DNA from: Planoprotostelium fungivorum
Taxonomy: Eukaryota > Evosea > Variosea > Cavosteliida > Cavosteliaceae
DNA length: 64,000 nucleotides
Reading direction: 5' to 3'
NCBI GenBank assembly: GCA_003024175.1
Contig: MDYQ01000099.1
Location: forward strand, 32,568 to 96,567
Both the position numbers and the translations under genes were made by a program. Below are positions 1 through 64,000 of this stretch, in pieces. How positions within the stretch are numbered: position 1 is the first letter of the stretch; every line of letters begins with the position of its first letter. Under the pieces are notes generated by a model. The model saw nothing but the letters and a program-made list of their open reading frames with translations, was not told the DNA's origin and did not search any database.

Positions 1-658
1 ACGTAAGAGCTCGTACCATGCAATACCCTCACTGTCTTCCAGAATGAGAAGAAAAGTCTGCAAGAGAAGATGATCAACACGGTCCAAGAGAAGAAGAAGA
101 AGCTTCTCGACGAGAAGACGACGGCCGAAGAGAAAAACGTAAACGCTCGCACCAGTCAGAGAAAGAGGTCAGTTACCATGAGACTCCCAATGTCTAACCG
201 TCTTCCAGGAATGGCAAAGAGTTGAAAGATGGAGGGTCCATCAAGCGGAAGCTCAATCCTCCTCACATCCTGTACACCCTTCGTGAAGATGAGATCAAGG
301 AAGATCTTGCCATCATCCACAAGGGTCATCCCTACAAGAACAAGGCCGCCCAGGCTGATGTCTATGCCGAGAGAGGAAAGCTCTTCTTGGAAGGCAACAG
401 TTTCGAGAAGGGACAACACGTCAAGATCGAGTCACAGACCGATAACAACGTATGGAAGGGCATCATCACTTTTGTCTCTCCCGCTGAGGTAATCACCATC
501 TCATCATCTCATCATCATCACGTGACACGGACTCCATGTCTAAAGGGATGCAGATCCATCTGAAGGGAGAGTCGGGCGTGCAGAGTAGATTCACGTTGAC
601 GCAGCTGAAGAGCAGGAGGTACGTCATCAGCACCAATGGACACGAGCCAAGTAAATAA
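1..658 (+). CDS. Sds3/BRMS1-like protein, 3' part (5' end outside window)
   Basis: Sds3-family proteins are scaffold subunits of Sin3-type histone deacetylase complexes in the nucleus. The visible exons encode a lysine/glutamate-rich coiled coil (about 45-160) followed by a segment with YTLREDEIKEDL, which resembles the conserved block of Sds3/BRMS1 proteins, and a C-terminal part that may bind Sin3 (GITFVSPAE, then FTLTQLKSRR). Introns seen: one ending near 43, one from about 169 to 210, and 489-553; the last is phase 0 and joins SPAE to IHLKGESG. The stop TAA is at 656-658. The start and probably the N-terminal half lie upstream of base 1. It converges with the SARNP-like gene, 114 bp away. 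The family call rests on pattern only; another coiled-coil chromatin protein is possible. Confidence 0.68.
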
Positions 659-772
659 ACAACTTGATAAAGACGATTTGAAAGTGTCTTCTCTTCTCAT
701 GCATCATGCATGACCAACGATCTATCCACACAGACACATGAGAGAAATGACTATCCAAACACATCGACTTCA

Positions 773-1573
773 TTAATTAGTAGCAGCGAATCTTTCCGCT
801 CTCTTCTTCTTCCTCTCCTCCTCCTCGGCTGACAGTGGTGCCCCCCCGGCGGCGCTCGCTTCTCCTCCAAATCTCTCCTTTCTCTTGTTGACCTTCTGCT
901 TCTCTCCCTGTGGTGTTGGGATTCCAAACCTCTCGGCTCTCTTCTGTCTCTGATCGGCCATCTCGCTCTTATTTGTCCTCTTCACTTCATCCTTAGACTG
1001 TCCGCATCAGCATCATGATTCCACGTGATGTGAATCACCTTCAGTGGGAGACCAAACTTTTGTGCTCGAACGGCGGCCTTTTGCTTCTCTGCCTCTGTCT
1101 CGGTCGTTCCAAACTTGGCTCTTCTGGCGGCCTTTCTATGTGCATACGTCAGCTTCCACCCAACGTCACAAGATGGTGCGTATCAACGCCATCTTTTTAG
1201 ATCACCTCTCGTCGAAGGTGGGTTCAGCTGTCGAGGTAGAGATAGTAGTGGGTGCAGCTGGTGCAGGTGTCTCGGTCTCAGCTTTCTCTTCTGTTTCTTC
1301 TGTCCCCTCCAACAGAGCCGAATCGTCCTCTACCTCTGCAGATTCTTCGTCTCCACCGGCAGCTTCATCTTTCGAGATCATATTGAGGACCTCATCTTCT
1401 AAATCGGCATTATCCTTCTCGTTATCGGCCTCCTCAGTCGCAACGGCCTTCTTCAACTGTTCTATGAGAACAGCTTTTACACCATTTGTCGGAAGGTTTC
1501 TCTCTTTACAAAGTTTCTTCAGGTCTACGACCTTCAACTCCTCTAGCTTCGTGGGATCGATCTTGCTGGCCAT
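773..1573 (-). CDS. SAP-domain ribonucleoprotein, SARNP/Tho1-like
   Basis: Likely an mRNA-export factor of the SARNP (CIP29)/Tho1 family, which binds nucleic acid and works with the THO/TREX machinery and the UAP56 helicase in the nucleus. The N-terminal exon (1202-1573, ATG at 1571-1573) carries a SAP fold: LEELKVVDLKKLCKERNLP then GVKAVLIEQLKKA. An acidic low-complexity stretch follows. The downstream exons (about 1160-1035 and 985-773) encode the family's repeated basic motif in at least four variants: RRAKFGT, RAQKFGL, KRAERFGIP and KRKERFG, ending KKRAERFAATN. Introns lie between about 1202 and 1160 and between about 1034 and 990. Domain order and repeats match animal SARNP closely. Confidence 0.85.
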
Positions 1574-1718
1574 TTCTAAGATCCAATGTAGTTCCCCATT
1601 AGAAAGGGACTCGACCGTTGTAGATTCTTCATTAATTTATTTATTTTCGGGTGAGGCTGGCCTTGTTTCAGATTGAAGTAGCGTCCACCCTTCTCAATCC
1701 TTACCCGAATCCATTAAC

Positions 1719-2395
1719 ATGCGTGCGTATCTCTACTCCTACATCCTCTATCGACATCCCTCATCGATAATCCATCCATAAAATGGCTTCCCTCGATGCA
1801 TGCATGTTCGAGATGGGATATGGAGATGGATGATGTCTGATGGTATGTGCAGCTAAATTAACGGCCCAGACTCTGCGTGAGAAGTCCAAGTCCGATTTGG
1901 AGAAGCAGCTGTACGACCTGAAGAAGGAGCTTGCTGGTCACAGAGTTTCCAAGGTCACCGGTGGATCTGCTTCCCAGCTGTCTCAGATGTGAGTCTATAC
2001 CACTTTCTTCTAATGTTCCAACGTCGTAATCATCGTTCGATCACACGATACAAACATCGCACAACTCCGCTCGTCTGTAGAAAACACCTGAAAACATTGC
2101 GAGCGCTCTATATCCCCTCAAAAACACAATTCCATCTTCCAATCATCTTCTCATTTTCTCCAGCCGTGTCACCAGAAAGAACATTGCCCGTGTTCTGACT
2201 GTCGTCACTGCCAACCAGAGAAGCAACCTGAAGTCTTACTACGCCAAGAAGAAGTACATGCCCACCGATCTGAGAGCCAAGCGCACTCACGCCATTCGTC
2301 AGGCCCTGTCCCACACTCTTGCCACCAAGCAAACCGTCAAGCAGACCAAGAAGAACCAGGCCTTCCCCACTCGCAAGTTTGCCCTCAAGGCTTAA
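1719..2395 (+). CDS. RPL35: 60S ribosomal protein L35 (uL29)
   Basis: Cytosolic large-subunit protein uL29, which sits at the polypeptide exit tunnel. Three exons: 1719-1722 (only ATG plus one base), 1853-1988 and 2164-2395. The spliced product starts MPKLTAQTLREKSK and continues with the family hallmarks KVTGGSASQLSQI, RVTRKNIARVLTV and PTDLRAKRTHAIRQ, ending KFALKA. Its length of about 123 residues is usual. The tiny first exon ending just after the start codon is a common arrangement for ribosomal protein genes. The second intron is phase 2 (AT|C completing an isoleucine). Stop TAA 2393-2395. It is 200 bp upstream of VPS18 on the same strand. Confidence 0.95.
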
Positions 2396-2595
2396 GCTTT
2401 TCTTCGGATGAATAGATTCGGTAGTAGGAATTCTCTCTCTTTCATTCTCATCCTATTCATTCTCTTGTGGTGAAAGGAATAGCCTAGTGATGGGTGAGTG
2501 AGGGGCGTTGTAGATGGGGTCGTGCGGTGAAGGTGGGGAGGACCAATGAATTGAAACAAATTTGACGAAGGGTTGAGACGCACACATCGGGGAAC

Positions 2596-5500
2596 ATGTT
2601 CGTGGAGGAAGGAGCCATAGGTGAATATGGAGAAGAGTTCCAAGCGGAACCTGAGGTCACACCCGTCTTCTCTCTGAGAGCGGTCGAGTTCAATCCTGGA
2701 GGAAAGATCAAACATATGGTCGTCTGCTCGGACATCCTCGTTATGGCACTCGGTAACAATCAAATCACACGTTTGGACCTCGGTCAACCTAGTAAGATCC
2801 AGGACATCAGCATCTCGAAGGGCGACGATCAGATACACAAGCTGTTCATGGACCCCTCTGGTCACCATTTGATCATTTCTATGACCAACGAAGACAATTA
2901 CTACATCTTCCTCAACTGGCAGAAACCTAAACTTCTCTCCAAGTTAAGAGGGATCAAGATCGAGTCCGTCGCATGGAACAAGAACGGAGATGCCACCAGC
3001 ACGAAACAGATCCTCATCGGGACATCGAAAGGCAAGATATACGAGACCGTCATCGAATCGAACGAAAAGGCATTTATGGAGAGACTCGTCAGCGGCGGTG
3101 GAAAAGATCAGACCTTCCAGCAAGTCTACACCCTCAACGAGAACATGCCCATCACCGGTCTACGATTCGAAGCATTTCCAACGGAGAACAGCAAGTACTT
3201 TGTCATGGCAGCGACACCGACACGTGTCTATCAGTTCATCGGAGGTCCCACTTTCGAGCAGCTCTTTGCAAAGTATGAGACGAATGCGGGTTTCTTGGAA
3301 TTACCTGGAGACCTCGATCATTCGGACTTGGCCTTCTTCTCAAAGTACAGCCAGGGTCTACCTCAATCTTTCGCTTGGTTGACCGGACCAGGTGTGTCCC
3401 ATCCTCCTTTCATCGTCTCATCACCGTCACCTCCACATCACAACATCACACAAGATACGTCATCTTCTTCGCATCAAGACTCATCATCCCATCATCATCT
3501 AATGTGTGCGTCAAGGTGTCTACTACGGAGACCTCATCTTCGGCTCTCAAAACACCGGAGAGTCCGTCATGGTCGATCACTCCCTCGTCCCTTATCCCTC
3601 CTTCCCCGGCTCCGAAATGGCCACCACCGTTGTAGACGGCCGAAACCGAATGCTGTCCATACCCCTCTCCCTCATTCTCACCCAGTACCATTTCGTCCTC
3701 CTCTATTACGATCGCATCCAAGCCATATCGAGTATCACGCGCGAAGTCGTCTGGGAGGAACAGTTTGGTAAGAGGATCAGGAACATCAGGGGAATGGCTT
3801 ACGATCAGAATGGGAAGGCCATGAGAACAGCCTGGTTGTACACCGAGACGCAAGTGTACGAGATATACATCGACAGTGAAGACAGAAACGTGTGGGAGAT
3901 GTACTTGTCGAGAAATCTTTTCGATGCGGCTTATCAACACTGTAAGAATGACAGACAGATGGATAAGGTGAGACCGATCGATATCGAGAGAGTGAAGGAG
4001 GACAGGTCTTGACGAGCCAGGCCGAGCACAACTTTAAGAACAAGGAGTACAAGGTGGCAGCAGCTTGTTACGGAAAGACAAAGAAGAGCTTCGAAGAGAT
4101 TGCACTCAAGTTTTACTCGATCAACGAACAATCTGCCCTGAGAAATTATCTTTCACACAAATTGAAGTCCATCAAGCAGAACGAGGTGAGAGGATAGAGT
4201 AACGAGATCTGACTCGTTGTAGAACGCCACGCAGTGTACTCTCATCGCGACGTGGTTGACTGAGATTTATCTGGACAAGTTGAACGAGTGCAGCAGCAAC
4301 AACAGTGGTCCACAGCAGCAGAAGGAGATCATGCAAAACCAAGAGGTCATGGAAGAAGAATTCGAGAAATTCCTGCAAGAAAACGAGAAATACCTCGATC
4401 AATCTACAACGTACAATCTCATCGCCAGTCACGGAAGAATCAAGGAATTATTGTTCTACGCCACTCTGAAGAAGGATCACGAGAGGGTCATCCAGTACCA
4501 CATCCAAAACGGTATTTCATCGAGTTTTCCACCACATTTCACCGACGATTCTACAGGCGACTACAAGAAGGCCCTGGGAGTATTGCAGGAAGGAGGTACA
4601 CCCAAAATGTACTACGAGTTCAGCCCCATCTTCATGCATCACATTCCTTACTACACGGTCAATCTGTGGATCAAAAACCACCAACAGTTAGAACCGAGGA
4701 AACTCCTACCCTCCATCATGAGATACAACCACGCCAGCAACATCGAGGACGGTCAGGTACATCTCCACGATATTCCACAGAAATTTCGCGGGAAACTCAA
4801 TTCGTACAGGTCAACCAGGCGATCCGATATCTCGAATTCTGCGTCAAGAGATGTCAGAATGAAGACATGGCCATCCACGATTACCTCTTGTCCCTCTACG
4901 TCCAACAGAGATCCGAAAAGGAGCTCATCGCTTTCATCGAGGTGACCGTCTACAACCCGCCAATGCTGACTCGAGCAGCAACGAGACAAGTTTTTCGACA
5001 TCAAGAATGCACTTCGATTGTGCCTGAAAGAAAACAAGACGAAACCCTGTGTGTTGCTGTACAGTGCCATGGGTCAATACGAAGAGGCAGTCGACCTCGC
5101 CCTCGAAGTGGATCTGAATCTTGCGAAAGAGAATGCGAACAAGCCGGAGGAAGACGAAGGATTGAGGAAGAAACTGTGGCTCAAGATCGCGAGGTTCGTT
5201 GTAGAGCAGAAGAAGGATATCCAAGGGGCGATGGAGCTGCTGAACGAGTGTGATCTACTCAAGATCGAAGACATTCTTCCTTTCTTCCCAGATTTCACTC
5301 GTATCGATCAATTCAAGGTCAGAAATTTCTCTCCATTTTCTTCGAATTTTCTAGGAATCTTCTCCTGACCGGTTCTGTAGAACGAGATCTGTAGTTCGCT
5401 GGAAGATTACAATCGACACATTGATCAACTCAAGACTGAGATGGAGGAGGCCACACGAAGTGCAGATCTCATTCGAAAAGACATCAAAGACATTCGAAAC

Positions 5501-6095
5501 AAGTGAATGCCATTCATCACTATCTATATTAGATTCATCACTATCTATATCAGCCTCCACAATGAATGTCATTGACCTCGTACAGGTACGGATTCATTGG
5601 TGTCAGCGAGAACTGCAGCCTGTGCAAGACACCTGCACTGGCCAGAGAGTTTTATCTCTTTCCTTGCGCTCACGCTTTCCACGAAGATTGTCTGAAGACA
5701 AAGGTGATGTGATCATGATGAAGACAGTGTCATCATCACGTGATCATGTGTTGATGATGGAGACAGATGATGAAGGGAATCGGAAGTGTAGATATAAAGA
5801 GACTGACGAAGCTGACGGAAGAGTTGGGCCATCTACAACGAGACGAGTTCAAGGAGGTGACGGACTACAACCCGACAGAAAACAGGGAGGACAGAGAGAA
5901 TTCTGCCATGTACTCAAAGGTGAAGGAGAGAAGAGAGGAAGGACTGAAGGAGAGATGTAGATGGAGAAGATCAAAGAGGAGATCGACAACTTGGTGGCTG
6001 CAGAGTGCCCCTTCTGTGGACAGATGATGATCCAGTCGATCACGGAGCCGTTCGTCACTGCCAACGATTTGGAGGCTTTGACTTGGCAGATATAA
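2596..6095 (+). CDS. VPS18: Vacuolar protein sorting-associated protein 18 (HOPS/CORVET core)
   Basis: Core subunit of the class C Vps (HOPS/CORVET) tethering complexes on late endosomes and lysosomes, also called Pep3. The first long exon (from ATG 2596) encodes the N-terminal beta-propeller, with FSLRAVEFNPGGKIKHMVV and the LPGDLDHSDLAFF region. Later exons carry WDxLYL-like DAAYQHCKND, then clathrin-heavy-chain-type helical repeats (YEEAVDLALEVDLNLAKENA, LKIEDILPFFPDF). The C-terminus is a RING-H2: CSLCKTPAL, FPCAHAFHEDCL and finally AECPFCGQMMI. About nine introns, including 3973-4011, 4185-4222 and 4512-4558, restore one frame of roughly 960 residues, the usual Vps18 length. The last exon starts about 5960 and ends TAA 6093-6095. 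The RING spacer (about 5765-5955) is charged and the splice sites around it are the least certain. Confidence 0.93.
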
Positions 6096-6343
6096 ATAAC
6101 TTCATCCAACAAATCAAGGTCACTCTCCATATGATTCGGTTTTTCCGGTTGGTAGTCAAATGGTGCATTGAGAATGGATCACTTCTCTCCCGACTACTGG
6201 AATATGCGCGACAAAAAAATTAGTGATCCAAATGCATGGACACCAACCAGAAAAACCAAATCATATCTTCAACGACTATTTGAGAGCACAGACAAATATC
6301 AGATCACATCTTTGCATGACGGACTCGATCTCTCATGTCATCT

Positions 6344-6424
6344 GATAGCGTGGCCGAGTGGTTAAGGCGGCAGACTGCTAATCTGTTACCTTCGGGTGCG
6401 AGAGTTCGAATCTCTCCGCTGTCG
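6344..6424 (+). tRNA. tRNA-Ser (anticodon GCT)
   Basis: An 81-nt class II tRNA. The 7-bp acceptor stem (GATAGCG with CGCTGTC, one G-T wobble) closes it, with G as discriminator base. The D arm reads GCCGAGTGGTTAAGGC, the anticodon arm CAGACTGCTAATCTG with GCT in the loop (reads AGC/AGU), then a long variable arm and the T arm with GTTCGAATC. A run of seven T follows after four bases, a pol III terminator. Boxes A and B are intact. An inverted copy of the same gene lies at 8616-8696. Confidence 0.95.
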
Positions 6425-6485
6425 TATCTTTTTTTCACCCCCAAAATTCGAAATTAACTCCTTTCTTTTCCCTAGATCTTGGAGG

Positions 6486-8504
6486 ATGAATGCGCCGACT
6501 GCAACATCCATACCCAACAATAGCAACAATCCTACGCGTGTGAAGTTCTGTCACACATTTGCCGCCAATCAGACCTGTCGATTTGGAGCCAATTGCAGAT
6601 ACTCCCATCAGATTCCAGCGTCCAACAATGGCTCGTGAGTGCTTTCACCGTCTTCAGGTGATCAAACTGATCAGATGAAAGATCCCCCATCGACAGAGAA
6701 GAGCCATCGAAGAAACCAGAAACAAGGGGAGCAAAACGGAGCCAACCGCCCGTTACCACAGCACAACATGCGACGAAACGCACACAACCTCCTTTGAAGC
6801 CGATACAGTCAACAGTGAAACAGTCACAACCACCACAGAAACCACCGCAAGCAATAACAAGACATACTCAACCACCAAAGACACCGAAATCAGATCAGAT
6901 CCCATCGACGAATGATGCTAATTCCGCTGATGTGCCAAAGAGGGAACAAGAAGAACAACCGCCAAATCACAAAACATATCTGCAGGTGAAGACGAACGAC
7001 CGCGGGGAACCGAGTGAGAGCAGCATCCTCGGACTATTTGAGGGAAGAGTTTATCAAGTCTGGAAAAGGGAGAACAGAGGCGTTGTGACATACAGATTGA
7101 TCTTTCCTTCCTTAGAAGAGGTGTGGATGGCATCGCATTCATCACCATCCATCTGTCATTCAACAATGTCCACCCGTTCTGATCGATCGAAAGTTTCGTC
7201 ATGCCTTGATGATGCACGAAGGTCCACTGAGACAACAGATCAAGAAGATGGGTACTCAAGCGGAAAAGGTGAGGATGACACGATCATCACGATGGATGAC
7301 ACGATCAGATGCAATTCACAACAAAGACAAAGGAAGGAAGACATGTGACCTTCAAATTCAATCAAAGCTCCATGTCTGAGCCAATCGAAAAATCAGAGAT
7401 TGAATCCTTACCTCCAATGAAATTTCCTGGAAACATCAAGGTGAGCCAGGTTCACCTCTCGTGTTCTGACCGTTGTAGATGATCGATCGATCGTTCACGA
7501 TAAGAGAGATGGAGCGATGCATCGATGATCTGATTGGGAAGCCTCTATCAGATGTCACAGAGGAGGACGACATTCTATTGGTAAATCACAATGCGTTCAT
7601 CAACACTCAGCAACCTACGTAGGGCATGGACATCGAATGGCGACCGAGTTTTCAAAAGGGACGAGAGAATTTGGCTTCCCTACTACAACTAGCCAATGGC
7701 ACAGACGCAGTTGTATTCCGTCTATTGGATCTGGTCGCTCTACAACGCGAAGAAGCCATTCAAGCGGGTGAACGACCCATCTACAGCGATCACGTGACCG
7801 TACAACAGGACAGAGGCGTCCACGATTCATACAGCCCAACGACAGAGGACAAGTGTCGACGAATCTTCTGAAGAGGACCAGTGCACCTCCTTATGATCTA
7901 CCTCCTTACCTCCTCTCCCTCCTGTCTTCTCCCCTCATCAAGAAGGCAGGTGTCGGTCTCACATCTGATGCAGAGAAGGTGAGAGGAGTGGATGGAAATG
8001 AATCAAAGTGATGTCTGTCAGATGAAGAAGGACTTCAGAGCGAAGGTGGAAGGGTTGTGTGATATCTCTCTCCTTCCTGGCGTCCGTCGCTACACTCAGA
8101 GTGGATTGAAACCACTCACGGCTCGTTATCTCGGTTTCAAGATGAATAAGGGGAAGAGCGTTCAGATGTGCAATTGGGAGGGAGACATCACGCAGAAGCA
8201 ACTCGAATATGCTGCCATGGATGCTTATTGTGGAAGACAAGTTTATTTAGAGATGATGAAGGTGAGAGCGATGGATCCACGTCAATTCATTGGTTCAGGA
8301 GGATTACGTTCCCTTTTTCGATCAATTATTTCCCGATTTAAAAGATGTAAAAGACGAGCCCATCGTTGCACAAGGTGAAGAATGACGTTAATGCTGGAGT
8401 TGACACGTGCAGCTACAAAGAAGAGGGATGAGCCATCAAGGAGGGGAAAGGGAAATGGAAGGAGAGGCAAGAGTAATGTTGTACAAACTGATGGGATGAC
8501 ATAA
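6486..8504 (+). CDS. CCCH zinc-finger protein with C-terminal DEDDy 3'-5' exonuclease domain
   Basis: Predicted nucleic-acid-binding 3'-5' exonuclease. Exon 1 (6486-6634) encodes a CCCH finger: VKFCHTFAANQTCRFGANC then RYSH. The intron 6635-6696 is the only one I found that keeps frame. A proline/lysine-rich linker and an unrecognised region (EGRVYQVWKRENRG) follow. The C-terminal half resembles the WRN exonuclease: GMDIEWRPSF (motif I, D and E), KKAGVGLTSDAEK (motif II, D) and YAAMDAYCGRQVY (motif III, Y and D), so all four acidic residues and the tyrosine are present and activity is expected. A 38-nt intron near 8378-8415 gives a basic tail ending TAA 8502-8504; without it a TGA near 8385 ends the protein. 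Some splice sites between 7130 and 7880 are uncertain. No helicase domain is visible. Confidence 0.8.
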
Positions 8505-8615
8505 ATACACTTGAACACATGGTTTCTGGTGCTGCGTTTGGACGACTGATTTTTGTGCATATTTCACTACCAACCGATGAACACCGCGAAGAATAATTTC
8601 TGACAAAAAAAGATA

Positions 8616-8696
8616 CGACAGCGGAGAGATTCGAACTCTCGCACCCGAAGGTAACAGATTAGCAGTCTGCCGCCTTAACCACTCGGCCACGCTATC
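8616..8696 (-). tRNA. tRNA-Ser (anticodon GCT), inverted second copy
   Basis: Reverse complement of this interval is the same 81-nt tRNA-Ser(GCT) as at 6344-6424, with the same acceptor stem, anticodon, variable arm and T arm. A few bases of flank are shared too (CATCT before, TATC plus seven T after). The two genes point toward each other across the zinc-finger exonuclease gene. Confidence 0.95.
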
Positions 8697-8938
8697 AGAT
8701 GTTTGCTCGGTCAAATTCAAAAGCACGTATGTGCGTCATTGATATGCTTGAATCATTGGTGCTATCTGACTGATCGATCACCTCCTTCATGTCGAGTTGC
8801 GAGAAGAATACCGTCACATTGATGTTATATGAGAAAAGCTCGTTAGTAGAGCGACTCCAGTAGCGAAATTCCGCTATCTTCTCTGTTGAGTCTACAATAC
8901 ATTTTTTCTGTCCGATCATCGAAACATCATCTGACGAG

Positions 8939-10852
8939 ATGGGAGGGTCTGTTTCGAAATCGAAGACTATACACATCAATCAACAGCGATATAGAGTCAC
9001 TCACCAAGTTGGTGAGGGTGGGTTCTCTTTCGTGTATAAAGTGAGCCGATTATACGTTTCTACTGCTTTCGTTCGCAATCATCCTCTTCAAACCATAGAT
9101 AGATTCTGATCGGTTTTCAGGTAGAAGATCCGGCCAATGGAAGGTAGGCTGCATCGGTCGATTTATCATCAGAGCCACAGCTTCTGACAGTCTCACAGAT
9201 TCCTAGCTCTCAAGAAGACACTCTGCCAGACTCCGGAACAAATCAAGAGCGCTCAGACAGAGGTGCACATATCTTTGTCAAGACTCGACTCAACTCACAA
9301 CAGGTCGATACGTTTGGAAAATTTCGTCACGATAACATTCTTCCCGCTATTGACGTAGAGAAGAGAGCTTCAGAAAAAGTTCCTGGAGCCACCGAATACC
9401 TCATACTCCTTCCCCTCTTCGACGTGAGGGCTCTTTTCTCTCGAAGAGACTCACGAAAACAGCTCACATTGCAAGACGCATTGGAAGCTAGAAAGTTATC
9501 GGAGGCCGATTACTCACAGTATTTTTCGGAGAGATACATCCTCACCGCATTCCTCGAGCTGTGTCGTGGTGTCGCCCAATTTCATCACCACAACCCACCT
9601 CTGGCACACAATGACATCAAGGTCGATGATTACGTACCCCTCCATCGATTACTGATCTTTGCAGCCACACAACATTCTCGTCTCAGACAAGAGGAGACTC
9701 GTCTTGTTCGATTTCGGTTCCGTCAGAGAGGCCAGACACATGATCAGCTCCCGTCGCGATGCATTAGCCATCGAAGAGTGGTCCAACACCAATTGCACAC
9801 CGTTATACAAGGCTCCTGAATTGTTTCAAGTCCCTACGAATTCCACCATCGACGAACGCACGGACGTTTGGGTGAGATCATCATCCATCCCGTGTCCATC
9901 ACACGACCATCATGACTTCATCGTCTTCACAATGAATCGAAGTGAATCGACGATCTGAATGAATCAGGCTCTGGGATGCACACTGTACGCCATGGCATAC
10001 ATGGAGAACCCCTTCGAGCAAGATTCAGCCCAGGGCAGCATCAACTTGGCCGTCACCGGAGGATCTGTCCGATTCCCACCCTCCTCCCAGAAGTGAGAGA
10101 TCTGTGTAGATCTCACTGAGATCCGTACAGCTACTCGACTGAATTCCAGAACATCATCACGTGGATCCTCAACGTGGACCATCAATCTCGCCCCTTCATC
10201 GACGATGTCATCCTTCGCATCGAAAAGTTTATCCCCAGCTTGAGGAGCGATCAGGAGGCAGACAGCACCATGATCGAGAGTGCAAACAAGGCGATGGCAG
10301 CACAGGTTAGATTGAACAGACATATTCAAATCGGCTCGAGTGTCTGTGTCGTGTTGTAATACAAACATCCGTGAAATCTTGTCCCTCGGTGTTGATGTTT
10401 GACAGCTGCGGAGCAGTGGGAGGCACATCTTGAGTCCAAAGTCACCGAAGCCTTCTCATTCGAGATCTTCTTCCACTGCCGGTGAGAGGAGAGACAACGA
10501 GTGTCGCTGAGAGAGGCAGGTACGGGTCACACGAGGTCGAATTCGTCCGTCGGCTCGAAGAAGGGACACTCGAGGAACGCTTCGGAGGTTCTCGGCTTCG
10601 GGGGAGGAGACAAGAAGGAGAAGAAGGAGAAGAGCCACTCGCGAGGTCCTTCTCTATCCATGAAGCACGGCAGGAGCAAGAGGTAAGAACTCCATCGCAT
10701 GGAGTCTCTGATGATGATGCAGTCGTCAAGTGGACGAGGACGACGATTTAGACACGCTGGTGGCCAACTGGAAGATGCAACAACTGGAAGAAGGAGAAGG
10801 AACGAGAGACGAACCGACGCTCCCGAGAGTCATCATCGACCAGCCCAAATAA
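8939..10852 (+). CDS. STK16-like (Numb-associated family) Ser/Thr protein kinase with Ser/Lys-rich tail
   Basis: Protein kinase of the STK16/NAK group, in animals a membrane-bound Golgi kinase. Starts MGGSVSKSK, a good N-myristoylation sequence as in STK16. The kinase domain shows VGEGGFSFVYK (Gly loop), FLALKKTL (Lys), NDIKPHNIL (catalytic loop), LFDFGSVREA (DFG), YKAPELFQV (APE) and DERTDVWALGCTLYAM. The STK16 hallmarks DERTDVW and ALGCTLYAM match. The HRD arginine is replaced by asparagine (His-Asn-Asp at 9607-9615); the catalytic Asp is kept. After the domain, exons from about 10405 encode a tail of about 130 residues rich in Ser, Lys and Arg, then an acidic end finishing VIIDQPK, absent from animal STK16. 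About eight short introns. It converges with the CEP70-like gene 20 bp away. Confidence 0.87.
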
Positions 10853-10871
10853 AACAAGAGATTCTTTTTAT

Positions 10872-13728
10872 TTATTCTAAAGCTCCTTTCAATGCAACGA
10901 TCGCTGGAATCAATGCCTCGCGGCTCTCGACAAAGAGGAGACGACACAATCGATTCAAGAGGTCATCCTCTTCGCTCTCCTCTTCTTCTTCTCTTTGGAG
11001 TTGGTGGAGTAAGCTGTCGTGGGTCAGAAGAGGTTCGTGACATTGGAATACCTCTTGCAGAGGGAAGGGAGTCGAACGTCTTCGACTTGGAAGAGGTGAC
11101 ACAGTTCGATGATGATCTGGTGATGGATGAGATCTTCTTCTCTCCTCTCTAAGGGGTGGGATGTCTCTGGACTCTGTCTTCTTGTGTCTAAGAGTCTCTC
11201 GATTTCATTCAGACAGCTGTTGAAGGAGCTGTTCTCGTCTGTTGGGGGTGAGATTTGAAATAAAATGAAATAAAACCTTTTCCCAAGGCAGAGCGGAGAG
11301 CCTTCAGTGCATTCTTCGCTTCCGTCCACGATCGAAAGACCGAACTTAATCCCGGTAAAATCCTATCGATTTCATCAATCGATTCATCTACAACGAGCAG
11401 CCTCACCCTTCCACATTCGGAATTCCGAATAATTCTTGGACGTGGCGAACCACAACGCGATACATCTCGGCCGGTCCGACATCTTTCATCTGTTGACATT
11501 TCAACTCACATTACGTTCTAATGTCCTTCACCTCTTCTGCTCTCAGCAACATCTCTCCTGACGCAAGGTGTCTGTCTTCTAATTCCACGAGATCTCGAAT
11601 CTACAACGAGTCAATCTATAGAGGAGGGAGAGGGTCACCTGCACTCCCATACTCTCTTTAGAATCCTTCTTCCTCTTCTTCAATTCGTGCATGACGTCAT
11701 CATGTTCCGACTGTAGAGAATAAATGTTCCGTTCGATATCTCCCCTCACTTTTAAAGATTTCATTTGGGACATGCTGTGAGTCCAACTCCACAGAGTCCG
11801 AATTACATCCGGAAGTGCCATCTGTGGTAACAGATCGATCGCATCGTACTGTACGATCTATGGATGTCAGTGTCAGTGTCAGATAGACATCTGTGACACC
11901 TCTTGCACTTGAGAGAAGAAGGACTCCAACTCGATGAATCTCTTTCCCCCGTGGATCAGCTGATCGATTCGGCTGCACAGGACAGTTACGTCGGAGATTC
12001 CGAGTTGTACGCACAGGTCCTCCACAATTCCCTGTCGTAGTGAGATTTCGATGAGATTTCTGCGAGATTTCAACACCTTCCAGACCAGATCGGGTACGGT
12101 GTTGGATTTTTGTCTGATCTTGTGTAACAATTTGTCGTGTTGAATCTTGTCTCTCGTTGTTTGTATCGTCCTCTCTTCTCCTCTTCCATTGATCAACTGT
12201 TTCATCGTTAATGTCGACAGCATTTGTGAACGAGATAACCTTCTTCAATGCCTCTTCTGCTTGTCGACGTTTTTCTTGTTCTTGACGCCACTGAGACAGT
12301 GTGGGCAGAGATCTGATCTCTATCTTTAAATTTTCGTTCTCTTCGATCAACAGTTGGTTCTTTTTCTTACACTCTTCCGTCTGTTTTTCCAAGGCCTACG
12401 GAGATATTTGTCATCGATGGGACACATATAAATGTGACTCACTGCCACTCTTCCCTTATTCGCCGTATCTTCTTTGTCTTTTGGTGGATTCTTATCGTGT
12501 GGGTTGACGAACAACTGTCCGTTTAAATTGGCCACTTCCCTCCTGCAGAGGAGGTTAAGACATCACATCGACCGACAAGTGTTACCTTAAGAAAGACAGA
12601 TCGCTCTCCATCACCCTCCTGTTCTTCTCGTACATAGAGATTATCCTGAGAGTTCTGTTGTCTTGTACGGACTTGTTACCCGTTGTAGATGGCGGTCGCT
12701 GCGCTATGTCCATGAAGACCTGCTTCTCGTCACGATTTGCATTCCAATCTCCTCACTTGACGATCTTCCGTTGTCTTCTTTTCTGCCTGCTTCACCATGT
12801 CGTGCAGACGATCCCTGTAAGAGTCTGCTTCCTTCTCTTTCGTCTGATATTTATGTGTCCACTGCGTCATCTTGTGTTTCAGCGTGTGATTCACAAACTC
12901 CAAGTGGGATATCTTCTCCTTCAAATTCTGTTCGGAAATGCTTTGAGATTCCTGATCTCGTTCAGATGATCGTGAGATGTGAGGTGTGAGATGATGACGA
13001 TCACCTTCAGTTGTTGGATTCGATCTTCGGCGTTCTCGAGAGATCTGCTCACATCTCTGTGCATCGTCTCCACGTTTTCGATTCTGTACGAGTCAGTTCG
13101 TGCTGCACATCAGATCGATCATCTCACCGAGTGTTCAGCAGTTCGATCTGTACATTCTGCGTGTTCACTTTTTCTTTCCATTCTTTACACTCGTTGTCCA
13201 TCTTCTCATAAGATTCGAGTATTCGACTGATAGCTTGGACGTAGATATCTGTTGTCTTCAGCTATGCATCTTCACAATCACCTCACCTTGGTTCATGATC
13301 TTCTCTGGAAGAGGTTCGAATCCATTTCGTCTTAATAATTCGTTGGCGTGTTCGTGTCGAAAGTGATCCTTCGTTGTGTATGGTGTGGGTATCACAGACC
13401 GATTGGTAATGTCTGAGAGGGGCAGACGTGTAGAGGACCTTGTTGATCGGTTTCGATCGGACGAGAACGAAGCGTTTTCATCGTTGGTCAGATTCAATTT
13501 TCTGGCCAGATTGCCTCTTCTAGCTTCTATTGCCTCTATCTCGTTCTCGATCTCTCTTATCGATCTTCTGAATGGCTTCTGCGAAGACACTTTGAGGAAT
13601 TCTGAGATAGGTCGATTGGGCAATGGACTCCCATAACAGATGGTGCTGGCATCACCATTGTGAAACGAGATCTCCTCTGCAATATTCACGTTTTCCAGAT
13701 CTAATGTTATATCATTCGGTGTGTCCAT
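10872..13728 (-). CDS. CEP70-like centrosomal coiled-coil protein
   Basis: Long coiled-coil protein spread over many short exons. It begins MDTPNDITLDLENVN (ATG 13726-13728). The middle has heptad-rich segments (for example EKQTEECKKKNQLLIEENEN) and the phrase RSLPTLSQWRQEQEK, like the short RPT-containing spacers between CEP70 coiled coils. Further on, VEDLCVQLGISDVTVLCSRI plus RFIELESFFSQV resembles the conserved CEP70 helical block. The last exon ends RLCRLLFVESREALIPAIV and a stop at 10872-10874. CEP70 acts at centrosomes and microtubules through gamma-tubulin. The similarity is moderate and by eye; a different centrosomal or cytoskeletal coiled-coil protein is possible. Two of its introns end in the exact 10-mer described in the findings. 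Confidence 0.55.
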
Positions 13729-13997
13729 CTGCTGAGACCTCGACCATCTGTCTCCCGCTTGAATCTCGTTTTTCCCGCCAATACGAGTTGTAAACGCATT
13801 TCCATTTCTTTAAAAGAGCCGTTTTAGGAGCCTGCTGGGAGTTTCACAATCTGAATCACTGATGTATTGCACCACCACCGATTCATTGTCAATATAGAGA
13901 GACGATACTACGATCCCATTACACAGAGCTGCAGATGAAATGACCCAATGACTCATCATCAAACACAAAGATACAGGTGGTGCAATATACAAACTGT

Positions 13998-15048
13998 TTA
14001 TCTGTTCTTGATGATGAAATAAGCCACAATACCCAGACCTGCAGCCACGCAAACGAGAATGAGGAGGAGTATACACATCTTGGTTCTCGTCTTCCTCTGG
14101 ATCTTTCCTGCCTGTCTCAATTCTTCTGTTCCCGCCGCTACTTGAGTGTCTGTCGTCTCAATGTTGTCTGAGATGAGGTCTGTTGAAGGTCAACAAAGAG
14201 GGGCGAAAATAATGAAATAAAACAGAATAAAACATCTTCGTGCTCACCGATCATCTCGCCCTGCTGTGACACAAGATCAGCAACGTCTTTGAAGATCTGG
14301 TTGACTTCGACGACTGCAGAATGGATGTCTTGGATTTCTCTGTCTCTCTCTGCGATGAAATCGTTTTGAGATTGGATATCAGACTCAAATTCAAAGTCTT
14401 GAATGGGTTCCGGTCTCAACTACGGTGCGACATCAGCATGATGTCGTCACATCACAGATGAAAGACATATAAATTGATTAATCACCTCAAAGGGATCCAA
14501 CTCGGTAGATGTGTGCGTGTTGAAGGAAGGAGCGGGAGCTGGCTTCGAACTGAGAGGATAATTCCTCTCCTTCTCTGCGATGGAGCCGCTGATCTCTGAG
14601 AACTGCTCCATCCAAGTTTCGAAATCTCTCATCAACTTCTGGTTCAGCATCTTCTTTCGCTGAGGCAGACATCAGATGATGGAAAGGGGAGTTGTTACCT
14701 TTTTGGATTCCGCGCTTCCATAGTTCAGATCGACGCGCTTGAAGTCGGTGGCAGTGCTTTTAATCAAGTTCTTTGTGTTCTCGATCGTCTTGTGTCTGTG
14801 AGAGCGTTAAAAATGGATCCCGAGATCTCGCGATATACTCACAACTTCTTCCTCAACTCCTTATCGTCTCCTGGCCTTCCAATCTGGCTGAGAATAGTCC
14901 TCATCTGGTTCACATTGGATTGAATCTGTCGAACACTATCCGAAATGGCTTGAAGGTTGTTGTCATAATCTTCGGGTGACGTGAAGAGAGGTCTCTCAGC
15001 AGTGCTGCCCCTGTGTGAAGACACCCAAGATGCTCTGTGTCCCGACAT
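13998..15048 (-). CDS. Qa-SNARE, syntaxin-7/Pep12-like
   Basis: Target SNARE of endosomal membranes. Start ATG 15046-15048 (MSGHRASWVSSHRGS). The N-terminal exon begins the Habc bundle (NLQAISDSVRQIQSNVNQMR). The next exons read HKTIENTKNLIKSTATDFKR and KLMRDFETWMEQF. The SNARE motif runs from ERDREIQDIHSAVVEVNQIF through DVADLVSQQGEMI, with the zero-layer glutamine expected in this block, then DNIETTDTQVAAGTEEL. A basic segment and one TM helix (ILLLILVCVAAGLGIVAYF) end the protein at IIKNR. Six exons with introns of about 45-60 nt; stop at 13998-14000. About 270 residues, usual for the family. Confidence 0.9.
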
Positions 15049-15354
15049 GTGATGTTGCTTTTAAACTGACAGAAACAACAGCCGCACGATTCCGAGGAGA
15101 ATTCTTTCCTTCTTCCTTTTCAATGAACTCGCGACGTTGTAACTCCATGGCGCTCGGATCTCATCGTCTTTACTTCGTTCTTAGTGAGTCTATCTGTTGG
15201 TTGTCGGTGGCATTCGTATCCGCTGTCTTTTGTTCATGCAGTAACATCAGACAATCGTATCCTCGTTCATCTATTTTGATTTTATTTCCTTTCGTCGCCA
15301 AGCAAGGACCTTTACGTATCATCCATCATCCATCCATCTACATCCATCTGCATC
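15049..15354. other. Intergenic region upstream of the syntaxin gene
   Basis: About 300 bp between the syntaxin start and the stop of the CLC gene, both on the minus strand. It should hold the syntaxin promoter. I see no gene, repeat or clear TATA box. Confidence 0.5.
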
Positions 15355-18300
15355 TCAAGACGTAAATGTGGAGAACTCCAATTGTTGCTCTGCATTCTTC
15401 TCACAACTACCGCTATAGAAGGCCAAGTCCTTTCTAGTCACCATCCCCACTGGTTGATTCTTCTCATTCACTGCTCTCATGTCATTCTTCTGATGATGGA
15501 ACACGTGAGGACTCACCAACGGGCAGATGTCTGAGACCCATGGAACGAAATAGACGATAGGCTCTAGACAAGTTCGTGTTGGGTGTCACCGTGTGTGGAT
15601 TCGGATTCACATCTGTCCTCCATCAGCTCTACATCATGGTGTCTGTCTCCGTCGGGTGACTCACACGGCAAGAGGTTGAGCTTCATGTCTAATTCACTCT
15701 CGTCTACTTGTATCTCGTGCAGCTCCGGAAACCTCGGAAAGTGATACCTGAAGCAGTCCAGGGCCACCTCCGGTACATCTCCATCCTCCATCTACAACGA
15801 GTTACTCCCGATCTCCCACCGCCTCTCACCCTCCCGTAACCCCCCTCGTACAGTATCACGGTCAACTGTGACCTCAATATCTGCCCTCTCAGTCTACCCC
15901 CTTCGTCTACAACGGGGAAACCGTTGTGCTCGCATTCCTGCAGCGTACGTACAACCTTCTCCACGGTGGGGTGACACGTCAGATTGACAAGTTCTCCCGA
16001 CATGACATCCGACACACTTTTTCCCGCCATCCACTGCGGTGGGTCCCACTGTAACACCGGAAACCTCACCACTCGAAATACCTTTTACGTCAATCTACAA
16101 CGCGTCGAAGTCACACTCACCGTGTTGTAGATGCCGTCATCGAATAGATCGCCGATCCATTTTGCCACGATGACAGTGAACATGATGGGGGGTGCGTAAG
16201 AGATGTCGTTCGTCGTCTCGATCAATATGGCCGTCAGCGATCTACAACCGGTCAGCCGGAACATTCTAATTCTCCGGAGGGACTCACATGGGGGTCCGGA
16301 ACATTCCGGAGAGCATGGCGGCGCATCCTAAGAGGGAGAATGTTCCGGTGTCGGCATTGATGATCTCCATGTTGGCCTGGAGAATCTGCCCAGCGAGACG
16401 GCCGAATGTGGCGCCAAAGAGGAGGGAGGGAATGAAGGTACCGGATGGTACTGTGATACCGCTCGTCAGGCAGGCCAAGGGGAGGAAGGTGAAGAGGAAG
16501 ACGAGGAGGCTGGGGGAGGGTCAGGATTGGCGGGTTGTAGATCGATGAACCTGATGTTGGAGTAATCTCGAGGAGCGTGGAGGATCTCTGCGACGGCCGT
16601 CGTTTCGGGAGTGAAGTACAGTGTGGCCAACTCGTTGAATTTCCCCTGAAATCTCGTCGGTATTTCATTTTGATGTATACCATCACCTCTGGACAGTAGA
16701 AACCATAATGCGTCCAGTTCTCTTCGTTGTCATGGATGTCTTTACACTGAGTCAGCTTGGCCGAGATGGTGAAGCAGATGGTGGTGGTCAGAATCGAAAC
16801 GAAGACGGCTTCGATGATTCTCCACGATCTCTTCGTTCGGTAAGTGTACCTCAACTTGGCCAATCTCATGTTCACGTGAATGAAAAAGGATCCGAATAAT
16901 CCTCCTGTGAGACGTGTGACTCGTTGTAGATGGATGAAAAGGTACGAGAGATTTCGAAGAAAGATCACCCATCATTCCGATGAGAGCGAAGAAGGGTAAG
17001 TGGTAGATGTTGTACTCTGCTTTTTCGATGAATTTTCCAAAGTTGACGAGACCTGGGGATGTCACGGCTCGTTGTAGATGGATGACCCACCCGGTTGAGT
17101 GAACGAACCCCAACCGTCACCGTTGATCCCCGAGAGGAGGAAACTCATAGTGAAGGCACAGAGCACAGCTGTGAAGAAGATCCTCCAGATCAATGTCTGC
17201 TTCCAGAAGGAGATACTGTCTTCTAATGCAAACAACAATCCCCCTGCAGATCTTGAGAATTTTTTTCCACGATTCATACTGTGATGATGATGATCATAAT
17301 CACGGTGCATTGATGATCATCAGATGATGATGCGATGATGTCAATGGTGATGACGATCAGTGATCATATCGTTACGTACCAAGCGGAGCTCCATAAGCAG
17401 CAGCGATACCCGCAGAGACACCACCAGCCACAAAGTCTCTCTTCTCTCTATCGTTTCGAAATGACCTCCTCGTGTTATCCCCCTCCCTTCCGAGAAATTT
17501 CACCTGAACAATCCCAGAAATTTCCTGTTCTTCCCTATGGTGAGAATCTGTCCTTGAGAGATACCAGCCGCGATGGTTGCTCCGGCCATGATCAGAGTGG
17601 CTGGTTGTAGTTGCCGATAATGCTCGTCACTCATGAATTTTACCTGCTTTTCCCAGTATGAGGCCTCCAGATTGAGCCAAGATGAGTCCTAAGACTTTGA
17701 CGATGATGGTCTTCATGCGAACAATCTTTGGAATCCGAATTCCATTCAAGAAGCATTTGAGTTGGGGAACTCCACTTCCTCCCGCAGCTGGCTGCAAGGA
17801 TGTCACATGATGATGTTCGACTCTTTGATCACCTCGATGAACTGCACGAGGCAGGACGAGAGTAGAACAGCACCCGCGTTGATGGACAATAGAACGAGAT
17901 AAGGTATCCAGAAGCATGAACCGCAGTTGTTGATGACTTGAATCGGAGTGAGACCGATCGACACACCGTGTATAATCACCTTCTTTGAGGAGGAGGAATT
18001 TGACGCCGTATAATTTAGAAGTGATATAAGTCATGCCGAAGGCGAGAATACCTGTGAGGACTCCTATGAAACCAAAGATGATCCATTTCCACGCGGCAGC
18101 AGCAGACATTCCTCTCTGATCACGTTCAATGTTGGTACATCAGTGACGAGAAGATGGATACCTTTCCATTGGCGATGATTTCACGAAGATGAAGAGGGCT
18201 CTCTATCTCATCGTAATCCAGACTCTATTCGATCACGTCAGAAATGCTGTCGGTGGAAAAAATGACACGACCTCTACGTTGGTGATGGGTTTCTCAATCA

Positions 18301-18370
18301 ATCCCGAAGATTGATTCGTGATATTTGAGATCCTTGAGCGTCGTAAAGATAGCGTTTCATCCTGGCTCAT
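15355..18370 (-). CDS. CLC-family chloride transport protein with CBS domains (CLC-7-like), coupling glutamates missing
   Basis: Endolysosomal-type CLC protein. Start ATG at 18368-18370 ([12 protein letters not shown]). [11 protein letters not shown] before the first helix matches CLC-6/7. Selectivity motifs: [15 protein letters not shown] (GSGIP block), then [17 protein letters not shown] where GKEGP is expected, and [18 protein letters not shown]. Two C-terminal CBS domains are visible: [19 protein letters not shown] to [19 protein letters not shown], and [15 protein letters not shown] to [14 protein letters not shown]. About 11 introns; stop TGA 15355-15357. In CLC exchangers the glutamate of GKEGP gates Cl- and an internal glutamate passes H+; here the first is Ala and the second Asp (ALEDSISFW), so coupled exchange is doubtful. 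Family membership is certain; transport mode is inference. Confidence 0.9.
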
Positions 18371-18588
18371 GTTTGATATCGTCACCCGTTTGCATGCCAG
18401 CCGGTGTGTCGTTCATCAGAAAAGATTGTCTCAATGTAGAAGCACAAAAAGGTCGACGAACGGTGCTTTCTTATCTCCTTTGATCCTTTAAACAGATTGC
18501 TTGTATTGGGTCTAAACAGCTGGTCTTGAACTCTCATCTTCCGAGAGCTGATGAACATCTCAATTGATACGCTCGAGCACCGTTTCTT

Positions 18589-19936
18589 TTATTTCGCCTC
18601 TTTGAAAATCTTTCCCATGATCTTCAATGCCTCTCCGCGTGCCTTCTTCAGTTGTCGATTGTTCGGTGCGTATAATACCTTGTCACACACCGATCGTGTC
18701 GTAAATTCGATGTCCAATAGACCCATGAGAAAGATCTGATCGGATGTCAGTGTCATCATGATGTGCTAGAGAGCGATCACGTGGTCCATCATCATTCCTG
18801 CCAAGAGTTGTTCGTATTCAGCTCTCTCTATTGTGTCATCCGTCGTTTCTACTCTTCCCTGAAGGGCTTGAGCGTTGGTGCCGCTCTTGATGACGTTCCA
18901 CAGTGTGCCTGCGAGGTGTTTCTTTGAAGAGAGACCGGCGATGAGACCTGAATAGATGTCGATATCGTGAAGACGTTGTTGTGCTCATGTGATCATGGTG
19001 GATCATGTGATCACGATGATGCTGGATCACGTGTGATCGTGTCGTTGGTAGAGTGATGATGGTGATGATCTCACCTCTTGGACCTCTAGACACAGCTTTA
19101 CCCTTCAGATAATAGACAATACCGATGTCATGCAGCAGATCCAATCCGTTCGATTCCACTGCAATCTCGTCACCCAAATGTCTCCCTCTCCTCTCACCCT
19201 TCAGATCTTCCACCGTAGCTCTCGTCTGCTCTATGAATTCTTCTCTTCTTCCGTCTACGAATGGTTGTATCCTAGCGATGAGCAGATCAGCCAGCTCTTT
19301 TATCCTCTGAGGTTGTACTTCCATGGCAATCTCCTGCTCCTCCTCGGGTGTCTGTGGATCGGCCAGCAGCTGAGAGCGTCGCGATCAGCTTCGAGTCGAA
19401 ATTTCGGTGCGTTTTCGAGGTGTGATTTCGATTCGAAGAGAGGGAGAATGGTGTACCTTGTACAGAGGAAGCTCTCCGAAGAAGGGCTCGAACTTGGGTC
19501 CACCAAAGATCATGCCAAAGACTTCTGTGGGGTTGACAAAGCCTTGTTCAGGTCGTGCACCTGCCTCTCCGTATTTATCGTATCTCTCTCTCAACTCGGG
19601 ATCAGATAGAACCTGAAGATGGATGAGGATTGCGCGGTGGATGGATGACAGACGGATGAATCACTTGATAGGCCTCGCTGATGTCTTTGAACTGAGAAGA
19701 GAGTCAGACGAGAAAGAGAGAAGAACTGTCACCCTCTCTTCTGCCTCCACAGAGTCACCTTTATGTTTGTCTGGATGCCATTGGACGGCCATCTTGTGAT
19801 ATCCTGACGGAATCAGTTCGTCGATCGTGAGATGGATTAGGTGATCGATTGGCTAAGTACCCTTCTTAATCTCTTGTGCTGTTGCCGTCGGCGCCACACC
19901 CAAAAGGTCGTAATAGCGTGTTTCTTTCGTTGCCAT
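18589..19936 (-). CDS. DnaJ protein with DnaJ-X domain (CAJ1/DJP1-like)
   Basis: Hsp40 co-chaperone of the fungal CAJ1/DJP1 and plant DNAJ10 type. ATG 19934-19936 begins MATKETRYYDLLGVAPTATA. The J domain is split over several exons: KMAVQWHPDKHK (HPD intact), FKDISEAYQVLSDPELRERY and DKYGEAGARPEQGF, followed by NPTEVFGMIFGG and FFGELPLYK. The X domain reads ELADLLIARIQPFVDGRREEF and ESNGLDLLHDIGIVYYLKGK, as in CAJ1, with a final block DKVLYAPNNRQLKKARGEAL and IMGKIFKEAK. Stop TAA at 18589-18591. Introns include one of about 130 nt near 18950-19075, long for this window. DJP1 helps peroxisomal import in yeast; that role here is only possible. Confidence 0.88.
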
Positions 19937-20158
19937 GTCCGTCGAATGCGTGTGAAATGGGTTCTGATGTTGGCGTTGGATATCTCTGAGAAAATGCGAT
20001 TTTCAATGAATTTCATTTTGCTGTTCCCTTGGTGTCATGAAAGCATGAAGAAGAAAGCACAAAGAAGTGGAAAGACCAATATCTTCATTGTTAATCCTTC
20101 ACAATTGATATTTCTCAAAAACTACACTTGTGACATCCATATCTGTATTAGCGTATAA
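19937..20158. other. Promoter-side spacer between the DnaJ gene and the satellite array
   Basis: About 220 bp of AT-richer sequence upstream of the DnaJ-X gene. No gene recognised. It ends where the first satellite copy begins. Confidence 0.5.
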
Positions 20159-23100
20159 AGGCCTTTATCTCTGATGGTAATGGTCAGACGGTGGTTTAGT
20201 CTACATTTCTGCGTAGTTCTTACGTACATCTACCCATGGAACTGAGGAAACTGACCTGGCACCCTCCATAAATGAGATATGACCCCGGAGATTCTCACGT
20301 ACGCTATTTTTTTAGCGTACATTGTCACTTTTCTCTGTTATGAAAGTCCGGACGAAAAATCTGAAACCATTTTTGGGTAGCCCATGTGTTTTTCTACCTG
20401 GGTGAAGTGTCATCAATGACCTGGTACCCTCCCTAAGAGGTGATAAGTGCCCACGTGCGTTATTTTTTTTAACGCACGTCATGTGACCCCTACTTTTCTG
20501 ACCTGTTTCTGACTCAGCAAACTGCGCTGATTCCAACGGTATATGTCACAGTTCACAAAAATGATGCATATGGTTATGTGCGTTAAAAAAATTAACGCAC
20601 GCGGGCCTTTATCTCTGATGGTAACGGTTGGACGGTGGCTTAGTCTACATTTCCTTGTAATTCTTACGTACCTCACCCCATGGAAATGAGGAAACTGACC
20701 TGGCACCCTCCCTAAATGAGATATGACCCCGGAGATTCTCACCTATGCTATTTTCTTAGCGTACATTGTCACTTTTCTCTGTTATGAAAGTCCGGACGAA
20801 AAATCTGAAACCATTTTTGGGTAGCCCATGTGTTTTTGTACCTGAGTAAAGTGTCATCAATGTCCTGACACCCTCCCCAAGTTGTGATAAGTGCCCATGT
20901 GCGTTAATTTTTTTAACGCACGTCATACTTTCTGACCTGATTCTGAGTCTCTGAGATGCGCTGATTCCAATGGTATGTCACACGGGTCACAAAAACGATG
21001 CCCAACTTGAGCAAAGTCCATATTACACTACCATTCAGTGTACGTACACTATTATTTAGCGTAATTCTCACTTTACTCTGATGCAAATGTCCGGACGAAA
21101 AAATGGATTGCACCAGCGTGTAGGCCATGTGTCTCTCTACCTTGTCAATGTGTCATTTGTGAGCTGGTACCCTCCCTAAACTANTTCACAAAAATGATGC
21201 ATATGGTTATGTGCGTTAAAAAAATTAACGCACGCGGGCCTTTATCTCTGATGGTAACGGTTGGACGGTGGTTTAGTCTACATTTCCTTGTAATTCTTAC
21301 GTACCTCACCCCATGGAAATGAGGAAACTGACCTGGCACCCTCCCTAAATGAGATATGACCCCGGAGATTCTCACCTATGCTATTTTCTTAGCGTACATT
21401 GTCACTTTTCTCTGTTATGAAAGTCCAGACGAAAAATTTGAAACCATTTTTGGGTAGCCCATGTGTTTTTCTACCTGGGTAAAGTGTCATCAATGTCCTG
21501 ACGCCCTCCCCAAGTTGTGATAAGTACCCATGTGCGTTAATTTTTTTAACGCACGTCATACTTTCTGACCTGATTCTGAGTCTCTGAGATGCGCTGATTC
21601 CAATGGTATGTCACATGGGTCACAAAAACGATGCCCGACTTGAGCAAAGTCCATATTACGCTAACATTTAGTGGACATTGTTGTGCCCAACATTTGACAT
21701 CATTGACTAATTGGAAAACTCGGAGAAAAGTCAGTGAAAACTCAGCAACCAAGAAACACATTCAATGCATGTTCATTGAAAAGGAACACCTTGGCTTTCT
21801 TTGCTTTGAAATCATTCTTTATAAACAGAGACTCATTGAACTGTTTGGTTCCTATGTGGTGACCATACACCACATACATACACTATTATTTAGTGTAATT
21901 CTCACTTTACTCTGATGCAAATGTCCGGACGAAAAAATGGATTGCACCAGCGTGTAGGCCATGTGTCTCTCTACCTTATCAATGTGTCATTTGTGAGCTG
22001 GTACCCTCCCTAAACTATGACATGACCTCACGTGCCTTATTTCCAAATAACGCACGCCATGTGACCACTACTTTTCTGACCTGTTTCTGACTCAGTAAAC
22101 TGCGCTGATTCCAATGGTATATGTCACAGTTCACAAAAATGATGCATATGGTTATGTGCGTTAAAAAAATTAACGCACGCGGGCCTTTATCTCTGATGGT
22201 AACGGTTGGACGGTGGCTTAGTCTACATTTCCTTGTAATTCTTACGTACCTCACCCCATGGAAATGAGGAAACTGACCTGGCACCCTCCCTAAATGAGAT
22301 ATGACCCCGGAGATTCTCACCTATGCTATTTTCTTNAGTGTCATCAATGTCCTGACGCCCTCCCCAACTTGTGATAAGTGCCCATGTGCGTTAATTTTTT
22401 TAACGCACGTCATACTTTCTGACCTGATTCTGAGTCTCTGAGATGCGCTGATTCCAATGGTATGTCACATGGGTCACAAAAACGATGCCCGACTTGAGCA
22501 AAGTCCATATTACGCTAACATTTAGTGTACATACACTATTATTTAGTGTAATTCTCACTTTACTCTGATGCAAATGTCCGGACGAAAAAATGGATTGCAC
22601 CAGCGTGTAGGCCATGTGTCTCTCTACCTTGTCAATGTGTCATTGTGAGCTGGTACCCTCCCTAAACTATGACATGACCTCACGTGCCTTATTTCCAAAT
22701 AACGCACGCCATGTGACCACTACTTTTCTGACCTGTTTCTGACTCAGTAAACTGCGCTGATTCCAATGGTATATGTGCCGATTCACAAAAATGATGCATA
22801 TGGTTATGTGCGTTAAAAAAATTAACGCACGCGGGCCTTTATCTCTGATGGTAACGGTTGGACGGTGGCTTAGTCTACATTTCCTTGTAATTCTTACGTA
22901 CCTCACCCCATGGAAATGAGGAAACTGACCTGGCACNACGCCATGTGACCACTACTTTTCTGACCTGTTTCTGACTCAGTAAACTGCGCTGATTCCAATG
23001 GTATATGTCACAGTTCACAAAAATGATGCATATGGTTATGTGCGTTAAAAAAGTTAACGCACGCGGGCCTTTATCTCTGATGGTAACGGTTGGACGGTGG

Positions 23101-24216
23101 CTTAGTCTACATTTCCTTGTAATTCTTACGTACCTCACCCCATGGAAATGAGGAAACTGACCTGGCACCCTCCCTAAATGAGATATGACCCCGGAGATTC
23201 TCACCTATGCTATTTTCTTAGCGTACATTGTCACTTTTCTCTGTTATGAAAGTCCGGACGAAAAATCTGAAACCATTTTTGGGTAGCCCATGTGTTTTTC
23301 TACCTGGGTAGAGTGTCATCAATGTCCTGACGCCCTCCCCAACTTGTGATAAGTGCCCATGTGCGTTAATTTTTTTAACGCACGTCATACTTTCTGACCT
23401 GATTCTGAGTCTCTGAGATGCGCTGATTCCAATGGTATGTCACACGGGTCACAAAAACGATGCCCAACTTGAGCAAAGTCCATATTACGCTAACATTTAG
23501 TGTACATACACTATTATTTAGTGTAATTCTCACTTTACTCTGCTATGTTAGTCCGGACGAAAAAACTGAATACACCACCGTGTAGCCCAGGTAATTCTAC
23601 ACCTGGGTAAACTGTCATCAATGACCTGGCACCCTCCCTAAATGAGATAAGTGCCCACGTGCGCTATTTTGAAATAACGCACGCCGCATGGCCACTTATT
23701 TTCTGACCTGTTTCTGACTCAGCAAACTGCGCTGATTCCAACGGTATATGTGCCGGTTCACAAAAACTACGCCAGACTTGAACAAAGTTCATATTACCAT
23801 ACCATTCAGTGTACATACACTATTATTTAGCGTAATTCTCACTTTACTCTGATGCAAATGTCCAGACAAAACAATGGATTGCACCAGCGTGTAAGCCATG
23901 TGTCTTTCTACCTTGTTAATGTGCCATTGTGAGCTGGTACCCTCCCTAAACTATGACATGACCTCACGTGCCTCATTTCCAAATGACGCACGCCATGTGA
24001 CCACTACTTTTCTGACCTGTTTCTGACTCAGTAAACTGCGCTGATTCCATTGGTATATGTCACGGTTCACAAAAATGATGCATATAGTTATGTGCATTAA
24101 AAAATTAACGCACGCAGGCCTTTATCTCTGATGGTAACAGTTGGACTGTGGCTTAGTCTACATTTCCTTATAATTCTTATGTACCTCACCCCATGGAAAT
24201 GAGGAAACTGACCTGG
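20159..24216. repeat. Tandem satellite array with palindromic segments and assembly gaps
   Basis: Non-coding DNA built from repeated modules. Landmarks recur many times: CTTTATCTCTGATGGTAA (20162, 20606, 21239, 22186, 22838, 23068, 24119), GTCCGGACGAAAAA, CCTGGCACCCTCCCTAAA and GCGCTGATTCCAA. Spacing is about 443 bp at the left end and longer (to about 1 kb) farther right, where extra related modules are inserted, so it looks like a higher-order array of diverged monomers of roughly 200-220 bp. Each module has a palindrome of the type GTGCGTTA-(T/A)n-TAACGCAC. Single N bases at 21184, 22336 and 22937 mark joins. The open frames across it repeat with the array and are not credible genes. Confidence 0.85.
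21680..21874 (-). mobile_element. Truncated inverted copy of the small TIR element, inserted in the satellite
   Basis: About 195 bp that match, on the opposite strand, the first 195 bp of the element at 24217-24743, ending in TGACCATACACCAC. It splits a satellite module: other copies read TTTAGTG directly followed by TACATACACT, whereas here the element lies between the two. The other terminus and the rest of the element are absent. I see no target duplication. Confidence 0.7.
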
Positions 24217-24743
24217 TGTGGTGTATGGTCACTACATAAGAACCAAACAGTTCAATGAGTCTCTGTTTATAAAGAATGATTTCAAACCAAAGAAAGCCAA
24301 GGTGTTCCTTTTCAATGAACATGCATTGAATGTGTTTCTTGCTTGCTGAGTTTTCACTGACTTTTCTCCAAGTTTTCCAATTAGTCAATGATGTCAAATG
24401 TTGGACACAACAGGTCTCTTAACACTATAGGATGATGCATTATGCTCTGAAAGTACTCTATGTGCTGTTGGATTGATTTTTTGAAAAGTTTTTTGTACTC
24501 TTGGTGATGATTTTTACAAAAAGCTAAACAGCAGAAGCAATTTAGCTCTGATACTGGGAGTGCTTAAGCAATATTGCTCTGCAGAGGAATCAGATGATCC
24601 ATACAATATGCACTTATGGTCACAGATTGATCCCATAGTTGTTGGTAAAGCTAAAGCGATTTAGCTGAAATGATGAATGCGATTTAGCCCAATGTTGCGT
24701 ATAAACCCTGCCTCTTAGCCACCACCCCTGACCATACACCACA
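24217..24743. mobile_element. Non-autonomous TIR (MITE-like) element
   Basis: A 527-bp segment bounded by perfect 15-bp inverted repeats TGTGGTGTATGGTCA (24217-24231) and its complement (24729-24743). It interrupts the satellite: the left flank stops inside the CCTGGCACCC block and the right flank resumes in a decayed module. No transposase frame is visible. The interior holds repeated AGCGATTTAGC-like words (about 24650-24690). A truncated relative in the opposite orientation lies at 21680-21874, so at least two copies exist nearby. No clear target-site duplication; the flanks suggest a deletion at or after insertion. Confidence 0.7.
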
Positions 24744-24930
24744 AATAATATATCATTGATGCCATGTATCTCTCATTTATCAATGTGTATTTGTCTCAAG
24801 TCTCCTACTAATGAGACAGGACCCGTGTGTGCAATTTTTAAATGCACACTATTTGATCTCTTACTTTATGACATATTGCTGTTCTGTGAGATTAGCAGTA
24901 GTATGTGTATGAATCAATCATGGTTTCAAA
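24744..24930. repeat. Decayed satellite module at the right edge of the array
   Basis: Word order follows the satellite (GCCATGT-TCTCTC, ATCAATGTGT, then a palindromic GTGTGTGCA/TGCACAC pair and a tract like the CTGACCTG block) but with many substitutions. It looks like an old copy that has escaped homogenisation. Confidence 0.5.
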
Positions 24931-26355
24931 TATTGACAGAGGGACATCTTGCATACACAAGACAGACTTTGTTCCTCTCTCTTGTTTGCTTTGTGTTCTC
25001 TCTTTTGTTTGATGGTATTATATGTCTACCCTTCTGAGAGCTTTATTATACAAGGGCAGATCTCCCACCCTTGACAACTTGCTTCATCTACCTCAGAGCC
25101 ACAGCACTGCAGAAGAAGGCCCACTGTGAAATTGCATCAGTCACTAAGACAGTCAGCCAAATCACCCTGACCTCAACCTGCTTCAAATATACTACATTAC
25201 ATGTAGAAGTGTGTAGTTGTTTTGTCCAGAGGGTTATTCTTTCTCTGAGATGCAATGCATGGTGGAGATCACCTCACGTGATTTGCTGTGAAAGATGAAG
25301 GATTTTTTAGTACAAATCTCGATGTTTATGGCTTTCCAAGTGAGCGATTTGTGATTGATGTCAGAGCGGATATGATTATCATACCCATCTTGATTGTGGT
25401 GTATCAAGGGATATAGAGAGGTAGCGGTGGTCTGATACAGCGAGATTGGCCAACTGGTGAGCTAATGTGATATGACATTTCAAATGTGTGTCTAAAATTG
25501 CTCTGGTCGAAGCTCTTCTCCTATGTTCTGAGTCAAGAAGCAGAAAGCGGAGGGTTTTTCGTAGATCTTGTTGATGGAAGCCGATGATTTCACTGCATAT
25601 CGTCGTTTTTTTCAAGCTGCCGATCTTATATCGTCTGAAAGGTCGATCTAATAATGTTTCTATGTCCTTTCTCTCTTTCTTCTATTCTTCTTTCTTTTCT
25701 CGTGGTAAAAAAAAGTGGACAGCCCAGGGTCCGATCACTGGTGTCACAAGGCCAAACAAGGCGAGTGAGCAACCAGCTCGGCCACTGGAGCTGCCCGACT
25801 GCGAACCCAAAACTCGAAGCAAGACCCGAATTATAATTTTTGGCGCCAAATTCACGTCCCCAAGAGCGCTGTTCAACAACTTCTCTGTCAGAGGATCGTT
25901 CCCTCCTACATCAAGACAAGTCCTTGGATTTCTGTTGTTGCTCAATCTCAAATTGACGGGATGATTTGGTCAACTCATACCTGAGAAAGACAAGAGGGAG
26001 AAACGTTGAGGCAGTAGACTCTACGTCAACTCACTGATTGACGCCATTCGGTTGCACGAGCGACTTTTGGATCAAACGCCCATTGTTGATTTTTTCAGCA
26101 CTTCGCTTTGAGGTGTCACATTTTAGATGGGCAATTATGATGTGGAATGGAATAGATGTGCAGCGATCTGCACAGTCACGTCAGAGCTGCAAGAATAAAG
26201 GAATTTTAAACAATACAGATTATTTCGTGTCTCCACTTTGCTAAGTGGAGCAAGTCGAGAGTTGCCCTTGTAATCTGTATCAGAATAATCTCTATGCTTT
26301 ATTCTATTTCTGACTCTACTATTACGTTTCACGCTCCAGATATCAAATACCTCCA
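24931..26355. other. Gene-poor stretch, no gene recognised
   Basis: About 1.4 kb between the satellite and the CARMIL-like gene. A minus-strand frame at 25379-25615 (78 codons, starts MKKTTICSEIIGF) has a plausible start but no recognisable domain, and a minus frame at 25682-25951 overlaps a possible structured RNA (see findings). I do not support either as a gene. Base composition is more AT-rich than in the flanking genes. Confidence 0.4.
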
Positions 26356-29300
26356 TTAAAACTCAGGGGGAGGAGGTGGGAGAGGTGTATCAGACATGTC
26401 GTGTCCATGGCTCTCGTAGGAGAGGGGGACAGGGGTGTCGTTCCATTCATCGCTCTGTGTCTCCTTTGGTGCAACCCCCATGGACCACGTGGACTCACCC
26501 CTGCTCAATACAGGCGTGGGCGTGTGTGACCCTACATCCCTCAGACGTGTTTCTTTCATTCTAACCCACCGTGAGATGCAGTGGTGGAGTAGTCGTCTTG
26601 AGTGACGTGACCGGAGGACCAAGTCGAGTGAGTTGTCTCCTGAATCGTTGAATGATGTGTGGTCTCTTGAACGGACGAATGATGAGAGGGTGCCATGGGT
26701 GTCCACGTGTGGTGGCTTGGATTGGGTACATAGTTGGTGGACTCAGGCTCGTACGGCTGTCGAGTCCTTCAGCTTTCATCAACCCATCCGCTCACCTGTT
26801 CTTCAAATTCACTGAGAGTCACGGAGGTGGTGATGTAGTTGCCTCCCACGGTGGATGGAACTTGAGGTAAGACGGACGTGTGTTCAGGTGTGACGTATCG
26901 ATGGCTTCGAATGGCCTTGTACTCGTCGTACTGCTGTGTGTACGTGATCACGTTGGCGTCCAATCTGGATCTCATCTGCATGATCAACTCCAGGATGTGG
27001 CCTCTCCTCGATACCTCTGCCCTCGTTCAGCGATTGAAGACGGTCGATTCAAACGAGAGAGAGAGGGAGATGGTGGACTCACCCTCTGCACCGAGTATCT
27101 TCTCCGTGTCGATGGGGAGTGGCATCTTCAAGAGAGAAGTGCTGCGTATGACACCGTTCTTGAGGGCAGAGAATCCCACGGGACCGTACTTGTTATCGTC
27201 CACGTTGAATTCGTAGAGTTGGGTGTTGCTTCGAATGAACATGGCAACGTGCATGGCCCCTCGATCTCCCAATTGGTTGTCTGTTCCGTGTCAATCTTCT
27301 CATCCGGGAAATAAGTCTTCTCGTTTAGGAGAGAGAGGATGTGAATACACACGAGAGACGTTGAGCGAGCGTAGGGACAAGTGGAGGGCGTTGATGTGTG
27401 CCAATACGGGAAGAATATTTCCCTTTCCCCATCCTCGGCTCAGATCGAGATCCTACTCTCATCAGTAACCGTCTCTCTTTCGATTTGTTGATGTCGTTCA
27501 GGTGATCCTGAGACACACACCTCGAGTGAACGACAGTGATCCAATAGATTCTTCAGGGGGATGGAGAGGTGGGGCTCTCTGCTCGTGTTCTTGCTGGTCA
27601 CGTTGCTGAGGTACAATCCTCTCAGTTCTGTTCTGACATCAACATACAAATATCGAATGAGAAGATGTGAGGGAGAGAAAGAGGGAGAAGATCACCTTGG
27701 AGAGTGACGAGACTGGCGATGAGCTCCGTGATGACTTCGTCCTTCATCTTGATGTCACTGAGGGAGATGCTCGTGAACTTGGGAGATGTACATCTGCGCA
27801 ACGAAGCGGCAAAGTAACGAATCCCTCGACTTCCCAGCTCGTTTCCTGAGAGGTCCAACTGTCTTCATCAGGCTCCGTCTCATGATCATTACAGATGGAG
27901 ATGATGCGATCGAGTGATCACCTCCACACGATTGAGATGAGGGTTACCAACGAGTGCCTCCTGTATGGGCTCCAGGGAGTCGTGGTTGAGAGAGCATCTG
28001 CTGAGGACGATGGAAGAGAGTGCGTAGATCTTCTCGCAGATGTAGGCGATCTGCAGACAAGATACACCCGTGTCCACGTGAATGCCCGACAGATCTAATC
28101 GAGTGAGGTGATCCTGGTGGCGGATCGAAGGGGAGGCAGACAAGAGGAGTCCACTCCTGACGTCGCGTGAGGTTCATCCGAAAGAAAAATTCACCTCGCC
28201 ACGTTGAAGGTGCGGAGTCTTCCCTCTCTGCGTAATTGGATCATCCAGTTCTCCAGGGCAACCGTTCCTTCTCTGTCCATGCTGTTTCCCTGTTCGACTC
28301 AGTCTCTCTTCTCGTGAATGGAACGAGACACGGTGGTGTGTGGATGGATGTGGATGTCGTGGTAGAATGAATGGTGACTCACAGACAGATCGAGATGTTC
28401 CAAGGAGAGAGACACGGCCCAATTGTGGGCGAGACCGGCAAAGAGAGCTGCGACACCTCTGGGAGCGATGGAGCAGTTGGGCAACTCGAGGTGAGTGAGT
28501 GAGTGATCGAAGGTGGAGAGGGCCATGGCCAGAGAGGCCACCGCTCTGCTGGTGAAGGTGCTGTCGGAGATTCTGATCATCGAGATCTGTTCGTGTCATC
28601 GAGAGGAGAGAAGAGAGATCACACGTTATTCTTTGTGTTGGCACCCAGAGATGAGCCGAGTTCGCACCACAGTCTCTCGTCGCCTGCCACTTCTTCCAGG
28701 TCGATACGGGTCAGGCAGGTGTTGTTCCTGTTCTCCGTCAGTTCTTCATCTACAACGAGCCGGGGTGAGGTGTGGAGAGAGGAAGTACCTGAGGACGTCG
28801 GCCATGAGGAAGACGAGTTCCTTCCTGGGGTATCTGTGTAGTTTGATGCTCTTGAAGTAGGTATCAAAGCGTAGAGCAGCCATGACGGGCCACAAGTTGA
28901 GAGCGGCCTCTGATCTGGGATCGATGCCCGGTACTTGAGTCAGGTCCATGTCTCTGCTCTCTGTCAGTCTCTTCTTCTCTCGTCTGATTCTCTATCATCG
29001 TGTGTGATCGTGTCACCTGTCGCTGTAGTAATAGAGGGCCTCTAGATAGTACAGGAATTCTGGGTGGGGAGGGAACATGTAATAATTGCACCACGCCCGG
29101 TAGATCTTCAGGAAGGCTTGGCTGGGCTCGATGACTGTTAACCATTCAGTTCAACGGTTCACGTGATGTTCTATAAAAAGTAATGAGTTGGGTCTTTCTG
29201 TTTCTCTCGTTCACCTGGTGGTTCATTGGTGGCCAGATCACTGAAGACGTTAATCACGAGAAAGATGCAGATGGAGATATGGAGCGACGTACATTCCACC

Positions 29301-30026
29301 CATGTGGATGCCACAGGCAAATTCGGGAGGGAAGTTCATGGAGATGTTCTGGTAGGCATTGATGATGGATGCACAGAGGGGGACGGTCAGACCTGGACCA
29401 CACTGGAAACTGATGACGTCCACGCTAGTCAATGGCTGGAGATCGATCAGTCCTTGTCGGCAGACGCTTGAGATATGACAAGGATGTGACACGATGGTAC
29501 CTCTTCCTTCTTCTCCTCTTCTTTCGGTCTCTCTGGGGTCACTGTTGGTTGTCCTTTGGCTGCTGGAGGGGGAGCGATGTTTATGGAGGACATGGAGGTG
29601 GCCAACAACCCCATCTTGTAGACGATGCGAGGTTGTCTCGGTGGTCGAAACTTGACGGTTAAGACAGAACCCTGACTAGACTCTATCTTGAGGATGTCGT
29701 AGAGGTGAAAATCTCGAGGCTTTGAAAATCAGTTTGTGATTTCGAATGAGAATGGAAGAATCACCTGGTTTTGGATGGACTTAGAGGAGCCACCAAAGAT
29801 GAAGAAACGGAATTGAGTGATGACCAATAATCTACGAGAAGCACTGGTTCCAAAGAATCCCTTTTTCTGCTCCATGGCCGAGTGGCACGCTACGTAGGCA
29901 TCGTTCGGATGATACTTCTGAATGTATCCCTGAAGAAAGACTGTCCGGAGATGAGAGGAATGTCTACGAGGATGCTGACTCACCTATCTCCTCCTCAGAG
30001 GGCGGTTGCAGCTGTGATGCTGTCAT
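26356..30026 (-). CDS. CARMIL-like leucine-rich-repeat protein
   Basis: Large multi-exon LRR protein. Start ATG 30024-30026 (MTASQLQPPSEEEI). The first exons encode a PH-like segment (GFFGTSASRRLLVITQFRFF, then DFHLYDILKIESSQGSVLTV). A linker containing INAYQNISMNFPPEF follows, then at least a dozen RI-type LRRs, for example LTHLELPNCSIAPRGVAALF, LTRLDLSG and LYEFNVDDNKYGPVGFSALK, ending near LLKMPLPIDTEKI, a phrase typical of the last CARMIL repeats. A helical region and a proline-rich tail (DTPLPPPPPEF) complete it; stop 26356-26358. CARMIL proteins were found in amoebae and link capping protein, Arp2/3 and myosin I at the leading edge. I did not find a clear capping-protein-binding motif, so the call is family-level only. 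Around 15 introns of 40-60 nt. Confidence 0.7.
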
Positions 30027-30173
30027 GCTCTTCTCAAATGCGGGTCCTCTACCTCGCCGCGGTCTACACCCGAGATGATTTTTTGTTCCCCTTTTTCGAA
30101 GAACAATAGCAAAATGACGAGAAGCACAACCTCTTTCCCTCTGGATAATGAGAAAACCTTCAGTTCATTCCAT

Positions 30174-30995
30174 TTATTCGTATGGTGCGTAAGCCTTCTT
30201 GACGCTCTCCCGTTCAGCCACAGCGGTAGCCCATTTTTGTACGTGAGGGTAGGAAGACAAGTCCACCTTTGCAACATGAGCGATCTTGACCCAGGGGTAC
30301 CATGCAATGTCTGCCAGGGTGAAAGCGTGAGTTGCCACGAATCCTCCCGTGGTAGCCAATTTCTTCTCCAAGACCTGAAGAGGATCAGCGATGTGACGAG
30401 ATAGATGGCGATGTGTTGAGGTCGTACCTGGTAGATTCGGTTCGTCTCCTTGACGTATCTCTCCAGGGCAGCGGGGTTGGTCTGATCGTAGAGGATGAAC
30501 CAGTTGGCATTACCTGTCAAGAGTTCAGCATCTTGTGACGCGAAGATGAAGTACCTTGGCTGGGTCCCTGGCCGGAGATCTGGTAGGCGATCCACTGGTT
30601 GATGATGGATTGTTCCTCCAACTTGGCGGGCCACAGATGGTGCTTCGTGTCGTATTTACCAGCGAGGTAGAGGAGAATGGCTCCAGATTCCCAGACAGTA
30701 AAGTCGTTGTTCTGCATTCTGTCAGTGCGATCTCTCATTCGTTACGTCTTCACATTGGGATCGACGATGGCGGGGATGCGTCCGTTAGGGTTGATGGCCA
30801 GGAAATCTGCTGCCTTTACTCCGTTGGGTCCATCTCCAAACTCTTTCCAGACGTTCGTGTAGGGGATGCCTAACTCTTCCAGTAAGATGGCCACTTTGTA
30901 TCCTGTCTCTCGTCAGTATTGATGGTGAGAGATTGTCAGTCACCGTTAGGTCCCTTCTTGTGGGAGTAGAGGGTGATGGGCTTCAGTTCAGACAT
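30174..30995 (-). CDS. Glutathione S-transferase, Ure2/nu-class type
   Basis: Cytosolic GST-fold protein. ATG 30993-30995 gives [17 protein letters not shown], which with [15 protein letters not shown] is the N-terminal signature of Ure2-like/YfcG-type GSTs. The thioredoxin-fold domain continues with [17 protein letters not shown] and [18 protein letters not shown] (ES for glutathione). The helical domain includes [20 protein letters not shown] and [13 protein letters not shown]. Ends KKAYAPYE, stop 30174-30176. Five exons. These enzymes often use an Asn or Thr near the N-terminus rather than Tyr, and act as disulfide-bond reductases; the substrate here is unknown. Confidence 0.9.
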
Positions 30996-31167
30996 GTTTG
31001 TGTAGTTGTGGTTGAAGTTGTGACACGGTTTCTGGGTCGAGTGGTTGCCACGTCAATTCTCTCGTTATGGTGTCGTCACTCGAGTTGATACCGCCAGGCT
31101 GGTTCATTTGAAATCTCATCAGGCGTGACGTTGTGGATCTCATTTTACGTAATATTCGAAATTGAAT

Positions 31168-31493
31168 TCAAAATTTTATTCCCAACTTCTTCCCCTTCTT
31201 CTCCTCCTTGGCGAGTTTGTTCAGATTCTTCTGCATGTCCTTCTCTGATAGACCGCTGTACATGTGTTCGTTGAGAAGTGCATCGATGGATGATGCATCT
31301 TTGTGTGTAGATTTCTCTTTACTGAGTTTGTTCTCTTTGTCTTGGCTCATCGCTTCAGAGTACATGTGCTCACTGAGGAGTGTGTTGGACATCGTTCTGC
31401 CAACTGTCTCAGTTCAGTGGACTGCTAGGACCACACAAGGTGATCACCTTCGTGCTTTTTGTGAGAGGAAGAAGTAGTTACAGGTTTAGACAT
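31168..31493 (-). CDS. Small charged protein with duplicated LL-EHMYS motif, function unknown
   Basis: Two exons. Exon 1 starts MSKPVTTSSSHKKHE (ATG 31491-31493); an intron of about 44 nt (phase 1) joins it to VGRTMSNTLLSEHMYSEA. The product is about 93 residues, highly charged, with two copies of the same element: LLSEHMYSEAMSQ and LLNEHMYSGLSEK, 36 residues apart. It ends with a lysine-rich stretch, KEEKKGKKLGIKF. No signal peptide or TM helix. I do not recognise the family. The duplicated motif and the in-frame splice support a real gene. It lies 170 bp from the GST start, same strand. Confidence 0.6.
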
Positions 31494-32209
31494 GTTTGTT
31501 CGGATGGTGATGATGATCTGATGCTCAAAGCCTGTCCCCTCCTCGGGGTCGGGTCGGCATGGTTCTGCACTCACGGAAGTTTGTCGAGGTGCTCCTTCCG
31601 ATACTTCCACTTCTGCCTGTGATCCCCGCATCGCGATCCATCACATCGGAAAGCCAAAGCATGGAGGACTACCTCTAAGTGGTTGCTGATGTCGAGTGCA
31701 AATATCATTCAACTCTCAAAATGTCTTTCAGACGTGGAGATGGACTTCTGCACTCTCCCTTGTCGTTTATGGAATCAAAGTATCTCCCCGAGTGTGACCA
31801 TCATCGTGATATCTATTGCAGGCGCACACCTTGAGACGGTGCGTAAAGGCTCATCTTGGCTGTCTATGTGAATATCGTGATCACCCTTCTTTTATGACCA
31901 CTCAGCTGTTGGACACCCATGGGTTGATCTCGCGGACGCCTCGGAATCTTCCAATCCAAGCTCGCAAGATTGGGTGTCCTGAAGAGTGTGTACATCTTCC
32001 GCACTGTTCGTATCATACTGTAATGATTGAGACCGTTGATACACTGTATTCACACGGTGGCTGGAGGTGCATCTGTAGCTCTGAATCGATATGTGTTGTA
32101 TTCTTGCGAACCCTCCAATCTGGCTCGCGAGAAACGAGCAAGTCATATTGATGTCATCCCGCTATCCATGGCGGGTAGACCCGAGGGAACGAACAACAAC
32201 TCAAACACG
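31494..32209. other. Divergent intergenic region, no gene seen
   Basis: About 716 bp between the small EHMYS gene (minus) and the LRR-GPS receptor (plus). It should hold both promoters. Frames on either strand are short and show no domain. No repeat or obvious regulatory box noticed. Confidence 0.5.
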
Positions 32210-35200
32210 ATGAGGCTGGTTCGTTGGCCTCTCACCTTGTTTCTCTTATTAGCGGGATCACATGGGGTTTCGTCTGACCTTCTCCCAGTGATGAAACAGA
32301 TCTGGAGTGTCTTGGGAGGTGAGACGAGATGATGGTGAGAGGAGATCCTGAAAGGAAGATAGGATCAAGTCAATTTTGGACAGGAACGAACGTGAGCATC
32401 TCGAGGTACTTCAGCCTCTGATTCAAACAGTTTTGCAACCCGGCTGATTTCATCGGTGTTCAATGCTCATCACAGGGTTGGCCCATCTCTCTGAAACTCT
32501 CCAAACAAGGTACCAAATTTTGGTCGCTCACAAATAATAATAATGGGTAGGTCTTACCGGCCCCATTCCACAGGCGATCGGACAGCTGACCAATCTCACT
32601 ATCCTCTTTCTGGATAACAACTACCTGGGGGGTTCAACCATCCCTGATTCCATCGGCAATCTCACGCATTTAGAAAGTTTAGACCTTAGTTCTAGCGGAC
32701 TGAGCGGTTCATTACCTTCCTCTCTCGGACGTCTTCAGAAATTACAGAACATCAACCTCCTAAACTCTGGACAGACGGGCAGCATCGAACCTCTTCTCCG
32801 CATCTCTTCGCTCGTCAGAGTTGAATTAGGAGGTTGCCATCTCTCCGGTCCTATCCCTGATCTCTTGGGGAACTGGCCTAATGTGACCTACCTGTCCGTC
32901 TGGAGGAACAACCTCAACGGCACCATTCCTCCTTCGTTGGCCAAGATGAAGAACGTGAACTTCCTTGACTTTGGTGTGAAAACTTCCCTGAAGATGATCT
33001 CATCTCTCGCAGGTGGTAATCACTTCACCGGTTCGATCCCCGATGTCTTCGAAGGCTTCTCCAATCTCGGTTACCTCAGTTTCTGGAAGTAAGTCGAACG
33101 ACACCCTGAATCCCTCTCACCTCCATCAGCAATCAGATGAACGGCACCTTTCCCCTCTCTCTCCGGGATAGTCATCAGCTCTTTTATCTGGATCTCGCCG
33201 TCAACCAATTTGAGGGGGAAATCCCCTCCTTCGTCTCCACCTTCACCCTCCTCGCTCGTCTCAGTCTGTCCAACAACAAGTTCAGCGGTGCACCTCCCAA
33301 CGCCACCGCGCTGACCCGTCTGGATAGCTTTGCCATCGATCGCAACCAGTTCGAAGGCTCTCTCGATCTCTCTAATCTCCGACTTTTGACTTTCGTCGAC
33401 GTGTCCTACAATGGTCTCACTCAGATCGCGATCAAGGGACTATTTGTCAACGGTTCGTGCTATCTGAACAACAATCTCCTTCCCTGCTATCCTCTATACG
33501 CAACAAAATGTGAGGTGACTTACCTGCCTTGTACTGTGAAGGACAAGATCAACATGCTCTACGACAGTACGACTAAGATATCTACCGCAGAAGCTCAGGT
33601 GAGGATGTCAGGTGACGTTTGACTGAAAGGAGGCAGATCTTGTTGAATGCGACGATACAAGTCCCATCAGAGGTGAGGATCACTCTCTCGCCCACGAGAC
33701 GATCTGATGATGAACCGTAGATCATTCGAGCATTGACGGCCGTCTCCGCGGCATTGCTTCGCAACACCTCCTTCTTCTCCTTCAACCAATCCGGTATCTC
33801 TCTTCAATTGGAGACACGTAATACCAGCGATGGCAGCCATGTCTTCTCTCAGATCAACAATAGCTTCATTTCGGCCAGCTTTCCCTCATCCATCTTGAAT
33901 TCGAGCAGAGGTGATCGTCATCCCTGAACTAACACTGAATTTCGATAGTGTCTGTCTCTCTCTCCTCCGTTTCATTCAATCCCTTCTTGTCCGTGCACAA
34001 CGAAACGATGTGATGGAATGTTTCTGTGATCTCCTCTGATGTCTATTGTAGATACAGCTCCGTGGTGGGCGTGGAAGTGTATGACACGAGAGGAAATACC
34101 ATCGAGATCTCAGATAGTAGAGAGAACGTCAACATCACCATGGGAATCAACATCACCGTACCCGATGGATACGGTGAGCATTTCACACGACTCATCGTCT
34201 TCACATCGCCATCATCACGAACTGAGGAGAGAATAGATGCAGTATGTCAATATTGGAACGAGAGCAATGGTATCTGGTCCAGACAAGGCTGCACCCTCTT
34301 CATTCAAGAACAACTGAGCATCTGTCAGTGCAACCACCTCACCAATTTTTCCATCGGTGCTATCCTTCCTTTGCGGCCTGAACTGTCCAATTCATCGGAA
34401 GCCACTGCCCCCATGGCCCCAGACTCGCCTACAAAGTTGATCATCATCGTGGTAGTTTGTGGTATTGGAGGTCTATTGATGGTCGCCATCATTGCTTTTG
34501 CCACTCTCAGACTCGTGCGGGGGAGAAAGGTGATTCGAATCCATTGATTGAGGCTGAGTGGGAACAGTCGGGAGGGGTAGACATTGGCACACACGCAGAT
34601 GAAGAGGGAGGAAAGATCGAGTGGATAGAGAGAGTCTCGAAGGGCTCCAAGACTGAAGTGTGGAAGGCTATTCATAATGGAGTCACCACGGTGGCGGTAA
34701 AGAAGAGAGACGAAAAGAACATGTACCAATTGGCTCAAGAGGCCACACGACTGAAGGTGAATGAGGATGGAAGTCGATGGAAGATATACTCACTGTCACA
34801 GTCTCTGCATCATCCCAATGTGGTGATGTATCTGGGTCAGAATCTATCTGGTGAGTACATCGAGGGTGAATGTGGCTCAAACAGGAACAGAGAAATGGCT
34901 GATGATAGAGTGGATGGAGGACGGGAGCTTGTATCATTACGTGAAATCGAATCCGCTAACCAGCTACATCCTCTTCAACATGTGATCGACATCGTTCGTG
35001 ACATCAGCTTACAATGATAACAGAGCCTTCGATGTGGCCAAAGCCATGTCTTATCTATCTGAGCAGTGCATCGTGCACACTCAACTCACCCCACTTAATG
35101 TGAGATCATCCCATCGATTCCCTAGTCACTCTCGCCAGGTATTACTACGTATCGTGCATGGTACCGCCGTCGCGAAGGTCACTCACTTCGGCGAGAGCGT

Positions 35201-35627
35201 GGAGGAAGGAGCCAGATATCACCGAAAACCGGAAGACCACACGGTGAGGCAAAGAGTGTGACACACCTGACACACTCAGGCACCCGAGGTGGCACAGTAC
35301 GGAACTCAATATTCGAAATCAGACGTGTGGAGCTATGGAATCCTTCTGTGGTTCATGGCCAGTGGAGGGAGAGAATTTCACCAGGTGCGTCCGAAGACAA
35401 GCGTAGACGTCTGAACCTCGTCGCAGAATTTCAAAAAGAGATCGTCACCTGTGACGGAGGATGGTTGGGAGACGACCATCAAGTCTCTGATACAAGAGTG
35501 CACTCAGATGGAAGCATCCAACCGTCCCATCTTCAGCGATTTGGCCAAGAGATTGAAGCGTGGAGAACTGGAGGCAAAGCAGGAGAAGGCACGTTTCGAG
35601 GATTACGATCCTTACAGCGACCGCTGA
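32210..35627 (+). CDS. LRR / GAIN-GPS / single-TM receptor with degenerate kinase domain
   Basis: Predicted cell-surface receptor. ATG 32210 gives a signal peptide (RWPLTLFLLLAGSHGVSS). A plant-type LRR cap (FCNPADFIGVQC) and about ten extracellular LRRs follow (LTNLTILFLDNNYLGG, HLESLDLSSSGLSGSLPSSL, LNGTIPPSLAKMKNVNFLDF). Next is a GAIN-like region and a GPS motif: CQYWNESNGIWSRQGC then CQCNHLTNFSIGAIL, with the HL/T cleavage site at 34335-34343. One TM helix (LIIIVVVCGIGGLLMVAIIA) leads to a tyrosine-kinase-like domain: Lys kept (TVAVKK), but HRD is His-Thr-Gln, DFG is His-Phe-Gly (35184-35192) and the Gly loop is poor; APEVAQYG and SDVWSYGILLWFM are intact. It is therefore probably a pseudokinase. 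About 15 introns; stop TGA 35625-35627. Some joins at 33600-34050 are uncertain. Confidence 0.85.
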
Positions 35628-35676
35628 TGATTTACGGATGATTGATTTGTAAGAGAATGGACGATACGAAACGTTT

Positions 35677-38321
35677 TCATTTTATTTCTTCCTCTTGTAT
35701 CCGATGTGCTGTGGGATCGTGAGGAAAGTGACGTTGATGATGAAAGATGATGAAACAGATGATGAATTAAATGATGAAACAGATGATGAAAGACTCACAC
35801 ATGAGAGGGGCGCTGAGAGGACTGAGATCAGAGATGACGATGTGATGAATCTTATCCCTGAAGAGATATCGAACCATCAGCCACTTCTCCTCTCCAGGAC
35901 ATGGGTCGTAGAAACCGGGCAGGAAGGACTTGGATCCCTCGTAGAGATGTAACTGTGACTCTTCCACCAGACATTGAACAGCTATCGTCACATCTACAAT
36001 GGCAAACGCTCTGTTCGTATCACCTATTCTCATCAGATGATGATGATGGAGATGATGATGAAGATATGATGATGGAGGTGATGATGATGACGACGACGCT
36101 CACCGTCCACCAATTCTTGAGCTTGGATGTCTTCCAAGAGACCGTAAAGGGCCGTGACGATGATGAGTCCTCTCCTGTTCTCCTCGTGGGATCTCTTGAA
36201 GGCCACTCGGTTGACCATCAATTTGACCGCTGCCTCTGCATCTGCCCTCGCCTCTGCAATCTTGGGAGCATTTCTCGCCCTCTGTGCGTACAGCTTCCTG
36301 TCCAAACCATCAATCCTCTTCTCATCGTTCTCAATAGATACAGATGTCATGATGATCATCATGATGATGTCATGATCAGACGACTCACGTCTGCTTTCTA
36401 GCCCTTCTCTTCGGTTCAACCCAGAGTAATTTGTAGAGAGCGAGAGAGAGTGCAGGACACAAGAGGGAGAAGGCCAACTGCGATGCGGTGGGATCCGTCA
36501 ACAACAAGAAGGGCACGGTCAGCTGAAACGATCCCCAAGATAGTCCCAGCTGGTACTTCATGTTCCCACTCGTTCCATAACTCGTCAAGAAACCGATCTA
36601 CCGCACACGTCAACCATCACACGTGCACATCCTCACCTGATTGTTCTTCGTCATGTTTCTCCATCCACCAAAGGTGAAGGAAGCGTTCGTGTGGGCTCCA
36701 TCGCTCGTCAGCGTCACTTCGGCCGTGGCTCGCATCTTCTTACTGAGTCTCTTCTCCACTTGGATGACGCTGGTCATCCTGCGATCTACCATGTTGGATA
36801 CCATCTCTGTGAAGGATCTCAGGCTGGGGGACTCGAGGGCGAGCGTCGTCTCTTCTCGTGGTTCGGGGGGGGGAGATCGATTTCGGTTGAGCCACCAGGT
36901 GGCCATTCGATCACCCATGGATGAGACGTGTGACCAAGAGGGAGCTCGATAGCCCATGGACACTCTCATCGTCGCCGGTCCGTATTTGTGGGTCACGTAG
37001 ACACTTCCCTTCGTTCCCTGTTTGCATGAGTCATCTGTACACGTGTTCTTCTCTTCACACGGATGTTGAATTCACGTTTCGATTTGGATGATGTTTGGAT
37101 GAATCTCACCGTCTCATCCGTGTGTGTCGTGAACCCAGCGTGAGTGTTGTTTCCAAGGTTACGATCGATTTTCGTGTAGATCCTTCCCTTCCCGTTCTCG
37201 TTCAACACCACTCCACCGAGGACATCACTGTTCGATTCAGAAATCGTCGTGAGGTTCAGACTCACGTGTTGGATGTCAGTTTCTTCGACAATTCGACGCT
37301 CAAATCGGGACCGGAGGGCTTTATCCCCAACTGACGTCGAGTCATTCACATGTGATGAAGAAGAGGATCACGATGATGATCGATGATGACAAACTCTTGA
37401 GATGATGAAGGTGATGATACCTTGGCCGTTAGGTGGGAAGAATGACCCAGATCTCTCTTGAGTTCGGTGGATAATCGACCTTCACTCGCTCTGGATGTCT
37501 GCTTGAAGTGGCCTCTGAAGGTGAGGGAGTAGAGATCAGACAGGGGATAAGGCTTTCCATTTCAGATCGTCATCACCTTCATCCATCTCACCTTTGTCGA
37601 TTGGTTCATCGAGATGGTTTCGATGGTCGGTACATAGAATCTGTTCTCATCAGCTGCATGTCGAGATGGACGATGGTTGATTGTCACCTGTAGCCCTCCC
37701 ACTTCTTGTTGACGAGACTGATGGTGGCATCCGTGTGTCTCAGATGTATCGTCGCTTCCTTCTCCTTCTCCTCTCTCTGCTTCCATTTCTGGAAGAGTTG
37801 ATGCATCTGCAGAGGTCAATTGAACATTGATGATTCGTGTTCGAGTCACCTCCTCCGGTGAAGTATTACGTAAAGCGACCTGATCGAGTCAAGAGTGTTC
37901 AAGATGCGGAGATGTTCACCTGCATAGTGAAATGGAGAGATTCTGGACCGTAACGATCATACATGGCCCTCTTCTGGGGATCGATGAGAGTATCATACGC
38001 CGTTCTGATCTGTTCAAATTTCCGCTCCGCTTGAGATTGCAATTCAGGGGTGAGATTTGCGACATTTGCATTGACTCGATCGGGATGGTAGGTCACCGCC
38101 AAGCGACGAAATGAGCCCCTGATCTCTTCTGTAGTAGCCTTCGAAGACTTTAGAAAATGGATATCAAATGGAAGGATCATACGCACCGTTCTGGACACAT
38201 TGAGAAGTCCATAGAACTCTGGCGACTCTACGGTGGATGTCGGGATCAAAACCTCTTCTCTTTTCTCCTCGTCTCTATCTTTCTCTTTCCATTCATCGAC
38301 CGAATCGATAGGGTTCTCCAT
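35677..38321 (-). CDS. DNAJC11-like mitochondrial J-domain protein
   Basis: Homologue of DNAJC11, a peripheral mitochondrial outer-membrane protein associated with the MICOS/MIB complex. ATG 38319-38321 ([15 protein letters not shown]). J domain: [31 protein letters not shown] (HPD intact) and [20 protein letters not shown]. The middle has beta-barrel-like repeats, then the C-terminal DNAJC11 domain: [39 protein letters not shown] and [15 protein letters not shown]. The last intron (phase 1, about 35706-35795) joins PLM to [10 protein letters not shown], matching the SHRI end of the human protein; stop TGA 35677-35679. It converges with the receptor gene, 49 bp apart. About nine introns, several containing CATCAT-type simple repeats. 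Confidence 0.9.
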
Positions 38322-38589
38322 GGTTGGAGTGATAGAGGGAGGAACAATCTTCCCTCGCTCGCGTGATGTTGGTCGCCTTTCGAATTCAGCAAAGGCGCGG
38401 GAACAATAAACCGCCTTTTTATTTCTTTTTTACCACTCAGAACGCTGCAGCAGGATGAAGACGAGGGTTCTCCGAACGAGAAGACCGTTGGCTGCGATAG
38501 ATGGCTCTGACTGCGTGGATCAGATTCCTCCGGTAGGAAGAGGTCCCAAATGTTGGAAGATGATCATATAACAAGATTTGGCGACGCAG

Positions 38590-40651
38590 ATGGTGCCCTG
38601 TCTCTATTTCATTCTTTTATTCGTGTCTTTGGGCTCGTCTCTAGGTGAATATCGGACTCAGACACATCGATTGATGTCAACAGTCGCACCATGCGTAGAT
38701 GTCATCATAAGAAGTAAGAGCGATATAGAACACATCAGACAATGCACTACAATTGGTTCGGTGGTCGTGTCTTCTTTCCTCAACGAAGCCATTCAATTGG
38801 ACTTCATTCAGGTGATATACAAATAGACAACTCGAATATTAAAGATACAGGTCGTACAGAGGAACATATTGATACGCGATACGCTTGCAACAAAGATCGA
38901 GATCATAGGATTAACAACAATCGGTGGTTCCATCGTCATAGAGAATAACCTCTTTCTACAATCCATCGTCATTCCAACCCTTCCCATCATCTCTGGTAAT
39001 CTCTCCCTTTATCTCGTGAGCTGAAAGAGGACAGGAGATCTATTCATCATCGGGAATCCACAATTGACGTCCATACAATTGAATCTCAATCGAATAGACG
39101 GTATTCTCAAGATACAATCCAATGGAATCCTACTCAGCTCCGTCTTCATCATCGAGGCCTTATCACTTCATTCCCTCCTGGTGAGATGAGGAAGAGAGAA
39201 TGAACCTAACCTCCCTCAGTTGAGCGACAATCACTTGAAGAGCTTCACATTGAACATCAGAGATGATATCGGCACGATGGACCAACTCATCCTGTGGGAT
39301 AATCACTGGTCGTCCTCTCTCGAGGTGAATCGATCGACAATATATCCCCATCCCATCTCATCTTTGTCAACTGAATGAATCAGATGAACGGAGTGAGGAT
39401 CGTGAAGACCTTCCATCTCATCGGAAACATCGGAGTGGTATCCCTTAGAATGAACACGTTGATTCGATTGGAAGGAGACATGTTCATCCAAGAGAATGTT
39501 GGAGTGTACCACTTGGAGTTTGCAGCTCTGAGGAGAGTCAAGGGGTCCATCTCCATCGAGAACAATCACTTCTTCAGGGACGAACGTCCTTCTTTCATTC
39601 TCAATTCTCCCTGTGAGATACAGAACGATCTGACCATCGGTGAGATCACATCTTCTCTTCCTATGCGATAGATTCTATCTTCATGTCTATGTCACACATT
39701 TCCCCTCTCTCATGAACGCACGAAAGAATAATACGGAGAACAGGAGGGAACAGTGAAGGCAGCAAGATGAATTTGGAAGGCATCACTTCTATCGGAGGAC
39801 AACTGTCTTTAACTGGAATTGAGGAGGACAGTCTCTCCTTTGATCGCCTCAAATGCACGAAGCACATCTCCATCAGCCACACGAAGGGTGTCGTTCACTT
39901 CCCCCTCTTACAGTCCACCCAGAGCATACTGGGTCACACACAGGGACACGTCTCCGTAGGTGACTTCATCACGAATGGGAGGGACCTCTGCTTCCTCTGC
40001 CACGATTCTTCTCTCTGCCGTGAGTCATTCACATCCTTCTCTGTCTCGATTGATGGACAGATAGAGAATGAAATGAAAGAGTGGATGCATCTGTGTGACA
40101 GGGGACATTGCAGGGGAGACGAGAGGGAGGGGAGAGACGGAGAGGGGAGGGAAGAAGAGGGGAGAGAGGGAACAGCCAACGTGGGAACACTGTCAGAGGG
40201 AGGAGGGAACATAGAGGGAAAGGGAAAGACAAAGGAGGGAGAGAGTGGAACGAAGGTGAACCAGGGGGCGAGCCAAGAGGGAAGTAGAGAAGGGGCACCG
40301 AGAGAGACGAGAGTAGAAGGAACGAGGGGGATAGAGGCGACACCCAGGGCATCGAGTGTAGATGCAACACCGAGAGAGACGAGAGTGGATGGAACGAGAG
40401 GGATAGAGGTGACACCCAGGGTATCGAGTGTAGATGCAACACCGAGAGACACAGAGAAGACAACAAAGGAGACAAAGACAACACAGAAGGAAACGAGCGT
40501 GGGAGGACCACAGAAGAGCACGAGCTCACAGAAGAGCACGATAGAGAGGACACAAGGTGTAGACAGTGAAGACACGAAGAGCAAGGGAGTCGCAGACACA
40601 CGAGCCTACTTGGACACACCCGAGGGAGGGCGGGTGTTGGTACCACCATAA
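38590..40651 (+). CDS. Secreted L-domain-like protein with repetitive C-terminal region
   Basis: ATG 38590 starts a clear signal peptide (MVPCLYFILLFVSLGSSLGE). The exons to about 40020 encode beta-helical repeats like receptor L domains or fungal Ecm33: ITIGGSIVIENNLFL-type turns, IRLEGDMFIQENVGVYHLEF, RRVKGSISIENNHFF and ITSIGGQLSLTGI. A short Cys segment follows (LCFLCHDSSLCRESF). The last 200 residues are Glu/Gly/Thr/Lys/Arg-rich and contain a 24-residue tandem repeat. Stop TAA 40649-40651, without a TM helix or GPI-type tail, so secretion or wall association is inferred. Six or seven introns; those between 38815 and 39370 are placed by frame only. Long minus-strand frames opposite the low-complexity part are shadows. 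Confidence 0.68.
40296..40447 (+). repeat. In-frame 72-bp tandem repeat (24 residues)
   Basis: About two copies of a 72-bp unit inside the last exon of the L-domain-like gene; unit starts at 40296, 40368 and 40440 share CACCGAGAGA. They encode TPRETRVxGTRGIE followed by TPRxSSVDA. The period is a multiple of three, so copy-number change keeps the frame. Confidence 0.8.
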
Positions 40652-40673
40652 AGAAGGTCTATCACATCTTCCT

Positions 40674-41467
40674 TTATCTTTGTACAGCGTGGTGCCCAGT
40701 CAATATCGAGCGAAGCTCTTCGCAAATCGTCTGAATCTGATGGAGATGAGAAGGAGATGGAAACATGAGACTCACCTTCTGGTCGGCGTTTTCAAAATTG
40801 AATTTATCTCCGGCTTGTTTTGTCATCTGCGTGTATACTACGAGGACCTGCGAGATGATGAGTGTGAATGTCTCTGAGAGATAGAACAGTGTGGGATATT
40901 GATGGATGATGTTGGGAATCTTGTAACATTGAAGACATACATCGGCATCGTTTCCAACTTCATAACACGAGAATAAGGTCGTGGCTCCTCTTATCCGGAT
41001 GACCGAACACGTTGATTCCTTCATGGATTGTCCTGTTCTCTGTCAATCAACCCGCATACGGACGTGTGGAACTACAGAGAGAGACTCCTTCACCTAATTG
41101 AAACGCTGCGCTCTTCAGAGATAGAATCGTGCTCACTTCCCCCGGTTGAAGGTTATCGGCGGCACTGTTGTTATTCGATGGACTATGAGATGTTAGAGCT
41201 TGACGACATAGGAAAAACCGTTAGACTACTGACATGAGTTCTCCGTTCCTCTTGATGAGACAGCATGCGAAAGATTGACCCAGTATCATATCGACCTCTT
41301 TCATCTTATTCTGAATCTGCTTCACTAGCCGTGGAGCGAGTCCAGACTTTACACAGCTGGCACAAGGCATGCTGTTCAGGCCGTCAAATGAGTGCTGCTC
41401 ATTTGCCACTAATTGGCGTTGTAGAGACAGTCATCCAGTAATCACCGACATTTATGGAGGACAGCAT
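40674..41467 (-). CDS. Unrecognised conserved-looking protein
   Basis: I do not recognise this gene. A consistent spliced frame starts at ATG 41465-41467 (MLSSINV), joins through a phase-1 intron to VANEQHSFDGLNSMPCASC and continues with LVKQIQNKMKEVDMILGQSF. Another intron leads to a Ser/Asn-rich part (SNNNSAADNLQPGEVSTILS), then to the C-terminal exon with RGATTLFSCYEVGNDAD, YPTLFYLSETFTLIISQVLV and, after an intron, ICEELRSILTGHHAVQR (stop 40674-40676). The hydrophobic stretch SETFTLIISQVLVVYTQM could be a buried helix rather than a TM segment. The join near 41035-41060 needs a very short intron (about 19-30 nt) and is doubtful. The start is 38 bp from the cullin stop. Confidence 0.5.
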
Positions 41468-41504
41468 GAGATACAGAGAGGAAGACACAAAAGATATAGA
41501 TCTA

Positions 41505-44440
41505 TTAAGCGACATAGACGATGAACTTGGGATCCATCTCGTCTCTCTCCATAAACTGTCTCTCGATGAGAGACTCGAGCCTCTTCTTCATCAACTTGGC
41601 CTCCGGTGTGAATCTGGACTGCAACATGTTGATCACCTCCACTTGCACCTGTCTCCTTCAGTATCTCATGCGACACGTGTCATCGTCCATCCCCTACCTT
41701 GTTCCACTCGATGCGGTTCCTCATCTTCAAGACTCTGACCATGGCGGCGTCGATCTCAAACTCTCTCTGCTTCATGACCAACTCGTGATCCTGCTGTGCC
41801 TCCTTCTGCGTCTGCTTGGCACTTCCCATTGGAAAGGGAATCTTCCTGGGCAGCTTCTTTCCTGGTGCCTGGGGGATCCTGTCTCGCAAGACAAAGACGT
41901 CCGTGTTGTTGATGTTCTCCTTCTTCGCTTCCTCTGCACTCTCTCCTTCCTTCTGGAGGACCCTGCACTTCCAGTAGACGAGAGGCTGTATCGCATACTT
42001 TAACACTTCCTCCAGGGAAGTGTCGTGGACTGAGCCACCGGTGGAGGTCCTGTGGTGTGTGGGTGTGAGAGGGTAGATGTGTGTCTCACGTCAGAGTGGA
42101 GCGAGAGGAAGGCTGGGTTGGCCAGAGGTGAATGAAGATGTCCTCGAAGGACTGTCTAGGGTTGCTGTTGAAGCACATCAAGATGGAGGCCTGGAGGGGT
42201 GTGAGGACGAGCTGCATCTGGAGCTTCGTGTTGTTGAAGCGGGAGGCCAGGGTGACTGTGCCGTAGTTGTATAGCCATTGCAGCTTTCTCTTCTCTCCCT
42301 TCTTCTCGTAGAAGGTCTGGAACTTCTTCTGGCAATTGAGGAGGTTCGACGTCAGCACCAGGGGAAACTTTTGACTTCCGGGGATGGGCCAGTGTGACTC
42401 GTTCAACACGCTCACCTCTAAATCGACTCCATCGATCTGTAGAGTGTCAGGTCCATTCATCTTCACGTCTAACCTTGGACGTGCCGCCGTTGAATTCCTC
42501 GAAATTGGCCCGGCTCGAGCTGAGCGATTCGTCTTGTACGTCGGTGAACATACCCTGGAGCTTTCGAATGGCGGCATCACCCGACTGCTGCTTCAACTTG
42601 GAGAGGAAAGACTTCTCTGCGTTCTCGTTGTACTGCTTTCCCTTCGATAACAGTCTCTTGCACAGTGCCTTCCTATAGTATTCAAAGAACTCGTCCTTGT
42701 CTTGGAGGTACGTGAAGAGGGAGACTAACTTCTGTAGAACATCCTGCGTGGTGTGAGATCGAGGAGAGGAGAGGACTCACGTCGATCTCTTCTTCGGTGG
42801 TGTAGTCCTTCTCCTTGCCCTTGACAACGTTGTCGATGAAAAAGTTGAGGAGTCTGGGGATGTTGAATATACCCGCCTCTTGGTTCATGATCTCTCGAAA
42901 GGCCTGCTGACGTTAGAGGTGACCCTCCACGAGAAGACAGCCGTTCACCTTGTCGAGGGCAGTCTTGAAGTGAGCGTTGGAGGAGAAGCAAGTGGAGACG
43001 AGGACAGAGTACTTGTCGTAGAACTGCATGAGGTTCCTCACGAAGAGTACGGCGTTGGGAATAGAGTCCTTGACGTCCCTCTTGTCCTTCTGATCGGCCA
43101 CAATCTTTGATCCCTCTCCAATGAGAAATTCGTTCATGGTTCGGGCTGCGGCGGGCAGGCTGGACGCCACTCTGGAGAGTAAAAAGTAGACGCGCTTCAT
43201 GTCTAAAGATGTTCAGAAGGGAGGAGGAGAAGAGATATCACCTTCGTTCTTGTCCTCCTTCAACATTCGGATGAGATCTTGCTGGATGATCTCGAGATGC
43301 TTCTCGATGAGCACTTCATCCAGAGCTTGTTTGATCTGAGAAAATGAATTTATGATCATGATAAAGAGAAGAGTCCTTCACCTTCGGCTCAGAAGTAGAC
43401 AGATAAGCTGCGAGGAGGGAAGAGTTGTCCTTCTCTTCTTCTATGCGAGCCTCGGCCTGCATGGAGTCAGAGGGTCCAAATCTATATAGATGCAGTAGAA
43501 GGGGAGATGGAGTACCTTGTAGAGGTATTGAGACACTCCATTCTTGGACAAGAAGTCAGTGGACTCTTGTGCGTAGAAAGACTTGAGTCTCTGGATATAC
43601 CTCGACTCGAACTCCTTCTCGTAAAACTGTTGTCCTTCCATCGGACCGATGGCATCTGTGATGTGTCATCGTGGCATCAGAGAAGAGGTCTCTGAATCAT
43701 GGCGAGATGAGATGCTTCAGAGGAGACCCACCGAATTGGATGTAAGATTCGACGAACTGGCGGACGAGTTGCTTGTCCTGTTTGTCGCCGCTGCGGTCAC
43801 GGTCTAAGAGATCGAGGACGGAGGGGACGAGCTTGTCCTTGATGGGATCGAAGCAAGAGCCTCTCCAACAGACCAAGGCCAGCTGTGATGTGTCACTTGT
43901 GGCGCAAATCATGAACGGGGAGAAACATCATGATGTGCATTCGAAAGTCTCACAGGGTAGTTGTTTCGAACTTCGATGTTGTTGACTTGTCGTCCCATGT
44001 GGTTCGGTATCCAATACCTCTCCATGTACTTACAAATCTTGGATATCGACTCAGCCGAACGAGTGAAGTTTAGAAAAAGCTTGAGATACTCTCTCAGCAT
44101 GAGATCTCCGTCTTGTTTGTCTATGATGATCTCGAATTGAGGTGAGTACGACGTTGTATTGGGGAATGTTACCTTTGACTGCCTGTTCACAAAGTTCTTG
44201 AATACTTCCGCGAGAGCGGGGTATATCTTGGGCTCCTGTTGAGCGATGGCAAGAGAAAAAACCACACTGATTAACGATGAGCATAGAGTTAAGAGCTTTC
44301 GCTTCTTACTTGTATGTGTTCATCCACTCTTTGTACTTGATGCCCTGCCCCGTCTCAAAGGCCTTGAGAATGATCTCTAAGGTTGTGAGCGCGAGAGGCC
44401 AGTCTCGCTCGAAGTTGACGTCCTGCTTCTGCGCGGACAT
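41505..44440 (-). CDS. Cullin (CUL1-type ubiquitin ligase scaffold)
   Basis: Scaffold of a cullin-RING E3 ubiquitin ligase. ATG 44438-44440 (MSAQKQDVNFERDW). N-terminal cullin repeats include ICKYMERYWIPNHMGR, LALVCWRGSCFDPIKD and YEKEFESRYIQRLKSFYAQE. The cullin homology domain follows: KDEFFEYYRKALCKRLLS (the YYRxxLxKRLL signature), EESKFPLVLTSNL-type region seen as SQKFPLVLTSNLLNCQKKF, and LQWLYNYGTVTLASRF. The C-terminal WHB domain has AAMVRVLKMRNRIEW, where the lysine is the predicted Nedd8 site, and ends DEMDPKFIVYVA. Stop TAA 41505-41507. About 12 introns of around 40-60 nt; about 770 residues. The N-terminal part fits CUL1/cullin A better than CUL3 or CUL4. Confidence 0.93.
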
Positions 44441-44656
44441 GATGAGTGTCTGTATGTATGGCCTCCTCGAAGATCTGCCTGTTCCTTCGTGGAACGGTTT
44501 TCGTGTGAGGAAAACAATTTTCTCGTTGTATAGCGGAGTAGTATTAATAGTATATCTTGCCGTCAGAGGACTGTTTTAAATAAAACCCTCTGACGACCTT
44601 CTATTGAATTCCAGATACAGTCGACGTCTCCATTTAATTCTATACGTACAGTTTAG
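44441..44656. promoter_or_regulatory. Cullin upstream region with a 9-bp inverted repeat
   Basis: Upstream of the cullin start. It contains CGTCAGAGG (44561-44569) and its exact complement CCTCTGACG (44587-44595) separated by 17 AT-rich bases. This could be a dimeric factor site or a 3' hairpin of the neighbouring transcript; the role is unknown. Confidence 0.35.
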
Positions 44657-45139
44657 TTACTTTCGATTTGAAGTAGGTAGACCAACTGGTGCACCACCAC
44701 GTATGATACGATGAGGCCATCTGTGTATTGGACCTTTGTATGATGGCGTGCTACAAGAGGATGTAGGAGATCCAACTCTACGTTTTCCAACAGATTCACG
44801 ATCGTCCGCCGTCATAGCGAGTGGATCCTCCAAGTACGTCTGACACTTGATCAACCTCTCACAGGCCTTTCCTGCTCAAGGCTTTAATTCAGTATTGGTC
44901 ACCTCCGCTTGATGTTTGAGAAGGATGTAGATGACGCCTGCAGTGAGGAGAGCCGTGAGGCTAAGCACGGCAAAGGTGACGCTGGTGGCGATGGCAGTCT
45001 GGTCTACGATGGTGACGACGCTGGAGGCACAGTCGAACTCGTTTAAACGGACCAGTTTTCGGAAGTCCGGCAGAAGCTGTGAATCCGTGTTCGCCCTTAA
45101 TGAGGTGAACGAGATGTCTCTTAGCCATGAGAAGCTCAT
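44657..45139 (-). CDS. Small single-pass membrane protein, function unknown
   Basis: Two exons. Exon 1 from ATG 45137-45139 (MSFSWLRDISFTS) contains one strong TM helix, VTFAVLSLTALLTAGVIYIL, at about residues 54-74. A phase-0 intron of about 45 nt joins KHQAE to RLIKCQTYLEDPL. The cytosolic-looking tail is basic and Ser/Pro-containing (GKRRVGSPTSSCS) and ends GLPTSNRK, stop 44657-44659. About 145 residues. If the intron is retained, translation stops at NTELKP and the tail is lost. I do not recognise the family. Confidence 0.5.
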
Positions 45140-45287
45140 GCTTCATTGTGAAGAGTTACGCAGGCCCAATCGGCCCATTTATTCTATTATGTCAAGTGTG
45201 AAACCACAAGGTCACAGAAAAAACCGAATCATCTACAATGAATCGGTTGACTCTTTCGGGCCATTCGGAGCAGCGACAGCGACAAAC

Positions 45288-46582
45288 ATGCCGACCATTT
45301 TCGACGTTCTTCAAGTGTTACACCCTAAACCCCACGTATGTCCTAACTCATAAGTGTGTCACTCACGAATAATGCAGGAACTCGTCGTACCTGGAAGATT
45401 CTGGGTTCAGTGAGCGGCGGTGTTCTCATCCATCAGATTGACATCGACAGTGAGGGAGAGATCTGGATCGTAGATGAGACGACAAAGAGGAGAAAGAAGA
45501 GACACGTCTTCGTGTTCAATGATTGTCTCCTGCTGACAAAGAAGGAAGGACACAAGCGATACTGGTTGAGAGTGTTCTGCAGCTTGAGGAACACATACAT
45601 TCACCTCGAAGAGGGAAGAGGAGCAGCCTGTGAGTCCCATTTCCGCCTGCATTTCACGTCGCCAGCATGCATCGTCTCACGTCCTGCTCAGTGTCCTTCC
45701 GATTGGTCGCCAAGACTCGCACCTTCACCTTCTATCCACAGACGGAGAAAGATAAGGAGGAGTGGATGAGGATCTTCCAAAAGTGCATCTCTGGCGAGCA
45801 TGAAAAGGAGAGAGAAGGTGGCAACAAACCAGAAGTCTCCTCCCAGTTCCAAGCTTCGATCTCTCCTTCTGCCCCGGCCGAGGATAATTTCGGTGAACTC
45901 TCGCTTCATCTTTCCATTCATCACCTCCCATCTAATTCATCACCTCATCACAATCTCATCATGTTTCTAATGGACTGCAGATGTCTCTCAACTGTCCCCG
46001 AAATCACAAGAGAAGAGAAAGACGTACAATTTCATCGATTTCAACGAAGAGGTGTGTGGTTCATCGGTTGAGATCACGATGCTGACGTGCTGCAGCAAAC
46101 CATCACTCCCGTGGCTCCCTTCGCCGCAGATTTCTCAAATCCCATTTACGTCTCCCCGGTGAGTCATGACGAACCACCTCTAAAGACATCATGCTCATCA
46201 TGACACACAGACCAGCCCACCCACCAACCCCTTCTCCACACAGAATACTAACCCACAGCCTCCGACGCAAGCCGTGAGTCGACGATCTACAACGAACCAG
46301 AACTGAACGGAGTAGAACAACCCCTTTGGAGATGGACAGTGGAACAGCCCGTATCCTCCCACTCAGGCCACACCTCAAGGTTGGACCTTCAGCGATCAAC
46401 ACCAGCAGTACCAGCAACAACAGCAACAGTACCAGCAACAACAGCAGTACCAACAACAGCAACAGTACCAGCAACAACAACAGCAACAGTTCCAGCAGCA
46501 GCCCCCTCAGCAGGCTTACCCAGGTACGTCTCATCTTCTCTCTCTCTCGCTCATCTCTACAGGAGGAAATCCCTTCTTGTAA
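45288..46582 (+). CDS. PH-domain protein with NPF motifs and a polyglutamine stretch
   Basis: Probable endocytic adaptor-like protein. ATG 45288-45290 (MPTIFDVLQVLHPKPH). After a weak-donor intron the PH-like domain reads GEIWIVDETTKR, RHVFVFNDCLLLTKK and RYWLRVFCSLRNTYIHLEEG, then FRLVAKTRTFTFYPQTEKDK and EEWMRIFQKCI (the C-terminal helix with Trp). The C-terminal half is Pro/Gln-rich with three NPF motifs: PTNPFSTQ, NNPFGDG and GGNPFL at the very end. NPF motifs bind EH domains of Eps15-like endocytic proteins. A Gln/Tyr-rich tract made of YQQQQ units (46405-46500) comes from CAG/CAA repeats. About eight introns; stop TAA 46580-46582. The splice joins near 45405 and 45960 are least certain. 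Confidence 0.75.
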
Positions 46583-46713
46583 TCTGTTGCGGTCTCAAAA
46601 CACTGTGATGACGAAATAAAGACTTGAAAGACTTCACGGGTGATGTGACATCATCGTCGTACCTCGAATCCGCATGAGAAGCCAACGCTGTTATTGTAAC
46701 ACTGGATGATGAG

Positions 46714-47117
46714 ATGTCTCGGTTGAATGTGCAAGAAAGGTCGGAAAGAACTCTATCAGATAAGTCATTTAGGCGGATGTCAAATCAAACAGGTGGTCCG
46801 AAGCTTCTTCGGGGAGGACAACACATCTCATCAACACCAACACACGAAAGACGACGACACCATCATGCCCAAATTTGTATATCCCGACCTGAGCAACAAG
46901 TCTGATGTCCATGCGAGATCGAAAGAGAGACAGCAGGGTGTCGCGAGGTGAGAATATGCCTCGGAGGAAACTGATACCGTGTAGCGACTTGAAGGAGATA
47001 TCACACAACTCGAGCCTGTCCACGGGTGATAAGATATACTATAAGAGGAAGGCCATGACACACAACCTCTCTGCAGTCGGTCACGGACTATCGGCACACT
47101 TTCATCACAACAAATAA
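46714..47117 (+). CDS. Small hypothetical protein
   Basis: A consistent three-exon model: ATG 46714 (MSRLNVQERSERTLS), a phase-1 intron of about 60 nt ending near 46851, MPKFVYPDLSNKSDVHARSK, then a phase-2 intron 46948-46984 leading to SDLKEISHNSSLSTGDKIYY and ending GLSAHFHHNK (stop 47115-47117). About 100 residues, polar, no TM helix. An alternative start at 46727 in another frame, reading through the first intron, is also open. No family recognised. It sits between the PH-domain gene and the phosphatase gene and converges with the latter. Confidence 0.4.
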
Positions 47118-47214
47118 ACTGCTCTCTACTCTGTGTCCTCACATCACATCCATCATACACGATCGTCTTACGTTTCCCTCCACATCTGTATTCCATCTCT
47201 ACATCCCGACGAAT

Positions 47215-48294
47215 TTATTGAGCAGCATGCAGAGTCTTCTGGATGACGTTCCTGATGTTAGATGAGAGCTCTTGATAGCTCTCCCAGGTGAGAACAGAAC
47301 ACTTGAAGGTCCCATTCATCTTATCCAACTTCTTGTGCAGCGAATGTTCTTTTCTGGCCAACACATAATCACTTCTGAAGAGAGTGAGGAGGTGCACGTG
47401 TTGAGAGATACACACTCTGAGAGGACGGTACAGGGACACCAGTCACCAGGGATAGAATCACCGACGTAGATGATCTTCTTCTCATCAACATGATGATCAC
47501 GGTGGCTGAGATGAAGTCGATGATCTCACCGTCTGATATTGACCCAAGTATCTCTTCAAGACGAGACCTTTACACATGTATTGTGGACATTGCACCACAC
47601 AGTTGTGCAAGTTCTCCAGGTTGTGGTAGTCATCGATCTTGAGTCCTTTTCCTTCGATGAGAGATGCAGGATGAGAGATGATCTTCTCTTCTGGAAATAA
47701 ATCCAATATGCCGTACACCTGCGAGACATTAGATTTCTATGGACAAAAGAGGGATCACCTCTAAGATGATCTGAATGAAGTAAACGTTTGCATTGGAAAT
47801 GATGATGAGATCGCAGCCTTGTTGGTTCAACCATTTCAAAAGATCGATGGATTCCTGCGGCTGTCGTAATGTCTATGAGTTTGTGGTGGATGTCAGGCGA
47901 TGAATTTCGGACTGTGATGGAGGCTCACGAAAGGAGTGTGACGAAATGCTTCAACTAGTTCTTCTCGAGTATAAGGCTTTTCCTCGTACATCTTGGCCAT
48001 GAGGGTGTTCTGTCTTATTTAGATGGCTGACGAGAATTGGGTCACTCACCATCACCTGTGGCCATGTCATATGTGGGTTAGCTCTCTGAAATGGAACAGG
48101 ATTCAGATGTTTAGCCATCATCTGATGTCGTTCAGGAGAAACAATTCCTCAAAGTTCAAACCGCACCTGAAAAACATATTCGTCACTGTTGACGTCGATC
48201 ATCGACCTTCCATACAGATCAGAAAGTGTCCTCTACAAGGAAGATGAATGATTCACAAGTCAAAGTCCCATGCAACTAGCGTCTTCTGCACCAT
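47215..48294 (-). CDS. HAD phosphatase, PHOSPHO1/2 family
   Basis: Phosphatase acting on small phosphomonoesters (phosphoethanolamine, phosphocholine or pyridoxal phosphate in relatives). ATG 48292-48294 begins MVQKTLVAWDFDL; splicing to a site after GTAGAG gives DFDLTLSD, the HAD nucleophile motif DxDxT, then SMIDVNSDEYVFQ as in PHOSPHO2. Later exons: LKWLNQQGCDLIIISNANVYF (motif II, Ser), VYGILDLFPEEKIISHPASL, HNCVVQCPQYMCKGLVL (paired Cys typical of the family) and KKIIYVGDSIPGDWCP (motif IV). The C-terminus reads YVLARKEHSLHKKLDKMNG and ends IRNVIQKTLHAAQ, stop 47215-47217. The join between GDWCP and DYVLARK (about 47375-47435) does not keep frame with any standard intron I could place. 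Confidence 0.85.
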
Positions 48295-48494
48295 GTTGGT
48301 CTCCCGTAATAAAGACCCTCGTTGGTGTCTGGCAGGAACTTTCGAAGAATTTATAGCCGCTCAGATCTGACCATAAATCGATCGCACAATGATGATACGG
48401 GTATTATCTTCGATGGACATCACGGTAGATTCACCATAACGATGGATTTCCAGGAGGATAACAAATCCTGTACATCTGTGTATATTTCGACTTT

Positions 48495-51119
48495 CTACTT
48501 ATCAACCGTCTCTACCCTGTCCCATTCTCCGGCCATGGACTTGACAATCCTATCCATCAAGTGTTGTGATGGTACATCCTTCGAGTACTTCTCCAACAGG
48601 TGATCCAAACTGCACTTGGCCGCCTGCAGCTGATTGCTGTCGTACCACGAGAGAGCGTCTTCGTACATCTTGAACAGCTCTTTCTTCTCTGGCTTCGACT
48701 CCTTTGTGATCTCGTACAGGCTCGTTTCGATATTCTTCCCTTCTACCTTGACTGTAGATATCTTGCGTGAGGAGAAGATCTCGTGGTCGATCTTCTGCCA
48801 AGTGCTCTCTGTGATCAAGATACTTGTGCCATAGTACTTGTTGATGTTCTCGACGCGTGATGCCAAGTTGACGTTGTCACCGATGCAGGTGAAGGCAAGT
48901 CGCTGAGAGCTGCCGATATTGCCTGCCAGCACTTCGCCTGAGTTGATGCCTATCCTCTGTTCCAGCTCAAAGTCGTACAGTGACTTCCATCTCTTGTTCA
49001 GCTGCTTCAGTAGCTGAGCGCACTCGGTTGCGGCATGACAGGCAGCGTTCTCGTGTTCCTCCAAATGGGATGGGAGGTTGAACAAAGCCATGATGCAATC
49101 TCCAATGTACTTATCGATCACGCCTCCATGCTGAATCGAGGATAAGTACAAGTGAGGATTGACGATGAGACGTTTACCTCGATGATGACCGACGACATGG
49201 CTTCCATATATTCTGCTGTGATGGTCGCCAAGACCTCTGGGTCTAATTTCTCTGCCAGACTTGTAAAGCCTTTGATGTCTTGGAAGTACACTGTGGTGGT
49301 GGCGGCCTTGAGATAGGGAACTGCTTCTTTCTGAACGAGAATCAATGGATGGACCATCAACGATAACCTCACCCTTGAGGTGAGAATGTGACCGATGATC
49401 TCCTTCGGCACATACTTGCTGAATGAGCTCAGAGCTGCGTGCATCATCAAGAAAGACTTGTACAGCTTAGACGCTTCTAAGAAGGGCGGCTCTGACAGAT
49501 GGTTCAAGTCAAGCTCTAGCCTCGATACCTGACGAGAGTCATGAACGTCGACAGATGAGAAAGAGATGTCACCTTCTCTAGCTCTTCTGACAGCTCGAAC
49601 AGAGAGCGAGTGAGATAGAGGATGATCAGTACGAAGAGAATGGAGGCGCAGACGCAGACGCCAGCGCAGATGAGAGCAGAGTTACGGAGGTAGTTGTCTT
49701 GTGGCAGCGGTAGCATCACAACGATGATCCATTCGAGATTGTTGTGATCCTTCACCGCACTTCCTTGCATCCTGTAGTCGATACCTGCGATCTATTCAAC
49801 AACGGAATCTTGAAGGGGTGCTCACCTCCATAGTTCATGGTGGTGATACCGTCAGGATCTCTCCGATACGACGCAGCGGATGCAGCGATCCACGGTAGAT
49901 TGGTGGTATTGACGTTCACCCTCTTTCCTCTGGAATGAAATGTCAGAAGAGGTGATGAGAATCGGGTCTTACGTCACGGTGTCGAAAGGACTGGCTCCAG
50001 TGGAGGTTGCCACTAGATCTCCGTTGTCTTCCATGATGTACGCCATGGCATCAGGTGCTCCGATGACGACCAAAACTTGATTCAGCATGGTCTTCACACT
50101 GGAATCCTTCAGTCGAGTTCGAGAGTCTCATCGGCTCTCACATCTCTGCAGACACGCACGTGAGCATGACCCCAGATAGTGCGCCGTTGTCGCAATCGTT
50201 CACACTCTTACACAAGGTGGTCTGTGGATTTCCAGGGAGTGTGGTCAACAACCATGATCCAGAAGAGTTGCAGTGACTGCCCGCTAAGGAGGCACCGACG
50301 TCGCCTTCGAATGGTATCCTCAAGATCGGGCTGGTGTCGATCAGATCAGATGGCAGATGGACAGATGAGACTCACCGGGTGTAGTCGACGGCGGAGACGT
50401 TCGTGGTGGGACCAATGCTCGGGAATACATTATACACGGAGAATGTAGAGTTGTATATGATGCTCTCGAAGATCAGCCATTGACCGCCTATGACTTCTGT
50501 AGCCAGAAACTGGAGGGATCAGAAGACTTCTGGCTAACGAATGCACCTTTCCGGTCGGCCAGATGTAGGCCATTAGGAAGAACGTCTCTTGTCTGGGCGC
50601 AGATAGCTTATTGATGAACTCCACGTACGCCGCCTTGTGTGGTAACTCGAACTCTGACGGTGGGACGGAAGGTTTCATACTATGCGTCGCCACGAAGGGC
50701 ACCACTGAGAGGAGTCATGATCTCTGGAAGCTATAATCACTCACGCATTGCAATGGAGTCATCCACATAACCCAAGATCTCGTTGATTTGTAGTTGTGAA
50801 ACAAGACTCACTCCCTGTTGTTGTGTATACATTTGTGAGCTCCTCAGGTTCCTCTGTGTTAAATAGCCAGTGCTGCTGATAACAGCCGAGGCCAAGATGA
50901 TAAATAAAACTGCACATGTGACCGAGACGCATCGAATGGACAAGACTTTTCGGAAGATGTTGCTCCTGTCTTCGTCAGAAATAGTATCTAGACAGCATCT
51001 CACGATTCTCTGTGACGGTAAGTCGAAGCTCTGCTCGAAGCTGTGCTCAGGCTCTTCGATGCGAACTGTGTGACCGTAAGAGGCAAGACCATGGTGCTTC
51101 GGTTGGCGAAGAGGCTCAT
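48495..51119 (-). CDS. Receptor-type class III nucleotide cyclase, array member 1 (subtype A)
   Basis: Membrane cyclase, most likely an adenylyl cyclase. ATG 51117-51119 (MSLFANRSTMVLPL). TM1 is CAVLFIILASAVISSTGYL. An extracytoplasmic sensor of roughly 330 residues, Cache-like, follows (MVPFVATHSMKPS, ETFFLMAYIWPTGK, AYIMEDNGDLVAT). TM2 is ALICAGVCVCASILFVLIIL, then a signalling linker. The cyclase domain has FQDIKGFTSL (metal Asp), DKYIGDCIMALF (second Asp; Lys of the base-recognition pair), RIGINSGEVLAGNIG and FTCIGDNVNLASRVE (Thr at the second base-recognition position; Asn and Arg of catalysis). The Lys/Thr pair is that of class IIIb adenylyl cyclases. A short tail ends RVETVDK (stop 48495-48497). 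Seven or eight introns near 45-65 nt; about 730 residues. Confidence 0.88.
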
Positions 51120-52037
51120 GGCCGGAGGCTGTGTTGTGGTTGTGTGCTTTGCGTGACACGGGCTGGAACGTCCTCCGCACAATGTTTTCCTCCAAGAATA
51201 GGCCGTTTTATGGATCGCTTTCGCAGGAACACGGGCTTTGCGAAGCGGTTCCAAGTGCTCGGTTGAGCCGAACCAGATCTCGTCAATTATTATTATTTCG
51301 AACAGCCGAAATGAATTGATCTATAGATCCCACAGATCAAATACGTACCGAAAACGCTCGTTTTCGCATTCTTATGTGATGCTATAGAAACAATACACTG
51401 TACGGATCCCCCCAACCTAATGGACGATCTAATGGGTGCTATTTAATTGTCTTGGTTACGCTACCACAATGGAAAGGAGGCGTTACTTCCAAAGTCATCA
51501 CGATTCACCAGATGGGCACGGGCGACATCAACCAATCACTGAGCGCATAGCATCATTCAACAGAGACAAGTGGAAGATAGATATTATAGGCAGTGGGTCT
51601 CGCTAGCTCATTTCTGATGGCGCTCTGGGGTAGCACCCGTAGAGCTCCAGATTGATGGAAATAGCTAGACACACACACTCCCCAATCGGCTCCAACACAC
51701 GAGAGTACACCAGGTATGAATGACAGTGGAACAGCTTCACTGATTTGTTGACCTTGCATCTTATCATATTATATATAAACACCTTGTCGATATTTAAGAG
51801 GTAATTACATTCGTATCTCTCACCTGTTTGACATCGTCACTCTCGGTATAGACTCGTGACGAGTCATTTCGGCTCGAATGTCTTCTGAGATGATTCAGAC
51901 ACCAGAGTCGAACTGTAACCGTGAATAAAACGGAACTCCTTCATGCATTGCGTTCTTCGATCTCAACAGAAGCAGCTTCGTCTTCAACTATCAAATCATG
52001 GTGCCGCTATACAAATACATATTTATTACATCGAGTC
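51120..52037. other. Cyclase array spacer 1
   Basis: About 0.9 kb between array members 1 and 2, holding the promoter of member 1. Most of it recurs at 58946-59841 with small indels, for example CTACCACAATGGAAAGGAGG in both. No gene seen. Confidence 0.6.
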
Positions 52038-54721
52038 TTATTTGGCAACCATTTCTACCCTATCCCACTCTCCCACCAACGACTTGTCTATCCTTTTCAT
52101 CAAGTGTAGAGACGGCATGTCTTTTGGATATTTCTGCAGCAGCTGATCTAGACTGCTCTTGGCCGCCTGCAGCTGATTGCTGTCGTACCACGAGAGAGCG
52201 TCTTCGTACATCTTGAACAGCTCTTTCTTCTCTGGCTTCGACTCCTTTGTGATCTCGTACAGGCTCGTTTCGATATTCTTCCCTTCTACCTTGACTGTAG
52301 ATATCTTGCGTGAGGAGAAGATCTCGTGGTCGATCTTCTGCCAAGTGCTCTCTGTGATCAAGATACTTGTGCCATAGTACTTGTTGATGTTCTCGACGCG
52401 TGATGCCAAGTTGACGTTGTCACCGATGCAGGTGAAGGCGAGTCGCTGAGAGCTGCCGATGTTGCCTGCCAGCACTTCGCCTGAGTTGATGCCTATCCTC
52501 TGTTCCAGCTCAAAGTCGTACAGTGACTTCCATCTCTTGTTCAGCTGCTTCAGTAGCTGAGCGCACTCGGTTGCGGCATGACAGGCAGCGTTCTCGTGCT
52601 CTTTCAGAGATGATGGCAGGTTGAACAGAGCCATGATACAGTCGCCTATGTACTTGTCGATGACACCTCCGTGCTAGATTTTGATGTCAGTTGCGGAGAG
52701 TGACACGTTGCTGATGGACACTCACGTCGATGATGATGGATGTCATGGCTTCCATATACTCTGCTGTGACATCAGCCAAGATCTCTGGATCAACTGTCTC
52801 TGCCAGACTTGTAAAGCCTTTGATGTCTTGGAAGTATATTGTAGTGTTGGCTGCTTTCAGATACGGAATGGCCTCTTTCTGTACAAACTGATCAATGATG
52901 GCTCGTTGCCTCATTAAGGCTCTCACTCTTGACTTGAGAATATGACTGATGATCTCTTTCGGCACATACTTGCTGAATGAGCTCAGAGCTGCATGCATCA
53001 TCACAAATGACTTGTACAGCTTAGACGCTTCCAAGAAAGGTGGCTCAGACAGATGGTTTAAGTCAAGCTCTAGCCTCGATACCTGACAAGAGTCACGAAC
53101 ATCGACAGATGAGAAATAGATGTCACCTTCTCTAGCTCTTCTGACAGCTCGAACAGAGAGCGAGTGAGGTACAGGATGATCAGTACAAAGAGAAAGGAGG
53201 CACATATACAGACGCCAGCGCAGATGAGAGCAGAGTTACGAAGGTAGTTGTCTTGTGGTAGCGGTAACATCACAACGATGATCCAATTCAAATTATTGTG
53301 CTCCTTAACTATACTTCCTTGCGTTCTGTAATCAATGCCTGAGATGGAATCAGACCATTCTTCCTGTCCCGAATAGTGAAATTTACCATTATAATTCAAG
53401 GTGGTCACGCTCAGAGGATTATCTCGATACGATGCAGAAGACGTCGTGATCCAAGTCAGATTCGTTGTTTTGACATTGACCCTCTCCCCTCTGTGACGGA
53501 AAATCAGTAGACAATCAGACAGATGTTGTCACAGTAAGGATTGGTCTCACGTTATGACGTTGTACGGGCTAGCTTTGGTTGAAGTAGCCACTAGATCTCC
53601 GTTTTCCTCCATGATGTACGCCATGGCATTGGGAGCTCCGATGTTACTCAAGATATCACTCAACATCGTTTCGACACTGTTTCATTGTTGAGTTGTTGAA
53701 CCCCCGCAGCATGACTCACATCTCCGTAGATATGCACGCAAGCATGATTCCAGACAGAATGCCCCTATCACAATCGTTGACCTTCTTACAGAATGTGGTC
53801 TGCGGGTTTCCAGGAAGTAAGGTGAGCGACCATGTCCCCGTAGAGTTACAGTCGATTTCTGCGCTCGCTCCCAAGGAGGAGCCCATGTTACCTTCGAATG
53901 GTATCGTGAAGATAGGACTACCGCCGGCGGTGAGAAGGCGCGGCGACGTATGACTCACGAATTGAAATCGACAGAGGAGACATTCATGTTGGGACCAGTA
54001 CCGGAGAATACGAAGAATACGGTATAGGAAGAGTTGTATACAAGGCTCTCGCAGAGGAACCATTGACCCTAGAAGACTTCTGCAGCCATGAACTGGAAAC
54101 ATCAGGGTTTCTAAAGACGATCATCTCTCGCACCTTTCCACTCGGCCAGATATACGCCGTCAGGAAAAATGTGTTCTCCCTTGGTTGGGACATGTGATTG
54201 ATGAAGTTCATAAATGCCGTCTTGTGTGGCATCTCAAATTGTGATGGTGGAACAGCCGGTACCATGCTGTGCGATGTTACAAAAGGTATCACTGAAACGA
54301 GTTAGGAATTCTTCACTAGAATATTTCTCAACTCACACATCGAGAGAGAGTCATCGACATAACCCAAGACCTCATTGATCTGTAGCTGTGACACCAGGTT
54401 CACTCCCTGCTGCTGCGTGCTCAGCTGAGAGCTTCTCAAGTCCTTCTGTGTCAGATAGCCGGTGATGCTGATCATAGTGGAGGCCAAGATGATGAATAAA
54501 ACTGTACAGGTGACCGAGACACATCGAATGGACAGGAATTTACGGAAGATGTTGCTCCTATCCTCGTTAGGTCTCATCTCGTCTCTCGGCCGGCACTCTC
54601 ACGATTCTCTTTGGCGATGAGTCGAAGCTCTGCTGGAGGTCCTGCTCAGGCTGCGCTTCGTTGTATGTTCGGTAACCGTCAGAGGCAAAACTGCAGAGTT
54701 ACGATTCGAGAAGAGGCCCAT
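52038..54721 (-). CDS. Receptor-type class III nucleotide cyclase, array member 2 (subtype B)
   Basis: Same architecture as member 1. Start taken at ATG 54719-54721 (MGLFSNRNSAVLPL), by analogy with MSLFANR in subtype A; an in-frame ATG at 54787 would add 22 residues. The intron after THRQRES is phase 2 and skips to SSNIFRKFLSIRC, which fixes the same splice in all copies. The sensor differs clearly from subtype A (PFVTSHSMVPAVPPSQFEMP, FEGNMGSSLGASAEIDC). The cyclase domain is complete (FQDIKGFTSL, DKYIGDCIMALF, CIGDNVNLASRVE). It carries the B-type insert RQRAIIDQFVQKEA before the domain. Stop 52038-52040 after RVEMVAK. The catalytic half is nearly identical in DNA to member 1. Confidence 0.88.
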
Positions 54722-55477
54722 TACCGGATGCTGTTGAGCTAATACTGCTAAATCGGCCACAGATCTTTGCAGCCTTCGCACACCCATTCAAAGAACCTGG
54801 GACCGGAGAGCTTCCATGTTTTGTCCTGACAGACTTGGTACGGGAAGCCTTCGTGTTTTTACGGCTCTGGAAGAACTTACTAAGCTCTGTTGTGGCTGAT
54901 TGTACACCGTAGCAGAGAATGGTTCAATTGTTCCGAAATTCTATTAAAATCTGCGCGAATTTACAAGAGGCGCCAGACATGAGATTTTTGGTTGTTCATC
55001 GGACGATCAGCATTCGACTCAACTAAATCGTACATAGACCACACAACATGAAGGTATGTGATCTGTCGAACAATAGTTATATGGGTTGACATTGAAACAG
55101 AGCACATGATCTTCACACCTCTACTTGCATCTCATTCCACTCAAAGGCGACTTGAAATCTCATCGATTGAGTTACACCATCACGTCTTTCGACATGTCTC
55201 GCATATGTTATTAAAGCCTACCCACTGGTAGATGCTGGAGAAATAGTCTCTAGGCTCAACATATGTGATTCATGTGAGTCACACCGTACGATCCAGGATC
55301 GTTAGACCATGAGGTGAGCATTCATCCCTATTGTCTGTGATATCAATAGAAAGGGGATGATTGGAATGGCTCAATTGGCCACCCATAAGGTGAATCGATT
55401 CGATAATAAATGCACCACGCCATCACGCAACTTGAATAGCTAACAATTGGTACAAAAAACTGTTTAATGAGATCATC
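54722..55477. other. Cyclase array spacer 2
   Basis: About 0.75 kb upstream of member 2 and downstream of member 3. It resembles 62516-63365 (shared words such as CATAGACCACACAACATGAAG), the spacer at the equivalent place one period later. No gene seen. Confidence 0.6.
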
Positions 55478-58400
55478 TTATTTCTCCATCGCCTCTACCC
55501 TCGCCCACTCTCCCGCCATTGACTTTTCGATTCTCTGCATCAGATGCAGAGATGGCATGTCCTTCGGGTGTTTCTGCAGCAGCTTATCCAGACTGCTCTT
55601 GGCCGCTTCCAGCTGATTGCTGTCGTACCACGAGAGAGCGTCTTCGTACATCTTGAACAGCTCTTTCTTCTCTGGCTTCGACTCCTTTGTGATCTCGTAC
55701 AGGCTCGTTTCGATATTCTTCCCTTCTACCTTGACTGTAGATATCTTGCGTGAGGAGAAGATCTCGTGGTCGATCTTCTGCCAAGTGCTCTCTGTGATCA
55801 AGATACTTGTGCCATAGTACTTGTTGATGTTCTCGACGCGTGATGCCAAGTTGACGTTGTCACCGATGCAGGTGAAGGCGAGTCGCTGAGAGCTGCCGAT
55901 GTTGCCTGCCAGCACTTCGCCTGAGTTGATGCCTATCCTCTGTTCCAGTTCAAGGTTGTAGAAGGATTTCCATCTCTTGTTCAGCCGCTTCAGTAGCTGA
56001 GCGCACTCAGTTGCGGCATGACAGGCAGCGTTCTCGTGTTCCTCCAAGTGGGATGGGAGGTTGAACAAAGCCATGATGCAATCTCCAATGTACTTATCGA
56101 TCACGCCTCCATGCTGAATCGAGGATAAGTACAAGTGAGGATTGACGATGAGACGTTTACCTCGATGATGACCGACGACATGGCTTCCATATATTCTGCT
56201 GTGATGGTCGCCAAGACCTCTGGGTCTAATTTCTCTGCCAGACTTGTAAAGCCTTTGATGTCTTGGAAGTATACTGTGGTGGTGGCGGCCTTGAGATAAG
56301 GAACTGCTTCTTTCTGTACGGAAATCAATGAATCGACCATCAACGATAACCTCACCCTTGAGGTGAGGATGTGACCGATGATCTCTTTCGGCACATACTT
56401 GCTGAATGAGCTCAGAGCTGCATGCATCATCAAGAAAGACTTGTATAGCTTAGACGCNGATTGCTGTCGTACCACGAGAGAGCGTCTTCGTACATCTTGA
56501 ACAGCTCTTTCTTCTCTGGCTTCGACTCCTTTGTGATCTCGTACAGGCTCGTTTCGATATTCTTCCCTTCTACCTTGACTGTAGATATCTTGCGTGAGGA
56601 GAAGATCTCGTGGTCGATCTTCTGCCAAGTGCTCTCTGTGATCAAGATACTTGTGCCATAGTACTTGTTGATGTTCTCGACGCGTGATGCCAAGTTGACG
56701 TTGTCACCGATGCAGGTGAAGGCGAGTCGCTGAGAGCTGCCGATGTTGCCTGCCAGCACTTCGCCTGAGTTGATGCCTATCCTCTGTTCCAGTTCAAGGT
56801 TGTAGAAGGATTTCCATCTCTTGTTCAGCCGCTTCAGTAGCTGAGCGCACTCAGTTGCGGCATGACAGGCAGCGTTCTCGTGTTCCTCCAAGTGGGATGG
56901 GAGGTTGAACAAAGCCATGATGCAATCTCCAATGTACTTATCGATCACGCCTCCATGCTGAATCGAGGATAAGTACAAGTGAGGATTGACGATGAGACGT
57001 TTACCTCGATGATGACCGACGACATGGCTTCCATATATTCTGCTGTGATGGTCGCCAAGACCTCTGGGTCTAATTTCTCTGCCAGACTTGTAAAGCCTTT
57101 GATGTCTTGGAAGTATACTGTGGTGGTGGCGGCCTTGAGATAAGGAACTGCTTCTTTCTGTACGGAAATCAATGAATCGACCATCAACGATAACCTCACC
57201 CTTGAGGTGAGGATGTGACCGATGATCTCTTTCGGCACATACTTGCTGAATGAGCTCAGAGCTGCATGCATCATCAAGAAAGACTTGTATAGCTTAGACG
57301 CCTCTAAGAAGGGCGGCTCAGACAGATGGTTTAAGTCAAGCTCTAGCCTCGATACCTGACAAGAGTCACGAACATCGACAGATGAGAAATAGATGTCACC
57401 TTCTCTAGCTCTTCTGACAGCTCGAACAGAGAGCGAGTGAGATAGAGGATGATCAGTACAAAGAGAATGGAGGCGCAGACGCAGACGCCAGCGCAGATGA
57501 GAGCAGAGTTACGAAGGTAGTTGTCTTGTGGCAGCGGCAGCATCACAACGATGATCCATTCGAGATTGTTGTGATCCTTCACCGCACTTCCTTGCATTCT
57601 GTAGTCGACACCTATGATCTATTCAACCACGGATCCTTGAAGGGGTGCTCACCTTTATAGTTCATGGTGGTGACACCTGCAGGATCTCTTCGATACGATG
57701 CGGCGGATGCGGCGATCCACGGTAGATCGGTGGTATTGACGTTCACCCTCTTTCCTCTGGAATGAATGTCAGAAGAGGTGATGGGAATCAGGTCTTACGT
57801 CACGGTGTCGAATGGACTAGCTCCAGTAGAGGTTGCCACTAGATCTCCGTTGTCTTCCATGATGTACGCCATGGCATCAGGTGCTCCGATGACGACCAAA
57901 ACTTGATTCAGCATGGTCTTCACACTGGAATCCTTCAGTCGAGTTCGAGAGTCTCATCGGCTCTCACATCTCTGCAGACACGCACGTGAGCATGACCCCA
58001 GATAGTGCGCCGTTGTCGCAATCGTTCACACTCTTACACAAGGTGGTCTGTGGATTTCCAGGGAGTGTGGTCAACAACCATGATCCAGAAGAGTTGCAGT
58101 GACTGCCCGCTAAGGAGGCACCGACGTCGCCTTCGAATGGTATCCTCAAGATCGGGCTGGTGTCGATCAGATCAGATGGCAGATGGACAGATGAGACTCA
58201 CCGGGTGTAGTCGACGGCGGAGACGTTCGTGGTGGGACCAATGCTCGGGAATACATTATACACGGAGAATGTAGAGTTGTATATGATGCTCTCGAAGATC
58301 AGCCATTGACCGCCTATGACTTCTGTAGCCAGAAACTGGAGGGATCAGAAGACTTCTGGCTAACGAATGCACCTTTCCGGTCGGCCAGATGTAGGCCATT

Positions 58401-58945
58401 AGGAAGAACGTCTCTTGTCTGGGCGCAGATAGCTTATTGATGAACTCCACGTACGCCGCCTTGTGTGGTAACTCGAACTCTGACGGTGGGACGGAAGGTT
58501 TCATACTATGCGTCGCCACGAAGGGCACCACTGAGAGGAGTCATGATCTCTGGAAGCTATAATCACTCACGCATTGCAATGGAGTCATCCACATAACCCA
58601 AGATCTCGTTGATTTGTAGTTGTGAAACAAGACTCACTCCCTGTTGTTGTGTATACATTTGTGAGCTCCTCAGGTTCCTCTGTGTTAAATAGCCAGTGCT
58701 GCTGATAACAGCCGAGGCCAAGATGATAAATAAAACTGCACATGTGACCGAGACGCATCGAATGGACAAGACTTTTCGGAAGATGTTGCTCCTGTCTTCG
58801 TCAGAAATAGTATCTAGACAGCATCTCACGATTCTCTGTGACGGTAAGTCGAAGCTCTGCTCGAAGCTGTGCTCAGGCTCTTCGATGCGAACTGTGTGAC
58901 CGTAAGAGGCAAGACCATGGTGCTTCGGTTGGCGAAGAGGCTCAT
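55478..58945 (-). CDS. Receptor-type class III nucleotide cyclase, array member 3 (subtype A), split by an assembly gap
   Basis: Subtype A copy. Start ATG 58943-58945 (MSLFANRSTMVLPL); the sensor half (57640-58945) is nearly identical to member 1. The catalytic half appears twice: 56459-57301 and again 55615-56457, separated by one N at 56458. Both copies are 843 bp and match wherever I compared them, so the extra copy is almost surely an unmerged contig overlap. Reading 57301 onward into 56457-55478 gives one normal gene of about 2.6 kb with FQDIKGFTSL, DKYIGDCIMALF and CIGDNVNLASRVE, ending RVEAMEK (stop 55478-55480). Unlike members 1 and 2 it reads KRLNKRWKSFYNLELEQR in the middle of the domain. 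Confidence 0.8.
55615..57301. repeat. 843-bp direct duplication across an N (probable assembly artefact)
   Basis: 55615-56457 and 56459-57301 are equal in length and appear identical, with a single N between. Other members of the array show scattered differences over the same region, so identity without any indel points to overlapping contig ends, not biology. Confidence 0.85.
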
Positions 58946-59841
58946 GGCAGGCTGTTGTGGTTGTGTGCTTTGCGTGACACGGGCTGGACTCCTTCACGTC
59001 CTCCACACAGTGTTTTCCTCCAAGAATAGGCCGTTTTATGGATCGCTTTCGCAGGAACACGGGTTTGCGAAGAAGGTTCCAAGTGCTCGGTTGGAAATAC
59101 ATTTCGGACCAGATCTTGTCAATTAATTCAAACAGCCGAAATGTATTGATCTATAGATCCTACAGATCAAATACGTACCAACCTCCAAAGTAAGAACGCT
59201 CGTTTTCGCATTCTTATGTGATGCTATAGAAACTACGGATCCCCCCAGCCTAATGGACGATCTAATAGCACCCAGTGGATATTTCATTGTCTTGGTTACG
59301 CTACCACAATGGAAAGGAGGCGTTGCTTCCGAAGCATCACGATTCACCAGACGGGGACGGGCGACATCAACCAATCACTGAGCGCAAAGCATCATTTAAC
59401 AAAGACATGTGGAAGGTAGATATTAGAGGCAGTGAGTCTCGCTAGCTCATTTCTGATGACGCTCTGTGGTAGCACCAGTAGGGCTCCAGATTGATAAGAA
59501 ATTGCAAGACACACACTTCACCAATCGGCTCCAACACACGAAAGTACACCAGATATGAATGACAATGGAACAGTTTCACTGATTTGTTTGACCTTGCATC
59601 TGATAAACACTCTGTCGATATTTAAGAGGTAATTACATTCGCATCTCTCACCATCGGTATAGACTCGTGACGATTCATTTCGGCTCGAATGTCTTCTGAG
59701 ATGATTCAGAACCAAAGTCGAACTGTAACCGTGAATAAAACGGAACACCCTCATGCATTGCGTTATTCGATCTTAACAGAAGCAGCTTCGTCTTCCACTA
59801 TTAAATGAATTGGTACAAATACATATTAACTACATTGAGTC
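58946..59841. other. Cyclase array spacer 3
   Basis: About 0.9 kb, a diverged repeat of 51120-52037. It holds the upstream region of member 3. No gene seen. Confidence 0.6.
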
Positions 59842-62515
59842 TTATTTGGCAACCACCTCCACCCTGTCCCACTCTCCCACAAACGACTTGTCTATCCTTT
59901 TCATCAAGTGTTGAGACGGCATGTCCTTCGGGTGTTTCTGCAGCAGCTTTTCTAGACTATTCTTGGCCGCTTCCAGCTGATTGCTGTCGTACCACGAGAG
60001 AGCGTCTTCGTACATCTTGAACAGCTCTTTCTTTTCTGGCTTCGACTCCTTTGTGATCTCGTACAGGCTCGTCTCGATCTTCTTTCCCTCTACTTTGACT
60101 GTAGATATCTTGCGTGAGGAGAAGATCTCGTGGTCGATCTTCTGCCACGTGCTCTCTGTGATCAGTATGCTTGTGCCGTAGTACTTGTTGATGTTCTCGA
60201 CACGTGATGCCAAGTTGACGTTGTCGCCGATGCAGGTGAAGGCGAGTCGCTGAGAGCTGCCAATGTTGCCTGCCAGCACTTCGCCTGAGTTGATGCCTAT
60301 CCTCTGTTCCAGTTCGAAGTCGTACAGCGACTTCCATCTCTTGTTCAGCCGCTTCAGCAGCTGAGCGCACTCGGTAGCGGCATGACAGGCAGCGTTCTCG
60401 TGCTCTTTCAGAGATGATGGCAGGTTGAACAGAGCCATGATGCAGTCGCCTATGTACTTGTCGATGACACCTCCGTGCTGAGTATCGATGTCAGTTGATA
60501 AAGCACATGCAGTGATAGAACACTCACGTCAATGATGATGGATGTCATGGCTTCCATATACTCTGCTGTGACATCAGCCAAGATCTCTGGGTCGACTGTC
60601 TCTGCCAGACTAGTAAAGCCTTTGATGTCTTGGAAGTATACTGTAGTGTTGGCTGCTTTCAGATACGGAATCGCCTCTTTCTGTACAAACAGATCAATGA
60701 TGGCTCGTTGCCTCGATAAGGCCCTCACTCTTGACTTGAGGATGTGACCGATGATCTCTTTCGGCACATACTTGCTGAATGAGCTCAGAGCGGCGTGCAT
60801 CATCACAAACGACTTGTACAGCTTAGACGCTTCTAAGAAGGGCGGCTCTGACAGATGGTTCAGGTCAAGCTCTAGCCTCGATACCTGACAAGAGTCACGA
60901 ACGTCAACGGATGAGAAAAGAGATATCACCTTCTCTAGCTCTTCTGACAGCTCGAACAGAGAGCGAGTGAGATAGAGAATGATCACTACGAAGAGAATGG
61001 AGGCGCAGACGCAGACGCCAGCGCAGATGAGAGCAGAGTTACGAAGGTAGTTGTCTTGCGGCAGCGGCAGCATCACAACGATGATCCAATTCAGATTATT
61101 GTGCTCCTTCACTATACTTCCTTGCGTTCTGTAATCAATGCCTGAGATCGAATCAGACCACTCTTCTTATCTCGAATTGGAGGTTCACCATTATAATTCA
61201 AGGTGGTCACACTCGAAGGACTATCCCGATACGATGCAGCAGACATTGTGATCCAGGTCAGATTCGCGGTTTTGACATTGATCCTCTTCCCTCTGTCACG
61301 CAATGTCAGGAGATGACCGGACACCCCATAGAGGATTGATCTCACGTAGTGAAGTTGTACGGACTAGCTTTGGTCGAAGTGGCCACTAAATCTCCGTTAT
61401 TTTCCATGATGTACGCCATGGCATTGGGAGCTCCAATGTCACTCAGGATGTCACTCAACATCGTTTGGACACTATTTTCGTTGTTGAGTTGAGTAGAACC
61501 TTCGCATCATGACTCACATCTCCGTAGATATGCACGCGAGCATGATCCCAGACAGAGTGCTCCTATCACAATCGTTAACTTTCTTACAGAATGTGGTCTG
61601 CGGGTTTCCAGGAAGTAAGGTGAGCGACCATGTCCCCGTAGAGTTACAGTCGATTTCTGCGCTCGCTCCCAAGGAGGAGCCCATGTTACCTTCGAATGGT
61701 ATCGTGAAGATAGGACTACCGCCGGCGGTGAGAAGGCGCGGCGACGTATGACTCACGAATTGAAATCGACAGAGGAGACATTCATGTTGGGACCAGTACC
61801 GGAGAATACGAAGAATACGGTATAGGAAGAGTTGTATACAAGGCTCTCGCAGAGGAACCATTGACCCTAGAAGACTTCTGCAGCCATGAACTGGAAACAT
61901 CAGGGTTTCTAAAGACGATCATCTCTCGCACCTTTCCACTCGGCCAGATATACGCCGTCAGGAAAAATGTGTTCTCCCTTGGTTGGGACATGTGATTGAT
62001 GAAGTTCATAAATGCCGTCTTGTGTGGCATCTCAAATTGTGATGGTGGAACAGCCGGTACCATGCTGTGCGATGTTACAAAAGGTATCACTGAAACGAGT
62101 TAGGAATTCTTCACTAGAATATTTCTCAACTCACACATCGAGAGAGAGTCATCGACATAACCCAGGACCTCATTGATCTGCAGCTGTGACACCAGGTTCA
62201 CTCCTTGCTGCTGTGTGTTCAGCTGAGAGCTCCTCAAGTCCTTCTGTGTCAGATAGCCGGTGATGCTGATGATGGTGGAAGCCAAGATGATGAATAAAAC
62301 TGTGCAGGTGACCGAGACGCATCGAATGGACAGGAATTTTCGGAAGATGTTGCTCCTGTCTCTGTCAGATCTCATCTTCTCGTCTTTCAGCCTTACGATT
62401 CTCTTTGGCGATGAGTCGAAGCTCTGCTGGAGGTCCTGCTCAGGCTGCGCTTCGTCGTATGTTCGGCAACTGTCAGAGGCAAAACTGCAGAGCTACGATT
62501 AGAGAAGAGGCCCAT
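59842..62515 (-). CDS. Receptor-type class III nucleotide cyclase, array member 4 (subtype B)
   Basis: Subtype B copy. Start ATG 62513-62515 (MGLFSNRSSAVLPL). The sensor exons 61509-62375 are almost identical to those of member 2 (53693-54577). Cyclase motifs are complete: FQDIKGFTSL, DKYIGDCIMALF, RIGINSGEVLAGNIG and CIGDNVNLASRVE. The stop is 59842-59844 after RVEVVAK. Silent differences in the catalytic exon (for example AGTATGCTTGTGCCGTAGTA) are shared with member 5, not with member 2. The intron at 60885-60929 is 45 nt and has no stop, so here its retention would only add 15 residues to the linker after TM2. Confidence 0.88.
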
Positions 62516-63365
62516 TACCGGATGCTGTTGAGCTAATACTGCTAAATCGGCCACAAATCTTTGCAGCCTTCGTATACTCCATTCGAGGAACCTGGGACAC
62601 GAAGATCTTCCATGTTTCCAGAGCTCGAGCTGTGAAAACCCGAAGGCTTCCCATACCAAGTCTGTCAGGACACTTGGAAGGACTTACTAAGCTCTGTTGT
62701 GGTTCGATATTCGAATAAAATCGGCTCGAATTTATTTACATTATAGCTGGCAGTCTTTTGGTTGGTTGTATGATCGGACGATCGACATTCGCCTCAACTA
62801 AATCGTACATAGACCACACAACATGAAGATATCGTGATCTGTCGAACAATAGTTCTATGGGTGGTTTAACATTGAAACAGAGCATATGGTGTTACGATAA
62901 CTGAAATGATACCTCTACTTGCATCTCATTCCACTCAATGCGACTTGAAATCCCATCGATTGAGTTACATCATCAATTCTTTCAAGAAATGTCCAAATCA
63001 TCTTTGGGTGCGAGACATGTCGCAAGTCCACCCCAACACCCAAATAATATAGGCTCTTGTCAATATTAAAGGCCACCCACTGACAAATGCTGAAGCGATG
63101 GTCTCTAGATTCAACATGTAGGAGTCATGTGGTTCACTCCTTACGATCCAGATGGCGGTAGACCATGAGGTGAGCATTCATCCCAGTTGTCTGTGATGTC
63201 AATAGAAAGGGAATGTCTGTGTACATCGAACTGACGCGGCTACCATGATTGCAATGGCTCAATGGTACTACTTATATGGTGAATCGATTCGATAATAAAC
63301 GACACGCCCATCACGCAACTTGAACAGCTGACAATTGGTACAAAAAGCTGTTTAGTGATATCATC
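62516..63365. other. Cyclase array spacer 4
   Basis: About 0.85 kb, a diverged repeat of 54722-55477 with extra segments (about 62990-63060). It should hold the promoter of member 4. No gene seen. Confidence 0.6.
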
Positions 63366-64000
63366 TTATTTCTCCATCGCCTCCACCCTCTCCCACTCCC
63401 CCGACATTGACTTTTCGATTCTCTGCATCAGATGTAAAGACGGCATGTCCTTCGGGTGTTTCTGCAGAAGCTTATCTAGACTGTTCTTGGCCGCTTCCAG
63501 CTGATTGCTGTCGTACCACGAGAGAGCGTCTTCGTACATCTTGAACAGCTCTTTCTTTTCTGGCTTCGACTCCTTTGTGATCTCGTACAGACTCGTCTCG
63601 ATATTCTTTCCTTCCACCTTGACTGTAGATATCTTGCGTGAGGAGAAGATCTCGTGGTCGATCTTCTGCCACGTGCTCTCTGTGATCAGTATGCTTGTGC
63701 CGTAGTACTTGTTGATGTTCTCGACACGTGATGCCAAGTTGACGTTGTCGCCGATGCAGGTGAAGGCGAGTCGCTGAGAGCTGCCGATGTTGCCTGCCAG
63801 CACTTCGCCTGAGTTGATGCCTATCCTCTGTCCCAGTTCAAGGTTGTAGAAGGATTTCCATCTCTTGTTCAGCCGCTTCAGCAGCTGAGCGCACTCGGTT
63901 GCAGCGTGACATGCGGCGTTCTCGTGTTCCTCCAAATGGGATGGGAGGTTGAACAAAGCCATGATGCAATCTCCAATGTACTTATCGATCACGCCTCCAT
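63366..64000 (-). CDS. Receptor-type class III nucleotide cyclase, array member 5 (subtype A), C-terminal exon only
   Basis: Only the last exon is inside the window. It has DKYIGDCIMALFNLP, RIGINSGEVLAGNIG, CIGDNVNLASRVENINKYYG and the tail ending RVEAMEK (stop 63366-63368). KRWKSFYNLELGQR and the RVEAMEK end place it in subtype A with member 3. The sensor, TM helices and start lie beyond base 64000, so the array continues. Confidence 0.85.
   Translation of the reverse strand, partial: GGVIDKYIGDCIMALFNLPSHLEEHENAACHAATECAQLLKRLNKRWKSFYNLELGQRIGINSGEVLAGNIGSSQRLAFTCIGDNVNLASRVENINKYYGTSILITESTWQKIDHEIFSSRKISTVKVEGKNIETSLYEITKESKPEKKELFKMYEDALSWYDSNQLEAAKNSLDKLLQKHPKDMPSLHLMQRIEKSMSGEWERVEAMEK

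Follow-up and report, generated by a model that had tools for sequence, protein, structure and literature searches.

Cleavage at the GAIN/GPS module is known mainly ahead of a seven-helix domain or of a polycystin, and polycystin-1 itself has many transmembrane (TM) helices and no kinase fold. In such systems, the effects of cleavage, of the stalk, and of the 7TM domain are hard to separate. Plant leucine-rich repeat (LRR) receptor kinases are not known to carry a GAIN/GPS between the LRRs and the TM helix. Published accounts treat GAIN/GPS as lying ahead of a seven-helix domain or a polycystin (PMC12716839, PMC13197933), with polycystin-1 able to count as an atypical adhesion GPCR with a GAIN domain (PMC13197933). 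PMC11259431 describes many plant receptor kinases as pseudokinases and reports that BAK1 is activated by the kinase-dead EFR. For the Amoebozoa, a survey that includes Protostelium gives family-2 GPCRs without GAIN (PMC10445921), single-TM kinases exist in Physarum (PMC4758236), and the term "GPS," when looked for, occurred zero times in the main text of PMC4053784 and PMC4758236.

The gene described here lies in a 64,000-nucleotide stretch of Planoprotostelium fungivorum contig MDYQ01000099.1 (the window). An earlier reading of the DNA letters (the sequence-only reading) knew of no described family with the gene's full domain order, which holds for the open-licence literature searched: no described LRR-GAIN-TM-kinase family was recognized in the available portions of these papers, and other work may exist.

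RESULTS

One gene encodes LRRs, a GPS, one TM helix, and a kinase fold

The features of the receptor gene are listed in Table 1. Its 16 introns are all GT-AG and 34-48 nt long, and its spliced exons form a single open frame, with no stop or frameshift across all 17. The combination of LRRs, a GPS, one TM helix, and a kinase fold in one gene, as the sequence-only reading had described it, was recovered in full along this frame. In the spliced 923-residue protein, Pfam detected LRR_1 (63.8 bits), GPS (41.0 bits; cut-off, 22.5), and PK_Tyr_Ser-Thr (125.7 bits; cut-off, 23.1; residues 668-900); on individual exons, the LRRs and GPS were detected and the kinase weakly. Nineteen N-glycosylation sequons lie ahead of the TM segment versus one in the kinase part. 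An LRR ectodomain, a single TM helix, and an intracellular kinase fold, the combination that defines LRR receptor kinases, are therefore present in one chain, together with the GAIN and GPS of adhesion GPCRs and without a 7tm_2 domain directly after the GPS. The domain order recurs in paralogues, and a cap comparable to the LRR N-terminal cap is found in one paralogue on C351 and in the C78 paralogue.

Table 1. Features of the receptor gene in window coordinates
Feature	Position	Strand	Evidence or remark
Receptor gene, ATG to TGA	32210..35627	+	Spliced model: 17 exons, 923 aa, without stops
Predicted signal peptide, MRLVRWPLTLFLLLAGSHGVSS	32210..32275	+	By-eye sequence reading
LRR N-terminal cap, exons 1-3 including introns, ending ...QIWSVLGGSSQFWTGTNFCNPADFIGVQC	32276..32550	+	
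Leucine-rich repeats, exons 4-6	32551..33457	+	Pfam LRR_1/LRR_8/LRR_4
Cys-rich cap and GAIN domain with GPS, N-terminal side of cut	33458..34340	+	Profile match to adhesion-GPCR GAIN structures
Pfam GPS motif	34242..34355	+	C34:66809-66922, 46.2 bits (genome search)
His-Leu/Thr cleavage triad, H586 L587/T588	34335..34343	+	Sequence; CxHLTxF match C34:66896-66916
Stalk, 32 residues, new N-terminal Thr to TM helix (TNFSIGAIL...)	34341..34436	+	
Single transmembrane helix, LIIIVVVCGIGGLLMVAIIAFATLRLV	34437..34517	+	Hydropathy and AlphaFold2 exon model
Pseudokinase domain, exons 11-17	34619..35555	+	PK_Tyr_Ser-Thr match; PDB kinases
beta3 Lys (VAVK), kept	34700..34702	+	
HTQ replacing HRD	35076..35084	+	
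HFG replacing DFG	35184..35192	+	
APE, kept	35280..35288	+	

Elsewhere in the window, two ORFs at 36033-38429 (- strand) match a DnaJ domain and a DnaJ-like C11 C-terminal domain, and this neighbor is probably a DNAJC11-like gene. Two tRNA-Ser (GCT) genes lie in opposite orientation at 6343-6425 (+) and 8615-8697 (-), and GC content, taken in 2-kb steps, is 41-51% along the window.

A GAIN domain with an intact cleavage triad precedes the TM helix

The GPS of the receptor reads C-Q-Y-W...W-S-R-Q-G-C...C-Q-C-N-H-L-T-N-F, and its intact HLT triad predicts cleavage competence, in agreement with the sequence-only reading. That reading had also proposed a search for a GAIN fold N-terminal to the GPS. 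A single-sequence PDB search with the GAIN (E up to 1) returned 12 distinct sequences, all of them adhesion GPCRs, with the best aligned stretches within ~75-90 residues of the cut. A nine-row paralogue GAIN profile (E up to 0.01) matched adhesion-GPCR GAIN structures only (21 of 21 sequences), and its longest alignments extended ~120-150 profile positions ahead of the cut, with ADGRG6 aligned to positions 55-203 (E 1.2e-10) and ADGRB3 to positions 79-210 (E 1e-7). Because these alignments reach so far ahead of the cut, they support a GAIN domain beyond the GPS motif alone. All nine profile rows have both Trp of the GPS, its first three Cys, and HLT, and the last Cys is missing in one of the nine. 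Kyte-Doolittle hydropathy (19-residue window, threshold 1.6) gave a single TM stretch after the GPS, at residues 615-648 with a peak at 620-638. An AlphaFold2 model of the GPS exon alone reached a mean pLDDT of 57.2 and was set aside as fold evidence; its sole confident part was the TM helix (126-158), with pLDDT values of 81-92 in the last three blocks (131-159) and low values in the rest.

The kinase domain lacks both catalytic Asp residues

The catalytic loop of the receptor's kinase domain reads HTQLTPLN and its metal-binding motif HFG, and the glycine loop, which had previously escaped comment, is degenerate (S-K-G-S-K-T). The replacement of HRD by HTQ and of DFG by HFG, next to an intact APE and helix F region, could all be confirmed in the spliced protein; the beta3 Lys, alphaC Glu, APE, and DVWSYG are intact. 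The best PDB matches are EGFR and Lck, and the fold is closest to tyrosine kinases. With the HRD Asp and the DFG Asp both gone from a kinase fold that Pfam and PDB searches recognize, the domain is a pseudokinase, and HTQ, HFG, and the degenerate glycine loop predict that it would not be competent for phosphotransfer. Some pseudokinases retain weak activity. Splicing that restores HRD and DFG was considered and rejected as unlikely, because the altered positions lie inside exons and the loss is common to all 45 members of the clade described below.

The receptor belongs to a very large family

The sequence-only reading had treated the receptor as a single odd gene; instead, the family to which it belongs proved to be very large. 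In the 36.9-Mb genome (471 contigs), a search turned up 176 GPS candidates; 150 of them were scored and all 150 exceeded the Pfam cut-off, so that there are at least 150 GPS matches. The pattern CxHLTxF had 161 matches in the genome versus 26 for the reversed pattern and, among the matches listed (contigs up to C250), was present at 68 of 94 GPS loci. Twenty of the 26 pattern-negative loci were fetched: 19 had HLT, with the last GPS Cys replaced by Thr or Ser in all 19, and one (C171) had no HLT in the stretch read. HLT was likewise present at the C135 GPS locus, outside the CxHLTxF matches. Of the 94 GPS loci on the listed contigs (among 150 GPS loci in all), 89 were thus examined for the triad and 88 of these have HLT, which is retained at GPS loci where the catalytic Asp residues are lost. 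In several of the 19 paralogues with a replaced last Cys (within L125-L144, e.g., L134, L136, L138, L142, and L144), the Cys of the preceding Gly-Cys is also Leu or Ile, the two Cys being gone together; by sequence, it looks as if one disulfide had been dropped with HLT staying. One GPS paralogue (C61:40959-41072, L143) has an in-frame TAA inside the GPS and is possibly a pseudogene.

The DNA behind the GPS was read for 104 of the 150 loci, the receptor gene included, and kinase-like sequence was found on the GPS strand, ~1.5 kb or less downstream of the GPS, at 101 of them (98 alignable, two N-lobe pieces at contig ends, and one fragment recognized by eye). No kinase appeared in the stretch read at the other three (C99:259892, C36:60513, and C304:6274; L070, L076, and L093), the first two of which resemble each other over a short stretch following the GPS. 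Splice models of paralogues were made with a custom spliced-alignment script that took family members as seeds, and rows were accepted at a score >120 and a length >140. The 98 accepted rows scored at least 130, the three kinase-less loci 36-51, and the fragment L108 (kinase-like by eye, with HCT and DFL) 62; these four loci and the contig-end N-lobe fragments L048 and C196:626 were left out of the 98.

The HRD Asp is present in 10 of the 98 rows, the DFG Asp in 27, both in 6, the Asn in 21, and the beta3 Lys in 70, the Lys call being weak in the divergent C196/C335 group, where N-lobes are uncertain. Lys, both Asp, and Asn are all kept in four rows, namely C109 (HTD/DFG), C149:202326 (HGD/DFS), C33 (HGD/DFS), and C234 (HCD/DYG); in the other 94, one or more of these residues is missing. 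Two pairs of the 98 rows are identical on different contigs (C120:17360 / C5:24593 and C1:310224 / C196:42487); these may be haplotype contigs or very recent copies, in which case 150 slightly overcounts the genes. The family is nevertheless probably larger than 150, since C204:65028-65612, with a CxHLTxF site and a kinase match to the receptor protein, lies outside the 150 scored GPS hits. Another GPS locus occurs within 20 kb of 68 of the 150 GPS loci, indicating that tandem duplication is common. Clear LRR arrays lie ahead of the GAIN in the receptor gene and in all four members of its 45-member clade with upstream DNA read (C351 twice, C135, and C78); they alone were used, as regex LRR counts were noisy at several loci (up to 5 hits in the reverse-strand control), and LRR evidence is mixed in groups outside the 45-member clade. 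A genome search found no 7tm_2 match, the same search being blank in control genomes too, and one Dicty_CAR match was recorded.

Loss of the catalytic residues is shared by a clade of 45

The receptor gene sits in a 15-member group, mostly with an HT-x-L-x-P-x-H loop, nested in a 45-member clade. With the catalytic-loop and DFG columns removed, support under LG+G4 (bootstrap/SH-aLRT) was 100/100 for the 15-member group and 100/97 for the 45-member clade. Within this clade, neither the HRD Asp nor the DFG Asp is present in any member (0/45 each); the HRD His is kept in 45/45, the alphaC Glu and the APE Glu in 44/45 each, and the beta3 Lys in 40/45. The residues replacing the Asp include R, Q, S, A, H, L, and N at HRD and G, S, C, N, and H at DFG. 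The HRD Asp changes state at least seven times on the family tree, so that its loss or regain has occurred repeatedly. One 9-member group (SH-aLRT 94, quick tree) holds three of the four intact members.

Among 16 chosen kinases away from the listed GPS loci, the HRD Asp was present in 16/16 and the DFG Asp in 15/15 readable, in a control list from a kinase-family search that is biased toward intact kinases (16 picked from 145 rows; 57-95 bits to PF07714, with the match spanning the catalytic loop). GPS-linked loci within the same list had the HRD Asp in 3/7 and all four residues in 2/7.

The dN/dS of 36 paralogue pairs (62-97% identity) was 0.08-0.57 with a median of 0.23, in overlapping pairs of which 9 have dS >1 and the remaining 27 range from 0.12 to 0.57. 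None of the four all-residue members is among these pairs, and two of the 98 rows, with a stop in the predicted N-lobe, were left out. These low values indicate that the paralogous pseudokinase domains are maintained. The receptor gene, at 54% identity to its nearest paralogue, is too distant for a dS of its own, and its frame is intact. In one adjacent paralogue pair, identity falls outward from the kinase (69%) through the GAIN (62%) to the LRRs (42%, repeat register unsure). No positive selection on the LRRs was detected in this pair (dN/dS 0.41, dS 1.5, with the same unsure register).

DISCUSSION

The explanation that we favor, at a probability of roughly 0.6, is that the receptor represents a large class of single-pass, self-cleaving receptors particular to this lineage, in which the pseudokinases work by allostery or scaffolding. 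The sequence-only reading had suggested signaling by scaffold rather than catalysis; the loss of both Asp with retention of the fold residues makes this the best reading of the domain, and we infer the signaling itself, along with the cleavage, expression, ligand, and partners of the receptor. The chain would enter the secretory pathway, where the GAIN would cut itself at HL/T with the halves staying together, as the intact triad and the GAIN homology suggest. The LRR ectodomain would bind a ligand, e.g., prey, bacterial, or neighbor-cell surface molecules, a role to which the LRRs and the tandem expansion point. Binding or pull could then shift or remove the N-terminal half, and the membrane stub would change its conformation or cluster differently. 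The folded pseudokinase, with Lys and alphaC Glu and without both Asp, would dock on and switch on a separate active kinase, by analogy with kinase-dead EFR acting on BAK1 in plants. A domain held in an active-like shape to bind another kinase would be expected to look like this one, with the Lys-Glu pair kept and both Asp gone, and the four all-residue GPS kinases could be the active partners. A tethered agonist in the manner of GPCRs, which the sequence-only reading had mentioned for GPS proteins, finds no support here, since a single TM helix follows the GPS and not seven. No receiver is known for such an agonist where a stalk of 32 residues leads into one helix, which counts against the favored explanation, as do the 3 of 104 GPS loci without a kinase and the 1 of 89 GPS sites without HLT. 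That GAIN self-cleavage is coupled via one TM helix to a pseudokinase in a receptor class of ~100 or more genes in this genome seems to us an even bet, given HLT in 88 of the 89 examined sites and the 94 of 98 kinases lacking at least one catalytic residue.

A cleavable adhesion or decoy receptor, whose kinase-like domain has no signaling role of its own and serves as an anchor, as a recruiter of trafficking or degradation factors, or in titrating ligand from active relatives, is a minority possibility that we consider unlikely. It would accord with the absence of both catalytic Asp in 45/45 clade members and with the few active-looking relatives in the family, which a decoy could oppose; however, the retention of Lys, alphaC Glu, and APE in 40-44 of 45 members and the low paralogue dN/dS exceed what an anchor would need. 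It is improbable that the domain catalyzes through unusual residues, in the manner of atypical kinases, or carries out another transfer reaction. Nucleotide could bind, to judge from the beta3 Lys and alphaC Glu in most of the clade (40/45 and 44/45), but the substrate- and metal-placing Asp are both lost without a single replacement residue, and conserved chemistry would be expected to fix one residue, which disfavors new chemistry.

That the receptor is a decaying duplicate, a receptor kinase without catalysis en route to a pseudogene, is very unlikely: the large duplicated family, the stop in the C61 GPS, and the stops in two predicted paralogue domains are what decay might leave, yet this gene's 17 exons have no stop or frameshift, its paralogues are under purifying selection, and the Asp loss is common to 45 members, and on these grounds the pseudogene reading was rejected. 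It is scarcely credible that the gene model wrongly joined two adjacent genes (LRR-GPS-TM and kinase), given the GPS-kinase linkage on the same strand at 101 of 104 sampled loci and a joining intron (34529/34568) that is an ordinary 38-nt GT-AG intron.

In this family, the GAIN precedes one helix and an Asp-less kinase fold, with ~100 natural variants and a few active-looking relatives as controls. This setting makes it possible to test what GAIN cleavage does where no GPCR is involved and by what route a receptor pseudokinase hands on its signal. A family of ~100 or more such genes in one genome suggests that these cells may use cut receptors that signal without phosphorylation of their own. 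The picture of amoebozoan-like genomes may also change, with at least 150 GPS motifs of which the sampled ones are nearly all on kinase-like receptors. If the receptor class given even odds above is real, cleavage-gated, catalysis-free signaling would be the chief way in which receptors of this lineage work, and the spread of GAIN beyond GPCRs would be independent of that in animals.

The modules of the receptor are known ones, in an order not found described among the open-licence papers, and they predict a receptor pseudokinase with a self-cleaving ectodomain. With adhesion GPCRs (ADGRL3, ADGRF1, ADGRG6, and ADGRB3), it shares the GAIN with its GPS, the Cys/Trp pattern, HL/T, and a large ectodomain; where they have a seven-helix domain, it has a 32-residue stalk, one TM helix, and a pseudokinase. 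Like the polycystin-1 family, it is a large membrane protein with a GPS cleavage site and not a classical GPCR, but a single TM helix followed by a kinase fold takes the place of the multi-pass region after the GPS. GPCR-kinase fusions (GPCR-TKL/K) also join a receptor to a kinase domain and differ in having seven TM helices, according to PMC12716839. Amoebozoan tyrosine-kinase-type receptors (Acanthamoeba and Physarum) have in common with it a kinase fold closest to tyrosine kinases. The LRR ectodomain, single TM helix, and kinase fold are those of plant LRR receptor kinases and pseudokinases (EFR/BAK1 and DRIK1), from which the receptor differs in carrying a GAIN/GPS between the LRRs and the TM helix.
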